Below, in pieces: positions 1 through 64,000 of a DNA stretch of 64,000 nt. The DNA is from an uncultured bacterium (GTDB lineage Bacteria; Cyanobacteriota; Vampirovibrionia; Gastranaerophilales; Gastranaerophilaceae), in assembly GCA_902788575.1 (NCBI GenBank), contig CADAKY010000013.1:1-64000 (forward strand), in the 5' to 3' direction. Below the pieces are notes generated by a model, which worked only from the letters and a program-made list of their open reading frames with translations, did not search any database and was not told where the DNA came from. The position numbers were made by a program, and so were the translations under genes. The number at the start of each line of letters is the position of its first letter. Position 1 is the stretch's first letter.

Positions 1-90
1 GTGGGGTAATAAAAGATTTCACCCCTCACCCGCATTTGTACGGCTCCTCTGTCGCCTACAACTGCGCCCTCTCCCTCAAGGGGCGAGGTT
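1..90. repeat. Dispersed repeat A, first copy (90 bp)
   Basis: These 90 bases are identical to 2328-2417 in the same orientation. The unit is G/C-richer than its surroundings and ends in a CTCCCTCAAGGGGCGAGG core. Similar cores occur near 2060-2085 and at 6440-6460. It probably continues to the left of the window. No gene lies here; it is non-coding dispersed repeat sequence of unknown function. Confidence 0.85.
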
Positions 91-125
91 CCTAACACTT
101 CGATTTCGGGGTGGGGTAGTTTATA

Positions 126-145
126 GGTCGGGTTTCAACCCGACA
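126..145. other. Short perfect hairpin in the leading spacer
   Basis: GTCGGGT-TTCA-ACCCGAC forms a short perfect stem-loop. Related pieces (TAGGTTGGGTGAAACCCAGC) recur at about 7068-7087, so this is probably another small dispersed repeat. No T-run of terminator type follows. Confidence 0.5.
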
Positions 146-216
146 AAAACTTTTTTAAATAAAGCAATTTTGTAAATTTAGCACTTTTATTTTTCTTTGT
201 AGCCTTTTTTTTCTTG

Positions 217-267
217 TTACTTCTTTTTTTCCTTTTACCTCGCAAATAAAAGGAAGAAAAGAAGTAA
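217..267. repeat. Long hairpin with a CCTCGCAAA loop
   Basis: A 21-bp stem (217-237 with 247-267, one T-G wobble) encloses a 9-nt loop CCTCGCAAA. The same design, a long pyrimidine/purine stem with a 9-nt loop close to CCTCCGAAA, recurs at 8716-8770, 60543-60589 (loop in reverse orientation) and 60816-60860. There is no U-run, so it is not a simple terminator. Confidence 0.7.
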
Positions 268-370
268 GCATAAAATTAACAAAATTATTTTAATTGAAAA
301 AGTTATTGTTGAGTTTCACCCAACCTTCCTGTTATAAATAAATGCCAATATTATTGACTTTGAGCCCACA

Positions 371-388
371 ATTGTAAATTTTTGTAAC
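371..388 (-). promoter_or_regulatory. HLR1-type RpaB box, perfect match
   Basis: On the minus strand this reads GTTACAAA-AA-TTTACAAT, an exact match to the cyanobacterial HLR1 consensus (two (G/T)TTACA(T/A)(T/A) units spaced by 2). A third degenerate unit (TTAACAAA) lies just downstream at 392-399. The box ends 17 nt upstream of the -35 of the sigma-28 promoter that drives the gene at 477. The match is seen directly; binding by the RpaB-like protein encoded at 57703 is inference. Confidence 0.7.
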
Positions 389-405
389 AATTTTGTTAAA
401 AAAGC

Positions 406-432
406 TAAAGTTTTTCAAAAAAATGCCGATAT
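406..432 (+). promoter_or_regulatory. Sigma-28 (FliA-type) promoter
   Basis: TAAAGTTT (406-413), an 11-nt spacer, then GCCGATAT (425-432). This matches the FliA consensus TAAAGTTT-N11-GCCGATAA at all but the last base. The predicted start is near 439, giving a leader of about 38 nt to the ATG at 477. A FliA/WhiG-family sigma factor is encoded in the window at 29813. Confidence 0.8.
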
Positions 433-476
433 ACATGGCAAAGAACTAAATACAAAAGGAAAAGGAGAACTACATT

Positions 477-2051
477 ATGGGTATGTCAGCATCACAAGCA
501 AGGTTAATTGCTCTAACAGAAAGAATGAACGACATAGAGTATCAAGGTCAACAGATTAACCAACAAAGAACAACTTTGTCAAATCAGGTTAATGCGTTGT
601 ACAATTCATTATTAACAATGAGCGTTCCAACACCACCTTCAACAAGTGATTATACAAAGGTTGAATATTCAGGAAAACTTGGTGCTACAAACTTTACATT
701 AGGTAACGTAGTTCCTGCCGGCACTGAATATAATGTAGATATTAAATACAGTAAACCCGGTCACTTTGTTGAATCAGCAGGTTCTGCTCCTGTAGTAACA
801 ATTCCTAAAGAAATTTTTCTTGCAACAGTTGCTAATACACAAACAATACCGGATATAAAAGGTTATAAAAAAGAAAATCTTAAACAAGTAAATGAAGTTG
901 TAGATAATAATACAAGTTTGTTATGCCAAGTTACCGGCAAAGATGTTAAAAACGGAGAAGAATATTATATAGTAGATAAAAACGGTAATATGGAATATCA
1001 TAAACGTAGCGAGAGTGATGCTCCGCAAGATGATAAAGTGGTTTATGTAAAACGTAAAGCAGAAAATACAGAAGCAGAAGATGGTACAAAAACACCAAAA
1101 AATTATGAAATAGGTAAAGCATATAAATATGGCGGTGGAAATCCTGAAAAGATTGGTGAAGACGAAGATGCTGCGTATGGTAACTCTGTTCCTGCCGGTG
1201 CTGTAGCAAGTGATTATTTTGTTCTTGATGGCAGTGCCTATAAACAAGCAACAAATGATGACTTTGATGTAACAAGTGATGGTAAACTTAAATTCAGAGC
1301 ACGCGTAACTTATTTCAAAGAAACAAGTACAAATACAGAAGGAAGAACTACAAATAATCCAAGATATGATAAAGATAATCCGGAAGCAACGACTGTAAAA
1401 GGTGCATATGTGATGACCTTAGAAGATGCATTTGCTGAAGGCAGAATGAAATCTGATACATTGAAAGATTATAAAGAAGCTTTATTCAATGCACATCCGG
1501 AAATGGGTGAAAATGCTGACGAAGTTGCTGAAAAATTCTTTATATTCTATACAAATGAAGAAGGTTCTCAAGTTCCGCACTTTGTAGCAAAAGAAGATAT
1601 TCAAGTAAACTTAAAAAATTCACAAAACAGATCTTGGTGTGAATACGAAGATTACGTATCAAACGGAACTTATACATCAACAGTTGAAGAAAAAGGATGT
1701 AAACTAGAATTCAACTCAGACGGAAGAATTAGTAAAATATCAATTCCGATTTATGATGAAAACGGAGACATACAAACATATAAAACAGTTGAATTGGAAG
1801 CAAAAACCGTAACTGATGATTTGGCATACGAAGATGCGTATAACAATTATGAATACGAAAAACACTTATATGACAAAGAACAACAAAAAATTAATGCACA
1901 AACATCTATTGTTCAAGCAGAAGATAAGAAACTTGAACTTAAATTAACAAGACTTGATAACGAAAGAAACGCTGTAAATACAGAAATTGAAGCAGTTAAG
2001 AAAGTTGTAAACGACAACATTCAAAAATCATTCAAGACATTCAACGGCTAA
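477..2051 (+). CDS. Lineage-type coiled-coil protein with variable middle, sigma-28 controlled
   Basis: 524 residues, no signal peptide and no membrane segment. The first ~50 residues (starting MGMSASQARLIALTERMND) and the last ~70 (from about 455) are strongly helical and Gln/Asn/Lys-rich. The middle is beta/loop-rich and Asp/Asn/Lys-rich. Helical ends around a variable middle resemble the layout of flagellin, hook-associated and needle-type exported proteins, but I see no sequence identity to them. The start is fixed by AAAGGAG 461-467, 9 nt before ATG 477; a second ATG at 483 is possible. The sigma-28 promoter and perfect HLR1 box upstream suggest co-regulation with a motility or surface programme. 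It stands alone. Real gene: very likely; function unknown. Confidence 0.85.
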   Translation: MGMSASQARLIALTERMNDIEYQGQQINQQRTTLSNQVNALYNSLLTMSVPTPPSTSDYTKVEYSGKLGATNFTLGNVVPAGTEYNVDIKYSKPGHFVESAGSAPVVTIPKEIFLATVANTQTIPDIKGYKKENLKQVNEVVDNNTSLLCQVTGKDVKNGEEYYIVDKNGNMEYHKRSESDAPQDDKVVYVKRKAENTEAEDGTKTPKNYEIGKAYKYGGGNPEKIGEDEDAAYGNSVPAGAVASDYFVLDGSAYKQATNDDFDVTSDGKLKFRARVTYFKETSTNTEGRTTNNPRYDKDNPEATTVKGAYVMTLEDAFAEGRMKSDTLKDYKEALFNAHPEMGENADEVAEKFFIFYTNEEGSQVPHFVAKEDIQVNLKNSQNRSWCEYEDYVSNGTYTSTVEEKGCKLEFNSDGRISKISIPIYDENGDIQTYKTVELEAKTVTDDLAYEDAYNNYEYEKHLYDKEQQKINAQTSIVQAEDKKLELKLTRLDNERNAVNTEIEAVKKVVNDNIQKSFKTFNG

Positions 2052-2137
2052 AACCCGCTTCCCTCACCCCTTGAGGGCGAGGGATAGAATTTCAGGCTGA
2101 GCTAAGCGAAGCCTAGAAATTCAGGGTGTGGGGTTTA
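2051..2137. repeat. Repeat-derived stem-loop downstream of the first gene
   Basis: Contains the CCCTTGAGGGCGAGGG core seen in repeat A. It also holds a stem pairing GAATTTCAGGCT (2087-2098) with AGCCTAGAAATTC (2110-2122), one base bulged, framed by AAACCC and GGGTTT ends. It looks like an inserted hairpin repeat rather than the terminator, which lies further on. Confidence 0.55.
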
Positions 2138-2191
2138 TACCTAAGATAAATTTTCACTCCCTAAAATGGAGACTATAGTCGAAAGACACTT

Positions 2192-2221
2192 CGAGAGCCC
2201 CGATGAGGGGCTCTCGTTTTT
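2192..2221 (+). terminator. Rho-independent terminator
   Basis: A perfect 10-bp stem CGAGAGCCCC / GGGGCTCTCG (2192-2201 with 2207-2216), a 5-nt loop and five T. It is the first strong terminator after the gene ending at 2051. Confidence 0.85.
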
Positions 2222-2251
2222 GGGGGTAAATCATCCCCCGTGGAGAGGGTT

Positions 2252-2339
2252 CTCCCCTTGAGACTCTGCCGAAAAAAACGATTGAGTATCGTTTTTTGAG
2301 AGGTTAGGCGAAATCTCTGATTTCGGGGTGGGGTAATAA
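2252..2339. repeat. Dispersed repeat A hairpin section (inverted copy at 8784-8871)
   Basis: These 88 bases recur as the reverse complement at 8784-8871 with a single mismatch. The centre is a perfect stem AAAAAACGAT-TGAGT-ATCGTTTTTT framed by CTCTGCCG and TGAGAGG (2264-2302). The frame CTCTGCCGAA...TGAGAGG is also found, with a different stem inside, within the broken tRNA-Ile copy at 24914-24961. A mobile or scattered hairpin element is the best description. Confidence 0.75.
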
Positions 2340-2417
2340 AAGATTTCACCCCTCACCCGCATTTGTACGGCTCCTCTGTCGCCTACAACTGCGCCCTCTC
2401 CCTCAAGGGGCGAGGTT
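2328..2417. repeat. Dispersed repeat A, second copy
   Basis: Identical to 1-90. Together with 2252-2339 it shows that the full unit is at least ~165 bp. The rest of the spacer up to 2551 holds the weakly marked promoter region of topA and nothing else I can name. Confidence 0.85.
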
Positions 2418-2551
2418 GGGTGGGGTTGAACAAGTGAACAGGTGAACGGGTGAATTTTTTATTTTTGACATTTTTATGTAGACTGTATTAAGCTTTTGTG
2501 ATAGGTTATATATAATTGTTAAATTTGGACGGGGGAATTTTATAAACAGAT

Positions 2552-4867
2552 ATGACAGCAGCTGTTTCAGAAAAAAAAGAGACAAAATCAAAAAAAGAAA
2601 AAGTATTGGTAATAGTTGAGTCTCCTGCAAAATCAAAAACTATAAAGAAGATTCTCGGTGACGGATATCAGATAGAGGCAAGTTTTGGGCATGTGAGAAA
2701 TCTTCCTGACAATGTTTTGGGATTTGATGTGCATAACGACTTTAAACCGACTTATGTTATTATTCCCGAAAAAAAGAAGGTTGTTACTAAACTAAGCGAG
2801 CTTGCAAAACGTTCTGACCGTGTTCTTTTGGCATCAGACCCTGATAGAGAAGGAGAAGCTATCGCATGGCATGTCAGAGAACTCTTGCCGGTAGGAGATG
2901 ACAAAGTTCAGCGAATTGAGTTTAACGAAATTACTCCAAAGGCTGTAAAATACGCTGTTGCACATTCGCGTGAAATTGATATGGACAAAGTAAAAGCACA
3001 GCAAACAAGGCAAATTTTAGACAAGCTTGTAGGTTATAAACTTTCGCCGGTTCTTTGGAAGCAGTTAGGTAATTATCACCTTTCAGCCGGCAGGGTTCAA
3101 TCTGTTGCGCTCAGAATGATTTGCGAAAGAGAAGAAGAAATTGAAGCTTTTGTTCCTAAAGAATACTGGTCTGTTCATACAATTATGGATAAAGACGGAA
3201 AGTTATTTGAGGCGGAAGTTAATAAATACAAAGGCAAAAAGTTTGATATTAATAATGAAGAAGAAGCAAATAAGATTAAAGAATTTCTTCTGAACTCATC
3301 AACAGAATTTAAAGTTGAAAAGGTTACTAAAAAAGAAACAAAACGCAAGCCGACTGCACCGTTTATAACTTCAACTCTTCAAAGAGCCGCCAGCTCAAAA
3401 CTTGGTTTTGGCGTTCAAAAGACAATGCAGGTTGCGCAAAAGCTATATGAAGGTATGGAAATCGACGGAACCCCTGTCGGGCTTATTACTTATATGAGAA
3501 CAGACAGTGTCCGTATATCAGACGATGCGCATCAGATGGCAAAAGATTTTATTTTGGATAATTACGGAAAAGAATATTATCCGGAGAAAACAAATGTTTA
3601 TGTAAAAGGGAAACAAAATGTTCAGGATGCGCACGAAGCAATCAGACCTTCTTATCCCGAAAGAACTCCTGAGAGTCTGAAACCATATTTGCAGCCTGAT
3701 CAATATAAGTTGTATAAGCTTATTTGGGAAAAATTTATGTCTTCACAAATGGCTCCGGCAACTATTGCAAACAAAACGATTGATATTTCGGCAGGAGATT
3801 ATAATCTGAAAGCCGGAACAAGCAAAGTTATGTTTGACGGTTTCTTAAAGCTTTATAATGATGCTGAAGAAGATGAGCAAGAAGCGGAAGCAAAGATTCC
3901 TGATTTGAACGAAGGTGACAAAGTTAAGTGCAAAGAAGTTACTCCAAAACAGCACTTTACTCAGCCGCCGCCAAGATATAATGAAGCATCTTTAGTCAAG
4001 GCTCTTGAAGAACACGGAATCGGAAGACCTTCTACTTACGCTACTATTATTACCGTAATTCAAACCAGAAAGTATGTTGAAAAGAAAGACAAGGCTCTTA
4101 TTCCGACACTTTTGGGAAGGACTGTTTGCAAACAGCTTGTAAGCCAGTTCTCAAATATTATGGATTACAAATTTACAGCCGGCATGGAGGAAAAACTTGA
4201 CCTTATTGCCGAAAAAAAGGCAGTTTGGAATATAGTATTAAAAGAATTTTATACTCCGTTTATGGAGGTTGTTTCTTCCGTAATGAAGGACGCAAAAAAA
4301 GTTACGATTGAAAGCGACAAAAAATGCCCGAAATGCGGAAAGGTTATGCTTGTAAAAACAAGCCGTTTCGGAACCCAGTTTCTTGGCTGTTCCGGCTATC
4401 CTGAGTGTAAAACAATTATTTCTATAAATAACCTTACAGATTTAGACAGCATTAATGACGAAAATGAAACGGCTGTTGTAGATGAAAAATGTGAAAAATG
4501 TAAGGGTGATATGGTTATAAAAACCGGTCCTTACGGGAAATACTATGAATGCAAGGAATGCGGAAACCGAAAACGGTATGTACGTTCAACCGGTGTAACT
4601 TGCCCCAAGTGCGGTGAGGGTACCATTATAGAAAAGAAATCAAAACACGGTAAAATTTTCTTTGGATGTAATCGCTATCCTGATTGCTCGTATGCATTGT
4701 GGGATGAGCCGACAGGAAATAAATGTCCTGAATGCGGAGAGCTGCTTTTGAAAAAACAGACTAAAAACGGATTATTTGAGGTTTGTTCAAACAGAACCTG
4801 TTCTTACAGAAAACAGCTCGAAAATTCGCAAAATGAAACTCAAAATACCGAACAACAAGAAAATTAA
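2552..4867 (+). CDS. topA: DNA topoisomerase I
   Basis: 771 residues, type IA topoisomerase that relaxes negative supercoils through a tyrosine-linked nick. An N-terminal Toprim domain is visible: VLVIVESPAKSKT from residue 18 and DPDREGEAIAWH near 95-106. The active-site tyrosine is Y314 in ITYMRTDSVRIS. The C-terminus carries four Cys4 zinc ribbons (CPKCGKVM, CEKCKGDM, CPKCGEGT, CPECGELL, each followed by its second Cys pair), more than the minimal enzyme. The first ~17 residues are Lys/Glu-rich and look non-catalytic. The Shine-Dalgarno (GGGGGAA about 15 nt upstream) is weak. No partner gene follows closely. Confidence 0.97.
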   Translation: MTAAVSEKKETKSKKEKVLVIVESPAKSKTIKKILGDGYQIEASFGHVRNLPDNVLGFDVHNDFKPTYVIIPEKKKVVTKLSELAKRSDRVLLASDPDREGEAIAWHVRELLPVGDDKVQRIEFNEITPKAVKYAVAHSREIDMDKVKAQQTRQILDKLVGYKLSPVLWKQLGNYHLSAGRVQSVALRMICEREEEIEAFVPKEYWSVHTIMDKDGKLFEAEVNKYKGKKFDINNEEEANKIKEFLLNSSTEFKVEKVTKKETKRKPTAPFITSTLQRAASSKLGFGVQKTMQVAQKLYEGMEIDGTPVGLITYMRTDSVRISDDAHQMAKDFILDNYGKEYYPEKTNVYVKGKQNVQDAHEAIRPSYPERTPESLKPYLQPDQYKLYKLIWEKFMSSQMAPATIANKTIDISAGDYNLKAGTSKVMFDGFLKLYNDAEEDEQEAEAKIPDLNEGDKVKCKEVTPKQHFTQPPPRYNEASLVKALEEHGIGRPSTYATIITVIQTRKYVEKKDKALIPTLLGRTVCKQLVSQFSNIMDYKFTAGMEEKLDLIAEKKAVWNIVLKEFYTPFMEVVSSVMKDAKKVTIESDKKCPKCGKVMLVKTSRFGTQFLGCSGYPECKTIISINNLTDLDSINDENETAVVDEKCEKCKGDMVIKTGPYGKYYECKECGNRKRYVRSTGVTCPKCGEGTIIEKKSKHGKIFFGCNRYPDCSYALWDEPTGNKCPECGELLLKKQTKNGLFEVCSNRTCSYRKQLENSQNETQNTEQQEN

Positions 4868-4875
4868 TGATTTAA

Positions 4876-4891
4876 TGTAACAATTTTGTAA
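4876..4891 (-). promoter_or_regulatory. HLR1-like direct repeat
   Basis: TGTAA-N6-TGTAA on the plus strand, that is TTACA twice at an 11-nt period on the minus strand. This is one base longer than canonical HLR1. It lies about -70 to -55 from the predicted start of the 4979 gene. Same family as the perfect boxes at 371 and 60969, but degenerate. Confidence 0.4.
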
Positions 4892-4910
4892 TAATTAGCC
4901 TTTAATCAGG

Positions 4911-4939
4911 CAATTTTTTGTGTTCACGTGTTTTATATA
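4911..4939 (+). promoter_or_regulatory. CAATTT-N17-TATATA promoter
   Basis: CAATTT (4911-4916), 17 nt, TATATA (4934-4939), about 40 nt before ATG 4979. The same architecture precedes genes at 23661, 35555 and 44261. Confidence 0.55.
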
Positions 4940-4978
4940 GTTGTGAAAGTAAAATAAAAAAAGAAAGTGTAGGTTAAA

Positions 4979-5545
4979 ATGGCAGAAATACAAAGCATCG
5001 GTGCAGCAGATTATGCAATTCCGGTTCAACAACAGAATCAATATGAAACAGAAATTCCGTCTGAAGAAACAACTCCAATGGTTTATGACCCTGAGGCTGA
5101 AGAAAAGAAAAGCGCTGCTTCAAAAATGCTGGGATTAACTTTATTAGGTGTTGCTCTTGTTGGCGGCGGACTTTTGGCAGGACATGCTTGGGGCAAGGCA
5201 GGTAAAACTATTGCTAAAGAAACTCAGGAAGAATTAGTAAATACTTTGAAAGAAAATAACGAAACATTGAAGGCCGCTCTTAATGAAGCAAAAGATTTAA
5301 TAGCAGAAACAAAAGAATCTGCGATTGCTCTTGCAGAAGAAGCAAAAAATGTTACGGATAATACTTTTGGCGGATTCAAATATGGTAAAGATTTTGCCGG
5401 AAAAGTTAAAAGCAAAGTAAATACTATAAAGACCAAATCGGAAGAAATGATTATTAAATCTGAAGAAGCTATTAAAAAAGCGGAAGAATCTGTTCAGGAA
5501 AAAGCGGAAGAAGTTGTTGAAGCTGCTGAAGAAGCAGTAGCATAG
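4979..5545 (+). CDS. Membrane-anchored Ala/Glu/Lys coiled-coil protein
   Basis: 188 residues. A soluble Gln/Glu-rich N-terminus of ~42 residues is followed by one hydrophobic, Gly-rich segment (about 48-68). The rest is a long amphipathic helix rich in Ala, Glu and Lys (apolipoprotein- or LEA-like periodicity), ending in a run of EEA-type repeats. Not recognised as a named family; a role at the envelope is plausible from the single membrane segment. It is transcribed alone between topA and a bidirectional terminator, behind an HLR1-like box. ATG 4979 is the only start that keeps the N-terminal region and has an A-rich leader. Confidence 0.75.
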   Translation: MAEIQSIGAADYAIPVQQQNQYETEIPSEETTPMVYDPEAEEKKSAASKMLGLTLLGVALVGGGLLAGHAWGKAGKTIAKETQEELVNTLKENNETLKAALNEAKDLIAETKESAIALAEEAKNVTDNTFGGFKYGKDFAGKVKSKVNTIKTKSEEMIIKSEEAIKKAEESVQEKAEEVVEAAEEAVA

Positions 5546-5573
5546 TATTTTTAATAAAATAAAATATAAGAAT

Positions 5574-5599
5574 GAGACGTGTCAATGCGTCTCTTTTTT
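5574..5599. terminator. Terminator between convergent genes
   Basis: GAGACG-N8-CGTCTC followed by six T on the plus strand. The A-tract on the left gives weaker termination for nadK coming from the other side. Confidence 0.75.
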
Positions 5600-5603
5600 A
5601 TAT

Positions 5604-6374
5604 TTAACCCTCCGGTGAAATTCCCCAGTGGAGTTTATTTCTAAGAACGTTATAAAAGTTGTTATTCATAAAAGCGAGTTTTGCTTTTGTTTCGCAAGCC
5701 TTAATATCAATCTGTTTGATACATTCTTTTGTGTCATAACCGTCAGCAGATACAGATAACGGTCGGTCACCGGTTTTAACGGTTATTTTTTCGGAAGATG
5801 GAATGACAAGCGGTCTTGCATTAAGTGTATGCGGGCAAATAGGAACTATTACAATTGAATCCAAAGTCGGATATAATACAGGCCCTCCGGCTGACAAACC
5901 GTATGCCGTTGAACCTGTCGGAGTTGATATAATAAGACCGTCTGCGATATAGTCACATACGAATTTTCCGTTTATTTCAAGAAAAAACTTTGATGTGCGT
6001 GAAGCGGAACACCCTTTTATTACAAAATCGTTAAGCGCTGTATATCCGTTAGCTTCAAGCATAAGACGTTCTTCTGTTGAATAATTACCGCTTAGAATGT
6101 TTTCTATAATGCAGTCATACTCATTAACACCGGCTTGAGACAAGAACCCGAGTCTGCCAAGGTTTATACCTAAAACCGGAACATTATAGAATCTTGCCGC
6201 TTTCAGTAAAGTTCCGTCACCGCCGATTACCAGAGTAATATCACCAAAATGCTCCATATTATCAAGCTCAAAGGATTTGAATTCAACTTTTTTATTAGTA
6301 AGAGTTGATTCAATTGTATTCAAAGCATTTTGATAGTCAGATATTAGTTTATTGTATACTACATTTATTTTCAT
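5604..6374 (-). CDS. nadK: NAD kinase
   Basis: 256 residues. Phosphorylates NAD+ to NADP+, the only route to NADP. GGDGTLLKAAR lies near residues 51-61 and the NAD-binding PTGSTAYGLSAGGP near 150-165, both family hallmarks. Somewhat shorter than the usual 270-300, lacking only extra C-terminal length. The start MKINVVYNKL is the first in-frame ATG. Convergent with the gene at 4979 and divergent from the nuclease-domain gene at 6477. Confidence 0.96.
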   Translation of the reverse strand: MKINVVYNKLISDYQNALNTIESTLTNKKVEFKSFELDNMEHFGDITLVIGGDGTLLKAARFYNVPVLGINLGRLGFLSQAGVNEYDCIIENILSGNYSTEERLMLEANGYTALNDFVIKGCSASRTSKFFLEINGKFVCDYIADGLIISTPTGSTAYGLSAGGPVLYPTLDSIVIVPICPHTLNARPLVIPSSEKITVKTGDRPLSVSADGYDTKECIKQIDIKACETKAKLAFMNNNFYNVLRNKLHWGISPEG

Positions 6375-6476
6375 ACGGTTGATTATAGCATAGAAATTGA
6401 TTTTATGATAATATTAGCAATGTGTGAGGTACTCCTCACTCTCTCCCTCAAGGGGCAAGGTAGAAAGGTTTATAAT

Positions 6477-6986
6477 ATGATTGAAATGAAGGTAATGGGT
6501 ATAGCACTTGATGTGAGAACAAATTCACCGATTGTTGTACTTCATGATTTAGATAACAGAAAAGCACTCCCGATTTGGATAGGTTCAGCAGAAGCCAGTG
6601 CAATAATAAGATGTATTGAAGGACTTGTTGTTGCCCGCCCTATGACACACGATTTAATTGCAAACCTGATTGAAAAAGTCGGATATAATTTAGATAAAAT
6701 AGAAATTAACGATGTTGAAAAAGAAACGTACTATGCAACCTTATTTTTGTCTAAAGACGGAGAAACAATAGAAATTGATGCTCGTCCGAGTGATGCAATT
6801 GCTGTTGCAATGAGATGTGACGCGCCAATTTTTGTTACGGCAAACGTTCTTATGAATGGTTCTGTCTCTACAGATACTGCAAAAGATGAAGAGGAAGCAC
6901 AGGAGTTTAAGGACTTTATACAAAATATCAAGCCGTCTGATTTTGAAAAACTTATGAAGGGTAAACACGAAGAATCCGACCAATAG
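6477..6986 (+). CDS. Bifunctional nuclease domain (DUF151) protein
   Basis: 169 residues. The first ~135 match the DUF151/BFN family: VVLHDLDNRKALPIWIGSAEA near 20-40 and IDARPSDAIAVAMRCDAPIFV near 95-120. Members are proposed to act as DNase/RNase or in UVR-linked stress; the cellular role here is unproven. The C-terminal 30 residues are acidic/Lys-rich. I place the start at ATG 6477 (AGAAAGG 8 nt upstream) rather than upstream at 6405, because the extra 24 residues would be encoded by a repeat-A type CTCCCTCAAGGGGCAAGG element at 6443-6460. Confidence 0.9.
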   Translation: MIEMKVMGIALDVRTNSPIVVLHDLDNRKALPIWIGSAEASAIIRCIEGLVVARPMTHDLIANLIEKVGYNLDKIEINDVEKETYYATLFLSKDGETIEIDARPSDAIAVAMRCDAPIFVTANVLMNGSVSTDTAKDEEEAQEFKDFIQNIKPSDFEKLMKGKHEESDQ

Positions 6987-6988
6987 GC

Positions 6989-6997
6989 GGGGGGGGG
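6989..6997. repeat. Run of nine G after the nuclease-domain gene
   Basis: A homopolymer of nine G starts just after the stop codon. It is extremely unusual in this AT-rich sequence and a likely slippage site. It is outside coding sequence. Confidence 0.8.
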
Positions 6998-7146
6998 TAA
7001 ATTAAGGATATCCTGTTTCTGGTGAAAATTTAAACTAAATAGAGAAAATAGGGGGAATTTGAAAAAGTAGGTTGGGTGAAACCCAGCAAAATACAGAAAA
7101 ATATGTAGGTTGGGCATACTTGTCAAACAAAAGCAAGAGGGAATGT

Positions 7147-8316
7147 ATGAATATAAACACAAATTATGACAATTTAGAGCAGAGTTATCTTTTTTCAACT
7201 ATTGCAAAAAAGGTTAATGAATATATTAAAAACAATCCTGATAAAAAAGTTATAAGGCTTGGTATCGGAGACGTTACACTTCCGCTTTGCAAAGCGGTAA
7301 CGGAAGCTCTTCATAAAGCAGTTGATGAAATGGGCGTTCAATCTACTTTTAGAGGATACGGACCTGAACAGGGGTATGATTTCTTAAGAACTGCAGTTCA
7401 GGGATATTATAAAAAGCATAATGTAGAACTTGAACTTGATGAAATCTTTATTTCTGATGGCGCAAAGAGTGATTTGGGGAATATTTTGGATTTATTCGGA
7501 GCCGATAATTCTGTTTTAGTTCCTGACCCTGTGTATCCGGTTTATGTTGATACTAATATTATGGCAGGCAGGAAAGTACAATTTATCGATGCAAACGGTG
7601 ACAATGAATTTCTCCCTCTGCCCGATAAATCGGTAAAGGCGGACATTATTTATATTTGTTCACCGAATAATCCGACAGGAGCTGTTTATAATAAAGAACA
7701 ATTAAAAGAGTGGGTTGATTATGCGCTTTCTAACAAGGCAATAATTCTTTTTGATTCGGCTTATGAGTGTTTTATTTCAGACGAGAATCTCCCGCGCTCA
7801 ATTTATGAAATTGAGGGTGCAAAAGACTGTGCAATAGAATTTTGTTCACTTTCCAAAACGGCAGGATTCACCGGAACAAGATGCGGATATACAATTGTTC
7901 CGAAGAATTTGGGTAAACTGAATAAAATGTGGGTCAGAAGACAGACAACCAAATTTAACGGAGTTCCTTATATAGTTCAGCGCGGGGCAGAAGCTGTATT
8001 TACTGAAGAAGGACAGAAAGAGATTGCTGAAAACATAAATTATTATAAAGAGAATGCAAAACTTATTTCTGAAACACTCAAAGAATGCGGTATTTGGCAT
8101 GTCGGCGGAAAACATTCCCCGTATATTTGGCTTAAATGTCCGAATAATATGAAATCATGGGCGTTTTTTGATTATTTGTTAGATAATGCACAAATTGTCG
8201 GTACTCCTGGGGCAGGGTTCGGCAAAAACGGTGAAGGTTATTTCCGCTTAACCTCATTCGGTTCAAAAGAGAATACTGCAGAAGCTATGGAAAGATTCAA
8301 GGAATTATTTAAATAA
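7147..8316 (+). CDS. dapL: LL-diaminopimelate aminotransferase
   Basis: 389 residues, fold-type I PLP enzyme. Converts tetrahydrodipicolinate directly to LL-diaminopimelate for lysine and peptidoglycan, the route used by cyanobacteria, plants and chlamydiae. PLP lysine lies in CSLSKTAGFTGTRCGY; FRGYGPEQGYDFLR and CSPNNPTGAVY are family signatures. Start ATG 7147 follows AAGAGGGA; the open frame to 7072 includes a TAGGTTGGGTGAAACCCAGC repeat and is unlikely to be translated. No other dap gene is adjacent. Confidence 0.93.
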   Translation: MNINTNYDNLEQSYLFSTIAKKVNEYIKNNPDKKVIRLGIGDVTLPLCKAVTEALHKAVDEMGVQSTFRGYGPEQGYDFLRTAVQGYYKKHNVELELDEIFISDGAKSDLGNILDLFGADNSVLVPDPVYPVYVDTNIMAGRKVQFIDANGDNEFLPLPDKSVKADIIYICSPNNPTGAVYNKEQLKEWVDYALSNKAIILFDSAYECFISDENLPRSIYEIEGAKDCAIEFCSLSKTAGFTGTRCGYTIVPKNLGKLNKMWVRRQTTKFNGVPYIVQRGAEAVFTEEGQKEIAENINYYKENAKLISETLKECGIWHVGGKHSPYIWLKCPNNMKSWAFFDYLLDNAQIVGTPGAGFGKNGEGYFRLTSFGSKENTAEAMERFKELFK

Positions 8317-8357
8317 GCATAAAATAAAATTAGGGAACTATATATAAATTAAGAATT

Positions 8358-8406
8358 TCTCAAACAAACTGTCCTCTGCCAACGGCAGAGGACAGTTTAT
8401 TTGAGA
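8358..8406. repeat. 23-bp stem, 3-nt loop hairpin
   Basis: 8358-8380 pairs with 8384-8406 with one mismatch around an AAC loop. Very stable, but no T-run follows, so it may act as an mRNA-end stabiliser for dapL or be a mobile hairpin. It abuts the direct repeat starting at 8401. Confidence 0.75.
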
Positions 8407-8480
8407 GGGAATAATTATTTAAGCCTTGAAACTCAGAAAATCAGGAGAGGGAAAAAGTGTTAAAATTCAATAATAAAGCG
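8401..8480. repeat. 80-bp direct repeat, left copy
   Basis: Repeated at 8979-9058 with two mismatches, enclosing 8481-8978. Contains an AT-rich core and GGAGAGGGAAAAAGTG. Could mark the ends of an inserted segment. Confidence 0.85.
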
Positions 8481-8600
8481 CAATCTGACTAAAATAATAT
8501 AAATAATCAACCCCTCACCGCATTCGTAGTTTTCAGTCTTACGCCCTCAAACACGACTGCTCCTCTCCCGCTGGCTGAGGGGGCTCATTTTTTTTGACAT

Positions 8601-8773
8601 TAAATGCAATAACACACAAAGCGTGCAGGCTATACCTGCTACATCCATTCAATCCCTCAGCCGTAAGGCTGATGTGGTTATCCATTCAATCCGGTGTTTT
8701 CTCTCTTTCTTTTTGTTTCGTTTTTCTTTCTCTCTTTGCCTCCGAAACAAAGAGAGAAAGAAAAATGAAAGTG
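8601..8773. repeat. Dispersed repeat B, first copy
   Basis: Aligns without gaps to 60696-60868 with roughly nine in ten bases matching by eye. Includes the hairpin 8716-8738/8748-8770 with loop CCTCCGAAA and a CAGCCGTAAGGCTG stem. An open frame runs through it in both copies (see findings), but I do not annotate it as a gene. Confidence 0.85.
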
Positions 8774-8783
8774 ACCTGTAAAC

Positions 8784-8871
8784 TTATTACCCCACCCCGA
8801 AATCGGAGATTTCGCCTAACCTCTCAAAAAACGATACTCAATCGTTTTTTTCGGCAGAGTCTCAAGGGGAG
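8784..8871. repeat. Repeat A hairpin section, inverted copy
   Basis: Reverse complement of 2252-2339 with one mismatch, about 6.5 kb away. The rest of 8317-9085 (769 bp between dapL and ftsY) is repeat sequence or featureless spacer; I see no gene or tRNA in it. Confidence 0.85.
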
Positions 8872-8978
8872 GGTGGGGGGAACCTCTCCTTCAAGGAACA
8901 AGGAAGAATAGGGTGGGTCATTCCATTTTGCCCATACTGCAAACCGTCCTTTACCTGCGAGAGAGGTCGGATTTTTAA

Positions 8979-9058
8979 GTTGAGAGGGAATAATTATTTA
9001 AGCCTCGAAACTCAGCAAATCAGGAGAGGGAAAAAGTGTTAAAATTCAATAATAAAGC
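8979..9058. repeat. 80-bp direct repeat, right copy
   Basis: Matches 8401-8480 at 78 of 80 positions. Ends 27 bp before the ftsY stop. Confidence 0.85.
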
Positions 9059-9085
9059 GAATCTATGAATTACACCAAAAAATTC

Positions 9086-9988
9086 TCAATCAAATAATGC
9101 ATTAATAAAAGATTTTCCGTCAAAATCTTTTAAGTCTTCCATTTTTTCGCCTACTCCGACAAGTTTTACAGGAAGTCCCAAATCTTTTGCAATCGCCAGA
9201 ACTATCGCTCCTTTTGCCGAACCGTCAAGTTTTGTGAGCGCTACAGAAGTCAGATTTACGCACTCTTTAAAAACTTTTGCCTGCACCAAACCGTTCTGAC
9301 CTGTATTTGCATCTATTACAAGAATTGATTCTCTTAAATTTTCCGGCGCATTTTTATCTATAACGGTTTTTATTTTTGACAATTCTTCCATAAGATTAAA
9401 TTTGTTCTGAAGTCTTCCCGCAGTATCAACTAAAATTACGTCATAATTTTCATTCCGAGCTTTCTGAATTGCTTCATAAACAACAGAAGCCGGATCAGCT
9501 TTATCTCTTCTTACAATGTCAGCCCCCGAACGTTTTGACCAAATATCAGCCTGTTCTTCGGCAGCGGCTCTGAATGTGTCACCCGCTGCAATCAGAACTT
9601 TTTTACCTTCTTGCTTAAATTTATATGCAAGTTTCCCGATAAGAGTTGTTTTACCTGCGCCATTAACACCTGTTATAAAATATATGTTCAGTTCACCGTC
9701 TTTGTATTGAAGCTGAGAATTACCCGCTTCATCCAAAGTCTTTATAAATTCGTTTTGCAAAAATTCTTTTACCTGTGAGGGTTTAATTTTATTTTGCCCT
9801 CTTAATTTTTCGACAAGCTCTGACGCATAATTAACGCCTAAATCGGCACTAATAAGCAAGTCTTCCATATCATCCAATACAAAATCAGAGAACTCTTCTT
9901 CATCGGCAACACTGTTTACAACGCTGCCAACGAGTGTTTGCGCAGTTTTAGATACTGTGCTTTTGAGTTTATCGAAAAAATTAAACAT
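9086..9988 (-). CDS. ftsY: Signal recognition particle receptor FtsY
   Basis: 300 residues. SRP-type GTPase that docks SRP-ribosome complexes at the membrane. GVNGAGKTT (107-115) is the P-loop. DTFRAAA, DTAGR and TKLDGSAKG follow in the NG-domain order. The acidic A domain of enteric FtsY is missing; instead a short amphipathic N-terminus (MFNFFDKLKS) probably binds lipid. Lies 2 nt downstream of nusB in the same direction, so the two are co-transcribed. Confidence 0.96.
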   Translation of the reverse strand: MFNFFDKLKSTVSKTAQTLVGSVVNSVADEEEFSDFVLDDMEDLLISADLGVNYASELVEKLRGQNKIKPSQVKEFLQNEFIKTLDEAGNSQLQYKDGELNIYFITGVNGAGKTTLIGKLAYKFKQEGKKVLIAAGDTFRAAAEEQADIWSKRSGADIVRRDKADPASVVYEAIQKARNENYDVILVDTAGRLQNKFNLMEELSKIKTVIDKNAPENLRESILVIDANTGQNGLVQAKVFKECVNLTSVALTKLDGSAKGAIVLAIAKDLGLPVKLVGVGEKMEDLKDFDGKSFINALFD

Positions 9989-9990
9989 AA

Positions 9991-10650
9991 TTATTTCAAT
10001 CCGTTTTCTACAATAACTTTTGCTAAAATTCCGTTTACGAATGATGAAGAATCATCAGTTGAATATTTTTTAGCAAGTTCAACCGCTTCATCAACAATAA
10101 CTTTAACCGGAGCTCCTTTTGAGAAGAGAAGTTCAGTGATAGCAATTCTTAAAATATCTTTGTCCATTTTTACCAAACGGGAAATGTCCCATCCGTTAGA
10201 ATATTTTTGAATTTCGTTATCAACTTCTGTGTGATGAAGTTTGAATTGTTCGGCAATATCAATAGTATAATTTTTAACTTCCGACTGGCTCTCTAAAGTT
10301 GCAAACTCGGCAATTTCTAAAGCTAAAATCGCTTTTTCCGCAACATCAAGCATACTGTCCACTTTACCAATCATTTCATCTGTCAAAGGAATCTGAACCG
10401 GTTTGTTTTTTGCACCCATCGGACGGGAAAGATTAGATTCGTGTTCAGCTTCATAAGTTTCTAAACTGTCTTTTAAATCAATCAATGAGCCTACAGTCAG
10501 TTTTAATTCTTCTGATGCTGAATTAGAAAGAATTCTTACGGATTTAAGCATAATATCTTCAAAATCTTTTTTTGAATATTTTGTAATCTCTTTTTCAAAC
10601 TGTGAAAATAATATTAATGCGAGTTCTCTCGCAGCACGTCTTGCTTGCAT
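9991..10650 (-). CDS. nusB: Transcription antitermination factor NusB
   Basis: 219 residues, longer than the usual ~140. The N-terminus (RRAARELALILFSQFE) and C-terminus (VKMDKDILRIAITELLF...VIVDEAVELAKKYSTDDSSSFVNGILAKV) are typical NusB and bind boxA RNA with S10. A ~70-residue helical insertion around residues 40-120 carries a charged linker; similar long NusB forms are known in cyanobacteria. AAGGAG-type site before ATG. Divergent from deoB. Confidence 0.93.
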   Translation of the reverse strand: MQARRAARELALILFSQFEKEITKYSKKDFEDIMLKSVRILSNSASEELKLTVGSLIDLKDSLETYEAEHESNLSRPMGAKNKPVQIPLTDEMIGKVDSMLDVAEKAILALEIAEFATLESQSEVKNYTIDIAEQFKLHHTEVDNEIQKYSNGWDISRLVKMDKDILRIAITELLFSKGAPVKVIVDEAVELAKKYSTDDSSSFVNGILAKVIVENGLK

Positions 10651-10726
10651 AAATTTCTCCTTGTTATGTGTTTTTATTCTAACATAAAAATGTGATATAA
10701 TCAGAAAAAAGATAGAGGAGAAAATT

Positions 10727-11911
10727 ATGGGGAAAAAACGAGCAATAATTGTTGTTATAGATTCGATGGGATGCGGTGCAATGAGTGATCATGCAGATTT
10801 TGGAGATGTTGCGGAATGCAATACATTGAAAAATGTCTGCCATTTTAATAACGGTCTTGATGTTCCGGTTATGGAGGCTATGGGACTTGGAAATCTTGAT
10901 GATTACGAAGGTATCGGAAAAACATCAACTCCAATTGCTCAATACGGAATCTTAAGAGAAAAATCAAAAGGAAAAGATACAACAACAGGTCATTGGGAAA
11001 TAGCCGGATTGGTCAGCGAAAAACCTTTTGCGACTTTTCCGGAGGGTTTTCCTAAAGAATTGATTGACAAATTTGTGGAAGAAACAGGATGCGTCGGGGT
11101 CTTGGCAAATATACCCGCAAGCGGAACAGCTATCATTGAAAAATTGAATGATGAACATCACGCAACAAAATTTCCTATAGTTTATACTTCGGCAGACAGC
11201 GTTTTTCAGATTGCGCTTGATACTGATATGATTCCTTTGGAAACTTTATACGACTGGTGCAGAATCGCACGCAGAATTCTTGATGAAGGAAATTATAATG
11301 TAGCAAGGGTTATCGCCCGTCCTTATAAAATTATTGACGGAAAACCGACAAGAATATCAAAAGACAGGCGTGATTATTCAATGGCACCGCCGAAGAAAAC
11401 TGTTTTAGATAAGATTAAAGATTCAGGTGCTAAAGTTATCGGAATAGGAAAAATAGAAGATATTTTTTCAAAAGCCGGTATAACTCACGCAATTCATACA
11501 GGTTCTAATAAAGAAGGTCTTGAATTAACTATAAAAGCTATTGACGGAACTCTTGATTTGAATTCAATAAAATATGATGGAGTAAATATTACCGATGAAA
11601 CAAAAGAACTGATATTTACAAACCTTGTTGATACTGATATGCTTTTTGGGCACAGAAATGACGCTAAAGGCTATGGTAGCGCTATTGAAGAGATAGATGA
11701 TTACTTGGAAAAAATTCTTCCGCTTATAGGAGAAGACGATTTGCTTATTATAACGGCAGACCACGGCTGCGACCCGACTGTAGCAGGTACGGACCATACA
11801 AGAGAGCAGGTTCCGGTGCTTTACTATTCAAAAAATATTGAACCTAAAGACCTTGGGGTTGAGCTTGGGTTTGATTCTATTTCAAAACGTGTGGAAGAAT
11901 GGCTGTTTTAG
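10727..11911 (+). CDS. deoB: Phosphopentomutase
   Basis: 394 residues, alkaline-phosphatase superfamily. Interconverts (deoxy)ribose-1- and -5-phosphate in nucleoside salvage. Metal and phosphate motifs are all present: DSMGCGAMSDHADFGD near 12-27, GKDTTTGHWE near 84-93, and ITADHGCDPT plus DHTREQVPVL near the C-terminus. AGAGGAG 8 nt before ATG. No other deo gene is nearby, so it is probably monocistronic. Between it and the HU gene (11912-12101) I see only the HU promoter and a CATGC/GCATG hairpin. Confidence 0.96.
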   Translation: MGKKRAIIVVIDSMGCGAMSDHADFGDVAECNTLKNVCHFNNGLDVPVMEAMGLGNLDDYEGIGKTSTPIAQYGILREKSKGKDTTTGHWEIAGLVSEKPFATFPEGFPKELIDKFVEETGCVGVLANIPASGTAIIEKLNDEHHATKFPIVYTSADSVFQIALDTDMIPLETLYDWCRIARRILDEGNYNVARVIARPYKIIDGKPTRISKDRRDYSMAPPKKTVLDKIKDSGAKVIGIGKIEDIFSKAGITHAIHTGSNKEGLELTIKAIDGTLDLNSIKYDGVNITDETKELIFTNLVDTDMLFGHRNDAKGYGSAIEEIDDYLEKILPLIGEDDLLIITADHGCDPTVAGTDHTREQVPVLYYSKNIEPKDLGVELGFDSISKRVEEWLF

Positions 11912-12041
11912 TTTTAAAAAAACATGCTAATGGCATGCTTGAAAAGCCTAAATTTATTCCATTTTTCAGTAATATTTAATAAACTTATCTAAAAGGTTAA
12001 TATATTATACTAAGATGTCTGAAAAATTTATCTTTACTGGA

Positions 12042-12069
12042 TTGCAATTTATTCAGAAACATGTATAAT
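12042..12069 (+). promoter_or_regulatory. Sigma-70 promoter of the HU gene
   Basis: TTGCAA (12042-12047), 16 nt, TATAAT (12064-12069). ATG is 33 nt downstream with GAAAGGGG as ribosome site. Confidence 0.75.
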
Positions 12070-12101
12070 GAAGGGGTACCAAATAAGAAAGGGGATTTAT
12101 T

Positions 12102-12377
12102 ATGAACAAAGAAGAATTAATTTCTGAAATTTCAAAGAAGACAAAAGTATCTAAGAAAGATGCATCTTTAATTTTGTCAGCTACAATTGAATCAATTCAA
12201 AAATCAGTTAAAAAAGGTGACAAAGTTACTTTAGTTGGTTTCGGTACTTTCGCTTCTAAGAAGAGAGCTGCTAGAAATGGTCGTAACCCGCAAACCGGTA
12301 AAGCAATTAAGATTGCTGCTAAGACTGTTCCTACATTCTCAGCTGGTAAATCATTCAAATCACTTCTTAGCAAGTAA
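12102..12377 (+). CDS. hup: HU-family DNA-binding protein
   Basis: 91 residues, the standard HU length. Histone-like dimer that bends DNA. GFGTFASKKRAARNGRNPQTGKAIKI is the beta-arm signature with the conserved intercalating proline (RNPQTG). Codon use is biased toward a few codons, in keeping with high expression. Monocistronic, with its own promoter and terminator. Confidence 0.97.
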   Translation: MNKEELISEISKKTKVSKKDASLILSATIESIQKSVKKGDKVTLVGFGTFASKKRAARNGRNPQTGKAIKIAAKTVPTFSAGKSFKSLLSK

Positions 12378-12396
12378 TTTGTTTATGGATTTAGAA

Positions 12397-12430
12397 AAGA
12401 CCGATTGCTTATTGCATCGGTCTTTTTTTT
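12397..12430. terminator. Bidirectional terminator after the HU gene
   Basis: AAGACCGAT / ATCGGTCTT stem with an internal GC pairing and eight T following. A-tract on the other side serves the convergent gene at 12437. Confidence 0.85.
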
Positions 12431-12436
12431 ATTTTA

Positions 12437-13897
12437 TTAATCTTCTGTTTCTCTGTGGTGTTCGTAGTCGTATGTTCCGGGGAATGCGTCTACGCCTGTT
12501 GCTTTTCGTGTTACGTAATACTGAAGCTTCGGTATCAGAGTTGATAAGAATGTTGCTGCAACAACAAAACCTGCAACAAAGTTTATTCCGCTGTAAACAA
12601 TGTTTTTCTTTTTGACTTTTTCAAGAAGTTCTTTATTGATTTTTCCGCCATTTGCTGATTTGCAGATAAGTTCTACATAATCAATCATTTCTTTTTTAAG
12701 ATTATAAAGTTTTTTATTGGATACAAATTCAAATTCTTTTTTATTTTTTCCTCCGACAAAATCTGTAAATACTTTATCCAGAAGTTTCGGGTCATTAATT
12801 TCTGCTTTATTAACAGCATCAATAACCTGTTGTTTTGTAAGAACAGCTTCGCCTTGTCTTTCAGGCTGAAGTTTTGACATCTCTTTTAATCGTGAAAGAA
12901 TTTCTGAATCAGTAAAATATTTTTCGGCTTCAGAAAGCTTGATAACTTCCATTGGTTTCTTATTAAACAGTTTTGACAGTGCAGAGAGTTCTTCTGTTTC
13001 AAATTTCATATCTTTAGGAAGTTCTATATCAGATTTTCCTAGAACACCTTGTTTGAACTTTTCAACATCCATATCTTTTCCGTCAAGGAAATTAATGAGT
13101 TGCTCGTTCAAAATTCCTGCTGTAGTAGGATTCAGACGAGTTATTTTTCCTGTTTCCGCAAGGTTAAGCAGATTTCTGACGTGTCCCTGAGCCCACATGT
13201 AGAAGTATATTGAGCCTATGTCACGAATTGCAATTTCTCTTCTTTCTTCTTTAGAACGTGCATTATACATTCTTCCGCCGGCAATACCTGCGTCACTTGA
13301 AAGAAGCTTACCTGTATTTGTATTTTCTATTGCATTAGTGAATACATTTAATGCCCCGATAAACTTATCAGCTCCGCCTTTGAAAGTCGGATTAGATGTA
13401 TTCTGTTCTGTTTTTCTTTCATGTCTAAGCTTGTGTGTAAGTGCCTGATTTAATTTTGGTACTACAAAACCGATAAACAAGTTTGTTATAACAATACTGG
13501 TTAAAACTTTTGCTCCTTTTATAAGTGCAACTTGTTTCGGAGAAAATCCTTTTGGTGCAACTTTTTTCATAAAGTTCTCAAACGGAGTTCTCAGCAGTTT
13601 ATCTGTACCTACATCAAAACTCTTTCCGCCTGATTTCAATATTTTATCAACAAGCTTGTCACCCAGCTTATTCATTGTAGCAACACCGCAAAGCCATACA
13701 ATAGAACCCATTGATTCTTCTATAAATCTTTCTCTTGCTTCATCCCATTTGCCGCGTTTGTATGCCTGATAGGTTCTTCCGGCAACAACAGTCGCTTCTA
13801 ACGCAACAATTGGCGCCATTGCGTCATTTTTCGTCATTTTTGTTATAAGAGATGATGTATTAAAACCTCTGAAAGAAGTATTGCTAACAGAATTCAA
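12437..13897 (-). CDS. Lineage-type unknown protein with SFRG N-terminus and membrane segments
   Basis: 486 residues, not recognised. The N-terminus contains NTSFRGF, like MNPVSFKG of the protein at 17167-17745; I infer a shared lineage-specific leader. Hydrophobic stretches occur near 25-40, 70-85, 135-155 and 430-450 (FVAGFVVAATFLSTLI), so it is probably membrane-associated. The region 240-400 is charged and helical. Stands alone, convergent with the HU gene, and preceded by an HLR1-like box at 13964-13982. An Asn/Thr-rich tail follows the last hydrophobic segment. Confidence 0.75.
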   Translation of the reverse strand: MNSVSNTSFRGFNTSSLITKMTKNDAMAPIVALEATVVAGRTYQAYKRGKWDEARERFIEESMGSIVWLCGVATMNKLGDKLVDKILKSGGKSFDVGTDKLLRTPFENFMKKVAPKGFSPKQVALIKGAKVLTSIVITNLFIGFVVPKLNQALTHKLRHERKTEQNTSNPTFKGGADKFIGALNVFTNAIENTNTGKLLSSDAGIAGGRMYNARSKEERREIAIRDIGSIYFYMWAQGHVRNLLNLAETGKITRLNPTTAGILNEQLINFLDGKDMDVEKFKQGVLGKSDIELPKDMKFETEELSALSKLFNKKPMEVIKLSEAEKYFTDSEILSRLKEMSKLQPERQGEAVLTKQQVIDAVNKAEINDPKLLDKVFTDFVGGKNKKEFEFVSNKKLYNLKKEMIDYVELICKSANGGKINKELLEKVKKKNIVYSGINFVAGFVVAATFLSTLIPKLQYYVTRKATGVDAFPGTYDYEHHRETED

Positions 13898-13963
13898 TAT
13901 TCTAACCTTTCACTGTTTCGGCTGTTTCTATTAAACAATGTAAAGATTTTTTTTTGATAAAAT

Positions 13964-13982
13964 TTTTCAAAATTGTTACAAA
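13964..13982. promoter_or_regulatory. HLR1-like box between divergent genes
   Basis: TTTTCAAA-ATT-GTTACAAA: one perfect and one 1-mismatch unit, spacer 3 instead of 2. It sits 67 nt upstream of the unknown gene starting at 13897 and 26 nt upstream of the rplS -35, so it could serve either. Confidence 0.45.
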
Positions 13983-14007
13983 ACTAAATATTTATTTTTA
14001 TTAATAC

Positions 14008-14036
14008 TTTACATTTACCCCTGTTTTATTTATGAT
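14008..14036 (+). promoter_or_regulatory. Sigma-70 promoter of rplS
   Basis: TTTACA (14008-14013), 17 nt, TATGAT (14031-14036). The predicted start near 14043 lies 3 nt before the upstream ATG 14046, which supports use of ATG 14079. The -35 overlaps a perfect HLR1 half-site (TTTACATT). Confidence 0.75.
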
Positions 14037-14078
14037 AGACTCAGAATGTACAGTAGTCAAAATATAAGGAATAGCAAA

Positions 14079-14432
14079 ATGAATCCTATTATCGAAAAAT
14101 TAGAATCTGAATACACGACAAGAGAATTACCTGAAATGAATCCAGGGGATACAGTAAGAGTATCTGTTAAGATTGTTGAAGGTAACAAAGAAAGATTACA
14201 GGCTTATGAAGGCACTATTATTGCAGAACACGGTTCAGGCATTAATAAGACTATCACTGTAAGAAAAGTATTCCAAGGTGTTGGCGTAGAAAGAGTTTTC
14301 TTGGTACACTCTCCGCGTATCGACAAAATCACTGTTCAGAGAAAAGGTGATGTTAAACGCGCTAAGTTGTACTACTTAAGAGAACGTTCAGGTAAAGCTA
14401 CACGTATCAGAGAAAAAATTGAAAAAAGATAA
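14079..14432 (+). CDS. rplS: 50S ribosomal protein L19
   Basis: 117 residues, usual length. GDTVRVSVKIVEGNKER and IDKITVQRKGDVKRAKLYYLRERSGKA are L19 signatures. It sits at the 30S-50S interface. Start chosen at ATG 14079 with AAGGA 8 nt upstream, instead of 14046, for length and promoter position. The stop overlaps the TTG start of the ribosome-assembly GTPase, so the two are translationally coupled. Confidence 0.96.
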   Translation: MNPIIEKLESEYTTRELPEMNPGDTVRVSVKIVEGNKERLQAYEGTIIAEHGSGINKTITVRKVFQGVGVERVFLVHSPRIDKITVQRKGDVKRAKLYYLRERSGKATRIREKIEKR

Positions 14433-15273
14433 GCTGCACATACACTGGTATCCGGGTCATATCGCAAAAGCTGAACGTCAATTAAAAGAAAAGTTAAGTC
14501 TGGTTGATGTGATTATTGAGGTACGAGACAGCAGAATACCTTTATCAAGCAGTTATGCAAACATAGAGAAGCTTTTGGGTGACAAACCAAGGCTTCTTTT
14601 GTTGAACAAAGCTGATTTGGCAGAATCTGACGAACTTAGACTGTGGGTAAAATATATTGAAGAAACAACAGGGTGCAAGGTTATTCTTACTGAGGCAAAA
14701 GGAAGTAAGGATTTAAATTCTGTTGTAAAACTTGCTGTTGAACTTGCAGAACCAAAAATTCAGGCTCTTATGGCAAAAGGATTGTTGAGACGTCCTGCAA
14801 GGGCAATGGTGGTCGGAATGCCGAATGTGGGTAAGTCCAGTGTTATTAATAAATTAACAAAATCTTCAAAGACAAAGATAGGTGCTAAAGCAGGTGTTAC
14901 AAGACAGCAGCAGTGGGTCAGAATTAATCCGAAGCTGGAATTGCTGGATACTCCCGGGATAATTCCTACCCGTCAGGATGATCAGGAGCAAGCCGTAAAA
15001 CTGGCTTTCGTAAGTTCTGTTTCCGAAAACGCATATTCGCCGGAGCCTGTTGCGAAAGTTTTGCTGGAAATGTTGTCTGAAAGTAAGCATAAAGATTTTA
15101 TAAAAGAATATTATAAAACAGATGATTTGACGCTTGAATCTATTGCACAAAAAAGAAACTGGATTCTTCGCGGGGAATCTCCCGATACAGAACGTACTGC
15201 AATATATGTTCTTAAAGATTTCAGAGAAGGAAGACTCGGAAAAATTATTCTCGATAATTTGCCGGAAAGATAA
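14419..15273 (+). CDS. rbgA: Ribosome biogenesis GTPase (RbgA/YlqF)
   Basis: 284 residues, circularly permuted GTPase needed for late 50S assembly. Motif order is G4 (NKADL), then G1 (GMPNVGKSS), then G3 (DTPGI), as in YlqF; IHWYPGHIAKAERQ at the N-terminus is diagnostic. It starts with TTG 14419 inside the last codons of rplS (14-nt overlap); no ATG or GTG fits. Coupling of L19 with a 50S assembly factor is functionally sensible. Confidence 0.94.
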   Translation: MKKDKLHIHWYPGHIAKAERQLKEKLSLVDVIIEVRDSRIPLSSSYANIEKLLGDKPRLLLLNKADLAESDELRLWVKYIEETTGCKVILTEAKGSKDLNSVVKLAVELAEPKIQALMAKGLLRRPARAMVVGMPNVGKSSVINKLTKSSKTKIGAKAGVTRQQQWVRINPKLELLDTPGIIPTRQDDQEQAVKLAFVSSVSENAYSPEPVAKVLLEMLSESKHKDFIKEYYKTDDLTLESIAQKRNWILRGESPDTERTAIYVLKDFREGRLGKIILDNLPER

Positions 15274-15282
15274 ACCAAAAAG

Positions 15283-15307
15283 AAAGTCCGACTAAATTGC
15301 CGGACTT
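15283..15307 (+). terminator. Weak terminator after rbgA
   Basis: AAGTCCG / CGGACTT stem with a 9-10 nt loop, followed by GAAATTTTCT, a poor T-run. Confidence 0.5.
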
Positions 15308-15399
15308 GAAATTTTCTACAACCTTTATCTAACCTTACATTTATATAAAGTCTTTTTTTATTTTTAATTTGCGTCTTTTAATATGAATATTAAGAAATA

Positions 15400-15966
15400 T
15401 TAAGATGCTTTTAAAATATATTTTTTTGCGCAATCAAACATAGAATTAATTAGTTCGGAATTAGAATAAATATTCATGCCCGCAGACTCCAGAACTTGCT
15501 TCATTCTTGTTTCCCAAATTGAATACAATTCCTCTTTCGGGATATTAAGAGTTTTCCCGATTAAAGACATTTCCTTATAATCAATAGGCATCGGAAGTGC
15601 GCCTCGCAGCATATCAACTATATCAAGTCGTTTTTTGCGAGGAAAACTTTTTAGAAATGAAACAACTGTAAGTTTATTGTCTTTTATATAATTGTGTATT
15701 GTTTCAATTGCTTCGTCAATTAAAATTGGTTCCTGAGGAATTTTATATTCTTCAAATTCTTCCGGATCAATATCCATGACTGTCGCAATTCTTTCAATGG
15801 TCGTGCTTCTTGTAGAAAAGGGAACTGTTTCGTCAATAAGATTATAAACATAAGAAAGAGTTACCCCAATCATTTCTGCAAAATCACGTTTATGAAGGGC
15901 ATTTTTTGTTAAAAATGATGCAACTTTTTCTGAACTTTTTTGCGGAATTATCTGTTTTGTTTTCAT
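15400..15966 (-). CDS. XRE-family helix-turn-helix regulator
   Basis: 188 residues. Residues ~14-75 form an XRE/Cro helix-turn-helix (FLTKNALHKRDFAEMIGVTLSYVYNLI, then ERIATVMDIDPEEF). The C-terminal ~110 residues are helical and without a recognised ligand domain. Targets unknown. Stands alone between rbgA (convergent) and recF (divergent); a single HLR1-type half-site GTTACAGA lies at 15991-15998, just upstream of its start. Confidence 0.8.
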   Translation of the reverse strand: MKTKQIIPQKSSEKVASFLTKNALHKRDFAEMIGVTLSYVYNLIDETVPFSTRSTTIERIATVMDIDPEEFEEYKIPQEPILIDEAIETIHNYIKDNKLTVVSFLKSFPRKKRLDIVDMLRGALPMPIDYKEMSLIGKTLNIPKEELYSIWETRMKQVLESAGMNIYSNSELINSMFDCAKKYILKAS

Positions 15967-16083
15967 ATTTTCACCTCAAATAAAATAATTGTTACAGATA
16001 TAAATTAATTTAATATATAAAATTTTATAACCCCGATACAGCTAGACGAAAGAATGATTCAAATTTTGTGATATACTTAAGCT

Positions 16084-17166
16084 ATGATAATAAAGAGATT
16101 AGGGCTGAAAAATTACAGAAATTGTGAAAAATTAGAGCTTTTATTTCCGACAAATAAAACACTTATAATAGGCAAAAATGCACAGGGAAAAACCAATATA
16201 TTGGAAAGTATTTATTTTTTGTCCGATTTAAAGTCTCCGAGAACATCTTCTATATCAGATTTAATAAAAATTGGTCAAAACGGTTTTGAAATAGAAGCCG
16301 AAATTGAAAAAAATGATACTGATATTGAGCTGGATTATTTGTATACTTCTGATAAGAAACGTGAAAGTAAAGTAAACAGGGTTAAAACTACACCAAAGAA
16401 TTTTAAATCAGTTGTTAAAACGGTTCTTTTTTCTACAAAAGATCTTTTACTCTTAAGGGGTTCCCCGCAAGATCGCAGAGATTGGCTGGATAGAGCAATT
16501 TCTCAGATTTATCCCGCTTATGATGAAAGATTATCTAAGTATGACAAGATTCGTATTCAGAAAAATAACCTTCTTAAGCAGGAAGTTATTGATGAATCTT
16601 TATTTGATATATACAACGAACAACTTGTGATAACGGGTGCAAATATTATCTTTTTACGCAAAAAATTCCTTAAAGAAATAGAAAAAACAGCTTCTGTAAA
16701 ACATAAAATTATCAGTAATACAGAAGACTTTACATTAAATTACACTTGCCCCAAAGACGAAATAGAAGAAATTTCAGAATATCTAAAGAAGGAATTAACA
16801 ATAAGAAAAAGTGAAGAATTAGCACGTCGTCAGGCATGCGTAGGGCCGCACAGGGATGATATTGAACTTAAAATAAACGGGATGGATGCAACAAAATTCG
16901 CATCTCAGGGACAGCAGAGAACATTGGTTCTGTCATTAAAGCTTTCAGAACTTGAAATTATAAAGGAAAAAACCGGATACTATCCGATTTTGCTGCTGGA
17001 TGACGTGCTTGCCGAGTTGGATGATGCAAGACAAAATTATCTTTTACAATCAATTGATGAAAATACTCAGACAATTATTACTTCAGTGGATACACTTTTG
17101 TTTGATGAAGAATTTTTAAAAGACGTAACTATTTATAATATTGAAAACGGGGCTTTAAAAAAATAG
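16084..17166 (+). CDS. recF: DNA replication and repair protein RecF
   Basis: 360 residues, SMC-like ATPase that loads RecA at gaps. Walker A GKNAQGKTN (30-38), signature SQGQQRTLVLSLKL, Walker B PILLLDDVLAELDD are all intact. Not next to dnaA/dnaN as in many bacteria. Its stop codon directly abuts that of the convergent gene at 17167. Confidence 0.96.
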   Translation: MIIKRLGLKNYRNCEKLELLFPTNKTLIIGKNAQGKTNILESIYFLSDLKSPRTSSISDLIKIGQNGFEIEAEIEKNDTDIELDYLYTSDKKRESKVNRVKTTPKNFKSVVKTVLFSTKDLLLLRGSPQDRRDWLDRAISQIYPAYDERLSKYDKIRIQKNNLLKQEVIDESLFDIYNEQLVITGANIIFLRKKFLKEIEKTASVKHKIISNTEDFTLNYTCPKDEIEEISEYLKKELTIRKSEELARRQACVGPHRDDIELKINGMDATKFASQGQQRTLVLSLKLSELEIIKEKTGYYPILLLDDVLAELDDARQNYLLQSIDENTQTIITSVDTLLFDEEFLKDVTIYNIENGALKK

Positions 17167-17745
17167 TTATTTAAGAAAATCTTTCATTTGTCTGTTTATG
17201 TTTTTGTTAATTTCTTTTGCGAATCTTTTGGACGCATCATCACTAAAAGGCATTGTATCAATAAAGGTTTTGAATTTATAATTCAGATTTTTTGCAATTA
17301 ATGCTAAATCACAATTCGGAAGTAAACAAAGCCTTCCTATAATTCCGTATTTGAAATCATTTGCACGCTGAAAATTTTCCATGTTAAAAATTTTGCGTGT
17401 AAGTTTTGCAATAAAAGAAAACATTGGAAGAGTTTCATTTTTTACGGGAACTTCATGATAATTTACGTACAGCTTAGGAATCGGGTCATCAATTTCTTTG
17501 GAGATATCAGCAGTGTATTCTGTCATAATATGGATTAATCTGTGATCTTCCGGAAAACTTCTGTACCAGTTGTCGGGATTGCAATCTTTTACAACAGATT
17601 CAAATTCTGTTAAATCTTTGCCGTTAAAATCATCACTTAATTGCGCAATCAGACAATTATTGACGTGAACATTTTTTGCGTTAGTCTGTCTTGTCATTGC
17701 GCATGCGCCTACGTTTGTTATTCCTTTAAAAGAAACAGGATTCAT
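17167..17745 (-). CDS. Lineage-type unknown protein with SFKG N-terminus
   Basis: 192 residues, not recognised. Starts MNPVSFKGITNVGACAMTR; the SF[KR]G motif near the start is shared with the protein at 12437. The rest is a globular, Asn/Asp/Lys-rich, mostly helical sequence without membrane segments. The gene follows dnaJ on the same strand after 59 nt and could be read through from it. No terminator separates it from recF. Confidence 0.75.
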   Translation of the reverse strand: MNPVSFKGITNVGACAMTRQTNAKNVHVNNCLIAQLSDDFNGKDLTEFESVVKDCNPDNWYRSFPEDHRLIHIMTEYTADISKEIDDPIPKLYVNYHEVPVKNETLPMFSFIAKLTRKIFNMENFQRANDFKYGIIGRLCLLPNCDLALIAKNLNYKFKTFIDTMPFSDDASKRFAKEINKNINRQMKDFLK

Positions 17746-17804
17746 TTATGTCCTCCAATAAAAACAAACCTCGTAAAAAAAAAATTTGCTACTTAATTAA
17801 TTTT

Positions 17805-18902
17805 TTATTTAAATATACCTTTACGCCCGTTTTGTATTTCGTATAATTTTCTGTATAATGCCTTTTCTTCATTAGAAATGTGAGTAGGTGTTTTAACAGC
17901 AACAATAACTATGTGATCACCACGCATTGAAGGCTTGGAAATATTTGGAATTCCTGCATTTCTTATTTTTACGCTTTCACCGTTTTGTATTCCGGCAGGA
18001 ATTGAAACATCTCTTTCACCGTCCAAAGTTTTTACTTTTACTATATCACCGAGTACAGCCTGAGCAGGTGAAATTTCTAATTTTGTGTAAACATTTATAC
18101 CGTCTCTCTGGTAATAAGGTGATGGGTTTACGTGTATAACAATATATAAGTCTCCTGCAACACCTCCGTTTATACCCGCATCACCTTCATGAGAAAGTCT
18201 CATTTTAGAACCGGTATCGACTCCCGCCGGAATTTTTAGTTCAATTTTCTTTTCAGTGTCTTTTCTGCCCTGTCCATGGCAATTAGGGCAAGGGTCGGAA
18301 ATTACCGAACCTTTTCCGTGACAGTGCGGGCAAGTGACAATCTGGGTGAAATGACCGAGAACGGTTCTTGTTGTCTGCTGAATTCTTCCTTGTCCCCCGC
18401 ATGTTTTACAGGTTTCCGGTTTTGCACCTTCTTTTGCTCCTGTTCCTTTACATGTCGGACACTGCTCAAGATGGTCAATTTTTATTTCTTTAGTCAGACC
18501 AAATACAGCCTCTTCAAAATCAAGAGTTATATCAAGCCTTAAATCGTCACCTCTTTGCGGTGCATTAGGGTCTTGTTTTCTTGAGCCTCCGCCGAATCCA
18601 AAACCACCGCCAAAAAATGAATTAAAGACCTCTTCAAGGTCGCCGAAACCTCCGGCAAAAGGTCCTTGTGTGCTGAATCCGGCATCTCTGAGCCCGTCTT
18701 CTCCGTATCTGTCATAGGTGGCACGCTTTTCGTCATCCATAAGAGTTTCATACGCTTTACCCAGTTCTTTGAACTTTGCTTCAGCTTCCGGAGCTTTGTT
18801 TACGTCAGGGTGCCATTTACGTGCCATTTTACGGAAAGCACTTTTTATCTCATCTTTTGTTGCATTCTTATCAATGCCTAATATTTCATAATAATCACTC
18901 AT
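17805..18902 (-). CDS. dnaJ: Chaperone DnaJ
   Basis: 365 residues. J domain with HPD (KWHPDVNKAPEAEA) in the first 70 residues, Gly/Phe-rich linker (FFGGGFGFGGGSRKQ), four CxxCxGxG zinc repeats (CPTCKGTG, CKTCGGQG, CPHCHGKG, CPNCHGQG) and the C-terminal substrate domain. Start placed at ATG 18902 (MSDYYEILG) with AAGGA upstream, not 10 codons earlier. Seven nt after grpE, same operon; no dnaK in the window. Confidence 0.97.
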   Translation of the reverse strand: MSDYYEILGIDKNATKDEIKSAFRKMARKWHPDVNKAPEAEAKFKELGKAYETLMDDEKRATYDRYGEDGLRDAGFSTQGPFAGGFGDLEEVFNSFFGGGFGFGGGSRKQDPNAPQRGDDLRLDITLDFEEAVFGLTKEIKIDHLEQCPTCKGTGAKEGAKPETCKTCGGQGRIQQTTRTVLGHFTQIVTCPHCHGKGSVISDPCPNCHGQGRKDTEKKIELKIPAGVDTGSKMRLSHEGDAGINGGVAGDLYIVIHVNPSPYYQRDGINVYTKLEISPAQAVLGDIVKVKTLDGERDVSIPAGIQNGESVKIRNAGIPNISKPSMRGDHIVIVAVKTPTHISNEEKALYRKLYEIQNGRKGIFK

Positions 18903-18909
18903 TGCTATT

Positions 18910-19509
18910 CTATCCTTCGGAAGTTGCGACATTAACTAATGCCGGTCTTAAAACTTTGTCTCCCAACTTGTATCCTTTCTGAAGTTCGGCTATAATTGTA
19001 TTTTCTTCTTTTTCGCCGGTCGGTGTTTGCATAACAGCCTCATGGAAATTCGGGTCAAACATTTCACCTTCGGCTTTGATTGTTTCTAATCCTGCTTTTG
19101 TAAGGACTTCCGAGAAGTTTTTGTATGCAAGATTGTAACATTCTTTAACTTTTTCGCAATCATCAACACTTTCGATAGCCTTTAGACCGCGTTCAAAGTT
19201 ATCAAGCACTTCAAGCATTTTCTTTAAAGTATTTTCTGCTCCGTATTTTAAAAGTGCTTCACGTTCTTGTTCGGTACGTTTTCTAAAGTTGTCAAAATCT
19301 GCAGCAAGTCTTAGATACTGATTATTTAATTGGTTATATTTCTCTTCAAGCGGGTTTTTTTCTTCGGATGTTTCTTCTGAATCAGACTTGGTGTCCGCTT
19401 CTGTTTCCTGATTTACGGTTTCTTCTTCAGTTTTTTCTTCAGTTTTTTCTTCTGTATTTTCAATTTCAAGTTTTTCGTCTTTAAGACCTTTTTTAAATGG
19501 ATTTTCCAT
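18910..19509 (-). CDS. grpE: Nucleotide exchange factor GrpE
   Basis: 199 residues. An acidic Glu/Thr/Lys-rich N-terminus of ~60 residues leads into the long coiled coil and the beta-wing head (RLAADFDNFRKRTEQERE, then GEMFDPNFHEAVMQTPT...GYKLGDKVLRPALVNVA). Promotes ADP release from DnaK. First gene of the grpE-dnaJ pair; GGGGAATT ribosome site. Confidence 0.97.
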   Translation of the reverse strand: MENPFKKGLKDEKLEIENTEEKTEEKTEEETVNQETEADTKSDSEETSEEKNPLEEKYNQLNNQYLRLAADFDNFRKRTEQEREALLKYGAENTLKKMLEVLDNFERGLKAIESVDDCEKVKECYNLAYKNFSEVLTKAGLETIKAEGEMFDPNFHEAVMQTPTGEKEENTIIAELQKGYKLGDKVLRPALVNVATSEG

Positions 19510-19599
19510 AATAATTCCCCTCTAAAAACATTATATATGATAATTATAGGTTATCAAATCAGAAAATAAGGTAAAGTTTATTTTTTCTTAATGTTTCAT

Positions 19600-20454
19600 T
19601 TAATAAATTTTTGAGTTTTCCCATACATTCATCGCCTGATAAGAACTTCTAACAAGCGGTCCTATTTGGAAATTTTTGAATCCGATTTTTTTTGCAAGTG
19701 ATTTTAATTCTTCAAAATCCTGTGGAGTATAAAATTTTGCGACTTCCAGATGCTGTTTTGAAGGCTGAATATATTGACCGATTGTCAAAATATTGACACC
19801 TGAGTCTTTTAAATCGCATAATGTTTCTTCAATATCGGAATTGTTCTCACCCAATCCCACCATCAATCCGGATTTTGTAATTATATCGGAATTGTCTTTG
19901 ATATATTTTAAAACATCAAGAGAACATTCATAATTTCCCTGAGGACGTGCGGTTTTGAATATTTTTCTGACAGTTTCTATGTTATGGTTGAATACGTCCG
20001 GCTTGGAGGATATTATTGTGTTAAGAGCATTCGTATCTCCTTTGAAATCCGGAGTAAGAATTTCGATTTTTGCGTCAGAAACTTTTCTGATTTCTTCTAT
20101 GCATTTTTTAAAATGTTCTGCGCCTCCGTCCGGTAAATCATCTCTGGTAACGGATGTTATGACTGCAAATTTAAGTTCCAATTCTTTAACTGCCTGAGCT
20201 ATGTGGTAAGGTTCATTACCGTCAAGCATTTCCGGTTTATCCGGAGAAATGTTGCAGTACCTGCAGTTTCTGGTGCAAACATTTCCCATAATAAGAAATG
20301 TCGCGGTGTTTTTTGCATAGCATTCAGCTTTGTTTGGGCATCGGGCACCTTCACAGACCGTATTAAGACATTTGTCTTTTAAAATTCTTCTGACAGTTTT
20401 TGTTTTTTCCGTATCAATAATAGGTCTTTTTAAATACTCCGGTAATCTTGGCAT
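19600..20454 (-). CDS. lipA: Lipoyl synthase
   Basis: 284 residues, radical SAM enzyme inserting two sulfurs into octanoyl groups of 2-oxoacid dehydrogenase or glycine-cleavage proteins. Both Fe-S clusters are visible: CLNTVCEGARCPNKAEC (auxiliary cluster) and CTRNCRYC (SAM cluster), plus the C-terminal RSSY near SYQAMN. Start set at ATG 20454 (MPRLPEYLKRP) because GGAGGGGTT sits just upstream. The open frame continues a further ~60 codons upstream in protein-like sequence (see 20455-20640). Confidence 0.95.
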   Translation of the reverse strand: MPRLPEYLKRPIIDTEKTKTVRRILKDKCLNTVCEGARCPNKAECYAKNTATFLIMGNVCTRNCRYCNISPDKPEMLDGNEPYHIAQAVKELELKFAVITSVTRDDLPDGGAEHFKKCIEEIRKVSDAKIEILTPDFKGDTNALNTIISSKPDVFNHNIETVRKIFKTARPQGNYECSLDVLKYIKDNSDIITKSGLMVGLGENNSDIEETLCDLKDSGVNILTIGQYIQPSKQHLEVAKFYTPQDFEELKSLAKKIGFKNFQIGPLVRSSYQAMNVWENSKIY

Positions 20455-20640
20455 AACCCCTCCACCAGAATCATACCATGTCAAAAATTCAGTGCAAAAA
20501 TTTGGCAAAACTGCGGCTACTTCCATACAATATGCGCTTGTCGGGTCAATATAATCCTGTTTAGCTTTCGTAAAATCATAAACAGGCGGATATTTTGCAT
20601 TCCCGTTGCTTGCTTTATTCCATTTACTGAGTTCATAATT
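20455..20640 (-). other. Protein-like open extension upstream of lipA
   Basis: In the lipA frame there is no stop for ~62 codons above ATG 20454, and the translation (for example KYPPVYDFTKAKQDYIDPTS) looks like real protein. The frame has only one other ATG, at 20526. A good Shine-Dalgarno (AAAGGA, 20640-20645) stands before an ATG at 20636 that is in a different frame and would give a 39-residue peptide stopping at 20517. Either a frameshifted or decayed small gene, a non-ATG start, or a frameshift/assembly error. Function not recognised. Confidence 0.4.
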
Positions 20641-20710
20641 CCTTTATTTTCTTACTGCTTGTAATTTGGTTGTGACGTCAAAATTAAAACCATATTACAT
20701 CATGCATTTA

Positions 20711-20763
20711 CTCGAAACCGTTCTTCTGAGTTTGCGCGAAAAACGTGAGTTTTTTCGCAAACT
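20711..20763. repeat. Dispersed repeat C, copy 1
   Basis: The reverse complement recurs at 29113-29165 with about three mismatches in 53. It folds on itself (AGTTTGCG...CGCAAACT). Not followed by a T-run. The remaining spacer 20641-20872 holds an HLR1-like site and a promoter. Confidence 0.8.
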
Positions 20764-20779
20764 TAAATATTGTTACAAA
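20762..20779 (+). promoter_or_regulatory. HLR1-like box
   Basis: CTTAAATA-TT-GTTACAAA: one perfect and one degenerate unit at the canonical spacing, about 80-97 nt upstream of the predicted start of the 20873 gene. Confidence 0.4.
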
Positions 20780-20823
20780 ACTTAATGTATAAAACAAAAT
20801 TTTTTATTTTCGCGTTTATATAT

Positions 20824-20852
20824 TTGTAAAATAATTTTGAACATTGTATAAT
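20824..20852 (+). promoter_or_regulatory. Sigma-70 promoter
   Basis: TTGTAA (20824-20829), 17 nt, TATAAT (20847-20852), 20 nt before ATG 20873. Confidence 0.7.
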
Positions 20853-20872
20853 TGATTTGAAGGATTAGGAAT

Positions 20873-21316
20873 ATGTCAGAAAATACAACATTACAAAATA
20901 TTTTGAAGAACAGGCTTACGCTGAATAACTCTCAGCTTAATGAAAATGTTTCCGACCGTATTAAAAAACTGCAGGAAAAAATGCAGAAATTGCCTTCCGT
21001 ACTTGATAAGGATACTTTATCAAAGTTAAGAAACGGCGAATACGGGATTACTCTAAAAGAGTATACAACTATGACAACATACAACAATACAATGAGTGCG
21101 CTGTACGGTAATAATTCGTCTGATCCGTTTCAGCAGACATTGAGCAAAATTCTCGGAACAGAAAATACTTCGTTAAACAGCGCAAAAAGTTTTGTAGAAA
21201 AATTAAAAGAGCAGGGTTTTTCAAACTCTTCTGCAGTAAAAATGTATTCTGCTCTGAAAAAATATTCTCTGATGTCTTCTTTTAATAACTATAATTTTGT
21301 GAAAGCAACTGTTTGA
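20873..21316 (+). CDS. Small helical unknown protein
   Basis: 147 residues, soluble, Ser/Asn/Lys/Leu-rich and predicted helical (NVSDRIKKLQEKMQKLPSVL, then SAKSFVEKLKEQGF). No signal peptide, no cysteine, no recognised domain. Ribosome site AAGGATTAGG before ATG. The matrixin-like gene follows after 59 nt with its own promoter, so shared function is only a guess. Own sigma-70 promoter and an HLR1-like box upstream. Confidence 0.75.
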   Translation: MSENTTLQNILKNRLTLNNSQLNENVSDRIKKLQEKMQKLPSVLDKDTLSKLRNGEYGITLKEYTTMTTYNNTMSALYGNNSSDPFQQTLSKILGTENTSLNSAKSFVEKLKEQGFSNSSAVKMYSALKKYSLMSSFNNYNFVKATV

Positions 21317-21340
21317 TTTCACTGTAATTTAGAATATAAT
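21313..21340 (+). promoter_or_regulatory. Sigma-70 promoter of the matrixin-TPR gene
   Basis: TTGATT (21313-21318), 16 nt, TATAAT (21335-21340). The -35 overlaps the end of the preceding gene. Confidence 0.65.
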
Positions 21341-21375
21341 AAAAAGGTAAATATAGAAAAAGAGGTTTCGAAAAA

Positions 21376-22596
21376 ATGAAAAAGATTGTTATTTGTACAT
21401 TCCTTGTTGCAGCAGCGGCTGTTATAAACTTTAATACAGATATTAAAACTGCATCTCCGGAATTTACGTTAAAAAATTCTTACGCAATAACACTCGGTTA
21501 TGATAAATCAATGAGTGAAAAAACCATTAAAGCTGCAGTTATTGACAGCTATTACAGAAGTGTTGTTGCAAACGGAAAAATAATAAGATGGAACACTGCA
21601 ACATTCCCGCTAAAGGTTTATATTCAAGATTCTGCTGATGTTCCGGAATATTACAGAGAAATCGTAATGAGCGCATATCAGGCTTGGCAGAGAGCATCAG
21701 AAGGTCTTGTAAAATTTGAATTTGTAGAAACACCTTCCGAAGCTGATATGAAATGCTACTTTAAGAATACTGATAACAGAAAATCAATCGGCGTTCATTC
21801 TTTTTCAATCAGCGGTAACAAGATAACTGATTCAACAATTATATTCAACAGAAAAGATGAAAATAATCACAGCTTGGATTCAAAACAGTTGTTCTCATCT
21901 GCTCTGCAAGAAATCGGTCATTCATTAGGTTTGACAGGAAAAAGCACGAGTATTTATGATGTAATGTACCCAATCGGTACAAAATTCAACTATGAAATCA
22001 CAACTCGTGATTTGAAAACTTTGGCGCTCGTATACGCTACAATTCCTGATATTACAAATGAACCTCTGACAAATTCAGAAAAAGCAAATTTGTTTACAAC
22101 TTCTGAAATCTTGTCTACACTGAATGTTCCAGTAACAAATGATACAAAGAATCTTGACGGAGTTGTAGCAAATGATATTTCAACTCACTTGGCACTTGCT
22201 GAACAATACAGAAGACGTGCTGAGTATGAAAAAGCATTAAAAGAATATCAAGCTGTTGCTCAAATGAAAAGTGACAGAAGAAGTAAATCAGAAGTATATT
22301 ATGAAATAGCAGTTATGTACCTTGATGCAGAAGAATATTCAAATGCAAAAAGTGCTGCAGAAATAGCAATGGCAACCGATACAAATGATTTGACAGATAT
22401 TTTACCGCCATTGATTGATTATTATACAAAACGTTCAACCTCTGCAATAGAACAATTGGATACAATCTTGAAGCAGAATCCGTATAATAAACATGCGTAT
22501 AAACTTCTTTGTCAAATCTACAGAGATAAACATCAGGAAAACATGTTAAATGCTACTATCAGAAAATATGGTAAAACAGCAGGTGACGAAGAATAA
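21376..22596 (+). CDS. Secreted matrixin-like protein with TPR tail, catalytic motif degenerate
   Basis: 406 residues. Signal peptide (MKKIVICTFLVAAAAVINF). Residues ~70-230 have the matrixin fold: YQAWQRASEGLVKFEFVETPSEADM, the zinc region and a Met-turn DVMYP. The zinc motif reads Q178-E-I-G-H182-S-L-G-L-T-G188, where active enzymes have HExxHxxGxxH, so first and third zinc ligands are lost. Residues ~270-400 are TPR-like helices (AEQYRRRAEYEKALKEYQAVA). Probably exported and non-catalytic, a binding or regulatory protein. An intact relative is at 59855. Confidence 0.8.
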   Translation: MKKIVICTFLVAAAAVINFNTDIKTASPEFTLKNSYAITLGYDKSMSEKTIKAAVIDSYYRSVVANGKIIRWNTATFPLKVYIQDSADVPEYYREIVMSAYQAWQRASEGLVKFEFVETPSEADMKCYFKNTDNRKSIGVHSFSISGNKITDSTIIFNRKDENNHSLDSKQLFSSALQEIGHSLGLTGKSTSIYDVMYPIGTKFNYEITTRDLKTLALVYATIPDITNEPLTNSEKANLFTTSEILSTLNVPVTNDTKNLDGVVANDISTHLALAEQYRRRAEYEKALKEYQAVAQMKSDRRSKSEVYYEIAVMYLDAEEYSNAKSAAEIAMATDTNDLTDILPPLIDYYTKRSTSAIEQLDTILKQNPYNKHAYKLLCQIYRDKHQENMLNATIRKYGKTAGDEE

Positions 22597-22620
22597 TTAA
22601 TAAAAAGAATTAATTCAAAG

Positions 22621-22653
22621 CGGGCATTTTTCATTTTGAAAAATGCCCGTTTT
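22621..22653 (+). terminator. Strong terminator
   Basis: CGGGCATTTTT / AAAAATGCCCG perfect 11-bp stem (22621-22631 with 22639-22649), then TTTT. Confidence 0.9.
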
Positions 22654-22705
22654 GTCTAATGTTTTAATAGAAAAAATAAATTATATTAATACTGTAATTA
22701 TTAAA

Positions 22706-22804
22706 TGTACCGCGTAAAGGTCCACCGAACAATTCGGTTTACGGGAACATATGTCTGCCCGTGAGACTGGCGGTCAGGGCGGACTTTTGTCCGCCTTTTA
22801 TATA
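22706..22804 (+). ncRNA. Candidate structured small RNA with its own terminator
   Basis: About 95 nt, much G/C-richer than the surroundings. Nested helices: CGTAA/TTACG around ACCGAA/TTCGGT (22713-22743), a CGGG...CCCG hairpin (22742-22761), and a perfect GGCGGAC-TTTT-GTCCGCC stem followed by TTTT (22778-22799), which looks like an intrinsic terminator. AT-rich sequence with TATTAAT/TATTAAAT boxes precedes it. No coding frame follows closely, so an sRNA fits better than a riboswitch. I tested it against SRP RNA, 6S, ZTP, TPP, preQ1 and c-di-GMP patterns from memory and found no match. 5' end uncertain. Confidence 0.5.
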
Positions 22805-22823
22805 TATAAAAATAGAAAACCAC

Positions 22824-22922
22824 AAAAGAGCTAAAGGAGGAGAGAACCCATTGTCTTGAGACAATGCGTGAGAGTCCACAGCAATAAAAAAGACCCCATT
22901 AACGGAGTCTTCTTTATCTGGG
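22824..22922. repeat. 99-bp direct repeat, left copy
   Basis: Copy of the tRNA-Ile downstream region including its terminator and a CATTGTC-TTGA-GACAATG hairpin, and ending with TGGG, the last four bases of the tRNA gene complement. The stretch 22923-23394 between it and the first candidate gene has no convincing gene. It holds purine-rich GCGAAGCGTGAGG/GCGAGTGAGGC imperfect repeats at about 23200-23280. Confidence 0.85.
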
Positions 22923-23394
22923 AGGAAGTGTACGAAACTCTAACAAAATGTAGATATGAAATACTGTCTTTGAAACCGTATCTCATGGACATTCTTAGCA
23001 GTGAATAGGTAAGAGTTAATATTATGGTAAGTAGTATATATTCGATATATACTGTGTCCCCTTATATCTATTGTATGTGTTTGAGAAGAAATAAAAATAA
23101 TTGTTGATAAAAATTCCTGTCGGTTTAGTAATAGACTGCTGTTAAGTCCTGAGAAAAAATTTTTTCTGAGTTTGTGAAAGGTTGAAGTGAAACTGATAGA
23201 AGCAAGCGAAGCGTGAGGGGTGGAAGTTTGTTGCTGGTGCAAGTGAGTCTGAGACGAGTGAGCGTATGCGAGTGAGGCTCGGACTCTGAGATGCGTAAGT
23301 GAATAAAGATACATTCATTATGTATTACTTACTCCTCTATAAGTGTAGCGAAGCCTTGAACTACGTTGACTTTTAAGGTGGGTTGAGATAATTC

Positions 23395-23559
23395 ATGCAT
23401 AAGTTTATACCAGTCGATATAAAAACTCTTGTTGTAGCTCCTGCTGTTGACCTTAGATTTAATTTTCTTGTTATGTATATAGGCAAAGTTGTTGACACAG
23501 AAGGGTTTAAACCTGTTTTGAGATTGGTTGAAGTAAGATTATGTGTAGACTTGTCTTAA
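23395..23559 (+). CDS. Small unknown ORF in the inserted segment
   Basis: 54 residues starting ATG 23395, with balanced, protein-like composition (KVVDTEGFKPVLRLVEVRL near the end). The GGTGGG before the ATG is a poor ribosome site and there is no recognised domain. Its end overlaps the HLR1-like box of the next promoter. Could equally be a fragment. Confidence 0.35.
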   Translation: MHKFIPVDIKTLVVAPAVDLRFNFLVMYIGKVVDTEGFKPVLRLVEVRLCVDLS

Positions 23560-23573
23560 CATTTCTTAATAAT
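23556..23573 (+). promoter_or_regulatory. HLR1-like box
   Basis: TTAACATT-TC-TTAATAAT: two degenerate units at the canonical 2-nt spacing, ending 5 nt upstream of the -35. Nearly the same sequence stands in the same place before the 44261 gene. Confidence 0.45.
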
Positions 23574-23578
23574 TTAGG

Positions 23579-23608
23579 CAATTTTTCATGAGTATATGTT
23601 TTTATATA
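23579..23608 (+). promoter_or_regulatory. CAATTT-N18-TATATA promoter
   Basis: CAATTT (23579-23584) and TATATA (23603-23608), predicted start near 23615, 46 nt before ATG 23661. Confidence 0.55.
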
Positions 23609-23660
23609 AGTATGTAGAAGTGATTTAATAGTGTGCTTATGCACAGAAAGTAGGTATAAT

Positions 23661-23969
23661 ATGCCAATAATAGCACAGAATTCTAGTTTAAGAAATTCAC
23701 CTGAATACATTCATACTGAGGAAAAAGCAAGGAAAAATGCTATTGCAGCTGGTAAACAATATCCTAGAAAAAGAGTACAATATACACATGTATCTTTTAA
23801 TCAGGATTTAGACCCAATTAGAGAAATTTTTACTCAAAAAATAAATGTTAATCCAAAAAAGACACTAGAAACCCTAGATTGGTTAAGAAATTTAGGTCAA
23901 GAAACAAATTCTTATAAGTGTCCTAAGTGGATAAAATCATTAGTAAATGTATTCAGACATATGGCTTAG
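23661..23969 (+). CDS. Unknown basic protein in the inserted segment
   Basis: 102 residues beginning MPIIAQNSSLRNSPEYIHTE. Basic, Lys/Arg/Asn-rich, no membrane segment and no recognised domain; ends in a helical WIKSLVNVFRHMA. I chose ATG 23661 (AAGTAGG upstream) over a TTG/ATG-poor extension to 23631, which would precede the ribosome site. The EF-hand gene follows after 9 nt, so the two form an operon. Confidence 0.65.
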   Translation: MPIIAQNSSLRNSPEYIHTEEKARKNAIAAGKQYPRKRVQYTHVSFNQDLDPIREIFTQKINVNPKKTLETLDWLRNLGQETNSYKCPKWIKSLVNVFRHMA

Positions 23970-23978
23970 AGCAACGAT

Positions 23979-24515
23979 ATGAACATTACAGGTGAAACAG
24001 GTATATATAATTCATCAACAAGAGAAGGCTATGCAAGAAATGCAGCTTATAATGTTATGCAACATGATAAGCAAGTCAAAGCAAGTAACAGTAACAATCT
24101 TGACGAGATTGAGTTTGAGAATATAAGATATTCTATGTTGAAACAGGCGACTAAAGATGAGTACATCAAAGACGCTAAGATTTATGCAGATGAAAGTATA
24201 AAGGCATTATCGGATAATGGTAAAGTATCAAAAGAGCAATTTATTCCTAAAGATGTTATCCCTGCTATGCGTGAAATGCTAACGAAGTTCTTTAATGTAT
24301 TAGACTTGAACAATGACGGATACATTGACATCAATGAAAATACTGCTCATGTTATGGTAATGGATTGTGCCAAAATCTCTGACGACCTAGAGAATGTAAC
24401 AATGGAAAACCCAGATGGTGTAATTGACAGTCATAATAAGAAGAACATAGATAGGTACATATTAGAAAGACCAGAGCAAGCTAAACAGTTGCTGAAAGAG
24501 CAGAATATACAGTAA
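23979..24515 (+). CDS. EF-hand calcium-binding protein
   Basis: 178 residues, no signal peptide. Residues 109-120 read DLNNDGYIDINE, a canonical EF-hand loop with D1, N3, D5, Y7, D9 and E12 ligands and I8. A second, degenerate Asp-containing loop (NPDGVIDSHNKK) follows ~35 residues later. The N-terminal 100 residues are helical and Lys/Glu/Asp-rich. Pairs with the 102-residue gene upstream in the inserted segment. Calcium sensing or structural calcium binding is inferred; the partner is unknown. Confidence 0.75.
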   Translation: MNITGETGIYNSSTREGYARNAAYNVMQHDKQVKASNSNNLDEIEFENIRYSMLKQATKDEYIKDAKIYADESIKALSDNGKVSKEQFIPKDVIPAMREMLTKFFNVLDLNNDGYIDINENTAHVMVMDCAKISDDLENVTMENPDGVIDSHNKKNIDRYILERPEQAKQLLKEQNIQ

Positions 24516-24518
24516 TGA

Positions 24519-24761
24519 TTATGCACACTGTTCTGACCTATTCAAAAAGATATACAGATTACCCACAGAACAGCCGTATTGCTTAGCAACCAATGTTTTG
24601 GGTACACCTAAATTTACAAGCCTTATTATATCGTCCGTGTGTTCATCACGTTTTCCGTGATATTTTAATAGCAACAGAAAGTTAGAAAAGAGCCAATGGA
24701 GGAGAGAACCCATTGTCTTGAGACAATGCGTGAGAGTCCACAGCAATAAAAAAGACCCCAT
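24519..24761 (-). pseudogene. Truncated recombinase-type helix-turn-helix
   Basis: The last ~48 residues (KRDEHTDDIIRLVNLGVPKT, then LVAKQYGCSVGNLYIFL) have the pattern of the C-terminal HTH of serine recombinases/resolvases or IS transposases. The upstream part of the open frame is merely translation of the 99-bp direct repeat, with no ribosome site, so the catalytic part has been lost at the repeat junction. Confidence 0.6.
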
Positions 24762-24780
24762 TAACGGAGTCTTCTTTATC

Positions 24781-24784
<4 letters not shown>
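24686..24784. repeat. 99-bp direct repeat, right copy
   Basis: Offset 1862 from 22824-22922, 97 of 99 identical. It contains the terminator of tRNA-Ile. Confidence 0.85.
24748..24772 (-). terminator. Terminator of tRNA-Ile
   Basis: On the minus strand AGACTCC-N-GGGGTCT (one T-G wobble) followed by six T, nine bases after the tRNA 3' end. It is duplicated in the left repeat, where it has no tRNA. Confidence 0.75.
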
Positions 24785-24854
<70 letters not shown>

Positions 24855-24866
24855 ATACCTTACATT

Positions 24867-24894
24867 ATTTTAAATTGTCAAAACTTTTTGTCAA
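24867..24894 (-). promoter_or_regulatory. Sigma-70 promoter of tRNA-Ile
   Basis: On the minus strand TTGACA, 16 nt, TAAAAT, with a start expected about 6 nt before the tRNA. The -35 abuts the broken tRNA copy. Confidence 0.7.
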
Positions 24895-24985
24895 TGGGCT
24901 GACCCTTATCAGGCCTCTCAGGAAAACCCTCAACGGTTCGGCTTTTCCTTCGGCAGAGTGCTCTAACCACCTGAGCTAGCAGCCC
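24895..24985 (-). pseudogene. Broken tRNA-Ile copy carrying a hairpin insertion
   Basis: The first 26 bases match the intact tRNA-Ile (acceptor 5' strand and D arm). A hairpin element CTCTGCCGAA...TGAGAGG with a GGAAAA/TTTTCC stem then interrupts the anticodon arm (24914-24961). After it the anticodon loop and 3' stem (CCTGATAAGGGT) resume, but the T arm is gone and the sequence jumps to CAGCCCA. The framing bases match repeat A. It cannot fold as a tRNA. Confidence 0.7.
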
Positions 24986-25046
24986 GCAAATTCATTCGGC
25001 AATATCTAACGTAACACAGACAAAATCAGAAATCAAGTTTTTGTTT

Positions 25047-25069
25047 TAAAAAAGGCGGGAGAGCCCGCC
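25047..25069 (-). terminator. Terminator of trxA
   Basis: On the minus strand GGCGGG-CTCT-CCCGCC followed by seven T. Confidence 0.9.
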
Positions 25070-25076
25070 CAATTTA

Positions 25077-25394
25077 TTATAGATGTTTTTCTATGTTTGT
25101 AATTATTGAGCTTTTCGGCATTAAACCGACCATCCGTTCAACAACTTCTCCGTTTTTAAAGACCAATAACGTAGGAAGTCCGCTGACCTGATATTTTTTT
25201 GCTGCCTCGATGTTGTTATCGGTATTAATTTTTGCAAATTTTGCTCTGTCGGAAAGGTCATTTTCCACTTCTTCCATTATAGGACCGAGTTTTCTGCAAG
25301 GACCGCACCAGTCGGCAAAAAAATCAACAATTGTTAATTTATCACTGTTTAATACTTCTGAATCAAAGTTTGAAATAGTTATTTCTTGAACCAT
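25077..25394 (-). CDS. trxA: Thioredoxin
   Basis: 105 residues, standard length. Active site WCGPCRK near 31-37 and cis-proline SGLPTLLVF near 72-80. General disulfide reductase. AAGGAGG just before ATG. Monocistronic, divergent from the exonuclease gene. Confidence 0.96.
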   Translation of the reverse strand: MVQEITISNFDSEVLNSDKLTIVDFFADWCGPCRKLGPIMEEVENDLSDRAKFAKINTDNNIEAAKKYQVSGLPTLLVFKNGEVVERMVGLMPKSSIITNIEKHL

Positions 25395-25472
25395 ATATCC
25401 TCCTTTTTGTTAATATTACCATATTATTAATTTTTATGCTATTATGCTGTATGGGGAGACAAATAAATTATT

Positions 25473-26393
25473 ATGCCGAGAAAAAAAGAAATCGAAATAG
25501 TTTTAGATACAGAGACAACGGGTCTTGATTATACAAGAGAGAGAATGGTTGAATTTGCTGCAGTAAGGCTTGAAAACGGGAAAATTAAAGATGAGTTTCA
25601 AACCTTGATTAATCCGGAACAGCACATAAGAAAATCTTCAATTGCGATTCACGGAATTACTCCGGAAATGGTGGCAGATGCGCCGACAGAAGCAGAAGTT
25701 CTTCCAAAAATTCTTGAATTCATCGGAGATTATCCGATTGTCGCGCACAATGTAATTTTTGATTATTCATTCTTAAATGAAGCTAAACTCAGAGTTATGG
25801 GCTCAAAACTTGAAAACCCGAGAATAGATTCTCAAATGATGTTTAAAGAAATTGCACCGGATTTGGAATCCCACGGGCTTGAAGCTTTAACTCACAGATT
25901 TAATGTGGAATTACATAATCATCATAGAGCAATGGCTGATACGATGGGACTTGCGCTTGCTTATCCGAAACTTAAAAAACTTTATCTTCAAAGACTTGAT
26001 TGGCAAAGAAAACAACTTATGAATGTTGATTATTTGTTTGACAGATATTTAAGAATCCAACAGAGCATCGCCACTATGCAGGCTGAACTTCAGGATTTAA
26101 AATCCGTATTCAAGCTTCATTTTGATTTGGGCGGAGAGCCTCTCGTTGCCGAAACGGGAGAAATGATGGTATATCAGTCAAAACAATCTTTCGGATACGA
26201 TTTGGCAGATATTAAGGATGTGCTGGAGCATGTCGGAGCTTTGGAAAAAGCGGTTAAAGTTAATAACGGTTTCATTGACAGACTCTGCAATGGTTTGAGT
26301 TTATCGGAAGAATACAAAGAAATTATCCGCGATGCAAGACAAGAAATTTCTGAAACCCGTAATATTCAAGTGATTAAACCATGCACAAAATAA
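25473..26393 (+). CDS. DEDDh 3'-5' exonuclease (DnaQ/PolC type)
   Basis: 306 residues. Exo I DTETTG near 13-18, Exo II HNVIFDYSFL near 95, Exo III HHRAMADT near 155, so a complete proofreading-type nuclease in the first 175 residues. The C-terminal 130 residues (helical, with QQSIATMQAELQDL) are not a domain I know. Could be a polymerase III epsilon-like subunit or a stand-alone nuclease. Its last 13 bases overlap the rlmD start, so translation is coupled. Confidence 0.88.
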   Translation: MPRKKEIEIVLDTETTGLDYTRERMVEFAAVRLENGKIKDEFQTLINPEQHIRKSSIAIHGITPEMVADAPTEAEVLPKILEFIGDYPIVAHNVIFDYSFLNEAKLRVMGSKLENPRIDSQMMFKEIAPDLESHGLEALTHRFNVELHNHHRAMADTMGLALAYPKLKKLYLQRLDWQRKQLMNVDYLFDRYLRIQQSIATMQAELQDLKSVFKLHFDLGGEPLVAETGEMMVYQSKQSFGYDLADIKDVLEHVGALEKAVKVNNGFIDRLCNGLSLSEEYKEIIRDARQEISETRNIQVIKPCTK

Positions 26394-27742
26394 ATATACC
26401 GCAAGAATTAGAAGTTACCATTGAAAAATTGTCAAATTTGGGTTTTGGCATAGCAAAGCATAACGGATTTGTGATATTTGTGGAAAATTCCTGTCCCAAA
26501 GACAGGGTAAAAATAAGAGTTACTAAGAAAAATAAAAATTTCGCAACGGCGCGTATAGTTGAAATTATTGAGCCTTCTCCACATAGAGTTGAACCTTTTT
26601 GTAAAATGCAGAAGGTTTGCGGGGCTTGTCAGCTTCAATTTATTGGTTACGATAAACAGCTAGAGTTTAAAAAAGAGATTGTACAGGATACAATGAGGTC
26701 AATTTTTGGCGATGAAATTGAAGTAAAGGATGTTATTTCAAGCCCCAAAATCAAAAAATACAGGCATAAAATTCAGTATCCGATTAGCGAAACCAAAGAT
26801 TCTAAAAGAATTATTGCAGGATATTATAAAGCTGATTCACATGAACTTGTTAATATAAAGTATTGTCCTATTCAACCGTCAAGATGTGATGAAATAATTG
26901 ATTTTATAAGAAACAATGCTTCAGGTATAAGCGGATACAGAGAAAACGAACATAAAGGAATTCTAAGACATGTTTTAATAAGGACATCTGCTTATACTGA
27001 TAAAAGCCTTGTCATTTTGGTTCTTAATTCTGATAATATACCAGAATCCGTATCAGAACTTGCATATAAAATTTACACAGAATTAAATAACATTGCCGGA
27101 GTTGGGGTGAATTTTAATACAAAACGGACAAATCTTATTTTGGGGGAAAAGACTCAAATATTATTCGGTGAAGAATTTGTTGAAGAAAAACTTTGTGATA
27201 AAGTATTCAAAATCGGCGCAAAGACCTTTTTTCAAATAAACCCATATACGGCGGAAAATATTTTTGAATACGTAAAAAAATATATTACAGAAAATTATGA
27301 AAAACCCTCAATTTTAGATGCTTATGCAGGAATTTCGACCTTTGGAATTTGCCTTTCTGATATTGCATTAAAAGTTGTTACTGTAGAAGAGGTAAATGAG
27401 TCTGTCGAGCTTGCAAAAAAAATAATTGCAGAAAATAATATAACGAATGTTGAACCGTACTGTATGGACACAACAAAATTCTTTGAACAACTGGCAAAAG
27501 AAAACAAAACCTTTGATATTACGGTTCTTGACCCGCCAAGAAAAGGATGTACAAAAGAATCATTAGATTTTGCGCTCAAATTCTCAAAAAAAGCAATTGT
27601 ATACGTATCCTGCAATCCTGCTACTTTAGCCAGAGATTTGAAATATCTAAAGGAAAACGGTGCTAAAATCGGTTCAATTCAACCATTCGATATGTTTCCT
27701 CACACATACCATATAGAAAATGTCGTTATGATAAAAATTTGA
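26381..27742 (+). CDS. 23S rRNA (uracil-5-)-methyltransferase, RumA/RlmD family
   Basis: 453 residues. N-terminal TRAM domain (~1-60), then a 4Fe-4S cysteine set (CKMQKVCGACQLQ plus an upstream CPKD), then a SAM-binding Rossmann domain (ILDAYAGISTFGI) and the catalytic loop DPPRKGCTKES and YVSCNPATLARDL. Methylates a uridine in 23S rRNA; which position cannot be told from sequence (RlmD or RlmCD type). Confidence 0.93.
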   Translation: MHKINIPQELEVTIEKLSNLGFGIAKHNGFVIFVENSCPKDRVKIRVTKKNKNFATARIVEIIEPSPHRVEPFCKMQKVCGACQLQFIGYDKQLEFKKEIVQDTMRSIFGDEIEVKDVISSPKIKKYRHKIQYPISETKDSKRIIAGYYKADSHELVNIKYCPIQPSRCDEIIDFIRNNASGISGYRENEHKGILRHVLIRTSAYTDKSLVILVLNSDNIPESVSELAYKIYTELNNIAGVGVNFNTKRTNLILGEKTQILFGEEFVEEKLCDKVFKIGAKTFFQINPYTAENIFEYVKKYITENYEKPSILDAYAGISTFGICLSDIALKVVTVEEVNESVELAKKIIAENNITNVEPYCMDTTKFFEQLAKENKTFDITVLDPPRKGCTKESLDFALKFSKKAIVYVSCNPATLARDLKYLKENGAKIGSIQPFDMFPHTYHIENVVMIKI

Positions 27743-27810
27743 AATTTTAAAATGTGATGTGGTATACTTTTGTTGTCAGGGATTTGCCCCATAAAAATAA
27801 AGGAGTGTAT

Positions 27811-28113
27811 ATGAGTAATATCGAAATTGAGGAAGTTAATGGAATTGATGAGGTTAGATATGTACCTCAGGGCGTGTGTTCAAAATTATTTTTAATGAAA
27901 ATTAAAGATGACGTTATCATAGAGCTTGAAGCTGTCGGAGGTTGCAGCGGAAATTTGAAGGGTATAGGTTCGCTTGTTAAAGGAATGAATATCCATGAAG
28001 TTGCTTCAAAAATATCGGGAATTCCTTGCGGAAGCCGTCCGACAAGCTGTCCTGATCAGATCTCAAAAGCTATAGAAGCGTATATAAGTGAAAAACAACA
28101 CGTTAGCGTATAG
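27811..28113 (+). CDS. TSCPD-domain protein
   Basis: 100 residues. Matches the small TSCPD domain found at the C-terminus of some ribonucleotide reductases and as stand-alone proteins: GGCSGNLKGIGSLVKG and GIPCGSRPTSCPDQI. Cysteines suggest metal binding. Function of the free form is unknown. ATG 27811 follows AAGGAGTG; the longer frame from 27754 lacks one. Nine nt upstream of the isocitrate dehydrogenase gene, same operon. Confidence 0.85.
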   Translation: MSNIEIEEVNGIDEVRYVPQGVCSKLFLMKIKDDVIIELEAVGGCSGNLKGIGSLVKGMNIHEVASKISGIPCGSRPTSCPDQISKAIEAYISEKQHVSV

Positions 28114-28121
28114 GTGAAAAT

Positions 28122-29114
28122 ATGAAAACAATAACTCTTATAAAAGGTGACGGAATAGGTCCTGAAATTACAGATGCTGTAGTAAAAATTATTGCGGCAG
28201 CAGGTGTTCAAATAGACTGGGATGTTCAGACAGCAGGTGCGGATGTGATTGAAAAAGAAGGTGTTCCTCTGCCTCAAAGAGTTATTGATTCTGTTAAAAG
28301 AAATAAAGTTGCTTTGAAGTCACCCGTAACGACTCCGATTGGTAAAGGTTTTCGTTCTGTGAACGTGCAGCTTAGAAAAGATTTGGATTTGTATTCAAAT
28401 CTTCGTCCTTGCTATAATTTGCCCAATGTAAAAACAAGATACGACAATGTTGATATTGTAGTTGTAAGAGAAAATACTGAAGATTTGTATGCCGGAATTG
28501 AACGTCAGATTGATGAAGATACGGCGGAAAGTATAAAAAGAATTACAAGAAGCGCATCAGAAAGAATTGCTCAATTTGCGTTTGATTATGCGGTAAAAAA
28601 TAACAGAAAACTTGTTCACGTTGTTACAAAAGCTAACATCTGCAAGCTTTCTGACGGATTATTCTTGGAAAGTGCAAGAAAAATCGCGGCAAAATATCCG
28701 CAAATTCAGTTTAAAGAAATACTTGTTGATAACTGCTGCATGCAGCTTGTACAAAACCCAAATCAGTTTGACGTCTTGCTTTTGCCGAACTTATACGGAG
28801 ATATAGTTTCAGATCTTTGTGCAGGATTAATCGGAGGACTCGGGATTGCGCAGGGTGCAAATATCGGTACCGATTATGCAGTGTTTGAACCTGTACATGG
28901 TTCCGCTCCTGATATTGCAGGACAAAATAAGGCTAACCCTACAGCTATGTTAATGTCTGCGATAGAAATGCTTAAATATATAGGTGAAACAGAAGCTGCT
29001 GAAAATATTAAAAACGCTTTATTCAAAACTTTAGAAGCAGGAATTAAAACCGCTGACTTGGGCGGAAACTCAACCTGTACAGAGTTTACAGATAATATTA
29101 TTTCACATTTATGA
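28122..29114 (+). CDS. Isocitrate dehydrogenase, NAD-dependent type
   Basis: 330 residues, beta-decarboxylating dehydrogenase superfamily. KGDGIGPEITDAVVKI start, substrate motif SVNVQLRKDLDLYSNLRP (IDH-type Ser-x-Asn rather than the Leu pattern of LeuB), VVRENTEDLYAGIE, metal site LLLPNLYGDIVSDLCAGLIGGLG and cofactor loop EPVHGSAPDIAGQNKANPTA. The length fits the short NAD-IDH/homoisocitrate group. Supplies 2-oxoglutarate; no other TCA gene is adjacent. Confidence 0.9.
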   Translation: MKTITLIKGDGIGPEITDAVVKIIAAAGVQIDWDVQTAGADVIEKEGVPLPQRVIDSVKRNKVALKSPVTTPIGKGFRSVNVQLRKDLDLYSNLRPCYNLPNVKTRYDNVDIVVVRENTEDLYAGIERQIDEDTAESIKRITRSASERIAQFAFDYAVKNNRKLVHVVTKANICKLSDGLFLESARKIAAKYPQIQFKEILVDNCCMQLVQNPNQFDVLLLPNLYGDIVSDLCAGLIGGLGIAQGANIGTDYAVFEPVHGSAPDIAGQNKANPTAMLMSAIEMLKYIGETEAAENIKNALFKTLEAGIKTADLGGNSTCTEFTDNIISHL

Positions 29115-29268
29115 GTTTGCGGAAAAACTCACGTTTTTCGCGCAAACTCAGAGGAACGGTTTCGAATCAATCCCTATGCTATCCCGCATAGGGATTGACT
29201 CTCACACACCAAAGTCGGACGCGGGAAAATCTCAAAATTCTGTCAAATTTTGGATTTTTCCGCGTCCT
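29113..29268. repeat. Three consecutive hairpins downstream of isocitrate dehydrogenase
   Basis: First, repeat C copy 2 (29113-29165, inverted relative to 20711-20763). Second, a perfect 13-bp stem TCAATCCCTATGC / GCATAGGGATTGA (29167-29179 with 29186-29198). Third, a long interrupted stem starting GGACGCGG and ending CCGCGTCC (29218-29268). All lie within 156 bp and none carries a classical T-run except CTTTTCTTTT after the third. Confidence 0.75.
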
Positions 29269-29280
29269 CTTTTCTTTTGT

Positions 29281-29307
29281 TAAATACTTTATATATACAA
29301 GAGATAT
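29281..29307 (+). promoter_or_regulatory. Possible sigma-28 promoter
   Basis: TAAA, 15 nt, AGAGATAT: correct -35 core and spacing, but only the GATA core of the -10. An overlapping TTTATATATA could instead be a sigma-70 -10. Confidence 0.4.
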
Positions 29308-29359
29308 AAAAACATCTTACACAAGTAAAATATTAGTATTTAATAAAGGAGAGCAACCA

Positions 29360-29605
29360 ATGGCTGTCGGAGCGCGAGATTTTATTGACAAGCTGCTTGT
29401 AGAAAAGTATGCGGAAGAAAAAGTTGATAACCATGATGAAGGAGCATTAACTTCAAAAGTTTCAGCGGACGATATGCTGGATGCAATGAATACGTCTGCT
29501 AATAATTACAGAACGATGCTTGCAATCCAAAATCGACTTACCATGGTATGTTACGGCGTAGTTGCAAAATCGGCAAAATACGTATCATCGGAAGAAGCTG
29601 CCTGA
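29360..29605 (+). CDS. Small helical unknown protein next to the FliA-type sigma factor
   Basis: 81 residues: acidic, helical, with MLDAMNTSANNYRTMLAIQN near 42-61. That segment has the look of the C-terminal helix of FliE/rod-type export substrates (SF-xx-ML-x-VRN), but similarity is too weak to name it. ATG 29360 follows AAAGGAGAG; the open frame from 29195 runs through hairpin repeats and is rejected. Followed by its own terminator and then the sigma factor gene. Confidence 0.7.
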   Translation: MAVGARDFIDKLLVEKYAEEKVDNHDEGALTSKVSADDMLDAMNTSANNYRTMLAIQNRLTMVCYGVVAKSAKYVSSEEAA

Positions 29606-29677
29606 TTTTAGGAGGATTCTTCTTACAAAAGAGATACACAACTCTCTTATAATCTTACATCTTACTTACAAATTTCA

Positions 29678-29712
29678 GGGCATTAAGAAATTAATTTTCT
29701 CAGCCCTTTTTT
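29678..29712 (+). terminator. Terminator after the small helical gene
   Basis: GGGC...GCCC outer stem with AAGAAATT/AATTTTCT inside, followed by eight T. Confidence 0.75.
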
Positions 29713-29812
29713 TTATCTTTAAACGGAATTGAATGAAATCATATAAATGTATGATAGAGATTTTTTGAAAAAAAGTTAAAATGAGATGTAACATGGTTCA
29801 GGACTGAGTGGG

Positions 29813-30634
29813 ATGGAACAAGAGGATTTCTCATCATACAGTAAAATTAAACGTTTAGATAATGAAGAACTCGCAGAATTGTGGGGGCGTTATTTTGATG
29901 ACCATGAAAACAAACATTTGAGAGATGAATTAATAATACAATATATTTACCTGACAAAGTATGTCGTAGGCCGTGTTAAAGTTGCTCTTCCTCCGACTTT
30001 TTCTTATGAAGATATTTCAAGTTATGGTGTAGAAGGGCTTATTGATGCTGTAGAAAAATTTTCTCCGAGAATGGGTGCAAGATTCGAAACATACGCACTG
30101 GTAAGAATTCGTGGAAATATTATTGATAAAATTCGTTCTCAAGACTTTTTGCCAAGAAGTGTAAGAAGAAAAATTAAGGATGTAAAAGAAGCACAGGATG
30201 AATTGAGACGTCAATACGGAAGAAGTGCAACGAATACAGAAATAGCTAATTATTTGGGCATAGAAAAAGAAAAAGTTGAACAAATTTTGTCTGATGATAC
30301 AACAGTGACATCAATTTATGACAAGAAAGGCTCAACTGACGGTGATATTGAAATTATTGATACAATACAGGATTCAAATTCACTTGCCCCGCATGAAAAA
30401 TTAGAAGAAAAAGATGTTAAAAAAGAGCTGGAGGATGCTTTGAGAAGACTGCCGGAGAGAGAAAGAACAATAATGGTTCTTTATTATCATGAGAATATGA
30501 CATTAAAAGAAATAGGTGATGCAATAAATGTATCAGAGTCAAGAATTTCCCAGCTGCATGCTCAGGCTATTATGAAACTGAAAAATCTTTTGAGTGAAAA
30601 TCGTTCTGAAAGATTAAAAAGAAGTATAATTTAA
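29813..30634 (+). CDS. FliA/WhiG-family RNA polymerase sigma factor
   Basis: 273 residues, sigma-28 class: region 2 (YEDISSYGVEGLIDAVEKFSP, then ARFETYALVRIRGNIIDKIRSQDFLPRSVRRK), region 3, and region 4 with HTH MTLKEIGDAINVSESRISQLHAQA. Directs polymerase to TAAA-N15-GCCGATAA promoters in motility or developmental regulons. A near-perfect such promoter precedes the gene at 477. No anti-sigma (FlgM) gene is adjacent. It heads a same-strand run with lptC and lptA (37-nt gap). Confidence 0.92.
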   Translation: MEQEDFSSYSKIKRLDNEELAELWGRYFDDHENKHLRDELIIQYIYLTKYVVGRVKVALPPTFSYEDISSYGVEGLIDAVEKFSPRMGARFETYALVRIRGNIIDKIRSQDFLPRSVRRKIKDVKEAQDELRRQYGRSATNTEIANYLGIEKEKVEQILSDDTTVTSIYDKKGSTDGDIEIIDTIQDSNSLAPHEKLEEKDVKKELEDALRRLPERERTIMVLYYHENMTLKEIGDAINVSESRISQLHAQAIMKLKNLLSENRSERLKRSII

Positions 30635-30670
30635 TTTACTATATTTATGATTATGTGATAAAATGTTCCT

Positions 30671-31291
30671 ATGAAGAGTCTTAGGAAGTTTTACGAACGA
30701 TTTAAAGCATTAAGCAGCAAACGCAAGGGGTATTTAATAGCGGTGTTGTGTGTTATTTTTGTTATGCTTTGGGCTTTTATTTCTGCCGGTATCATTACAA
30801 CAAATTTTAATCGATCCCAGATTAAAGGTAAAGAGGATGAACAGAAAGTTGACGCAAAAGGTATTATCATAACAGAAACTAAAAACGGAAAAAAATATTT
30901 TGAAATATATGGCGAAAACGGAAACTACAGTAATGACCACAGTATTGCAACTTTAAACAGTGTAATAGGAAATTTTTACAATAAGGAAGGCAATGTTTCC
31001 ATGAGTTTTCAGTCATCAAAAGGAACTTATGATGAAAATATAGGTGTGATAACTTTGTATGAACACACATATATAGTTTTGGACAGCGGAGTTTCTCTTA
31101 ATGCAGATAAGCTGGTTTGGTCCGGTTCCGATAAAGATACAGTAGCAGAGGGTAATATAAAAATCAAAAAGAATGATGAAATGTTATCTACGGCGGAAAA
31201 ATGCATTATCGGACCGAATTATAAAAGTTTTAAAATACTTGGTAAAACAAAAACTCAGGTATGGCAAAGAACTAAAGAACAGAAAAAATAA
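30671..31291 (+). CDS. lptC: LPS export protein LptC
   Basis: 206 residues. A single N-terminal membrane anchor (about 19-42) then a beta-jellyroll LptC domain (DAKGIIITETKNGKKYFEIYGENG and ITLYEHTYIVLDSGVSLNADKLVW). Bridges the inner-membrane LptBFG transporter and LptA. Followed 16 nt later by lptA, so the LPS bridge is encoded in one operon with the sigma factor. Confidence 0.88.
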   Translation: MKSLRKFYERFKALSSKRKGYLIAVLCVIFVMLWAFISAGIITTNFNRSQIKGKEDEQKVDAKGIIITETKNGKKYFEIYGENGNYSNDHSIATLNSVIGNFYNKEGNVSMSFQSSKGTYDENIGVITLYEHTYIVLDSGVSLNADKLVWSGSDKDTVAEGNIKIKKNDEMLSTAEKCIIGPNYKSFKILGKTKTQVWQRTKEQKK

Positions 31292-31307
31292 ATAGGGGCA
31301 AAACAGA

Positions 31308-32270
31308 ATGAAAAAAATATTGTTAATATTGTTATTGTTAGTATCGGTTGCCGGAATCACTGTAATTGGTTCAGATTTGATTATTGAATCAAAAACACAA
31401 GTTTTTTCCGATGCTGAAAAAAAGATTAAACTGGATGGCGGTGTAACGGTTAAGCTGGATAATCTTACTGTAGAAAGCGAAAAAGCGGATGTCACAGTAA
31501 GACGTAACAGCAAACTGGATCTTGCTACTTTTTATAATAAACCTTATGCTTATGAAGTAAATGCAAACAAAAAAAGAGAAGTTAAAGCTAATATTCTTAA
31601 AGTTTCTCTTATTAATAAAATCGTAAGGGCGGAAGGTGAAACACAGTCTGTTATAACAGAAGGGAATACCCCTATTATTGTTATAAATGCTGACGCTCAG
31701 GAATATGATACAAGCAGCAGTGTAATGGTTGCAACAGGTTCCGTCGCAATGAAATATAAAGATATTGATACTTTTTCTGATAAAGCTGTAATTATAGCTG
31801 ATGAAAAGGGCGGAGTAAAAAAGATTGATTTAATCGGAAATGCAAGAGTTAAGCAGGCTCAAAATGAATCAGAAGGGAATCATTTTGTTTATAATCCTAT
31901 AACGGAAGAGATGAGTGTTACAGGAAACACTAAAACTGTTGCAATAACAGATGACGGTAAAAAATTAACTATTCATTCCGACTATCAGCATTATAGCAAG
32001 CGTCAAAATTCTTATATCGGCAGCGGTCATGTAAAAATTTGGTACGAAGATTATTTTGCACAGGGACCTAAGGTTACCGTAATACCTGATAATAAAACAC
32101 AAAAACTTAATGAAGTGTATTTTGTAGGCAGGTCAAAAATTATACAACAGGAAAAAGACATTATTGCTGATAAGATAAGAATAACAATGGATCCTAAAGA
32201 CTTTACTGCCGAAGGAAATGTCAGAACAATTATTCATAATGTAGATACAAAAGAAAACGGTGATTTATAA
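31308..32270 (+). CDS. lptA: LptA/OstA-family periplasmic LPS carrier
   Basis: 320 residues with signal peptide (MKKILLILLLLVSVAGITVI). Two or more OstA repeats are visible (SSVMVATGSVAMKYKDIDTFSDKAVI, then ITDDGKKLTIHSDY, and DIIADKIRITMDPKDFTAEGNVR). Longer than enteric LptA (~185), as in cyanobacterial-type proteins. Its last base overlaps the next ATG. Confidence 0.9.
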   Translation: MKKILLILLLLVSVAGITVIGSDLIIESKTQVFSDAEKKIKLDGGVTVKLDNLTVESEKADVTVRRNSKLDLATFYNKPYAYEVNANKKREVKANILKVSLINKIVRAEGETQSVITEGNTPIIVINADAQEYDTSSSVMVATGSVAMKYKDIDTFSDKAVIIADEKGGVKKIDLIGNARVKQAQNESEGNHFVYNPITEEMSVTGNTKTVAITDDGKKLTIHSDYQHYSKRQNSYIGSGHVKIWYEDYFAQGPKVTVIPDNKTQKLNEVYFVGRSKIIQQEKDIIADKIRITMDPKDFTAEGNVRTIIHNVDTKENGDL

Positions 32271-33043
32271 TGTCAGAAAAGATTGATAAGGCTATGAGCC
32301 TTTTTAAGGAAAAAAAATATAAAGAAGCAATTGATGCATTTAGCTCTGTATTGGAAACCGAACCGGATAATGCGGATGTATACAATAATATGGGTGTAGC
32401 TTATGCTTACGAGGGCGATTTTGAGCATGCTGAAAAATGTTATGTAAGAGCAATTGAACTTGACCCTGAGATGGCGCAAGCTTATATAAATTTATCTGAT
32501 TTATATTATAAAGCCGGAGATTTAGCATCTGCTGTCGGAACTCTTCAGAGAGGAAGTTACGAATTAGAAAATAATTTAACAATTGCACACCTTTTGGCAA
32601 GAGTTTATATTGAAGATCAAAGGTGGGATGATGCTATTGTTGAGCTGGAAAGGGTTTTGGACGGAGAACCTGAAAACTATGATGCTTACTATGATTTAGG
32701 TCATGTATACTTTGAACTTGGAGATTATGAAAGCGCGATAGATAATTTTGAAAATGTTATTGCTTATGAACAAAACCAAAATAATGAACTTTTATATTAC
32801 GCGCTTGCTCAGGCTTATGAAGCAAATAATCAGATAGATAAAGCAATTTCAAATTATTTAAAAGCAATTGCGGTAAATGATAAATTTACTCTTGCATATA
32901 AAAAAGCCGGAATACTTTTCCTTGCAAGAGAAGATTATGAAGATGCAATTGAATATTTTGAAAACTACATTGATTTTGATATTCCGGAAGAAGAAAAAGA
33001 TAGTATAAAAAAATTAACGGAAAGAATTAAAACTAAAATATAA
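32270..33043 (+). CDS. TPR-repeat protein
   Basis: 257 residues made of about seven tetratricopeptide repeats (AIDAFSSVLETEPDNADVYN, HAEKCYVRAIELDPEMAQAY and so on). No signal peptide, so a cytoplasmic scaffold. ATG overlaps the lptA stop by one base (TAATG), hence translational coupling with the LPS-bridge genes. Confidence 0.88.
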   Translation: MSEKIDKAMSLFKEKKYKEAIDAFSSVLETEPDNADVYNNMGVAYAYEGDFEHAEKCYVRAIELDPEMAQAYINLSDLYYKAGDLASAVGTLQRGSYELENNLTIAHLLARVYIEDQRWDDAIVELERVLDGEPENYDAYYDLGHVYFELGDYESAIDNFENVIAYEQNQNNELLYYALAQAYEANNQIDKAISNYLKAIAVNDKFTLAYKKAGILFLAREDYEDAIEYFENYIDFDIPEEEKDSIKKLTERIKTKI

Positions 33044-33051
33044 GGAATGTA

Positions 33052-34128
33052 ATGAATACAAAATACTGGGCAGCTTTTTCTTCAATAGAGGAATTGGATT
33101 CTACATTTGTACAAAGATTGTATAATTATTTTGGCGATATTGAACGCGCATATAATGCTTCAGAACGGGATTTGGAACAAATTGAGGGCTTGAGTATAAA
33201 TAAAGCCGATGAATTTTTGGTTAAACGTGACAAAACAAATCCGGATAAAGTATTTGAAGAAATAGAGAATCGTGGAATAAATGTTTTGACATTTGATGAC
33301 AGCCGTTATCCTTATATGCTCAGTCAAATTCACAATCCACCGATGGTTTTATATTATAAAGGTGATTTGCTTGGTTGTAATCTTGAAAAAACAGTTGCGT
33401 TTGTAGGCTCAAGAAAAGCCAGTCAAAACGGCAGAGATAGTGTAAGAAGTATTATTACAGAGCTCGGGAATACTGATATCTGTATTGTTTCCGGTCTTGC
33501 AGAAGGTATTGATTCTGTTTCACACAGAAGTGCAATTGATAATAACCTAAAGACAATAGGCGTAATTGCAAGCGGGTTTGATTTTAAGTATCCTGCTTCT
33601 AACAGGGATTTGTATGAAAAGCTGGAGCACGGTTTTGGAGCTGTTGTTACAGAATATTATCCGACTTTTGAACCTGTAAAATTCAGATTTCCGCAGAGAA
33701 ACAGGATTGTAACAGGACTTTCCTACGGAACAGTTGTCGGGGAAGCTGCAATAAAGAGCGGTGCGCTAATTTCTGCCAATCTGACATTGGAGCAGGGCAG
33801 AGAACTTATGTGTATTCCGGGCTCAATAAACAATAAAAATACAGAAGGTGTGTATAAATTACTTAAAAATGGTGCAACGATGGTTACATCAGGCGAGGAT
33901 ATTCTAAATGCGCTAAACTGGGAAATAAAATGTCCTGAAAAAGAACAAAAAGCAATTCCTGAAAAATATTCGCAAATTTGTGATTTGGTATCTGTTGAAC
34001 CAAAAGGTTTTGATGAAATTCAGGCTCAAACCGGAATAGAAACAAATGAACTTCTTAATCTGCTAACTATGATGGAATTGGAAGGATATATTGAGCAGGA
34101 TGAAGGTGACAGATATAAAATATTATAG
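33052..34128 (+). CDS. dprA: DNA processing protein DprA
   Basis: 358 residues. The Rossmann core has VAFVGSRKASQNGRDSV and CIVSGLAEGIDSVSHRSAID; a C-terminal winged helix (DLVSVEPKGFDEIQAQTGIE) follows and an N-terminal HhH-like region precedes. Loads RecA on incoming single-stranded DNA in natural transformation. Together with RecF it fits, but does not prove, competence. Confidence 0.95.
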   Translation: MNTKYWAAFSSIEELDSTFVQRLYNYFGDIERAYNASERDLEQIEGLSINKADEFLVKRDKTNPDKVFEEIENRGINVLTFDDSRYPYMLSQIHNPPMVLYYKGDLLGCNLEKTVAFVGSRKASQNGRDSVRSIITELGNTDICIVSGLAEGIDSVSHRSAIDNNLKTIGVIASGFDFKYPASNRDLYEKLEHGFGAVVTEYYPTFEPVKFRFPQRNRIVTGLSYGTVVGEAAIKSGALISANLTLEQGRELMCIPGSINNKNTEGVYKLLKNGATMVTSGEDILNALNWEIKCPEKEQKAIPEKYSQICDLVSVEPKGFDEIQAQTGIETNELLNLLTMMELEGYIEQDEGDRYKIL

Positions 34129-34176
34129 AGTAAAGTATCAGGTTGATAATATTTGCTCTTATGATAATATGTGTGT

Positions 34177-34887
34177 ATGTTAAATTTGTATGTAGCTTCA
34201 ACTCGCAGAAAATGCGGAAAAACTTTTATATCAGCCGGCATGGCTGCAACTATGCAGAGTCTTGGTTATAATACGACTGTTTATAAACCGATTCAAACCT
34301 CCGGTATTGAACGTAATGGGTTTATGCAGTCTCCGGATTTAACTTATGTAAAAACCATTGATCCATATATAGGAACAAAGTTTACCTATCTTTATAAATC
34401 TGATGCAGAGCCTTTAGTTGCTGCTGAAACTGAAAACGAACCGATAGAAATTGAATTAATACAGAGTGATTTTAAAAAAATTACTTCAGATTGTACGATT
34501 ATAGACAGTGATAACGGAATTTTTAGCCCAATAGCACCAAGTTTGCACAATAGTGATGTTGTAAAACGATTAAAAGTTCCTGTTTTGTTAATAACATCTC
34601 CGGATGAGAATGCGATAAATGATACATTGCTGTCAATTAATTATATGAAAGAAAATGATATAGAACTTAGAGGTGTTGTTATAAATAATATTCCAAAAGA
34701 TTGTAACAAACAGCTTTTAGTATCTATTCCCCGTTTAATTGAAGAATATTCTGACACAAATGTATTGGGGCTTGTAGAAAATCTCGGAGAGGAACCTTCT
34801 CCGCAGGATTTGATATCCTCAATTCTTAACGGTATTGATATAGAAAGTGTTTTTAATGTTAAAATAGAAAAGCTGGATTTTGTATAA
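34177..34887 (+). CDS. Dethiobiotin synthase-like P-loop ATPase
   Basis: 236 residues. The N-terminus is LNLYVASTRRKCGKTFISAG, a BioD-type P-loop with the usual GTDTxVGKT altered to STRRKCGKT. KPIQTSG and VLLITSPDENAINDTLLSINYM fit the BioD/AAA_26 fold. No other biotin gene is near, so the substrate is uncertain: BioD, or the related N-terminal domain of phosphotransacetylase-type proteins. Start ATG 34177 (or ATG 34171); ribosome site weak. Abuts rsmD (TAATG overlap). Confidence 0.7.
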   Translation: MLNLYVASTRRKCGKTFISAGMAATMQSLGYNTTVYKPIQTSGIERNGFMQSPDLTYVKTIDPYIGTKFTYLYKSDAEPLVAAETENEPIEIELIQSDFKKITSDCTIIDSDNGIFSPIAPSLHNSDVVKRLKVPVLLITSPDENAINDTLLSINYMKENDIELRGVVINNIPKDCNKQLLVSIPRLIEEYSDTNVLGLVENLGEEPSPQDLISSILNGIDIESVFNVKIEKLDFV

Positions 34888-35396
34888 TGATTATAACTGC
34901 AGGAATATATAAGGGCAGAAAAATCATTTCTCCTGATGAAAAAATTACTCGCCCGACGTTATCAAAAGTACGTATGGGTGTATTTAATATGCTTTATTCA
35001 ATCCTGGGTGATTTTTCTGATAAAACCTTTCTTGATGTATTTGGCGGTTCGGGCATAATGGGGCTGGAAGCTTTATCAAGAGGGTTTAAAGAAGTAAGAG
35101 TTTTTGAACTTAATAAAAAATCAGCTTGTATAATAAAAAAAAATTATTGTATGTTAGGACTTGAGCCTGATTTAAGAATCGGTGACAGTACAAAATTGAT
35201 TTTGAAAAATGAAAAAAAATATGATGTAGTTTATATAGACCCTCCGTATGAAAGCGGAATGTATGAAAAAATTATATCAAATGTAAACGGTGAAATAATA
35301 GTTGCAGAGCATGCTGAGCCTTTTGAAGCAAAAGAGCTGGAACTCTTGAAACAAAAGAGTTATGGCGGGAAAATGATAACTATTTTAAAAAAATAA
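34887..35396 (+). CDS. rsmD: 16S rRNA (guanine966-N2)-methyltransferase RsmD
   Basis: 169 residues. TRPTLSKVRMGVFNML, SAM-binding FLDVFGGSGIMGLEALSRG and catalytic DPPY, in family order. Methylates G966 of 16S rRNA. ATG overlaps the previous stop. Usual partner coaD is absent here. Confidence 0.93.
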   Translation: MIITAGIYKGRKIISPDEKITRPTLSKVRMGVFNMLYSILGDFSDKTFLDVFGGSGIMGLEALSRGFKEVRVFELNKKSACIIKKNYCMLGLEPDLRIGDSTKLILKNEKKYDVVYIDPPYESGMYEKIISNVNGEIIVAEHAEPFEAKELELLKQKSYGGKMITILKK

Positions 35397-35480
35397 TATA
35401 AACATTTGTAAAAAAAACACTTATTCAGGCTGGAAAAACTAAAAAAGAATGTTAATATAAGTAGTAAGGGAATAAAAAAA

Positions 35481-35502
35481 ATTGTAAAGATTTTTTTACA
35501 AT
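35481..35502. promoter_or_regulatory. Inverted HLR1 half-sites
   Basis: ATTGTAAA-N6-TTTACAAT: two perfect RpaB-type half-sites in inverted rather than direct orientation, ending 4 nt upstream of the -35 of the next promoter. Also foldable as an 8-bp hairpin. Confidence 0.45.
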
Positions 35503-35506
35503 CAAT

Positions 35507-35535
35507 CAATTTTTTCGATTCAGATGTTTTATATT
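35507..35535 (+). promoter_or_regulatory. CAATTT-N17-TATATT promoter
   Basis: CAATTT (35507-35512), 17 nt, TATATT (35530-35535), 19 nt before the GTG start. Confidence 0.55.
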
Positions 35536-35554
35536 ACATGTAAAAGGTGGACGT

Positions 35555-37396
35555 GTGAATAAAGAAAAAGATATAACCAACAACATAAACAAAATATCTG
35601 AAAAATCCCCTGTGACAGTGCCTTTTGAAACATCAAAACTCGTTTCAAAAGTGAATTCATTGACACAGAAACCGACTGCGGCAGCCAGTTACGGGCAGAC
35701 CCATAAAACTCTTGTGTCTGAAAAAAGTGTTACCTTAGATTATAAATCTATGGTTGATGAAATAATAAAGCTTGCATTTATATCTGAGCAGGGAGATTTC
35801 TATTCTGCTGTATATAAAATAATCAACAAATACATTGATGCAGAATTTATGGCAGTAGGTATTTTTAAAGAAAAGTCTAATTGTATAAATATAAAACTTA
35901 AAGAAAAACTGGGGAACATATATTCATCAAAAACTTTTCTAAAAGATACCGATAATCCTATTGTACAGTCGTTTATTGAAAGAAAAGTTATTTTTAAGAA
36001 TGATGTAAACTTTTTAAAAATGGCGTATTTCAAAAATCAATCAGTTGCAATTGTTCCTATGATTTCTGTTAATAAGTGTATAGGTGTGATGATTTTTCAA
36101 GATAAAAATGCACGCCAAAATATTGAATTATATACTCTTATTGCTAATTATGCAGGTTTGGTTTCTCATAATTGCGAGTTAATGGAAAAAGCAGAAGAGT
36201 ATGTAAATACGGATAATTTAACATTATTGTATAACCACAGAGGTTTTCAGGAAATATTGCAAAATGAGATTTTAAGGGCAGATGTTAAAAAACAGCAGCT
36301 ATCTGTCATAATGCTTGATATTTGCAATATAACAAAAATTAACAGAGAACTCGGGCATGCAAAAGGGGATGAAGTTATTAAACTTGTTGCCGATAATGTA
36401 AAACGTAATTTAAGAGAAGGTGATATTGCTGCAAGATATGGCGGAGACGAGCTTGCAATAATACTTCCGAATACATCAATTTCTCAGGCAAAATATGTTG
36501 CTGAATATTTAACGTATTCTTTGTCCTGCTTCTTTATAGATGATGTGGGACCCGTAAAAGTATCCGTTGGAATTTCAACTTATCCGGAAAGTGCAGGAGA
36601 CAAAGAAAAACTTCTTGTACTTGCCGAGCAGGCTATGTATATTTCAAAGGCAAAAGGTTATAAAGACGGTATGTCCGCAATTATCAGTTCTGCTGACTTC
36701 AACTTCTGGGATGATGTTGCTTTGCAATCTTATGCAGAAGTTTTGAGTAAGCGTCACGCACAGCTTGGAATAAATTTTGAAGAAGAACTTCTTGAAAAAT
36801 TCAATTCGGAGCACGATACAATATCAGAGAATAAGATTTTTGAAATAGCATCATCATTAGCAGGCGCAATTGATGCAAAAGACCCTTATACAAAAGACCA
36901 TTCGACTTCAGTTTCCAGATTCTCGGAAGCTCTTGCAAGAGCAATCAATTTGCCGGAAACAGAAGTAGAGCGCATAAAACTGGGTGCTTTGCTTCATGAT
37001 GTCGGAAAAATCGGTATTCCGGAAACTGTATTAAAGAAAGAGGGCCCGCTTTCTGATGAAGAATGGAAAGTAATGAAACAGCATCCTTCAATCGGTGCGG
37101 AAAAAGTTTTGATGCCAAATCCGTCACTTAGAGATTTGATACCTATTGTAAAATACCACCATGAAAGAATTGACGGTAAAGGATATCCGGAAGGTCTTTC
37201 AAATGGCAGTATTCCGCTAGCCGCAAAAGTTGTGGCAATAGCGGATACTTACCATGCTTTGATAAGCGACAGACCGTACAGACGCGGAATGGATATGGAA
37301 AAGGCTCTTTCAATATTGGAAGAAGGTGCGGGTACTCAATGGGATGCTGATTTGGTAAGAACATTTATAAGTATTGCACCATCTCTGGGAGTGTAG
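35555..37396 (+). CDS. GAF-GGDEF-HD-GYP cyclic-di-GMP protein
   Basis: 613 residues starting with GTG 35555 (AAAGGTGG upstream). A Ser/Lys/Thr-rich N-terminus (~1-70), GAF domain (~75-215), GGDEF domain (~220-370) and HD-GYP phosphodiesterase (~420-610: LLHDVGKIGIPETVL and HHERIDGKGYPEGL, metal ligands intact). The GGDEF signature reads GGDEL, but an inhibitory-site RxxD (REGD) is present five residues before. Could both make and degrade c-di-GMP, or use GGDEF as a sensor. No membrane segment. Confidence 0.92.
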   Translation: MNKEKDITNNINKISEKSPVTVPFETSKLVSKVNSLTQKPTAAASYGQTHKTLVSEKSVTLDYKSMVDEIIKLAFISEQGDFYSAVYKIINKYIDAEFMAVGIFKEKSNCINIKLKEKLGNIYSSKTFLKDTDNPIVQSFIERKVIFKNDVNFLKMAYFKNQSVAIVPMISVNKCIGVMIFQDKNARQNIELYTLIANYAGLVSHNCELMEKAEEYVNTDNLTLLYNHRGFQEILQNEILRADVKKQQLSVIMLDICNITKINRELGHAKGDEVIKLVADNVKRNLREGDIAARYGGDELAIILPNTSISQAKYVAEYLTYSLSCFFIDDVGPVKVSVGISTYPESAGDKEKLLVLAEQAMYISKAKGYKDGMSAIISSADFNFWDDVALQSYAEVLSKRHAQLGINFEEELLEKFNSEHDTISENKIFEIASSLAGAIDAKDPYTKDHSTSVSRFSEALARAINLPETEVERIKLGALLHDVGKIGIPETVLKKEGPLSDEEWKVMKQHPSIGAEKVLMPNPSLRDLIPIVKYHHERIDGKGYPEGLSNGSIPLAAKVVAIADTYHALISDRPYRRGMDMEKALSILEEGAGTQWDADLVRTFISIAPSLGV

Positions 37397-37400
37397 AATT

Positions 37401-37883
37401 TTATACTGCAAGCTCTTTGTCCATCAACAGCAGTGATGCTTTGTCTTCTCCGAACAGTTCAAGTCGTTTTATTATGTTCTTAACTTGTTGTTCTTCTTCT
37501 ATTTGCTCATTTATAAACCAATCGATAAAAGATAAAGTTGTTCGGTCGCATTCATCTTCTGCAAGTTTAGCAATTTCCATTACTGATGAAGTTATGCACT
37601 TTTCGTGTTCATAAATTTCGTTGAAAACAGAGATTACGCCGTTAAATTCAAATTCCGGCATTTTTATTTGTTTTAGTGTTACAAAACTATTTCTGTCCAG
37701 AAGATAGTCTAACAGTTTAAGCCCGTGTTCAACTTCTTCTTTTGCCTGATTCTTCAGCCAGCTTGCAAATCCGAAAAGTCCTATTGATTTCAGTCTTGCT
37801 GACATAGAAAGATAAAGATATCCTGAATAGAATTCTTTATTAATCTGTTCATTTATTATTTCGTTTATTTTTTCACTAATCAT
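37401..37883 (-). CDS. ftnA: Ferritin
   Basis: 160 residues, four-helix ferritin of FtnA type: EQINKEFYSGYLYLSMSARL and AKEEVEHGLKLLDYLLDR carry the diiron Glu/His ligands; ETVLSFIDWF-like last helix and EEEQQVKNI present. Stores iron and detoxifies peroxide. Start taken at ATG 37883 (AAAGGA 6 nt upstream), which overlaps the desulfoferrodoxin stop by 8 nt. Part of a two-gene oxygen-defence operon. Confidence 0.94.
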   Translation of the reverse strand: MISEKINEIINEQINKEFYSGYLYLSMSARLKSIGLFGFASWLKNQAKEEVEHGLKLLDYLLDRNSFVTLKQIKMPEFEFNGVISVFNEIYEHEKCITSSVMEIAKLAEDECDRTTLSFIDWFINEQIEEEQQVKNIIKRLELFGEDKASLLLMDKELAV

Positions 37884-38277
37884 AAATTGTCCTTTCTTCA
37901 TTCATTCCCCAGAGATGATGGATGTTACAGTATTCAACAGCGGTCATATCGCCGGAGAAGTTTGTAATATCAACTTCCGGAATTTCATCAGGATTAAAGA
38001 ATTTGGTACAAGATTCTTTTTTATCTTTTGATTGAACCTGTATAAATTCTATATAGTGTTCTTTGGTCATCGGGTGAGTTTTTACATGAACATATTTTCT
38101 GCCGTCTTTTTCTTCAAGTTTTGGATTGTGTTTTTCACCCAGCTCTGTTGAATCGTGCTGAATATCAAGAAGCTTCATTTCTTCTCCGCAGCAAACGAGA
38201 GCATCAGCCCCTTCTGACAAAACTTGTACTATATTGCCGCAGATTTCGCATCTGTACAATTGTAATTTTTCTGTCAT
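37876..38277 (-). CDS. Desulfoferrodoxin (superoxide reductase)
   Basis: 133 residues, 2Fe type. N-terminal Fe(Cys)4 centre: CEIC near 10-13 and VCCGEEM near 28-34. Catalytic centre: GEKHNPKLE (Glu and His), HVKTHPMTKEHYIEF and CNIHHLWG, where most members have CNxHGLW. Reduces superoxide to peroxide without making O2, typical of anaerobes. Translationally coupled to ferritin, which would hold the released iron. Confidence 0.95.
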   Translation of the reverse strand: MTEKLQLYRCEICGNIVQVLSEGADALVCCGEEMKLLDIQHDSTELGEKHNPKLEEKDGRKYVHVKTHPMTKEHYIEFIQVQSKDKKESCTKFFNPDEIPEVDITNFSGDMTAVEYCNIHHLWGMNEERTIYD

Positions 38278-38369
38278 ATCAACTCCTTTCTAAACTTATG
38301 GTTAAATTATTTACTCATTTACCCCTGTTTTAATTGCCCTTATGGGGAATTTATGATATCATCCTATGT

Positions 38370-39173
38370 ATGAGTAATTTTTTTTCAAGCGGGGATAAAG
38401 GAAATAATTTTTTTTCAAACGCAGGTAATGCTTCTGATTTGTTAGATGAAGCATTAGCCGAAGAACAATCTAAAACGCTCAATGAACAATATAATGACAT
38501 TAAAAATAATTATGAAGAAATTTTTATAGAAGCCGCTGAAAGTATAAGAAAAGAACTGGATACTTTTAAGCCGGAAAATCCTTGCGCAGATTGCGTGGTT
38601 AAAGATTGTAAAATTGAGAAAAAAGATGTTTTTGCGCCGTATCCTGCAGGATGTAAATATCGTGACTGGCAAATGCAGGCTCTCACGTATCTTGCAGGAG
38701 ACTACAGACAAAAATTAAAAGCTGCATACAAATCAATTATGGACAGAAAAAATGATTATGCCTGCAACTGCTGCGGTGAGTGCTGTAAACTTGCAGTAAG
38801 CGAGTATTCTTATGAACAGCTGAAGCAAAGAGCTCTTAGAGGTGACAAATATTCTGCTGATTTTATATCTGTTTTTGTTCCGTTTGAAAATGAAGAAGAT
38901 GCAAAAAAGATTAACCCTGAATATTTTGAAATGCTAAATCTGCTTGTTGAAGACGAAAGAGTTTACTATTATTATTGTCCGAAGGTCAAAGATAATTTAT
39001 GCACAATATACGAAAATCGTCCGAATATTTGCAAAGAATTTCCGCATAATCCGCTTAAACTACTTCCGACAGAATGTTCATTTAATGCTTGGAAAAATGC
39101 GGTCTCACATGATGCTATGCTTTTGAAAGCTAAAACAGACATTATCAATTTTTATAAGGAAAAACTGGGATAA
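38370..39173 (+). CDS. YkgJ-type cysteine-cluster protein
   Basis: 267 residues. An N-terminal helical part includes CADCVVKDCKIEKK near 71-84. The C-terminal cluster reads CNCCGECCKLAVS and CTIYENRPNICKEFP, the zinc/iron-chelating domain of the YkgJ family, whose biochemical role is unknown. Start ATG 38370 chosen because the frame above it overlaps the TATGAT promoter box. The last base overlaps the rlmN ATG. Confidence 0.85.
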   Translation: MSNFFSSGDKGNNFFSNAGNASDLLDEALAEEQSKTLNEQYNDIKNNYEEIFIEAAESIRKELDTFKPENPCADCVVKDCKIEKKDVFAPYPAGCKYRDWQMQALTYLAGDYRQKLKAAYKSIMDRKNDYACNCCGECCKLAVSEYSYEQLKQRALRGDKYSADFISVFVPFENEEDAKKINPEYFEMLNLLVEDERVYYYYCPKVKDNLCTIYENRPNICKEFPHNPLKLLPTECSFNAWKNAVSHDAMLLKAKTDIINFYKEKLG

Positions 39174-40204
39174 TGATACTTGCGGGAATGACTTTGGAAG
39201 AGCTGGAAGCTCTTATGGCAGAATTAAAGGCAACAAAATTTAGAGCAAAGCAAATTCATAACTGGATTTACTCAAAATCTGTTTCTTCTATTGATGAAAT
39301 GACAAATCTTTCAAAAGATTTTCGAGAACAATTAAAAGCAATCTCAACTATTACGGATACAAAAATCAAGGTTAAACAGGTAAGTAAAGACGGAACAATA
39401 AAGTATCTTGTAGAATATCCTGATGGTGAATGTGTCGAGACTGTTCTTATGAGATTTGATAACAGGGCTAATTTAACAGCCTGTGTGAGTTCTCAGGTCG
39501 GGTGTGCGGTAAATTGTTCTTTTTGTGCAACCGGTAAGGGCGGTTTTAAGCGGAATCTTACCTATAAAGAAATTATTGAGCAAGTTTTGACAATACAAAG
39601 AGATACCGGTTTAAAGGTTACAAATATTGTATTTATGGGACAGGGTGAACCTCTTTTGAATCTTGATAATGTATTAAAAGCGTTGGATATTTTTAACAAC
39701 GATTTTCAAATTGGTGCAAGACGAATAACTATTTCTACAAGCGGAATTATTCCGGGAATAGAAAGGCTTGCCGGATTGGATTTGCAATCAACGCTTGCAA
39801 TATCACTTCATGCACCGAATCATGAATTGAGGCGGGAATTGATGCCGATTGAAAATAAATATCCGATTGATAAAGTAAAACAGTCTTTGATGAATTATGT
39901 TGAACAAACGGGAAGAAGAATAACAGTTGAATATATTTTGATTCATGGGTTTAATGATACTCCTAATGTTGCAAAAGAACTTGCATATTTCCTTAAAGAC
40001 TTAAAGTGCAATATAAATCTTATTCCGTATAACTCTGTTATTGAAAATGATTACAAGAAGCCTTCCAATAATGACATAATGAAGTTTAAGTATCTTCTTG
40101 AACATTCCGGCAAAAAAGTAACGGTTCGTTTGGAGCGCGGTGCTGACATAGATGCTGCCTGCGGTCAATTAAGAGGCAGGGGGGTAAATAAAGGGGGTAA
40201 ATAA
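39173..40204 (+). CDS. rlmN: Dual-specificity RNA methyltransferase RlmN
   Basis: 343 residues. Radical SAM cysteines CAVNCSFCATG, preceded by VETVLMRF and SSQVGC; catalytic C-terminal cysteine in DAACGQLRGR. Methylates C2 of A2503 in 23S rRNA and A37 in some tRNAs. Its ATG overlaps the upstream stop. Confidence 0.96.
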   Translation: MILAGMTLEELEALMAELKATKFRAKQIHNWIYSKSVSSIDEMTNLSKDFREQLKAISTITDTKIKVKQVSKDGTIKYLVEYPDGECVETVLMRFDNRANLTACVSSQVGCAVNCSFCATGKGGFKRNLTYKEIIEQVLTIQRDTGLKVTNIVFMGQGEPLLNLDNVLKALDIFNNDFQIGARRITISTSGIIPGIERLAGLDLQSTLAISLHAPNHELRRELMPIENKYPIDKVKQSLMNYVEQTGRRITVEYILIHGFNDTPNVAKELAYFLKDLKCNINLIPYNSVIENDYKKPSNNDIMKFKYLLEHSGKKVTVRLERGADIDAACGQLRGRGVNKGGK

Positions 40205-40236
40205 TGGGTAAAATAATGGGTAAAATAATGGGGAAA
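40201..40236. repeat. Three tandem 12-bp units with GGGTAAA
   Basis: ATAATGGGTAAA repeated three times (last unit ATAATGGGGAAA), starting in the rlmN stop region. A similar 12-bp array lies at 54297-54344. Confidence 0.8.
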
Positions 40237-40268
40237 ATAGGTTAAAAGAAGTTAAAAGAGGTAAACCC

Positions 40269-42161
40269 GTGAATATATTAGAGAAAAACTTACAAGCTTT
40301 AACACTAAAAAATACGGAACTGGCAAAAAAAATTTTAGGCTATGTTCCGACTGATGTTCCGCAGCTAATACAACAAAACGGAACATATAATTTTTTATAC
40401 AAAGGTAAATATTTACACAATCCTTTGAACCCATTGGGAGAAGCCAAAGAAATTTTTTCTATGGCAAAAAATGAGCCTGTAGCGATTCATTTTGTTTATG
40501 GCATAGGGCTTGGGTATTTGTTTCAGGTAGTTTCAGCGAATTCACAAGGAACGGTAATTTTATATGAGCCGGATTTAAATATCTTAAAAATGGCATTTTC
40601 TCTTGTGGATTTTTCGAATGATATTTTAAAACCAAATGTAAACATTACGGACTCTTTAAGTGAAGCGGAAGAATATATTTATCAAAAATCAAATACTAAA
40701 AATACTCCGCTGTTGTTATCAACTTCAACATATCAGGAACTTGATATTGAAAAATTCAATGAAATGGTTACGGAACTTCAAAGACAGGTCGGTTCATTTG
40801 GTTTAGATTTAAAGTATACAAAAGAAAAATTTTATCCTCTTACAAAAAGGATTATTGAAAATATACCCAATATAATAAAAGAAATTCCACTGACGGAATT
40901 GAAAGACAAATTTAAAGGAAAAACCGCCGTTGTTGTATCAGCCGGCCCCACTTTGGACAGAAATATAGAAACGATTAAAAAATACAGAAATAATGTTGTA
41001 TTAATAACAGTTGGAACTGCCGTAAGAACTCTGATAAGTAATGAAATTATGCCGGATTTTTTATGCATAATTGAATCTAATGACTGCTCAAAACAGATTG
41101 AAGGGCTTGATTTAAGCAGGGTCAATTTTGTAACGGAGCTTTTTTCGCATCCTAATATAAAAAACAGAGAATTTAAAAAAGTATTTTCTCATATTTCTTC
41201 AAATATGCCTGTAAACTCACTTTGGTGTGACATTGCTGGAATTACAAACGAAGAATATTTTTCAAAAGGAACGGTCTCTTATACAGCTTTGAATACGGCG
41301 AGAATTTTGGGGTGTTCTAAAATTGTTCTTGTCGGACAGGACCTTGCGTATATAGAGGGTCAGTGTTACAGCAAAGATTCCGCGTACAGGGATTTGGAAT
41401 GCCGGTTTAATAAAGAATTAAACAAATGGGAGATTGCAGCTAAGGATTTTGATAACTTTGTAAAATCACTCGGAAACGAAACCGATCCGGAACTTCAAAA
41501 AGGTGTTGCGATAGAAAGATTGGAGAACTTAAACAAATCGCTGTATTTTGTTAAAGGTATACGCGGGGATATGATTCCGACAGAATCTGTTTATGCAGCT
41601 TTTATTAAACCGCTTACCGAATTTACTCAAAATTTTCCGGACAGAACTTATATTAATACTTCTCTTGTCGGCGCACAAATTGACGGGTTTGAGAATTTAT
41701 CTTTGGAAGAAGCGTTGCTTGATTCATCCCAAATACAGGCTGTCGATACAAATGTGGACTTCAAATACAATATTAACCTTATAAAAGATAATTTATTTAA
41801 ACTGAAAGGCGAAATTCAACCTGCGTTGATGATTACGGAAGAAATTAAAAAGACCTGTAAGTCACTTAATAATGATATTAAACGATATAAAAATGTAACG
41901 GTAGAAATACTTAAAGGACTGAAAAAGGTATCAACCGGATATACTGCGCTGAGTACAGATTATGTTGATAAATGCAAAATATTTGATTATATAACTATCG
42001 CCGAGCGTATTGAAATGGATTATCAGATGAAAATGTTCAAGGATATAAACGTTCAAACTGTATCAAATATGATAAATAATATAAATCATTTTTGTGATGA
42101 GACGGAAGTGAAAATCTCAGAAATTTCTTCTGTAATTGATAATGTTTTGGAGGTTTTGTAA
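40269..42161 (+). CDS. Motility-associated factor (DUF115/MAF family) protein
   Basis: 630 residues from GTG 40269 with AAGAGG 7 nt upstream. The central ~200-420 region fits DUF115: GKTAVVVSAGPTLDRNI, FLCIIESND, ARILGCSKIVLVGQDLAY and YSKDSAYRD. Maf proteins are linked to attaching pseudaminic/legionaminic acid to flagellin; the fold is shared with 6-hydroxymethylpterin pyrophosphokinases. The C-terminal ~130 residues are helical. No flagellin or sialic-acid-type genes are in the window. Stop overlaps the dtd start. Confidence 0.87.
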   Translation: MNILEKNLQALTLKNTELAKKILGYVPTDVPQLIQQNGTYNFLYKGKYLHNPLNPLGEAKEIFSMAKNEPVAIHFVYGIGLGYLFQVVSANSQGTVILYEPDLNILKMAFSLVDFSNDILKPNVNITDSLSEAEEYIYQKSNTKNTPLLLSTSTYQELDIEKFNEMVTELQRQVGSFGLDLKYTKEKFYPLTKRIIENIPNIIKEIPLTELKDKFKGKTAVVVSAGPTLDRNIETIKKYRNNVVLITVGTAVRTLISNEIMPDFLCIIESNDCSKQIEGLDLSRVNFVTELFSHPNIKNREFKKVFSHISSNMPVNSLWCDIAGITNEEYFSKGTVSYTALNTARILGCSKIVLVGQDLAYIEGQCYSKDSAYRDLECRFNKELNKWEIAAKDFDNFVKSLGNETDPELQKGVAIERLENLNKSLYFVKGIRGDMIPTESVYAAFIKPLTEFTQNFPDRTYINTSLVGAQIDGFENLSLEEALLDSSQIQAVDTNVDFKYNINLIKDNLFKLKGEIQPALMITEEIKKTCKSLNNDIKRYKNVTVEILKGLKKVSTGYTALSTDYVDKCKIFDYITIAERIEMDYQMKMFKDINVQTVSNMINNINHFCDETEVKISEISSVIDNVLEVL

Positions 42162-42607
42162 TGAAAGTTCTTATCCAGCGTGTAAAAAAAGCTTCTGTTA
42201 CAATTGACGGGAAACTCTTTTCTTCTATTAACAAAGGAATTCTTGCTCTTGTAGGAATTGAGAAGGGGGATAGTGAAGAACAAGTAGAAAAACTAGCAAA
42301 AAAAGTTGTAAATTTAAGAATTTTTCCGGATGAAAATGATAAAATGAATTTGTCTTTGATTGATATAAAAGGCGAAATTCTTATAGTTTCTCAGTTTACT
42401 CTTTGCGGAGACTGCAAAAAAGGTACCCGCCCGAGTTTTGACAAATCAGCTCCGCCAGATATTGCAAATATGCTTTATGAGGAATTTATTAAAAAGGTAA
42501 AAGGGTACGGCATTTCTGCCGTTACAGGCTCTTTTGGCGCAATGATGGATGTTGAATTAATTAATGACGGTCCTGTTACATTTATGCTGAGTGACGGACA
42601 AAATTGA
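42161..42607 (+). CDS. dtd: D-aminoacyl-tRNA deacylase
   Basis: 148 residues. SQFTLCGDCKKGTRPSF (most members have SQFTLYGD) and the Gly-cisPro-type GPVTFML near the C-terminus define DTD. Hydrolyses D-amino acids, and glycine on tRNA-Ala, from tRNA. TAATG overlap with the upstream gene. Confidence 0.95.
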   Translation: MKVLIQRVKKASVTIDGKLFSSINKGILALVGIEKGDSEEQVEKLAKKVVNLRIFPDENDKMNLSLIDIKGEILIVSQFTLCGDCKKGTRPSFDKSAPPDIANMLYEEFIKKVKGYGISAVTGSFGAMMDVELINDGPVTFMLSDGQN

Positions 42608-42671
42608 TTTTTCAAAAACTTGAATATTGTTTTTTTTAATGCTAAACTGCCTATGATTAAGGAAGTCAGGT

Positions 42672-42836
42672 ATGGAATCAGAAGATAACGTAACAAAAAT
42701 TCTCACTCAGCGCGAAATATTAAAAAAGAAAAAATTTGGATTCGTTTCAAACCCAAACTATAATCTTGGTGAATTTCTTCTTAACATACCGGAGGAGTCA
42801 AATCCTTACGATAACAGGTTTGTTTTTATAAAATAA
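42672..42836 (+). CDS. Small unknown protein (54 residues)
   Basis: Starts ATG 42672 with AAGGAAGTCAGG upstream and TATGAT at 42651-42656. Composition is protein-like: charged helical first half (TKILTQREILKKKKFGF), then NPNYNLGEFLLNIPEESNPY. A strong terminator follows directly. No recognised domain. The signals around it (promoter box, ribosome site, terminator) make a real gene likely. Confidence 0.65.
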   Translation: MESEDNVTKILTQREILKKKKFGFVSNPNYNLGEFLLNIPEESNPYDNRFVFIK

Positions 42837-42862
42837 AAAAGCGAGTATTTAACTCGCTTTTT
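42835..42862. terminator. Bidirectional terminator
   Basis: AAAAAGCGAG / CTCGCTTTTT stem around a 7-nt loop. Serves the small gene on the left and the Gly-rich gene on the right. Confidence 0.85.
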
Positions 42863-42864
42863 AA

Positions 42865-44100
42865 TTATTGATTAGGAGACCAGTCTTTGATTCCGTTTCC
42901 TTTCATATATGCGTACTGCATTAAGTGGAACTCCCCGCTTGAATCTTTTTGCAGGACATATAGCTGATGTTTTTGGTTACTTTCGTAAATGTATTCACTG
43001 CCGGCTTTATCTACGTATGTGTATGTGATGTCTTTTTTGTCGTGTATTACTATAGTTGCCGGATGATTGCCATTGGAAGCTTTAGTAATTGTTGCTTTTT
43101 TACCGTCTATATTAACAGTATCATTTATTCCTTTATTGCTTTCATCGTGTGCATCTTTTACGTTGCTTATTTCATCTTTGCCGTCATAATTTGTGTATCC
43201 GGACTTGTAGTACTGTTCTTTTACATCATCTGGGATTGTTTTTATAAAATCAATGTTTTTATCAGCATCCGCTTTTGTAGCTAAAGCTTTCTCTAAATCA
43301 CTTTTTGTCTTTATTTCAGAAGGGTTATTGTCAGAATCACCGCCTGCTCTTCCAGCACCGTTTGTTACACTGCCGGAACCTGCAACAGGTGCTGCTGCTC
43401 CGGTACCAACGCTTGCGCCTGCACCGGTACTTGCTCCGTTACCATTACTTTGATTTTTTTGAGTAGCACTTGTTGCGTTACCGTTCTTATCGTAATTAAA
43501 ATCATAACTATTTTGTAAACGCTTGAGTTTTTCTTGGTAGTTTTTAATATTTTCATCTTTATGGTCGTCGTCTAAAGGTGTTTTGATAAGTTTGGATATT
43601 TCATTAAACAAATCCTTCGCTTTATCAGCATCCGGTGTTTTGTCTAAAGCATTTAATGCTTTATCCAATGCTGTAATTTTAGCCTGATCTTTGTCTTCGC
43701 AATTATTACTTGATGATGAATTATTGTTTCCTGAATTTGTGCGTGAAGCGTTATTATTGCTGTTCCAGCCTCCGCCCCAGCCGCCCCAGCCGCCGTTCCC
43801 GATAGGCATAAATCCGCCCATTCCGAATCCGCCAAACATATTGCCGAATCCGCCGAACATATTACCCATGAAACCACCAAATATACCACCCAGCATGCTT
43901 CCGAAGAAACCGCCCAGTGCGTATTTAAAGCCGCCCCAGAAACCGCCGTCATTGTAATTAAACGTGATATTTGTTCTTGAGCCGCCGCCCCATATACTAT
44001 TACAAATGCCGCCACCGCTGCATCCACAGCCATAGTCTTTGTGGAAGTTTAAATTGTGTTTAAATGGTGTGTGACAACGTATTGGGAATCCGTGTGACAT
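42865..44100 (-). CDS. Gly/Phe-rich lineage-type unknown protein
   Basis: 411 residues. Residues ~20-110 are low-complexity Gly/Phe/Met/Trp repeats (GGFGNMFGGFGMGGF, GGWGGWGGGW) after a short Cys/His-containing start (CGCSGGGICN). Then a helical charged part (~130-215), an Asn/Ala/Gly/Ser-rich linker (~215-265), and a beta-rich C-terminal part (~330-411: ATIVIHDKKDITYTYVDKAG). No signal peptide. Not recognised; surface or aggregate-forming is a guess. Divergent from a second Gly/Tyr-rich gene at 44261, with an HLR1-like box between them. Confidence 0.7.
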   Translation of the reverse strand: MSHGFPIRCHTPFKHNLNFHKDYGCGCSGGGICNSIWGGGSRTNITFNYNDGGFWGGFKYALGGFFGSMLGGIFGGFMGNMFGGFGNMFGGFGMGGFMPIGNGGWGGWGGGWNSNNNASRTNSGNNNSSSSNNCEDKDQAKITALDKALNALDKTPDADKAKDLFNEISKLIKTPLDDDHKDENIKNYQEKLKRLQNSYDFNYDKNGNATSATQKNQSNGNGASTGAGASVGTGAAAPVAGSGSVTNGAGRAGGDSDNNPSEIKTKSDLEKALATKADADKNIDFIKTIPDDVKEQYYKSGYTNYDGKDEISNVKDAHDESNKGINDTVNIDGKKATITKASNGNHPATIVIHDKKDITYTYVDKAGSEYIYESNQKHQLYVLQKDSSGEFHLMQYAYMKGNGIKDWSPNQ

Positions 44101-44180
44101 AGCTCTTACCTCATATTTTTTACATCTGTTATATATATAAAGTATTTAAAAAGTATTCAATTTCACGTTTAAAATTTATT

Positions 44181-44198
44181 GTTACATTTCTTAACAAT
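44181..44198 (+). promoter_or_regulatory. HLR1-type box, near-consensus
   Basis: GTTACATT-TC-TTAACAAT: the first unit perfect, the second with one mismatch, canonical spacing. It lies at about -58 to -41 from the predicted start of the 44261 gene. A further half-site GTTACAAA is at 44212-44219, inside the spacer of the promoter. Confidence 0.6.
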
Positions 44199-44202
44199 TA
44201 GT

Positions 44203-44232
44203 CAATTTTTTGTTACAAAAAAACTTTATATA
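44203..44232 (+). promoter_or_regulatory. CAATTT-N18-TATATA promoter
   Basis: CAATTT (44203-44208) and TATATA (44227-44232), 28 nt before ATG 44261, with GGTTAGG as ribosome site. Confidence 0.55.
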
Positions 44233-44260
44233 TATAAGGTTAGTTAAAGGTTAGGTAAAA

Positions 44261-45574
44261 ATGGGCATTCCATCAATAAATACACTTGCGAATATGGAAT
44301 ATATGCTGTATGGCGGAACATCCGGCTCAAGGGCAAACTGTCCGAGTTATTCAAATGGGTACTGTTCACAAGGAGCATATAATTCGACCCCTTATGGATA
44401 CGGATATCCTGCATTTGGTTCTGTTTATCCTAACTATTATACAAATAATAATTCCTCTTCTATAATGAACGGAAATTCATCCGCTCTTTCAACGCAGGGC
44501 TTATCATCGCAGGGAACGTCTGCACAATCCACATCTTTCCAACAGGGAATAACACAGGAAGATATTGATAAGCTGGCTGATTATTATGCAAAAAATAATG
44601 TATTGGAAGAAGGTTTTTTAGGTGCGGCTGGCGGAGGCTTAAGCTGGATGGCTTGGGAACATGCGCAATCTCTTGTGCATCCTTTGAATGCCAATAAAGG
44701 TTTTAAGGCAGCAGAGGAAATATTTAAAAATGTTCCGAAAGAATTTATGAAAAAGAACCCTGTATTGTCTCAGGAAGCTTGGAGAGTTTTACAGCAAGCT
44801 ACACGAGATACCGAAAGTAAATGGTTCACATCAGGGTGGTTAAGAAAACCGATTCCTAAAGCTGATATTCAACCGTATATTGATAATTTAAAGAACGCCT
44901 TAGCCGGCGGAAAAGTGGATGAAGTTGCAAAAGCAACGGTAGAATTAGATGCCGCAAGGGGTATGGACGGCAAACTTGCCGGTTTAATAAGCAAAAAAAG
45001 AACAGTCGCAGAAAGAATTGCCCAAAAAACGGAATCAGGAGAAATTGCTAAAAATACAGCAAATCTTATTAATATAAGTCAGGGTGGTTTCGGTTCTCTG
45101 GTAAAAAGCACATTCAAAAAAGATTTTGTCGGATTCATGGCAATTGAAGCATTAGGTAATGCAGGAAAAATATTTACGGCATTTGGTAAAGATACTGAAA
45201 CAGGTGTAAAACAAACAGGTCAATCTCTCGGAAAATCTGCTCTGGGTGTAACCGGATGGTGTTTGGGCCGTGCTGCAGGTACTTGGCTTGGTGCAAAAGC
45301 CGGTGCTGTGATTGGTTCAGCTATATGCCCCGGAGCGGGAACTGTTGCGGGTGCCGTAATCGGGTTTGTTGTAGGTTCAATCGGTATGTGGGCAGGTCAC
45401 AAACTTGGAAATTGGATTCTCGGGCAGGATGTAGCGGATAAAGTTGAAGCCGAAAAACTTGCAAAATCACCGCAAGGACAGGCACAATTACTTCAGTTTG
45501 CAGCTCAAAAAGCGCAGGAAGGCAAAACTGATGCGCAAACAAATAATATTCTTATGAAAGCATTAAGTGCATAA
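44261..45574 (+). CDS. Unknown protein with C-terminal glycine-zipper hydrophobic domain
   Basis: 437 residues. A Tyr/Ser/Asn/Gly-rich disordered start (~1-90), a helical middle (~95-300), then a hydrophobic Gly-zipper stretch (~325-385: GRAAGTWLGAKAGAVIGSA and GTVAGAVIGFVVGSIGMWAG) able to form a hairpin in a membrane, and a Gln/Ala/Lys tail. No signal peptide. Glycine-zipper domains of this kind occur in pore-forming toxins and secreted effectors, and also in harmless envelope proteins. Head-to-head with the Gly/Phe-rich gene at 42865. Confidence 0.7.
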   Translation: MGIPSINTLANMEYMLYGGTSGSRANCPSYSNGYCSQGAYNSTPYGYGYPAFGSVYPNYYTNNNSSSIMNGNSSALSTQGLSSQGTSAQSTSFQQGITQEDIDKLADYYAKNNVLEEGFLGAAGGGLSWMAWEHAQSLVHPLNANKGFKAAEEIFKNVPKEFMKKNPVLSQEAWRVLQQATRDTESKWFTSGWLRKPIPKADIQPYIDNLKNALAGGKVDEVAKATVELDAARGMDGKLAGLISKKRTVAERIAQKTESGEIAKNTANLINISQGGFGSLVKSTFKKDFVGFMAIEALGNAGKIFTAFGKDTETGVKQTGQSLGKSALGVTGWCLGRAAGTWLGAKAGAVIGSAICPGAGTVAGAVIGFVVGSIGMWAGHKLGNWILGQDVADKVEAEKLAKSPQGQAQLLQFAAQKAQEGKTDAQTNNILMKALSA

Positions 45575-45612
45575 TAAAATTAAATCATAATACCTTATTA
45601 ATTAACCTATTC

Positions 45613-45650
45613 ACCCTTTGTGTTAAAATAACACTAAGGGTTTTTATTTT
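45613..45650 (+). terminator. Terminator or attenuator just before ilvD
   Basis: ACCCTTTGTGTT / AACACTAAGGGT 12-bp stem with one mismatch, then TTTTTATTTT. The ilvD ribosome site starts at the next base. So either ilvD has no separate promoter and is read through, or the hairpin is a regulated attenuator of ilvD. Confidence 0.7.
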
Positions 45651-45662
45651 AAGGAGAATATT

Positions 45663-47315
45663 ATGAGAAGTGATAATATCAAAAAAGGAATATCAAAAAC
45701 ACCGCACAGAAGTCTTCTTATGGCAACGGGTGTACCTAAGAAGAATATGGGCTCTCCTTTTATCGGAATCGCAAGTTCTTTTTCCGATTTGGTTCCGGGG
45801 CATATAGGATTAAGGGATTTAGAAAGACAAATTGAAAAAGGTATTCACTCCGGAGGCGGACAGGCTTTTATATTCGGAGTTCCTGCCGTTTGTGACGGAA
45901 TCGCTATGGGTCATTCCGGCATGAGATATTCACTTCCTTCAAGAGATTTGATTGCGGATTGCGTGGAAACTGTTGCAGAAGCTCATCAGCTTGACGGTCT
46001 GGTATTGCTGTCTAATTGCGACAAAATTACTCCGGGAATGCTTATTGCAGCTGCAAGAATAAATATTCCGACAATTATTGTTACGGCAGGTCCTATGCTT
46101 GACGGTGAAAGCAAGTGTGAAAAGCTTACAATGATTAAAGGCGCATTTGAAGCGATAGGTAAATACAGAAACGGTGAAATTACAGAAGAAAGACTTTTGG
46201 AATTGGAAGAAGCTTCTTGCCCGTCTGCAGGTGCTTGTCAGGGACTTTATACCGCAAATACAATGGCTTGTCTTACGGAAGTAATGGGAATGAGCCTTCC
46301 GCATTGTGCAACAGCTGCTGCAGTATCTTCGGAGAAACGCAGAATCGCTTTTGAAAGCGGAATGCAGGTTGTAGAGCTTGTAAGACAAAACAAATGCCCG
46401 AGGAACATTATAAACAGGGATTCTTTAAGAAATGCAATTATTGCAGATTTAGCAATGGGAGGCTCTACAAATTCGTTTTTACATATTTTAGCGATTTCAA
46501 ACGCAATTGACGGGTCTGTAACGTTAAAAGATTTTGACGAATTATCTGCAAAAATTCATCAGTTTGTTAAGCTTGAACCTTCTTCGGATATTACTATGAC
46601 AGAATTTCATAAAGCGGGCGGTGTTTCTGCCGTTATAAAAGAAATGCTGAAAAGTATTCCTGAATTTAAGGATTTGAGTGGCGTTTCGCTTAATAAAGCA
46701 AGTGAAAATACAAAAAATGCTTATTCTGATCCTGCTGTAATTCATCCGTACTCTGAGCCGTTTACGACAAAACCGGGACTTGGAATTTTGAGAGGAAATA
46801 TTGCTCCGGAGGGTTCCGTAATAAAGATTTCTGCCGTTGATGAAAGTTGTTATGAATTTGAAGGAAATGCAAAGACTTTTGATTCGGAAGAAGATGCAAT
46901 GAGAGCTTTGGAAAATGATGAAATCAAAGCAGGTGATGTAATTGTTATCAGGTATGAAGGACCGAAAGGCGGTCCCGGAATGCGAGAAATGCTTGCGCCT
47001 ACATCACTTCTCGTCGGGAAAGGGCTTGGAACAAAAGCTGCTTTAATTACAGACGGCAGATTTTCTGGCGGAACAAGGGGAATCTGTGTAGGGCATATTT
47101 GTCCGGAGGCGGCAAACGGAGGTAATATTGCACTGATAGAAGACGGCGATAAAATAAGAATTGATATTAATAAAAGAACTCTTGATTTGATGGTTGATGA
47201 AAAAACATTAGAAGAAAGAAGAAGAAATCTAAAATCTTTTGAAATTAAAACAAAAGGATTTTTGGGCAAATATGCAAAAACAGTTTCAGATGCTTCACAT
47301 GGGGCTATCGTATGA
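45663..47315 (+). CDS. ilvD: Dihydroxy-acid dehydratase
   Basis: 550 residues, Fe-S dehydratase that forms the 2-oxoacids of valine and isoleucine. Cluster cysteines in [12 protein letters not shown] and [41 protein letters not shown] near the C-terminus. AAGGAG upstream. Other ilv genes are elsewhere. Stop overlaps the next ATG by 4 nt (ATGA). Confidence 0.96.
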
Positions 47316-47821
47316 CAAAAGCAGAACTCCGAAAAAAAATAAAAAAAGAACGTGAAAGCCTTGATATAAATAAGATTAGTGAAGAAATTGTACAAAAAAT
47401 TTTGAAATTAAAAGAGTATCAAGATGCAAAAAATGTTTTGATTTATTATCCGCTGGAAAATGAAATCAGCCTGTTGGAATTATTAAAAGACAAAGAAAAA
47501 AATTTTTATCTTCCCAAAATTGACGGGAATAACCTTTTGTGCTGCCCGTATAAAGATGGTGATGAAACTTGTCTTTCTTGCTTTAAAACCTGCGAACCTT
47601 TGAGTGAGTCTTGCGATAAAAATATTATAGATATTGCAATAATTCCGGCGCTTGCATGTGACAAAAATGGTTACAGGCTCGGGTACGGCGGAGGTTTTTA
47701 CGACAGATTTCTTAAACATTTTAACGGATTCAAACTCTGTTGTGTACCAAATTGTTTTTTACTGGACTCTGTTTTTCCTGAAAATCATGATATTAGGGTA
47801 GATGTGATTATAACAGATTAA
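47312..47821 (+). CDS. 5-formyltetrahydrofolate cyclo-ligase
   Basis: 169 residues. Basic N-terminus ([16 protein letters not shown]) and the signature [15 protein letters not shown]. Returns 5-formyl-THF to the folate pool. Coupled to ilvD by a 4-nt overlap; no evident pathway link. Confidence 0.94.
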
Positions 47822-47852
47822 GTTTTGTATTGACTTATGTATTTTTATTTGC

Positions 47853-47891
47853 CCTTTCTATTAATCCTTTCTATTAATCCTTTCTATTTAC
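47853..47891. repeat. Three tandem 13-bp units
   Basis: CCTTTCTATTAAT three times (last unit ends TTTAC), followed by a run of eight C. Sits upstream of the rpsT promoter. Confidence 0.8.
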
Positions 47892-47898
47892 CCCCCCC

Positions 47899-47927
47899 TT
47901 TACAATGGGTTTTGTTGTTATTATAAT
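47899..47927 (+). promoter_or_regulatory. Sigma-70 promoter of rpsT
   Basis: TTTACA (47899-47904), 17 nt, TATAAT (47922-47927). Leaves an ~85-nt leader, room for the S20 autoregulation known in other bacteria. Confidence 0.8.
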
Positions 47928-48018
47928 AGTCTTACACTCACAATCCTCAAGTGAATGGGTAAAATCAAAGAAGTCATTAATCTTTGAAAAGCCCGATAAT
48001 CGAAAGGAAGAAATACAA

Positions 48019-48285
48019 ATGGCAAACATTAAATCAGCAAAGAAAAGAGTTTTGATAGCAGAAGCTAACAGACAAAGAAATGTAGCATTCAAAACATCAA
48101 TTAAAACTGCAATCAAGGCAGCTTTAGCTTTGGCAGAAGGTGAAGACAAAGATGCTTTAAATGCTTCAATTTCAAAAGTATATCAACTTTGTGATAAGGC
48201 TGTTTCAAAAGGTATTTTACATAAAAATACCGCTGCAAGAAAAAAATCAAGATTAGTTCTTGCAATTAAGAAATTGGCTAAGTAA
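48019..48285 (+). CDS. rpsT: 30S ribosomal protein S20
   Basis: 88 residues, normal length. MANIKSAKKRVLIAEANRQR and IHKNTAARKKSRL-type C-terminus (LHKNTAARKKSRLVLAIKKL). Binds 16S rRNA early in 30S assembly. Start ATG 48019 with AAAGGAAG upstream; the longer open frame is leader sequence. Confidence 0.97.
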   Translation: MANIKSAKKRVLIAEANRQRNVAFKTSIKTAIKAALALAEGEDKDALNASISKVYQLCDKAVSKGILHKNTAARKKSRLVLAIKKLAK

Positions 48286-48304
48286 GTTTGACAGAATTAA
48301 TTAA

Positions 48305-48334
48305 CAAAAACGGGTGCTGTGCATCCGTTTTTTG
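48305..48334 (+). terminator. Terminator of rpsT
   Basis: AAAAACGGGTGC / GCATCCGTTTTT with one G-T wobble, then further T. Confidence 0.85.
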
Positions 48335-48405
48335 TTTGAAAAATAACCTGACCGTATAATGAAAAACTCTTTATTCTGTATTAGGTTACATTAGGAGGAT
48401 TTTTT

Positions 48406-48966
48406 ATGCGTCGTATATTTTTGAGCTTTTTTATTTTATTAGTGTCAGTACAATCTGTCTTTGCATCAAGAACAGTGGTTACTCAAACCCCTTATTATAA
48501 TTATAATAATCCTTATTTATACAGACAATATTACAACCAAAGAAGAGGAGTTTATCCGAGGAGTTATTATAATCCAAATTTTACGGAACTGAGCGCGTTA
48601 GAAAAATACGCTCTCAACAGAAGTTACGCAAGAGAAAATAATTTAGACAGATTGCAAAGACTAGAAATGCAAGCATTTGGTGCTATTCAGCAGGGTGATT
48701 TTGATACAAGATACGACAATGTAAGAAACGCGATTCTATCCAGACCTAAGGCGCATACAAACAGTTCTGTATGGAGAAACATAGGTGATTATTTTTCGGG
48801 ACAAATGACAGGTTTCACGCCGCAGATAAATACAAGCGGTAATTATTATACGCCGACATTTGGAAGAAGCACGTTTGTAGAAAGTTCAAGCCCGTTTGGA
48901 GGACGCACGATAAGGACAGGAAATTACGGTATGTCATCAGGAACCGGAATTACGATACTTGATTAA
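48406..48966 (+). CDS. Secreted Tyr/Asn/Arg-rich unknown protein
   Basis: 186 residues. Signal peptide (MRRIFLSFFILLVSVQSVFA). Mature part Tyr/Asn/Arg/Ser-rich. The middle (LSALEKYALNRSYARENNLD, then RLQRLEMQAFGAIQQGDFDTR) resembles the 'LE-x-x-x-FG' linker helices found in many cyanobacterial and melainabacterial secreted proteins. No catalytic motif. AGGAGG before ATG and a GTTACATT half-site 25 nt upstream. A cell-wall amidase gene follows after 60 nt. Confidence 0.8.
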   Translation: MRRIFLSFFILLVSVQSVFASRTVVTQTPYYNYNNPYLYRQYYNQRRGVYPRSYYNPNFTELSALEKYALNRSYARENNLDRLQRLEMQAFGAIQQGDFDTRYDNVRNAILSRPKAHTNSSVWRNIGDYFSGQMTGFTPQINTSGNYYTPTFGRSTFVESSSPFGGRTIRTGNYGMSSGTGITILD

Positions 48967-49026
48967 AATACGTATTTTGCATTTCTCCCGATTTTGAAGT
49001 ATAATTTGATTCGGGAGGCGGGAGCC

Positions 49027-50928
49027 TTGAGCTTTGTACGCAATATAGTATTTTATATAATAACTTTATTAATTATATTTATTTCACCTGTTATGGCAGA
49101 TTCGTCAAAGGTGTTATCGCTTGTGTACGATGATTCCGGCTCTATAATTTATTTGAATGTAGATGGTGCTGTACAGGAGAATTTCCCGCAAAAATTTGTT
49201 AAACTGGAAAATCCAAACAGAATATATTTTGACATAAATGATTCAATTCTCATTGGTCCAAAACAGCAGATAGTATTTGATAAAAGTAATATTAAAGAAG
49301 TCAGACTGGCGCAGTTTTCTACGAATCCGAATGTTGTAAGGGCAGTGATAACTTATGATGAAAATTTTGATACTTCAAAAATTAAGCTTGTGAATTTGAA
49401 TGGTAATGTTCTTGTACAGGCAGGTGCTAATAAACTGTCAAATGAATATTTTAATAAAATATATGACGAAGCTCCGGAACCGCATACTTATAACGGAATT
49501 GTGGCAAATTCTCAGGTGATTAAAAAAGTTGCGCTGCCTGAGGTTAAGCAGGAAGGAAGTGCTGCGGCATTGGAAGAAATTAACAAGGCTTTTTCGGCAT
49601 CTACTCTTAATAATTCAGACGGAAAAACCTATGATTCAATAGTCTCGGTTGATATATCTTCTGATTTGAAATTACGTACTAAATATTTTATAAACGGATA
49701 TTATATTAAAAATGGCGGATTGCTTGTAAGTGGTCTTGGGCAAATGACTACAGCTAAAATGTTTACATTGGATTACCCAAATCGTGTTGTTATAGATTTA
49801 CCAAATACTTATGTAGATAAAAAAATACGCAATAAAGAATTGTTAATGTGTCCGGATGCTTCCTGTAAAGACAGGGCAAAAATAGGTCAGTTTGAATTTA
49901 ATAAAGCGAGGATAGTTGTAACAACTGAAACTCCGGAAAAATATATTCCCGTATATTCTTCGGATGCTCAGTCAATGCTTTTGATTAATGCGGATAAATT
50001 AAATCACACGACACTTTCTGCCGTAAGTTCTAATATTCAACAGGCGTATGTGAAGAAAATCAATTCAAAAACAGCAGAATTGATTTTACAATTCACGGCT
50101 CCGGTTGTTCATTCGATTTTAAGAGATGATAAATCATTAAATATGTATCTGTTTAATGTAAAAAGTTATAATGAGCCGGAGCTTATAAAAACGTTTAATA
50201 ATACCGCATACAAGAATATGACACTTTCTTTGCTCCCTCAAATAGGTGTGAAATCTACATTGAAGGTATCAAAAGATGATGTAATTCAGATTTCTCAAAG
50301 TATTGACGGAAAAGCTATAAAAATATTGTATACAAAATCCGCAACTCAGCAGACTCAACCGGTTGAAAAAACTGATGCTCCCAAAAAACCTCCGATAAAA
50401 AATAAAGTTGTAATTGACCCAGGTCACGGCGGAAGTGATTATGGTGCAATAAGAGAGGGTATTAACGAAAAAGATATTACACTTGATATGTCGCAGAGAG
50501 TTGCTTCAATTCTTAAGTCTAAAGGATATAAGGTTGCTCTTACAAGAACGGATGATATATATTTAGGTCTGCAGGAAAGATGTGATTATACTGAGGCGGA
50601 AAATCCGGAAATATTTGTAAGTATTCACGTTAATTCTGCTGTTGCAACAGAACCGAGCGGGCTTGAAACGCATTATTATCATGAAAACAGTATTAAATTA
50701 GCAGAAATTATTCAAAAACATTTAGTTAAGGAGATTGACTCAAAAGACAGAGGTATACTAAAATCTAAGTTCTATGTGATAAATCATACAGATGTTCCTG
50801 CCGTACTTGTAGAAACGGGATTTTTATCAAATGCGGATGAGCGGGCAGAATTGGTTACAGATAAACGCAAACAGGCTACAGCAAAAGCTATTGCGGAAGG
50901 TATAATGGAATATTTGAAAAAGAAATAA
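49027..50928 (+). CDS. N-acetylmuramoyl-L-alanine amidase with AMIN-type N-terminus
   Basis: 633 residues from TTG 49027, preceded by GGGAGGCGGGAG; no ATG fits. Signal segment (RNIVFYIITLLIIFISPVMA). N-terminal ~400 residues contain beta-rich AMIN-like units for septal peptidoglycan targeting. C-terminal ~175 are Amidase_3: VVIDPGHGGSDYGA, INEKDITLDM (Glu ligand), FVSIHVNSA and VPAVLVETGFLSN with catalytic Glu. Cleaves the peptide from MurNAc during cell separation. Confidence 0.93.
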   Translation: MSFVRNIVFYIITLLIIFISPVMADSSKVLSLVYDDSGSIIYLNVDGAVQENFPQKFVKLENPNRIYFDINDSILIGPKQQIVFDKSNIKEVRLAQFSTNPNVVRAVITYDENFDTSKIKLVNLNGNVLVQAGANKLSNEYFNKIYDEAPEPHTYNGIVANSQVIKKVALPEVKQEGSAAALEEINKAFSASTLNNSDGKTYDSIVSVDISSDLKLRTKYFINGYYIKNGGLLVSGLGQMTTAKMFTLDYPNRVVIDLPNTYVDKKIRNKELLMCPDASCKDRAKIGQFEFNKARIVVTTETPEKYIPVYSSDAQSMLLINADKLNHTTLSAVSSNIQQAYVKKINSKTAELILQFTAPVVHSILRDDKSLNMYLFNVKSYNEPELIKTFNNTAYKNMTLSLLPQIGVKSTLKVSKDDVIQISQSIDGKAIKILYTKSATQQTQPVEKTDAPKKPPIKNKVVIDPGHGGSDYGAIREGINEKDITLDMSQRVASILKSKGYKVALTRTDDIYLGLQERCDYTEAENPEIFVSIHVNSAVATEPSGLETHYYHENSIKLAEIIQKHLVKEIDSKDRGILKSKFYVINHTDVPAVLVETGFLSNADERAELVTDKRKQATAKAIAEGIMEYLKKK

Positions 50929-50967
50929 CTCTTCCTTTGATGGAGGGTAGAAATCTTTGGTTTCGGG

Positions 50968-51780
50968 ATGAAGCAAATGTACAATAAAGATAAAACACAA
51001 AATATAAATTCAATAGGTTTTTTTGATTCTGGAGTTGGCGGGCTCTCTGTTTTGGCTCGTTTTCGTAAAATTTTACCGCAGGAAAACATAATTTATTTTG
51101 GAGATACTCTTCACCTTCCTTACGGAAATAAAACAAAAGAGGAGTTAATAGGGTATGCAAAAAATATTCTGAACTTTTTTAAAGAAAAACAAGTTAAAGC
51201 TGTTGTAATTGCCTGCAATACATCTTCCGCGCAAGCCTATGACACAATCAAAAACCTTTATCAATTCCCGATTTATCCGATTATTCAATCCTGTGCGAAT
51301 GTTATTGCAAATTCCGGAGTTAAAAAAGTAGGAGTATTCGCGACAGAAGCAACTGTAAAATCAGGGAAATACAAAGAAGAACTCACCCGTAACAATCCGC
51401 TAATTGAAGTTAAAGAAATGGCAAGCAAAAATTGGGTCGGAATTGTTGAAGGTGTAGGAGATAATATAGAAGAAGCAAGAAAAAATATAAAATTTGAAAT
51501 AAAAGAAATGCTTTCGTTTAATCCCGATAAAATAATTTTGGGGTGTACTCATTATCCGTATTTGATGAATGAATTTATAAAATACGCTCCGCAAAATTTA
51601 TTTATTGACCCTGCCGAAATTTTTGTTGATTTTATCAAAAATGATTTGGAAAAAAGAAATTTATTAAATAATTCCGACGGAGGGAAAGAAGAGTTTTACG
51701 TAACATCATCTCCCGAGGATTTTGTTAAGAATGCAAAGATTTTTTATGACTTAAAAAAACTTCCGCATTTATATAAATAA
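50968..51780 (+). CDS. murI: Glutamate racemase
   Basis: 270 residues. FFDSGVGGLSVL (catalytic Asp region), VVIACNTSSAQAYD and ILGCTHYPYL (the two catalytic cysteines). Supplies D-glutamate for peptidoglycan; follows the wall amidase by 39 nt, a likely operon. ATG 50968 or ATG 50977. Confidence 0.95.
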   Translation: MKQMYNKDKTQNINSIGFFDSGVGGLSVLARFRKILPQENIIYFGDTLHLPYGNKTKEELIGYAKNILNFFKEKQVKAVVIACNTSSAQAYDTIKNLYQFPIYPIIQSCANVIANSGVKKVGVFATEATVKSGKYKEELTRNNPLIEVKEMASKNWVGIVEGVGDNIEEARKNIKFEIKEMLSFNPDKIILGCTHYPYLMNEFIKYAPQNLFIDPAEIFVDFIKNDLEKRNLLNNSDGGKEEFYVTSSPEDFVKNAKIFYDLKKLPHLYK

Positions 51781-51932
51781 TAATTACGGGAGAAAGTTTG
51801 GGTTGAGAAAAAAAAAGAACATAGAATTTTTTATATAGGACTCATAAAGTTCACATAAAATTCAATAAATACAGGGGTTTACTTACTTTTTGCATTTACC
51901 TTCGCTTCAAAACTTCTGTACAAAGCAACTTA

Positions 51933-52973
51933 TTATTTTACTCGAGAAAACACTTCTACATCAATATCGTCAAATGTATTATCAAAGAAGAATGCTGCAG
52001 ATGCTACCATTGAAGCATTATCGGTACAGTATTTCATCTGTGGTGCATAGACTTTGTATCCTAAATCTGATAGTGAAAATATTTTTTTGCGGATTTCAGA
52101 ATTCGCTGCAACACCGCCTGCGAGAACAATCTGTTTGTATCCGGTAGTTTCGAGTGCGTGTTTAACTTTCTTATACAAAGTAGATGATACACATTCCTGA
52201 AAACTTGCACAAATGTCATTTAAAGGAAGCTCTTTTCCGTCAAAACTTTTTACTAATCTGAGAGCGGCTGTTTTAAGCCCCGAAAAACTGAAGTCGAATT
52301 CCCCGACTTTTGCTTCCGGAAGCTTGAATGCAAACGGATTCCCTTCTTGTGCGAGCTTATCCAATTTAGGTCCTCCGGGGTACGGAAGTCCGATTAGACG
52401 AGCGACTTTATCATATGCTTCACCTACTGCGTCATCAATAGTTTCGCCGATTATTGTCATATCTTTATATGAATCAACTTTTATAATTTGAGTATGACCT
52501 CCGCTTACAAGAAGCGCAATAAACGGAGGTTCCAAATCCGTATCAATAAAGTTCGCAGCCAAATGTGCATTCAGGTGATTTATCCCGATAAAAGGTTTAT
52601 CATAGGTTAAAGCTAATGTTTTAGCCGCATTAAGTCCTACAAGAAGACATCCTACAAGCCCCGGACCTACGGTCCCTGCAAAAGCTGAAATTTTATCCCT
52701 GTCATTTACCCCTACGCCGGCTTGTTTAAAAGCTTCATCAATAACAACATTGATTGCTTCAAGGTGTTCTCTTGCCGCGATTTCGGGGATAACTCCTCCG
52801 AATTCTTCGTGAATCTTTATTTGAGAAGCTACAACATTTGATATAACTTCTCTTCCGCCCTTAACTATGGCGCAGGCTGTTTCATCACAGCTGGATTCAA
52901 TTGCCATAATAAGTGAATTATTATCAATTGTAACGGGTTTATCCGAAAATAATGTATTTTTAATCTTGTTCAT
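51933..52973 (-). CDS. tsaD: tRNA N6-adenosine threonylcarbamoyltransferase
   Basis: 346 residues, Kae1/TsaD ASKHA fold. IMAIESSCDETACAIV, metal HLNAHLAAN (HxxxH), LLVSGGHTQI and VLAGGVAANSEIR. Makes t6A37 in ANN-decoding tRNAs. The N-terminus has ~20 extra residues before MAIESSCDE; MNKIKNTLF at 52973 is the only upstream ATG. Divergent from obgE. Confidence 0.96.
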   Translation of the reverse strand: MNKIKNTLFSDKPVTIDNNSLIMAIESSCDETACAIVKGGREVISNVVASQIKIHEEFGGVIPEIAAREHLEAINVVIDEAFKQAGVGVNDRDKISAFAGTVGPGLVGCLLVGLNAAKTLALTYDKPFIGINHLNAHLAANFIDTDLEPPFIALLVSGGHTQIIKVDSYKDMTIIGETIDDAVGEAYDKVARLIGLPYPGGPKLDKLAQEGNPFAFKLPEAKVGEFDFSFSGLKTAALRLVKSFDGKELPLNDICASFQECVSSTLYKKVKHALETTGYKQIVLAGGVAANSEIRKKIFSLSDLGYKVYAPQMKYCTDNASMVASAAFFFDNTFDDIDVEVFSRVK

Positions 52974-53010
52974 ATTAGTATTATATTACAAATAAGGCAA
53001 ACGAATAAAA

Positions 53011-54303
53011 ATGGTAAAGTTTTTAGATAAAGCAAAAATCAGAATAATATCCGGTCATGGCGGAAACGGCATGGTAGCTTGGCGCAGAGAAAAATATGTT
53101 GATAAAGGCGGCCCTGCAGGCGGTGACGGCGGCAGAGGCGGAGATATTTATTTTGTTGCGGATGAAAATATGTCCACACTTTTGGACTTTAAAATTAAAT
53201 CCGTATATAAAGCTGACCGTGGTGAAAATGGCGGGATAAAAAGTATGCACGGCGCTTGCGCCAAGGATTTATATATAAGAGTTCCATTAGGAACAATGGT
53301 TAGGGATACAAAAACCGGAAAAATTATTGCTGATTTTACGGAAAACGAACAGACAATTCTTGTTGCAAAAGGCGGACGCGGCGGACGAGGAAACGCAAGA
53401 TTTGCTACAGCACAAAGAAAAGCCCCTCAATTCTGCGAACCGGGAGAGCCTGGGATAGAAAGAGTTTTGGAGTTAGAATTAAAACTTATTGCAGATATTG
53501 GTTTATTAGGAATGCCGAATGCAGGAAAATCAACATTCATTTCTGCCGTAAGTTCCGCAAAACCAAAAATTGCCGATTATCCGTTTACAACTCTTGTACC
53601 GAATTTGGGAGTTGTCAAAAAATCAGACGGCGGTTCTTACGTTATAGCGGATATTCCGGGGCTTATAGAAGGCGCATCCGAAGGTGTTGGGCTTGGACAC
53701 GAATTTTTAAGGCACGTTGAAAGATGCCGTTTTCTGGTTCATATTGTAGATTTGACAGCCGAAAATCCGGTTGTGAATTATAAAATTATTAATAATGAAC
53801 TCAAAAAACACTCCGAACATTTGGGAAATCTTTATCAGATAACAGTTTTGAATAAAATTGATTCTGTTTTACCGGAAGATATTGAAAAATATAAAAAAGA
53901 GTTTGCAAAAATTTCCAAAGATGTTTTTACAGTTTCTGCTGTAACACGTCAGGGTGTAGATGAACTTTTATACTTTATCGAAAAGAAAGTTGATGAGATT
54001 CCGAAACCTGTATTTGAGGTTCAGGTTGAAGAAGACGAGGGCGCTTTTGATAACGATGACAGCTCTTTTGAAGTCAATAAAATAGCAAAAGATGCTTTTG
54101 TTATCACAGGCGGAAAAATTAACCGTCTTGCTTCAGTTACGGATTCCAGAAACACAGAACAAGTTATAAGATTGCAGAATATTCTTAAAGGTATGGGCGT
54201 TTTTGAAGAACTAAAAAAATACGGACTTAAAAATGGCGATACCGTTATCCTTGGTCACCTTGAACTCGCTTATTATGACGATGAGTTCTGGGGCGAGGGG
54301 TAA
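53011..54303 (+). CDS. obgE: Obg GTPase
   Basis: 430 residues. Gly-rich Obg domain (AGGDGGRGGDIYF, KGGRGGRGNARFAT) ~1-158, G domain (GMPNAGKSTF, DIPGLIEGASEGVGLGHEFLRH, NKID) and C-terminal OCT domain (~345-430). Late 50S assembly and stress GTPase. Confidence 0.97.
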   Translation: MVKFLDKAKIRIISGHGGNGMVAWRREKYVDKGGPAGGDGGRGGDIYFVADENMSTLLDFKIKSVYKADRGENGGIKSMHGACAKDLYIRVPLGTMVRDTKTGKIIADFTENEQTILVAKGGRGGRGNARFATAQRKAPQFCEPGEPGIERVLELELKLIADIGLLGMPNAGKSTFISAVSSAKPKIADYPFTTLVPNLGVVKKSDGGSYVIADIPGLIEGASEGVGLGHEFLRHVERCRFLVHIVDLTAENPVVNYKIINNELKKHSEHLGNLYQITVLNKIDSVLPEDIEKYKKEFAKISKDVFTVSAVTRQGVDELLYFIEKKVDEIPKPVFEVQVEEDEGAFDNDDSSFEVNKIAKDAFVITGGKINRLASVTDSRNTEQVIRLQNILKGMGVFEELKKYGLKNGDTVILGHLELAYYDDEFWGEG

Positions 54304-54344
54304 ATGTAGGGGTAAATGTAGGGGTATAAATATAAGGGTAAATA
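54297..54344. repeat. Four tandem 12-bp GGGGTAAATGTA units
   Basis: GGGGTAAATGTA twice exactly, then two diverged units, starting in the obgE stop codon region. Same period and GGGTAAA core as 40201-40236. Confidence 0.8.
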
Positions 54345-54359
54345 CAGGGCTTTATAAAA

Positions 54360-54782
54360 ATGCAAAATGCAATCCAAAAAGCAAAAGAGTGTTTAGACGA
54401 TATTCCCGTCGGGTGTGTGATTAAAAAAAACGGAGAAATTATAGCTTCCGCTCATAATATGAGAGTGGAAAATAATGATGTAACAGCGCATGCGGAAATT
54501 CTGGCAATCAAAGAAGCTCAGAAAAAACTTGGAACTTCAAGACTTAGTGAGTGTGAAATGTATGTTACACTTGAACCTTGTCCCATGTGTGCTTGGGCAA
54601 TTATTCAGTCCGGTATAAAAACACTATATTTTGGAGCTTATAACTCTCAATACGGCGCAATCGAATCTGTCATTAATTTACCCCGCATTGCTAATTCGAA
54701 AATGAAAATTTATGGCGGAATTATGGAAGAAGAGTGTAGTATAATATTGGATAAATTTTTTAAGGAATTAAGGAATAAATGA
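54360..54782 (+). CDS. tadA: tRNA-specific adenosine deaminase
   Basis: 140 residues. HAEILAIKEAQ (zinc His and catalytic Glu) and PCPMCAWAI (zinc cysteines). Makes inosine-34 in tRNA-Arg(ACG). Slightly short at the N-terminus. Stop overlaps the next ATG by 4 nt. Confidence 0.92.
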   Translation: MQNAIQKAKECLDDIPVGCVIKKNGEIIASAHNMRVENNDVTAHAEILAIKEAQKKLGTSRLSECEMYVTLEPCPMCAWAIIQSGIKTLYFGAYNSQYGAIESVINLPRIANSKMKIYGGIMEEECSIILDKFFKELRNK

Positions 54783-55555
54783 TAACAAAAGAAGAGTTAA
54801 ATATACTTGCCGAAAAATACGAAACAACGGATTTTATCAAAGATGATCCTGTGCAGTTTATTCATGTATTTGACAATAAAGAAGATATTGAACTTGCAGG
54901 ATTTATTTCTTCGCTTTTTGCTTACGGGAACAGAAAAATGTTTATCCAAAAACTTGAAGATTTATTTAAAAGAACCGGCATGGATTTAACAAATTATATT
55001 AAAAACGGAGATTTTAACAATCTTAAAGGTTTAGAATACCGCTTTTCCAAAGACTTTGATATTATTCCTGTTTTTGAAATTTTGCATACGCTTTACACAG
55101 AATCAAAAGGGCTGGAGGAGTTGTTTGCGTACAATTTTAAAGAAGACCGCGGAGTGGATTATGATAAATTTTTAGCCGGTGTTGTTGATTATTTTTATGC
55201 AAGAGCGCCTAAGCATGCCGGACATGGATTCTATCACATGATACCGGACCCGAAAAAAGGTGGCGCAATGAAAAGAATGAACATGTTTTTACGATGGATG
55301 GTCAGAAAATCTGATGTTGATAGAGGAATTTGGACTTTTATGAAGCCAAAAGACTTGTTGATTCCGCTTGATGTACATGTCGCAAGGCTGTCACGTTCGA
55401 TGGGTTTATTAGAGCGAAAAAGCAATGACTACAAGGCAGTACAGGAGCTTATGACACATTTAAAAAACTTTTGTCCTGATGATCCGGTTAAATATGATTT
55501 TGCAATGTTTGCTTTTGGTGTAGAATTAAATAAGGAAAAAAGCGGAGTATATTAA
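54779..55555 (+). CDS. TIGR02757/DUF2400-family protein
   Basis: 258 residues. Matches a family of unknown function related to HhH-GPD glycosylases: ASLFAYGNRKMFIQKLE-like FAYGNRKMFI, NMFLRWMVRKSDVDRGIW, LIPLDVHVARLSR and PDDPVKYDFAMFAFGV. The last is a helix-hairpin-helix-like segment. Start coupled to tadA. Confidence 0.88.
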   Translation: MITKEELNILAEKYETTDFIKDDPVQFIHVFDNKEDIELAGFISSLFAYGNRKMFIQKLEDLFKRTGMDLTNYIKNGDFNNLKGLEYRFSKDFDIIPVFEILHTLYTESKGLEELFAYNFKEDRGVDYDKFLAGVVDYFYARAPKHAGHGFYHMIPDPKKGGAMKRMNMFLRWMVRKSDVDRGIWTFMKPKDLLIPLDVHVARLSRSMGLLERKSNDYKAVQELMTHLKNFCPDDPVKYDFAMFAFGVELNKEKSGVY

Positions 55556-55556
55556 G

Positions 55557-56243
55557 ATGGAAAAAAATACAGAATTTAATTCAAAAAGATTTTTTATAAT
55601 ATTAATTGTTATATGTGTTTTGTTTGTAATTGTTGTTGTTAATGCATTATCATATTTGCCTCAAAATAATGATAATGAATCCGCTTCAATGATTCAGCAG
55701 GGAGAGAATATAAATCGTCCTGCTCAAAAACAGGAAGAAGTTGTTAAAGAAGAAAGTGCAAAATCTAATGATGCCGAACAAAACAAAAATGTAAAAATTA
55801 AAGATGAAAAAAATATAGATACAGATTTAGAGTTAATTGAAATAGATACTCCGGAAGGTGCTTTGCCGGATATTAAGACTAAAGAAGATACAAAAACAGA
55901 GATGACTCCGGAAGAAAAAGCCGAAAGAATATTAAAAAATGCTAATGATTTGAGAACTTCAAAACAGTATTTGAAGGCATTGGATGAATATCAAAAAGTT
56001 CCTGCAGAAACAACTGACAAAAAACTTGTTGCATCAAGTTATGAAGGTATTTCTTCTTTGTATGCTATAAATAAAAGATACGGAACTGCGCTCACTTATG
56101 CGATAAAGGCATATAATATTGACCCGAGTTCAACACGTGAGTTGATGCTTGCAAGACTTTATTATAAAACCGGAGATATTCAAAAAGCTACGCAGAGAAT
56201 AAATAATATATTGAGAAGAGATTTTTCGGACGATAGATGGTAA
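55557..56243 (+). CDS. Membrane-anchored TPR protein
   Basis: 228 residues. One membrane segment (about 11-32, RFFIILIVICVLFVIVVVNA), a charged Glu/Lys/Asp/Asn linker to ~115, then three TPR-like helix pairs (SKQYLKALDEYQKVPAETTD, YGTALTYAIKAYNIDPSS). Faces the periplasm by the N-in topology. One base after the previous stop and 7 nt before pheA. Confidence 0.8.
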   Translation: MEKNTEFNSKRFFIILIVICVLFVIVVVNALSYLPQNNDNESASMIQQGENINRPAQKQEEVVKEESAKSNDAEQNKNVKIKDEKNIDTDLELIEIDTPEGALPDIKTKEDTKTEMTPEEKAERILKNANDLRTSKQYLKALDEYQKVPAETTDKKLVASSYEGISSLYAINKRYGTALTYAIKAYNIDPSSTRELMLARLYYKTGDIQKATQRINNILRRDFSDDRW

Positions 56244-56250
56244 AAAAATT

Positions 56251-57120
56251 ATGAGAGATGAAATTTTAGATAAAACAAAAATAAAAAAACTGTTATTTTT
56301 AGGGCCGAGAGGTTCATATAGCGATTTTGCAAAAGATAAATTTATATCAGCATTTGAACTTGATTGTGTCAGCACAAATATTAAATCAATTACGGGTGTT
56401 ATAAAAGCTTTAAAGGATGAAAATTCAGAAGATATAGCGGCTGTAATTCCTATAGAAAATTCTATAGAAGGTATAGTCAGAGAAACGCTTGATAACCTTT
56501 CTTCATTAAAAAAAGAAGGGATAAAGATTCTTGCCGAAACTACACTGAATGTTAAGCACGCGCTATTGGGGTATTCGGATAAAAAATCGCAAATTAAAGT
56601 TGTGCGCTCTCATCCTCAGGCTTTGGCTCAGTGTAAACATTATCTTCATGCTAATTTTTCCGATTCTTTGATAGAAGAAGCTACTCTTTCAACTTCTGCA
56701 GCGATAAAATCTTTATCGGAAAAAGATAAAAATATTGCGGCAATAGGCAGTGTCGAGTGTGCAAAAATGTATAATGTTCCTGTTATAGAGGAGGATATTA
56801 ATGATGAAGAGAATAACCAGACAAGGTTTATTTTGCTAGGTAAGTTTCTTTCTCCGAACACCGGAAATGATAAAACAAGTATAACTTTTTCAACCGAAAA
56901 TAAAGCCGGAGCTTTGAGTAGAGTTCTTATGATTTTGGATAAATACGGACTTAATATGTCCTATATAGATTCACGTCCTTCAAAAAAAGAACTTGGAGAA
57001 TACGTTTTTTATATTGATTTTGCAGGACATATAACTGATGAAAAGGTTATTAAAGCTTTTGAAGAAATAAAACCTTTCTCAAAAATGTTTTATGTAATCG
57101 GCTCTTATCATTCTGTATAA
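56251..57120 (+). CDS. pheA: Prephenate dehydratase
   Basis: 289 residues, monofunctional (no chorismate mutase domain). LGPRGSYSDFA at the start, VIPIENSIEGIVRETLD, catalytic TRFILLG, then a C-terminal ACT domain (ENKAGALSRVLMILDKYGLN and ESRP-type DSRPSKKELGEYVFYIDF) for phenylalanine feedback. Makes phenylpyruvate. Confidence 0.95.
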   Translation: MRDEILDKTKIKKLLFLGPRGSYSDFAKDKFISAFELDCVSTNIKSITGVIKALKDENSEDIAAVIPIENSIEGIVRETLDNLSSLKKEGIKILAETTLNVKHALLGYSDKKSQIKVVRSHPQALAQCKHYLHANFSDSLIEEATLSTSAAIKSLSEKDKNIAAIGSVECAKMYNVPVIEEDINDEENNQTRFILLGKFLSPNTGNDKTSITFSTENKAGALSRVLMILDKYGLNMSYIDSRPSKKELGEYVFYIDFAGHITDEKVIKAFEEIKPFSKMFYVIGSYHSV

Positions 57121-57149
57121 AGTGTATTTATAAACTAATATATAAACTA

Positions 57150-57178
57150 TTGATTTTTGTTTTTTTCTATATTAGAAT
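57150..57178 (+). promoter_or_regulatory. Sigma-70 promoter of rpsO
   Basis: TTGATT (57150-57155), 17 nt, TAGAAT (57173-57178); ~100-nt leader to ATG 57284, room for S15 autocontrol. Confidence 0.65.
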
Positions 57179-57283
57179 CAACTCTGTAGAGTGCTTACGC
57201 CAATATGACACTCACACAAGCAGCCGAAATAAGGAATGTCGATATCCTTTTTTTGCGGTTTGCATAATAAAAAGGACAAGATT

Positions 57284-57547
57284 ATGAACTTAAAGAACAA
57301 ACAGGAAATCATAGAAAAATTTGGTGCTAATGCAAAAGATACTGGTTCTGCAGAAGTACAAATTGCTATGCTTACAAAGAAAATTTCTGAACTTACCGAA
57401 CACATGAAAGCTAACAAAAAAGACTTTGCTACAAAACGCGGTCTTTTAATGATGGTTGGTAAAAGAAAAAGAATGCTTTCATTCTTGAAAGAAAAGAACC
57501 TCGAAGGTTACAGAAAACTTATCAAGGATTTGGGTATCAGAGGTTAG
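57284..57547 (+). CDS. rpsO: 30S ribosomal protein S15
   Basis: 87 residues. [20 protein letters not shown] and [20 protein letters not shown]. Start ATG 57284 with AAAAGGACAAG upstream; the longer frame belongs to the leader. pnp does not follow. Confidence 0.97.
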
Positions 57548-57571
57548 TTCTGAATCAAACATTTATAAAAA

Positions 57572-57595
57572 AGCCGGAAAATTTCCGGCTTTTTT
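57572..57595 (+). terminator. Terminator of rpsO
   Basis: AGCCGGA / TCCGGCT stem and five T. Confidence 0.85.
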
Positions 57596-57669
57596 ATTAA
57601 AAAAAATATGCTTGCAAATTTCTTTAACTTCTATTAAGATATATGTATAAATATTAAGAAATTAAAATT

Positions 57670-57677
57670 TTTGTAAA
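57670..57677 (-). promoter_or_regulatory. HLR1 half-site before the RpaB-like gene
   Basis: TTTGTAAA, one perfect half-site, 26 nt before ATG 57703. Autoregulation possible but only half a box. Confidence 0.3.
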
Positions 57678-57702
57678 CTAAATAAATTTTAAGGGTGATA
57701 GC

Positions 57703-58491
57703 ATGGCAGAAGAAAATGAAGAAATATTAGAGACGGAAGCCGATACTCGTCAAAAGATTTTGGTAGCTGATGATGAAGCTAGTATAAGAAGAATATTGGA
57801 AACTCGTCTCAAGATGGTTGGTTATGACGTTGTAACGGCAGAAGACGGAGAAGAAGCTGTAGAAGTTTTCAATAAAACAAATCCTGATTTGGTAGTGTTA
57901 GATGTAATGATGCCAAAAATGGACGGTTATGGTGTAACAAGAGAGATAAGAAGAACATCTGATGTTCCGATTATTATACTTACCGCTTTAGGTGATGTAT
58001 CAGAAAGAATTACAGGTTTAGAGCTCGGTGCAGATGATTATGTAATCAAACCATTCAGCCCGAAGGAACTTGAAGCTCGTGTAAAAGCTGTTTTAAGAAG
58101 AACTATTAATAAGGATGTTATTATACCTACATCCTCTTCTGCAGCAGGTTCCGGTGCTACAGGTGGTAAAAATAACAAAAATGTTATTACAACAGGTGCT
58201 ATAAAGATTGATACAGCAAGAAGACAAGTATACAGAAAGAATGAAAGAATTCGTTTAACAGGTATGGAATTCAGTCTTCTTGAACTTCTTGTAAATAATT
58301 CAGGTCAAGCATATTCAAGAAACGAAATCTTGCAGCATGTTTGGTCATACCCTGCTGATCATAGAATTGATACAAGGGTTGTTGATGTTCATATTTCAAG
58401 ATTACGTTCAAAGTTAGAAACAGACCCGAACAATCCGGAATTGATTTTGACAGCACGCGGAATCGGATATATGTTTCAGAGAATAAATTAA
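57703..58491 (+). CDS. RpaB-like OmpR-family response regulator
   Basis: 262 residues. Receiver domain (~17-135): DDE near 23-25, phospho-acceptor D67 in VVLDVMMPKMDGYGV, T/A switch and K in VIKPFSP. A Ser/Gly/Asn linker to ~165, then the winged helix (~165-262: RIRLTGMEFSLLELLVNNSG, DTRVVDVHISRLRSKLETDP, ELILTARGIGYMFQR). ILETRL, ALGDVSERITGLELGADDYV and the DNA-recognition helix are nearly those I remember for cyanobacterial RpaB, which binds HLR1 boxes under NblS/Hik33 control. No kinase is adjacent. Identity with RpaB is from memory, not a search. Confidence 0.88.
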   Translation: MAEENEEILETEADTRQKILVADDEASIRRILETRLKMVGYDVVTAEDGEEAVEVFNKTNPDLVVLDVMMPKMDGYGVTREIRRTSDVPIIILTALGDVSERITGLELGADDYVIKPFSPKELEARVKAVLRRTINKDVIIPTSSSAAGSGATGGKNNKNVITTGAIKIDTARRQVYRKNERIRLTGMEFSLLELLVNNSGQAYSRNEILQHVWSYPADHRIDTRVVDVHISRLRSKLETDPNNPELILTARGIGYMFQRIN

Positions 58492-58507
58492 TTTAGAAAT
58501 ATTAAGC

Positions 58508-58533
58508 AAAAAAGGACGAGACATCTCGTCCTT
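58508..58533. terminator. Terminator after the RpaB-like gene
   Basis: AAAGGACGAG-ACAT-CTCGTCCTTT with eight T; perfect stem. Confidence 0.9.
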
Positions 58534-58552
58534 TTTTTTATATAATAATTTT

Positions 58553-59836
58553 ATGATTGACAGATATTCAAGAGAAGAAATAAAAAACATTTGGGAATTG
58601 GAAGAAAAGTTTAGCTATTACTTGAAGGTTGAACTTGCTGTTTGTGACGCTTATGCTAAACTCGGGAAAATTCCAAAACAAAATTTAGATGAAATAAAGA
58701 AAAAAGCCTCTTTTTCAGTTGAAAGAATTGATGAGATTGAACAAGAGGTAAAGCATGATGTAATTGCTTTTCTCACAAATGTAAATGAATCCGTAGGTGC
58801 AGAGAATGCCAAATACATTCACATGGGACTTACAAGTTCTGATGTAATTGATACTGCTTTTGCTTTGCAGATAAAAGATTCTGCAAAAATTATTAATAAT
58901 GATTTGGAAGAATTGATTAAAGTATTAAAAGAAAAAGCTTTTGAATATAAAGATACTATTTGTATCGGGCGTTCACACGGTGTACATGCAGAAATTACAA
59001 CATTTGGTTTTAAGTTATTAAATTGGCTTGATGCCGTTGAACGTGCAAAAAAAAGTTTTCTGTATGCACTAGATGAAATTTCTGTCGGACAAATATCAGG
59101 TCCTGTCGGAACATATAGCAATGTGCCACCTGAAATAGAAAAATTAACCTGTAAAGAACTTGGTTTGAAGCCTGCTAAAATCTCTACACAAATTATTTCC
59201 AGAGACAGACATGCTAAATTTATGGCATCACTTGCGGGAATAGCATCTTTAATTGAACAATTTGCAACCGAAATCAGACATCTGCAAAAAACTGAAGTCA
59301 GAGAAGTTGAGGAAGGCTTCGGAAAAAATCAAAAAGGTTCTTCTGCCATGCCTCACAAAAAGAATCCTGTTTTATGTGAGAATTTATGCGGGTTGGCAAG
59401 GGTTGTTCGTTCAAATATGATAACTGCTTTTGAGAATATAAATTTGTGGCATGAAAGAGATATATCACACAGTTCGGCAGAAAGAATAATTTTTCCGGAT
59501 TCTTTTATATTAGTTGATTTTATGCTGCACAGATTTACAAATGTTATTAATAATCTTGTTATACATGAAGATAACATGCTCAAAAATGCAAATTTGTACG
59601 GCGGTATTGTTTTTTCACAAAAAGTCTTGTTAAAGCTTATTGAAAAAGGGTATACAAGAGAAGACGCATATAGAATAGTTCAAAAACATGCTCTGTCAGC
59701 TCTTGACGGAGGAAATTTCAGAAAAGAGCTTGAAGAAGACCCTGATGTGACATTGTCCGAAGAAGAAATTAATGATTGTTTTTGCAGGGAAGAATATTTG
59801 AAAAATATTGATGAAGTCTTCAAACGCTTTGAATAA
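58553..59836 (+). CDS. purB: Adenylosuccinate lyase
   Basis: 427 residues, fumarase/aspartase superfamily. SDVIDTAFALQI, GRSHGVHAEITTFG (catalytic His) and signature GSSAMPHKKNPVLCENL. Two steps of purine synthesis (SAICAR and adenylosuccinate cleavage). Monocistronic; the matrixin gene follows after 18 nt. Confidence 0.96.
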   Translation: MIDRYSREEIKNIWELEEKFSYYLKVELAVCDAYAKLGKIPKQNLDEIKKKASFSVERIDEIEQEVKHDVIAFLTNVNESVGAENAKYIHMGLTSSDVIDTAFALQIKDSAKIINNDLEELIKVLKEKAFEYKDTICIGRSHGVHAEITTFGFKLLNWLDAVERAKKSFLYALDEISVGQISGPVGTYSNVPPEIEKLTCKELGLKPAKISTQIISRDRHAKFMASLAGIASLIEQFATEIRHLQKTEVREVEEGFGKNQKGSSAMPHKKNPVLCENLCGLARVVRSNMITAFENINLWHERDISHSSAERIIFPDSFILVDFMLHRFTNVINNLVIHEDNMLKNANLYGGIVFSQKVLLKLIEKGYTREDAYRIVQKHALSALDGGNFRKELEEDPDVTLSEEEINDCFCREEYLKNIDEVFKRFE

Positions 59837-59854
59837 TATGTTATAATTATCATA

Positions 59855-60406
59855 GTGAAAAAGATATTAGTAGTTTCAATTTTAATAATAACTATTGCTT
59901 GCTGCATTTCAGCAGAACGTCCGAGATGGGTTGGACAGCCGATATATGTTTATGTTCCTGAGTACGGGAATATGAGTATACTTATGAAACAGGCTTTCAT
60001 GGCATGGCAAAACCAATCTAAGCAGCTTGTGAGGTTTAAGTTTGTAAATAGTCCTTCTAATGCAAACATTGAGGTTGAATTTGTTGATTTTGTATCTGAT
60101 TGCGGTGACACTAATCATGCTGTCGGATGTACGGAAATGGCAACAAGAGCAGGGCAATATTATAAATCCTATGTGACAATAGGAACAAAAGAATATGTGC
60201 GCAAATTAAAAGGCGGAAAATATACAAGACAAATGGTAACCCGTTCAAAAAATCATATTTATGGTGTTATGCTTCATGAAGCAGGGCATTCAATCGGTTT
60301 AGGACATTCCGCAAGCAAAGGCAGTATTATGTATCCTTATGATTTGGATGACATGCAATATTTAACAAAAAGTGACTTACAGCTTTTATATAAAAAATAT
60401 CATTAA
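59855..60406 (+). CDS. Secreted matrixin-type zinc metalloprotease
   Basis: 183 residues from GTG 59855. Signal peptide (KKILVVSILIITIACCISA). Complete zinc site H141-E-A-G-H145-S-I-G-L-G-H151 and Met-turn SIMYP (157-161). Two cysteines (SDCGDTNHAVGC) may form a disulfide. No propeptide with cysteine switch. Probably an exported protease of small matrixin type, in contrast to the degenerate relative at 21376. Only 18 nt after purB, and no terminator seen between them. Confidence 0.88.
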   Translation: MKKILVVSILIITIACCISAERPRWVGQPIYVYVPEYGNMSILMKQAFMAWQNQSKQLVRFKFVNSPSNANIEVEFVDFVSDCGDTNHAVGCTEMATRAGQYYKSYVTIGTKEYVRKLKGGKYTRQMVTRSKNHIYGVMLHEAGHSIGLGHSASKGSIMYPYDLDDMQYLTKSDLQLLYKKYH

Positions 60407-60542
60407 ATCTAAATATAATAACTTAAAATTTTAGTACAGGATGCATCAGAATATATTTTTTGTTGTGTATTGTTTTTGTTTAAATTTATAAGACATTTTC
60501 TTTTTGTCTGTTGTTTATATTTTTTCTTTTTTTAATCTTGTT

Positions 60543-60589
60543 GTACTTTTCTTTCTCCTTATTTCGGAGGTAAGGAGAAATAAAAGTAC
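60543..60589. repeat. Long hairpin with TTTCGGAGG loop
   Basis: 19-bp stem, one mismatch; the 9-nt loop is the reverse complement of CCTCCGAAA found in the hairpins at 8716 and 60816. Followed by a diverged inverted half-copy of repeat B (60590-60690), so two repeat-B units stand head to head with their hairpins outward. Confidence 0.75.
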
Positions 60590-60695
60590 CAAAAGAAAGA
60601 GGAAACACCGGATTGAACGGTTAACCACTATGCCCTTGCGGGCATTTTGACTGAATTGATGTTTTCGGCAGAGCCGAATCTCTTTGTTTAAGAAT

Positions 60696-60868
60696 TGAAT
60701 GCGGTAATGCACAAAGGGAGCAGGCTATGCCTGCAACAGCCATTCAATCCTTCAGCCGTAAGGCTGATATGGTTATCCGTTCAGTCCGGTGTTTTCTCTC
60801 TTTCTTTTTGTTTCGTTTTTCTTTTTCTCTTTGCCTCCGAAACAAAGAGAGAAAGAAAAATGAAAGTG
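60696..60868. repeat. Dispersed repeat B, second copy
   Basis: Ungapped match to 8601-8773. Hairpin 60816-60833/60843-60860 with loop CCTCCGAAA; the one changed stem base makes a G-T wobble that keeps the pairing. The ~800-bp gap 60407-61205 otherwise contains only the rpoB regulatory region. Confidence 0.85.
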
Positions 60869-60968
60869 CCAAGAAAACACAAATACAAAATTAAAAAAGT
60901 TTGTAAGGTAACAAAAACAATACACAACAAAAAATATATTCTGATGTGCTTAGTGCAAAAAATATTTA

Positions 60969-60986
60969 ATTGTAAATTTTTGTAAA
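60969..60986 (-). promoter_or_regulatory. HLR1-type RpaB box, perfect match, upstream of rpoB
   Basis: On the minus strand TTTACAAA-AA-TTTACAAT, exact consensus with canonical spacing. It lies at about -90 to -73 from the predicted rpoB start. Confidence 0.7.
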
Positions 60987-61024
60987 TTTACCACTTGAAA
61001 AATTGTAAAACATACCCTTATTAG

Positions 61025-61052
61025 TTGACGGAAGTTTTTGACGGGGTATGAT
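61025..61052 (+). promoter_or_regulatory. Sigma-70 promoter of rpoB
   Basis: TTGACG (61025-61030), 16 nt, TATGAT (61047-61052), giving a leader of ~145 nt. No rplL gene precedes, so rpoB here has its own promoter rather than the usual ribosomal-protein operon context. Confidence 0.7.
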
Positions 61053-61205
61053 TGTATAACATGGGCATTTTATGCGGGATAATTATGCCCATAAGGTGAA
61101 AATTTAATAATAGCACACGGTATGTCGCAGTCATAGTTACGTTTGACTACCCTATTTATATAAAAAATTATACGTACATCACACAAAGACAAATGAGGTG
61201 AATTA

Positions 61206-64000
61206 ATGTCGACAGAATATGCAAAAAGAGTAACGCCAATGGGTATTCCGAATACTCGTTTGGACGATTTACCGGATCTTATTGACGTGCAAAAAAAATC
61301 ATTTGAATGGTTTTTAAAAGAAGGGCTTAAAGAAGAGTTATTGGCTTTTTCTCCTGTTAAGGATTACACAGGCAGATTAGAGCTTCACTTCTTACCGAAC
61401 TACACGTTTGACAACGCAAAATACACAGTAGAAGAAGCAAGAATCCATGACACAACTTATGCAAAACAGCTTCGTGTAATGGTTAGACTTGTAAACCGTG
61501 ACAGCGGTGAAATTAAAGAACAGGAAGTTTATATCGGTGACATTCCTACAATGACAGACAAAGGTACGTTCATTGTAAACGGTGCGGAACGTGTTATCGT
61601 ATCTCAAATCGTTCGTTCACCTGGTGTTTACTTCAAGAGAGAAATTTCTCCGACCGGTAAGAGACTTTATAACGCAACCATGATTCCTAACAGAGGTGCT
61701 TGGTTAAAGATTGAAACAGACTCAAATGACGTAATTTACGTTAAGATTGATAAGACAAGAAAAATTCTTGCAACAACATTATTGAAAGCAATGGGTATCA
61801 CTGTTTCAGAAATGGAATCTTTATTTACTCACTTTGAATTCTTGAAAAAGACTTTGGATAAAGATACTACTGAAACTACAGATGATGCTTTAATTGATTT
61901 ATATAAGAAATTGAGACCAGGCGATCCGGCATCTGCTCAAGGCGGACGTCAAATTCTTGAATCAAGATTCTTTGATGAAAAGAAGTATGATATCGGTCGT
62001 GTAGGTCGTTATAAATTAAACAAAAAATTAAACTTGAATATTCCTAAGAACCAAAGAACACTCACTGTTCAAGATATCGTAGCTTCAATCGAATATTTGA
62101 TTAATTTAACATACGATGAAGGTACATTGGATGATATCGACCACTTGGGAAACAGAAGAATCCGCTCTGTTGGCGAACTTCTTCAAAACCAATTCAGAGT
62201 AGGTCTTTCAAGAATAGAAAGAATCGTTAAAGAAAGAATGACTCTTCAGGATTCTGAAACTCTTACTCCGTTGAACTTGTTAAATACAAAACCGTTAGTT
62301 GCTTCATTGAAGGAATTCTTCGGTTCTTCACAATTATCACAGTTCATGGACCAGATTAACCCGTTGGCTGAATTAACTCACAAAAGACGTGTTTCAGCAT
62401 TAGGACCGGGCGGTTTACAAAGAGAAAGAGCAGGTTTTGCTGTTCGTGATATTCACCCTTCTCACTACGGTCGTATTTGTCCGGTAGAAACACCTGAAGG
62501 TCCGAACGCAGGTTTGATAGGTTCATTAGCAACTCACGCAAGAGTTAATGATTATGGTTTTGTTGAATCTCCGTTCTTTGTTGTAAAAGACGGCAAAGTA
62601 ACAGACGAAGTTGTTTATATGACAGCAGACGAAGACGAAAATTTCCGTTGCGCTCCTGCTGACGTTCAGTTAAACAAAGATAACACATTCAAACAAAAAC
62701 AAGTTCCTGTACGTTACAAATCGGAATTCATTATGGCTGATTCATCAACAGTAGACTATGTTGGTGTTTGCCCGATTCAGATTATTTCTGTTGCGACATC
62801 AATGATTCCGTTTATTGAACACGATGACGCAAACCGTGCATTGATGGGTTCAAACATGCAACGTCAATCAGTACCTCTTTTAATTACAGAAAGACCGGTA
62901 GTAGGTACGGGTATGGAACGTCGTGTGGCAAAAGACTCCGGAATGGTTGTTTGCGCTAAGGTAGACGGTACAGTTGAAAGAGTTGTAGGTGAAGAAATTG
63001 TTATCGTTGATAAACAAGGTAAAAAGCACTTACATACATTAATGAAATATGTTCGTTCAAACCAAGATACATGTATTAACCAAAAACCGATTGTTCACGA
63101 AGGAGACAAGGTTAAAGCGGGTGATGTAATCGCTGACGGTGCATCAACAAGCTGCGGAGAACTTTCAATCGGTAAAAACATTTTGGTAGCATATATGCCT
63201 TGGGAAGGATACAACTTCGAAGATGCTATCCTGCTTTCAGAAAGATGCGTACACGATGACATCTTCACATCAGTTCACATTGAAAAATTAGAAATAGATG
63301 CACGTCAGACAAAACTCGGACCGGAAGAAATTACCCGTGAAATTCCGAATGTTTCAGAAGAAGCTTTGAGACATTTGGATGAAAGAGGAATTGTTCGTAT
63401 CGGTGCAAGAGTTTATGCTGATGATATCTTGGTTGGTAAAGTTACACCGAAGGGTGAATCTGAACATCCGCCGGAAGAAAAGCTTTTACGTGCAATCTTT
63501 GCTGAAAAAGCAAGAGACGTAAAAGACAACTCATTAAGAGTTCCTCACGGTGAAGGCGGACGTGTAGTCGATGTTAAGGTATTTGACAGAGAAAAAGGCG
63601 ATGAATTACCACCGGGAGCAAATACTGTTATCAGAGTATATATCGCTCAAAAACGTAAGGTATCAGTAGGTGACAAACTTTCAGGACGTCACGGTAATAA
63701 AGGTATTGTATCAAGAATTCTTCCTAAAGAAGATATGCCGTTCTTACCTGACGGAACTCCTGTTGATATAGTTCTTAACCCGCTGGGTGTACCTTCTCGT
63801 ATGAACGTAGGTCAAACTTATGAATGTTTGTTAGGTTTGGCTGCATACTTGACAAAAGATCACTACGAAGCACCTTCTTTCGATGAAAGATATGGTGACA
63901 ACCAATCAGAAATCGCAACTAAGGCTGAACTTTTGAGAGGTATTAAAGAATCAGGATGTGATTGGGTAAGAGAAGACGGTAAGGTTTACCTGATTGACGG
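61206..64000 (+). CDS. rpoB: RNA polymerase subunit beta (5' part)
   Basis: First ~931 residues; the gene runs off the window. [13 protein letters not shown], the rifampicin pocket ([20 protein letters not shown] and [20 protein letters not shown]) with Asp, His and Ser of the sensitive type, [17 protein letters not shown], and [19 protein letters not shown] near the end are all present. ATG 61206 follows GAGGTG. Codon use is restricted compared with neighbours, as for highly expressed genes. Perfect HLR1 box and own promoter upstream. Confidence 0.97.

Follow-up and report, generated by a model that had tools for sequence, protein, structure and literature searches.

The stretch of DNA analysed here, referred to as the window, comprises the first 64,000 nucleotides of contig CADAKY010000013.1 from an uncultured bacterium of the family Gastranaerophilaceae. 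An earlier note on this DNA had described an HLR1-like repeat in front of a recurring promoter type, and all four modules that it cited (near 4876, 23556, 35481 and 44181) were present in the sequence. In the module at 44181, the HLR1-like box GTTACATTTCTTAACAAT (44181–44198, plus strand) matched 15 of 16 consensus positions, lay at a gap of 4 nt to CAATTT and was kept in orthologous promoters. The promoter core CAATTTTTTGTTACAAAAAAACTTTATATA is located at 44203–44232 on the plus strand, with CAATTT at 44203–44208 and TATATA at 44227–44232. The gene behind it (44261–45574, plus strand) encodes a 437-aa protein that is restricted to Gastranaerophilales and that the earlier note read as Gly-zipper-like.

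The core at 23579–23608 (plus strand) has the TGTTTTTATATA form and is preceded by a 13/16 box at 23556–23573 (plus strand), with a gap of 5 nt to CAATTT at 23579. The genes behind it (23661–24515, plus strand) encode a 102-aa orphan and then a 178-aa protein with an EF-hand-like match. Two boxes overlap at 35471–35502, namely a reverse one (35471–35488; 14/16, gap 18) and a direct one (35485–35502; 13/16, gap 4). They are followed by a plus-strand core of the TGTTTTATATT form (35507–35535, CAATTT at 35507), in which the spacer is one base shorter, and by the gene of a 613-aa GGDEF-containing protein (35555–37396, plus strand). The core at 4911–4939 (plus strand) has the TGTTTTATATA form and stands before a 188-aa membrane/coiled-coil-like orphan (4979–5545, plus strand). 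This site had been listed at 4876–4939 as a looser example of the same arrangement. The module is present, but its box (4874–4891, minus strand, 13/16) is not a direct one ending 4–6 nt away; it is reverse-oriented with a gap of 19 nt to CAATTT at 4911, so the site belongs to the reverse-orientation register. In the leaders after many module promoters (44229–44262 in the window; L281–L303), GGTTAG / AGGTTAGGT was repeated and conserved across orthologues, possibly as a variant ribosome-binding site or as some other control element.

The window also carries rpaB (57703–58491, plus strand), which encodes an OmpR-family response regulator and is the predicted trans-acting factor. Its product scored 355.8 bits against the NCBIfam RpaB equivalog NF045944 (cut-off 330) and shared 71–72% identity with the "light-stress" regulator RpaB of cyanobacteria, with an identical recognition-helix stretch (DTRVVDVHISRLR). 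Homologues of RpaB, RpaA and NblS were reported in Melainabacteria in 2013, their role being unknown (PMC3787301). Among the 4 scanned of the 10 HisKA proteins encoded here, no NblS equivalog was found at the NCBIfam cut-off. A 14/16 HLR1-like box (57660–57677) overlaps the rpaB leader, downstream of the predicted promoter and ahead of the start codon, and autoregulation of rpaB is possible. Perfect 16/16 boxes were found outside the core promoters. One (60969–60986) precedes rpoB (61206) by approximately 220 nt, next to a sigma70-like promoter of plain type (TTGACG...TATGAT), and a reverse one (371–388) precedes an orphan ORF (477–2051), with a degenerate core approximately 18 nt downstream. 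Because of these two boxes and the weaker one at rpaB, the regulator RpaB probably also acts at ordinary promoters and perhaps at its own gene, provided that it is the binder.

The pattern CAATTT-N17/18-TATATW had 4 matches in the 64-kb window, where 0.29 would be expected, and no dinucleotide shuffle out of 100 gave as many. The genome (1.73 Mb) was covered by pattern searches over its full length and by selected stretches; it had 66 matches, compared with 7 for the reversed-pattern control. Alignment of the sites gave a longer core, AAAGG-CAATTTTT-N13-CTTTATATA. In the 52 aligned sites, an A run is followed by G or GG, CAATTTTT, 13 variable bases, CTTTATATA and a TATGTAAG-like sequence. Exact CAATTTTT-N13-CTTTATATA occurred 39 times in the genome. 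With up to three mismatches there were 217 matches against 94 in the control, and thus only the layer with 0–1 mismatch (59 sites) is clean. A second core form, TGTTTTTATATA, agrees with the main form in CAATTTTT and in spacing. The positional information profile showed that the core is nearly invariant and deviates from the canonical sigma-70 promoter TTGACA-N17-TATAAT. TACTTT was considered as an alternative −10 element with sigma70-like spacing to AGGCA; it fits the main form but misfits the TGTTTTTATATA form. The promoter type CAATTT-N17/18-TATAT(A/T) proposed earlier recurs genome-wide, but it is part of a longer core that has a second form and is specific to the order.

The HLR1 consensus KTTACAWW-N2-KTTACAWW is the known site of RpaB (PMC13421787). 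Boxes were scored against the 16 positions of this literature consensus, which was not fitted to the sites scored. A box of at least 14/16 was found upstream of 41 of 56 core promoters, against 3.7 (maximum 9) in dinucleotide shuffles. At a threshold of 13/16, the count was 47 of 56, against 17.1 (maximum 26). Accordingly, 15 of the 56 promoters lacked a recognizable box at the stricter threshold and 9 at the looser one. Half-sites in this genome often read TTAACA or TGTAACA and so deviate slightly from the TTACA of the cyanobacterial consensus.

The gaps between box and CAATTT were almost exclusively 4–5, 14–15 and 25–26 nt for direct boxes, and 7–8, 17–19 and 29 nt for reverse boxes. In both orientations the gaps were phased at 10.5 bp with R = 0.94, and the nominal Rayleigh p-values (approximately 1e-9 and 5e-8) are indicative since they assume independent sites and relatives are not independent samples. 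The commonest direct gap was 14–15 nt, the counts per register being approximate because a period-10 repeat can move the best hit by one turn. Such a repeat cannot by itself produce the lock to CAATTT. The same registers recurred in two further species of this genus, where boxes of at least 13/16 preceded 18 of 20 promoters (G114) and 19 of 20 (G106), and in scattered other genomes of the order 23 of 30 promoters had a box at this threshold. The gap of 4–6 nt given in the earlier note is present at its three close examples but is one of several helically spaced registers. The spacing relation itself persisted and became sharper when examined genome-wide, and it was repeated in other species. 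If transcription starts approximately 7 nt after TATATA, the boxes would span positions from about −58 to −41, or from about −69 to −52, near the −66 to −45 at which HLR1 activates in cyanobacteria (PMC13421787).

In public genomes, 23 orthologues of the 44261 gene were found, with protein identities of 31–58%, a result that also places the organism in the group Candidatus Gastranaerophilales. The named carriers are Gastranaerophilales or UBA cyanobacteria, except for one MAG labelled Acinetobacter. The core was kept upstream in 22 of the 23 orthologues; nearly all of these had a phased box, and most a 13–16/16 box at a gap of 4–5. In one orthologous promoter (L292) the box stands at a gap of 15, and in another (L300) it lies approximately one turn further out; these shifts are the within-orthologue counterpart of the phasing rule.

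Of 146 genomes of the order, 144 had the strict core, and the control was close to zero. Copy numbers were 17–51 in the same genus and typically approximately 5–20 elsewhere in the family. Where strict matches were scarce or absent in genomes of the order, the relaxed core still exceeded its control (G004 54/3, G011 63/10, G024 40/2, G026 38/4). The strict core was missing from all five genomes of a sister family in the class (f8); their relaxed matches numbered 10–17 against 2–5 in the control, and the ones inspected lacked the surrounding features. Approximately 150 further genomes of the phylum gave four single stray matches, and we summarize the strict core as absent from photosynthetic cyanobacteria. 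Clear boxes in the same register were found in families f4 and f7 (L237 of G011, 16/16; L249 of G004, 14/16; L247 of G007, 14/16). In the early-branching families f3 and f7, a handful of inspected promoters showed a clear core and few clear boxes, and in f3 none of the inspected boxes was convincing although the core was clear. The best reading is that this promoter class is order-wide and order-specific and arose within Gastranaerophilales.

An ORF starts no more than 60 nt downstream at 63 of 77 sites. Pfam matches were found in a minority of the 68 downstream proteins. Among the listed matches were two HEAT, two HD, two ribbon-helix-helix, one GGDEF, UMP kinase, M16, M23, transglutaminase-like and DUF6782 metallopeptidase-like, and we estimate, rather than count, that approximately three quarters of the proteins have no Pfam family. 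Of the other window proteins scanned, 27 of 30 matched Pfam, this set including the EF-hand-like second gene behind 23579. A crude hydropathy rule gave a signal-peptide-like N-terminus in 1 of 68 module proteins and 8 of 46 controls. An N-terminal F-[RKQTG]-[GA] motif was tried as a common feature of the downstream proteins and rejected, since it was not enriched (12/68 vs. 6/46 in controls). The targets had been described as accessory rather than housekeeping genes. This holds for most of them, but pyrH lies behind one copy, and a perfect box without a core also stands before rpoB.

Some target proteins have features of their own. Small ribbon-helix-helix (CopG-like) proteins are encoded behind module promoters in this genome (L010, L022) and, conserved, in another genus (L113 of G086), and they are possible feedback regulators. 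Seven proteins without a signal peptide (L005, L009, L052, L054, L082, L086, L089) carry metallopeptidase-, transglutaminase-, weakly calpain- or weakly ADP-ribosyltransferase-like features, which are suggestive of enzyme-like or effector-like roles. Five module promoters (L007, L043, L044, L047, L056) are near-identical and mostly lie at contig ends (those of C2, C9, C12 and C23, besides one in C10), probably representing a repeated gene family split by the assembly.

We consider it likely, with a probability of roughly 80%, that these modules form a regulon that is activated by RpaB, is specific to this order of non-photosynthetic cyanobacterial relatives and is built on an activator-dependent promoter class. 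The earlier proposal of a defined regulon with its box in an activator-like position is supported, as far as sequence can indicate, by the phased spacing across the genome and its replication in other species. We infer that RpaB is the binder and acts as an activator; the start sites, the signal and the sigma factor reading the core are likewise predictions. An RpaB dimer would bind the HLR1-like direct repeat, with its two half-sites at a 10-bp period. When bound on the right helix face, it would contact RNA polymerase on a weak, non-canonical core, with CAATTTTT around −35 and CTTTATATA around −10. A box one, two or three turns upstream, in either orientation, would be tolerated because only the helix face would matter. 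The regulon may comprise approximately 60–80 promoters in this genome, mostly before genes of lineage-specific proteins without a signal peptide.

The genome encodes eight sigma factors. Three group-2 clades (s62, s63, s64) were confined to the order in a 78-member sigma-factor tree, and these clades have altered DNA-contact residues (L061–L064, L161–L230). The clade s62 (G000:C1, L062) has isoleucine at the position of T440 and lysine at the position of R584 of E. coli sigma70, which we take to be DNA-contact positions. The core might be the promoter of an order-specific alternative group-2 sigma factor, with s62 as the best candidate and RpaB only as a co-activator or modulator. We regard this as a serious explanation, although the odds are somewhat against it. 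The nearly invariant core departs from TTGACA/TATAAT, and s62 occurs in every order genome tested, in a phyletic range that matches the core. However, the evidence is one of co-occurrence, s63 has the same distribution as s62, and SigA could read the core with the help of RpaB. The clade s64 (L064) was attractive because of its diverged regions 1.2, 2.4 and 4.2, but it was rejected as a requirement since G004, which has no s64, still shows 54 relaxed matches to the core (3 in the control). Two DNA-contact positions at which s62 deviates from SigA would make it a better candidate than s63. We speculate, more tentatively, on a two-key system in which s62 reads the CAATTTTT/CTTTATATA core and RpaB, descended from an ancestor in common with photosynthetic cyanobacteria, licenses it, the targets being lineage-specific and possibly host- or surface-directed.

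Activation by RpaB itself remains our preferred reading, and we think it unlikely that the box is the site of a different OmpR-type regulator that recognizes a similar direct repeat. The frequent TTAACA/TGTAACA half-sites and the presence of two further OmpR-type regulators, making three with RpaB, would allow this. However, both fail the RpaB equivalog (204–206 bits against the cut-off of 330), their DNA-binding domains are only 28% identical to that of RpaB with unrelated recognition helices, and many boxes match the literature HLR1 at 15–16 of 16 positions. It is similarly improbable that the box represses. RpaB does repress where HLR1 overlaps the start (PMC13421787), and the possible box just upstream of the rpaB start codon is in keeping with such a role, but the module boxes lie upstream of CAATTT and are helically phased, which is the geometry of activation. 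It is hardly credible that a repeated or mobile element has given rise to the sites by copying and that they are not promoters maintained independently: a few near-identical copies do lie at contig ends (L007, L043, L044, L056), but the great majority of sites have different flanking sequences, spacers and downstream genes, most are directed into an ORF, and orthologous promoters are conserved across species despite low protein identity.

The RpaB-activated regulon proposed here resembles the RpaB/HLR1 system of Synechocystis PCC 6803 and Synechococcus PCC 7942 in its orthologous regulator, identical recognition-helix stretch and 18-bp box consensus. The box just upstream of the −35 region would also be in the activating position, if the predicted start holds. 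In contrast, the targets are mostly proteins of unknown family rather than photosynthesis genes, the core is fixed and non-canonical, the box is found in both orientations and at distances of one to three helical turns, and no NblS equivalog was among the four kinases scanned. Melainabacteria have no photosynthesis genes (PMC3787301). Because the targets are orphans and photosynthesis genes are absent, the likeness is that of a system that works like the RpaB/HLR1 regulon with a different target set. As read here, it is a variant of that regulon that has been moved into a lineage without photosynthesis, its target genes there being mostly unknown. Class I/II activation by OmpR/PhoB-family regulators likewise uses a direct repeat of approximately 10 bp upstream of a weak −35 and depends on helical phase, but its arrangements vary promoter by promoter, whereas period-10 HLR1 half-sites and a stereotyped, lineage-wide core are found here. 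Sigma-70 group 2 promoters share the two-block core and the 17–18 nt spacer; they differ in having TTGACA/TATAAT in place of CAATTT/CTTTATATA, whose last −10 base is A, not T.

Among the open-access papers searched, none was found to report targets of HLR1 for these bacteria. With a target list, a binding site and a core, the role of RpaB without photosynthesis becomes directly testable. The regulon bears on whether RpaB predates photosynthesis in the phylum. If the two-key system is true, RpaB would be dedicated to a large lineage-specific protein set. The regulon also offers a way into the study of dozens of functionally uncharacterized proteins from a common gut lineage.

Follow-up and report, generated by a model that had tools for sequence, protein, structure and literature searches.

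The HLR1 box upstream of rpoB

The window (the whole 64-kb stretch of DNA that was analysed) contains the rpoB gene, a predicted sigma-70-type promoter in front of it and, farther upstream, an HLR1 box and the gene of an OmpR-type response regulator (Table 1). On the minus strand the box reads TTTACAAA-AA-TTTACAAT (in full letters TTTACAAAAATTTACAAT) and has no mismatch to the consensus (G/T)TTACA(T/A)(T/A)-N2-(G/T)TTACA(T/A)(T/A), or KTTACAWW-N2-KTTACAWW, the element that RpaB uses in cyanobacteria (PMC13421787, PMC9241938). Thus, the perfect match reported in the initial annotation is confirmed. The gap between the box and TTGACG is 38 nt, close to the ~40 nt given in that annotation, and the distance from the box to the rpoB start is 219 nt. 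Counted from its first base, the box lies 56 nt 5' of TTGACG, and spans about -90 to -73 relative to the predicted start near 61059. The RpaB-like regulator gene, which had been placed ~3 kb away, ends 2.5 kb from the box. Comparison with Rfam gave no gathering-level match near the site; the weak matches there belong to unrelated families. The zinc protease gene of this region keeps purB and rpoB as its neighbours in many relatives.

Table 1. Features of the window discussed in the text
Feature	Position	Strand	Basis or remark
Second exact HLR1 box	371..388	-	35 nt upstream of a sigma-28-type promoter
Predicted sigma-28-type promoter, TAAAG-N14-GCCG, of gene 477-2051	406..428	+	gene product without Pfam family
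FliA/WhiG-family sigma factor	29813..30634	+	TIGR02479, 228 bits vs. cut-off 189.6; NF005413, 214.7 vs. 201
HLR1-like site, one mismatch	35395..35412	-	142 nt before gene 35555-37396; matrix score 16.5
HLR1-like site, one mismatch	44181..44198	+	between two genes; matrix score 15.6
Weak, half-preserved HLR1	57660..57677	-	25 nt before rpaB; three mismatches; matrix score 11.3
rpaB, OmpR-type response regulator, candidate HLR1 binder	57703..58491	+	NF045944 (RpaB equivalog), 355.8 bits vs. cut-off 330
Secreted-looking zinc protease	59855..60406		HEAGH motif; adjoins rpoB
MITE-like repeat, ~520 bp, near-palindromic	60436..60955		perfect 37-nt terminal inverted repeats, 60444..60480 and 60910..60946
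HLR1 box of rpoB	60969..60986	-	exact consensus; TGTAAA orientation toward rpoB
Predicted sigma-70-type promoter of rpoB, TTGACG-N16-TATGAT	61025..61052	+	sequence; block conserved in the genus
rpoB, RNA polymerase beta subunit	61206..63998	+	TIGR02013, 1374 bits vs. cut-off 801; leaves the window

Genome-wide distribution of HLR1 sites and their putative targets

A pattern search of the genome (1.73 Mb in 36 contigs, 88% complete, 65% A+T) with TTTACAAANNTTTACAAT showed nine exact matches, 32 with at most one mismatch and 93 with at most two, compared with 2 (at most one mismatch) and 27 (at most two) for the reversed pattern. Direct repeats of TTACAA with free spacing have a sharp maximum at a period of 10 (33 of the 100 pairs listed); among the same 100 pairs, the runner-up period has 8 and period 11 has 6. 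The full IUPAC consensus gave 50 exact sites, and the reversed consensus none, in 786 kb composed of 41 stretches that were mostly picked for holding hits, irrespective of coding status, so that these densities are not genome averages. All 50 sites are intergenic, whereas intergenic DNA makes up 13.6% of the 786 kb. A scoring matrix built from 77 HLR1 sites, the rpoB site excluded, yielded scores above 16 at 81 intergenic positions vs. 2 coding positions. Both G positions are almost invariant across the 77 sites, and the sites concentrate 60-105 nt upstream of gene starts with TGTAAA toward the gene. Thus, the scan for HLR1 shows enrichment both over its controls and in intergenic over coding DNA.

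The putative targets in transcription and translation include rpoB, rpsJ (S10) and rpmG (L33). Others are several flagellins, pyruvate formate-lyase, PPDK, a Na/Pi cotransporter, an LptB-like ABC protein, MinC, S-adenosylmethionine decarboxylase, a LuxR-type response regulator and many proteins without a Pfam family. For ~20 targets, the match in a second species (G020) also has an exact HLR1, in some cases at a protein identity of just 30-50%. At the level of sequence, rpoB is not a special target; it is one among dozens of putative HLR1 promoters, many of them of the sigma-28 type.

Conservation of the rpoB site and size of the HLR1 set

Comparisons within the genus were made with 25 genomes whose contigs extend far enough upstream of rpoB. 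The box is present on the same strand in all of them, exact in 24 and with one mismatch in one. The distance from the HLR1 5' end to the TTGAC of the conserved promoter is 56 or 57 nt in 23 genomes, 33 nt in one and 66 nt in one. A search of named genomes, in which the query was the promoter block and not the box, found HLR1 in 30 of 30 records (29 exact); these records, for the most part gut and rumen MAGs of Candidatus Gastranaerophilales and largely of one species group, overlap the 25-genome set. In 37 distinct rpoB upstream sequences the HLR1 core columns are invariant, compared with an average majority identity of 0.46 in the 40-nt upstream flank, a contrast that arises partly by selection because only loci with one mismatch or none were admitted.

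Outside the genus, two of the nine other genera of the family have a fair rpoB site (offset 57-58, scores of 16.8 and 15.4), and among 17 loci from the order's other families, a site is present in two, both of one genus (offset 59, scores of 20.2 and 14.8). In the remaining loci of these two sets the box is weak or missing. In 17 photosynthetic cyanobacteria, the 600 nt next to rpoB contain no HLR1 with two or fewer mismatches. The conservation in relatives expected from the initial annotation therefore extends across the genus (25/25) and largely ends at the genus boundary. The sequence comparisons support the assignment of the rpoB box as a true HLR1-type element.

In the other families of the order (L098-L114), rpoB is under a different conserved promoter, TTCTTGACTAT...TTTTTTGCTATACGAT; an inverted repeat often lies in front of it and runs up to the -35 element.

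Genomes of the same genus have 40-77 exact HLR1 sites each (controls 0-5). The number per genome falls to 11-33 in the family's other genera (controls 0-12), to 4-19 in the order's other families and to 1-15 in the sampled photosynthetic cyanobacteria. With counts dropping outside it, this genus of Gastranaerophilales appears to have an enlarged RpaB regulon.

Promoter geometry

Many HLR1 sites are followed by a sigma-28-type promoter, TAAAGTTT-N11-GCCG. The HLR1 5' end is located exactly 35 nt before TAAAG, the sigma-28-type -35 element, in 11 of 13 cases in this genome. The offset in G020 is likewise 35 nt in 16 of 22 cases and 45 or 46 nt in five; at two sigma-70 promoters of that species it is 56 and 66 nt. 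The HLR1 of rpsJ has an offset of 44 nt here and 56 nt in G020, and that of rpoB is positioned about two helical turns farther upstream than at most other targets. Relative to the predicted starts, the boxes of the sigma-28-type targets span about -68 to -51. The placement of HLR1 at 35 nt, or higher by one to three helical turns, suggests an activator: steps of ~10.5 nt hold the box on one helix face and therefore fit a protein that contacts RNA polymerase.

Cyanobacterial RpaB activates or represses according to the position of its site. The activating sites in Synechocystis lie at -66 to -45, so that the rpoB box (-90 to -73, counted from a predicted start) is located above this range, and the repressing sites fall between about -38 and +23 and overlap the start site (PMC13421787). 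With a regulator capable of both modes, RpaB bound at the rpoB promoter could repress it or merely hold it. However, the boxes here stand above the -35 element in a fixed helical phase, as would be expected of activator geometry. Because the repressing cyanobacterial boxes overlap the start site, repression at rpoB, the main rival of activation, appears less likely than activation and is on the whole unlikely.

The FliA/WhiG-family sigma factor encoded in the window likely reads the sigma-28-type promoters. A SigB/F/G-like sigma factor is encoded elsewhere in the genome, at C3:47005 (L084). Within the loci L040-L079, another promoter type downstream of HLR1, GTTAC-N13-17-GTGGNAT, stands before flagellin-type genes, and a further recurring type ends in CTTTATATATATG. 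The gene at 477-2051 of the window and a gene of another locus (L073, 3528-4709) encode paralogues that start with MGM(A/S)ASQA(N/R)L and have no Pfam family. Both genes are under HLR1 and sigma-28-type promoters, and their products may serve the flagellar programme as structural or surface proteins.

The RpaB orthologue and other candidate regulators

The regulator encoded in the window is 71-75% identical to its best match in photosynthetic cyanobacteria, with an identity of 72-73% to their RpaB in the winged-helix domain. Its core recognition helix, DTRVVDVHISRLR, is identical in seven loci from photosynthetic-lineage genomes. By the curated cut-off and the recognition helix, the protein is an RpaB orthologue, and it is the candidate binder of the HLR1 boxes.

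The genome encodes three OmpR-type regulators, and TGTAAA-like direct-repeat boxes are common in this family (WalR, PhoP), so that one of the other two (C4:103368, which a histidine kinase adjoins, or C1:52622) or another factor might bind HLR1 instead. However, only the regulator of the window passes the RpaB cut-off of 330 bits; the other two reach ~205 bits, and their recognition helices, RMLRVHVGALRNK and ETIRVHIRHLRSK, differ from TRVVDVHISRLRSK of RpaB. The WalR/PhoP boxes of Firmicutes are direct TGTAAA-like repeats with a period of 11 that are bound by OmpR-family regulators. The boxes here are alike in the repeats and unlike in the period, since period 10 alone stands out, and a WalR/PhoP-type box is ruled out by 33 of the 100 pairs listed at period 10 vs. 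6 at period 11. Binding by a regulator other than RpaB is thus very unlikely. A chance match in AT-rich DNA, or a stretch resembling an UP element that has no dedicated regulator, could draw on the base composition (65% A+T) and on the 11 matches with three or fewer mismatches in the window against 6.6 expected, but is ruled out by the reversed-pattern controls (50 exact sites vs. 0) and shuffles, by the near-invariant G positions and by the conservation and fixed promoter spacing of the site, which leave it a negligible probability.

With RpaB as the preferred binder, its kinase and the setting of its gene were also considered. Among five kinases scanned, in a genome that has ten HisKA loci and is 88% complete, none scored above the cut-off for NblS, the kinase of RpaB in cyanobacteria (NF045911, best 114 vs. 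1000). The HLR1-like site in front of rpaB scores within the background range (11.3) and gives no statistical support to a possible autoregulation of rpaB. Proximity of rpaB to rpoB was rejected as evidence because it is not kept in relatives: rpaB is absent beside purB-rpoB in relatives with enough adjoining DNA, and the two genes are ~200 kb apart in another genus. Judged from gene order, the position of rpaB beside rpoB here is an accident.

Proposed mechanism and relation to known systems

We assign a probability of roughly 0.8 to the reading that the rpoB box is a genuine HLR1 bound by the RpaB of the same organism, which would act as an upstream activator of a genome-wide regulon enlarged in the genus. 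The element itself, its enrichment, placement and conservation and the orthology of RpaB are the observations from which this reading starts, and the binding, the dimer, the activation and the signal are the steps that it would add. RpaB would be phosphorylated by a kinase, bind the two HLR1 half-sites as a dimer and act from upstream of the promoter, probably as a class I type activator. The box would present RpaB on a fixed helix face, canonically with 35 nt from its 5' end to the -35 element; at rpoB, as at rpsJ of G020, RpaB would act two turns higher (offset 56/57). The regulon would span core transcription and translation genes (rpoB, the S10 operon and L33), sigma-28-type promoters and flagellins. 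The target list suggests that RpaB may also control growth and motility genes without light. A broader and more tentative reading is that RpaB might be a light-independent master activator working with several sigma factors in a single helical geometry and coupling polymerase and ribosome synthesis to the flagellar (sigma-28) programme, a role it could have had before oxygenic photosynthesis or taken on in its absence.

The HLR1/RpaB systems of Synechocystis 6803 and Synechococcus 7942 use the same 18-bp box of two KTTACAWW separated by N2 (PMC13421787, PMC9241938, PMC5785211). The regulons are also alike in the identical core recognition helix of RpaB, in sites upstream of promoters and in global scope. 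However, the putative targets here are rpoB, ribosomal protein genes and sigma-28-type and flagellin genes, whereas those of Synechocystis and Synechococcus are photosystem genes. The number of exact sites in the genus likewise differs from that in the sampled photosynthetic cyanobacteria (40-77 vs. 1-15 per genome).

The host lineage has been reported as non-photosynthetic in the literature on Gastranaerophilales. Homologues of RpaA, RpaB and NblS were described in Melainabacteria (Di Rienzi et al. 2013, PMC3787301; also PMC4040986), and Di Rienzi et al. suggest that these regulators preceded photosynthesis (PMC3787301). HLR1 is mentioned in neither PMC3787301 nor PMC4040986, and the function of RpaB is left open in both. 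Thus, the presence of RpaB had already been reported, and the putative binding sites and targets are added here. The term "former" high-light regulator used in the initial annotation is not borne out: nothing here shows a photosynthetic past, and PMC3787301 suggests a pre-photosynthetic origin.

The HLR1 box, RpaB and the presence of RpaB in this lineage are already known. In openly readable papers HLR1 was not connected to rpoB, to flagella or to cyanobacteria that do not photosynthesise, and an earlier description of rpoB as a target is possible. The regulon, the links to sigma-28-type promoters and to rpoB and S10 and the enlargement in the genus are apparently new, as none was found in openly readable papers. 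RpaB is among the most conserved cyanobacterial regulators and has been discussed almost solely for light and redox control of photosynthesis; since 2013 it has been known to persist, with no function assigned, in the sister lineage that does not photosynthesise. The regulon read from dozens of boxes at fixed geometry indicates what RpaB would control in this lineage and provides a list of promoters for testing, so that a role of RpaB outside photosynthesis becomes directly testable. It would also offer a first regulatory logic for common, mostly uncultured gut bacteria, in which flagellin genes share one box with core genes of transcription and translation.

The repeat beside the box

The MITE-like repeat ends 14 nt before the rpoB HLR1. 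Other genomes of the genus lack the repeat upstream of rpoB and yet have the box there, and the repeat was therefore rejected as the source of the box. More copies are located at 8584-8773 of the window, at L066 (9638-10074) and at L046 (2451-2841), and many contig ends have one. In stretches mostly picked for HLR1 hits, 8 of 15 copies, and 6 of 10 at contig ends, have an HLR1-type site no more than 125 nt away. The copies near HLR1 are the one beside rpoB and those in L040, L060, L062, L066, L071, L075 and L293.
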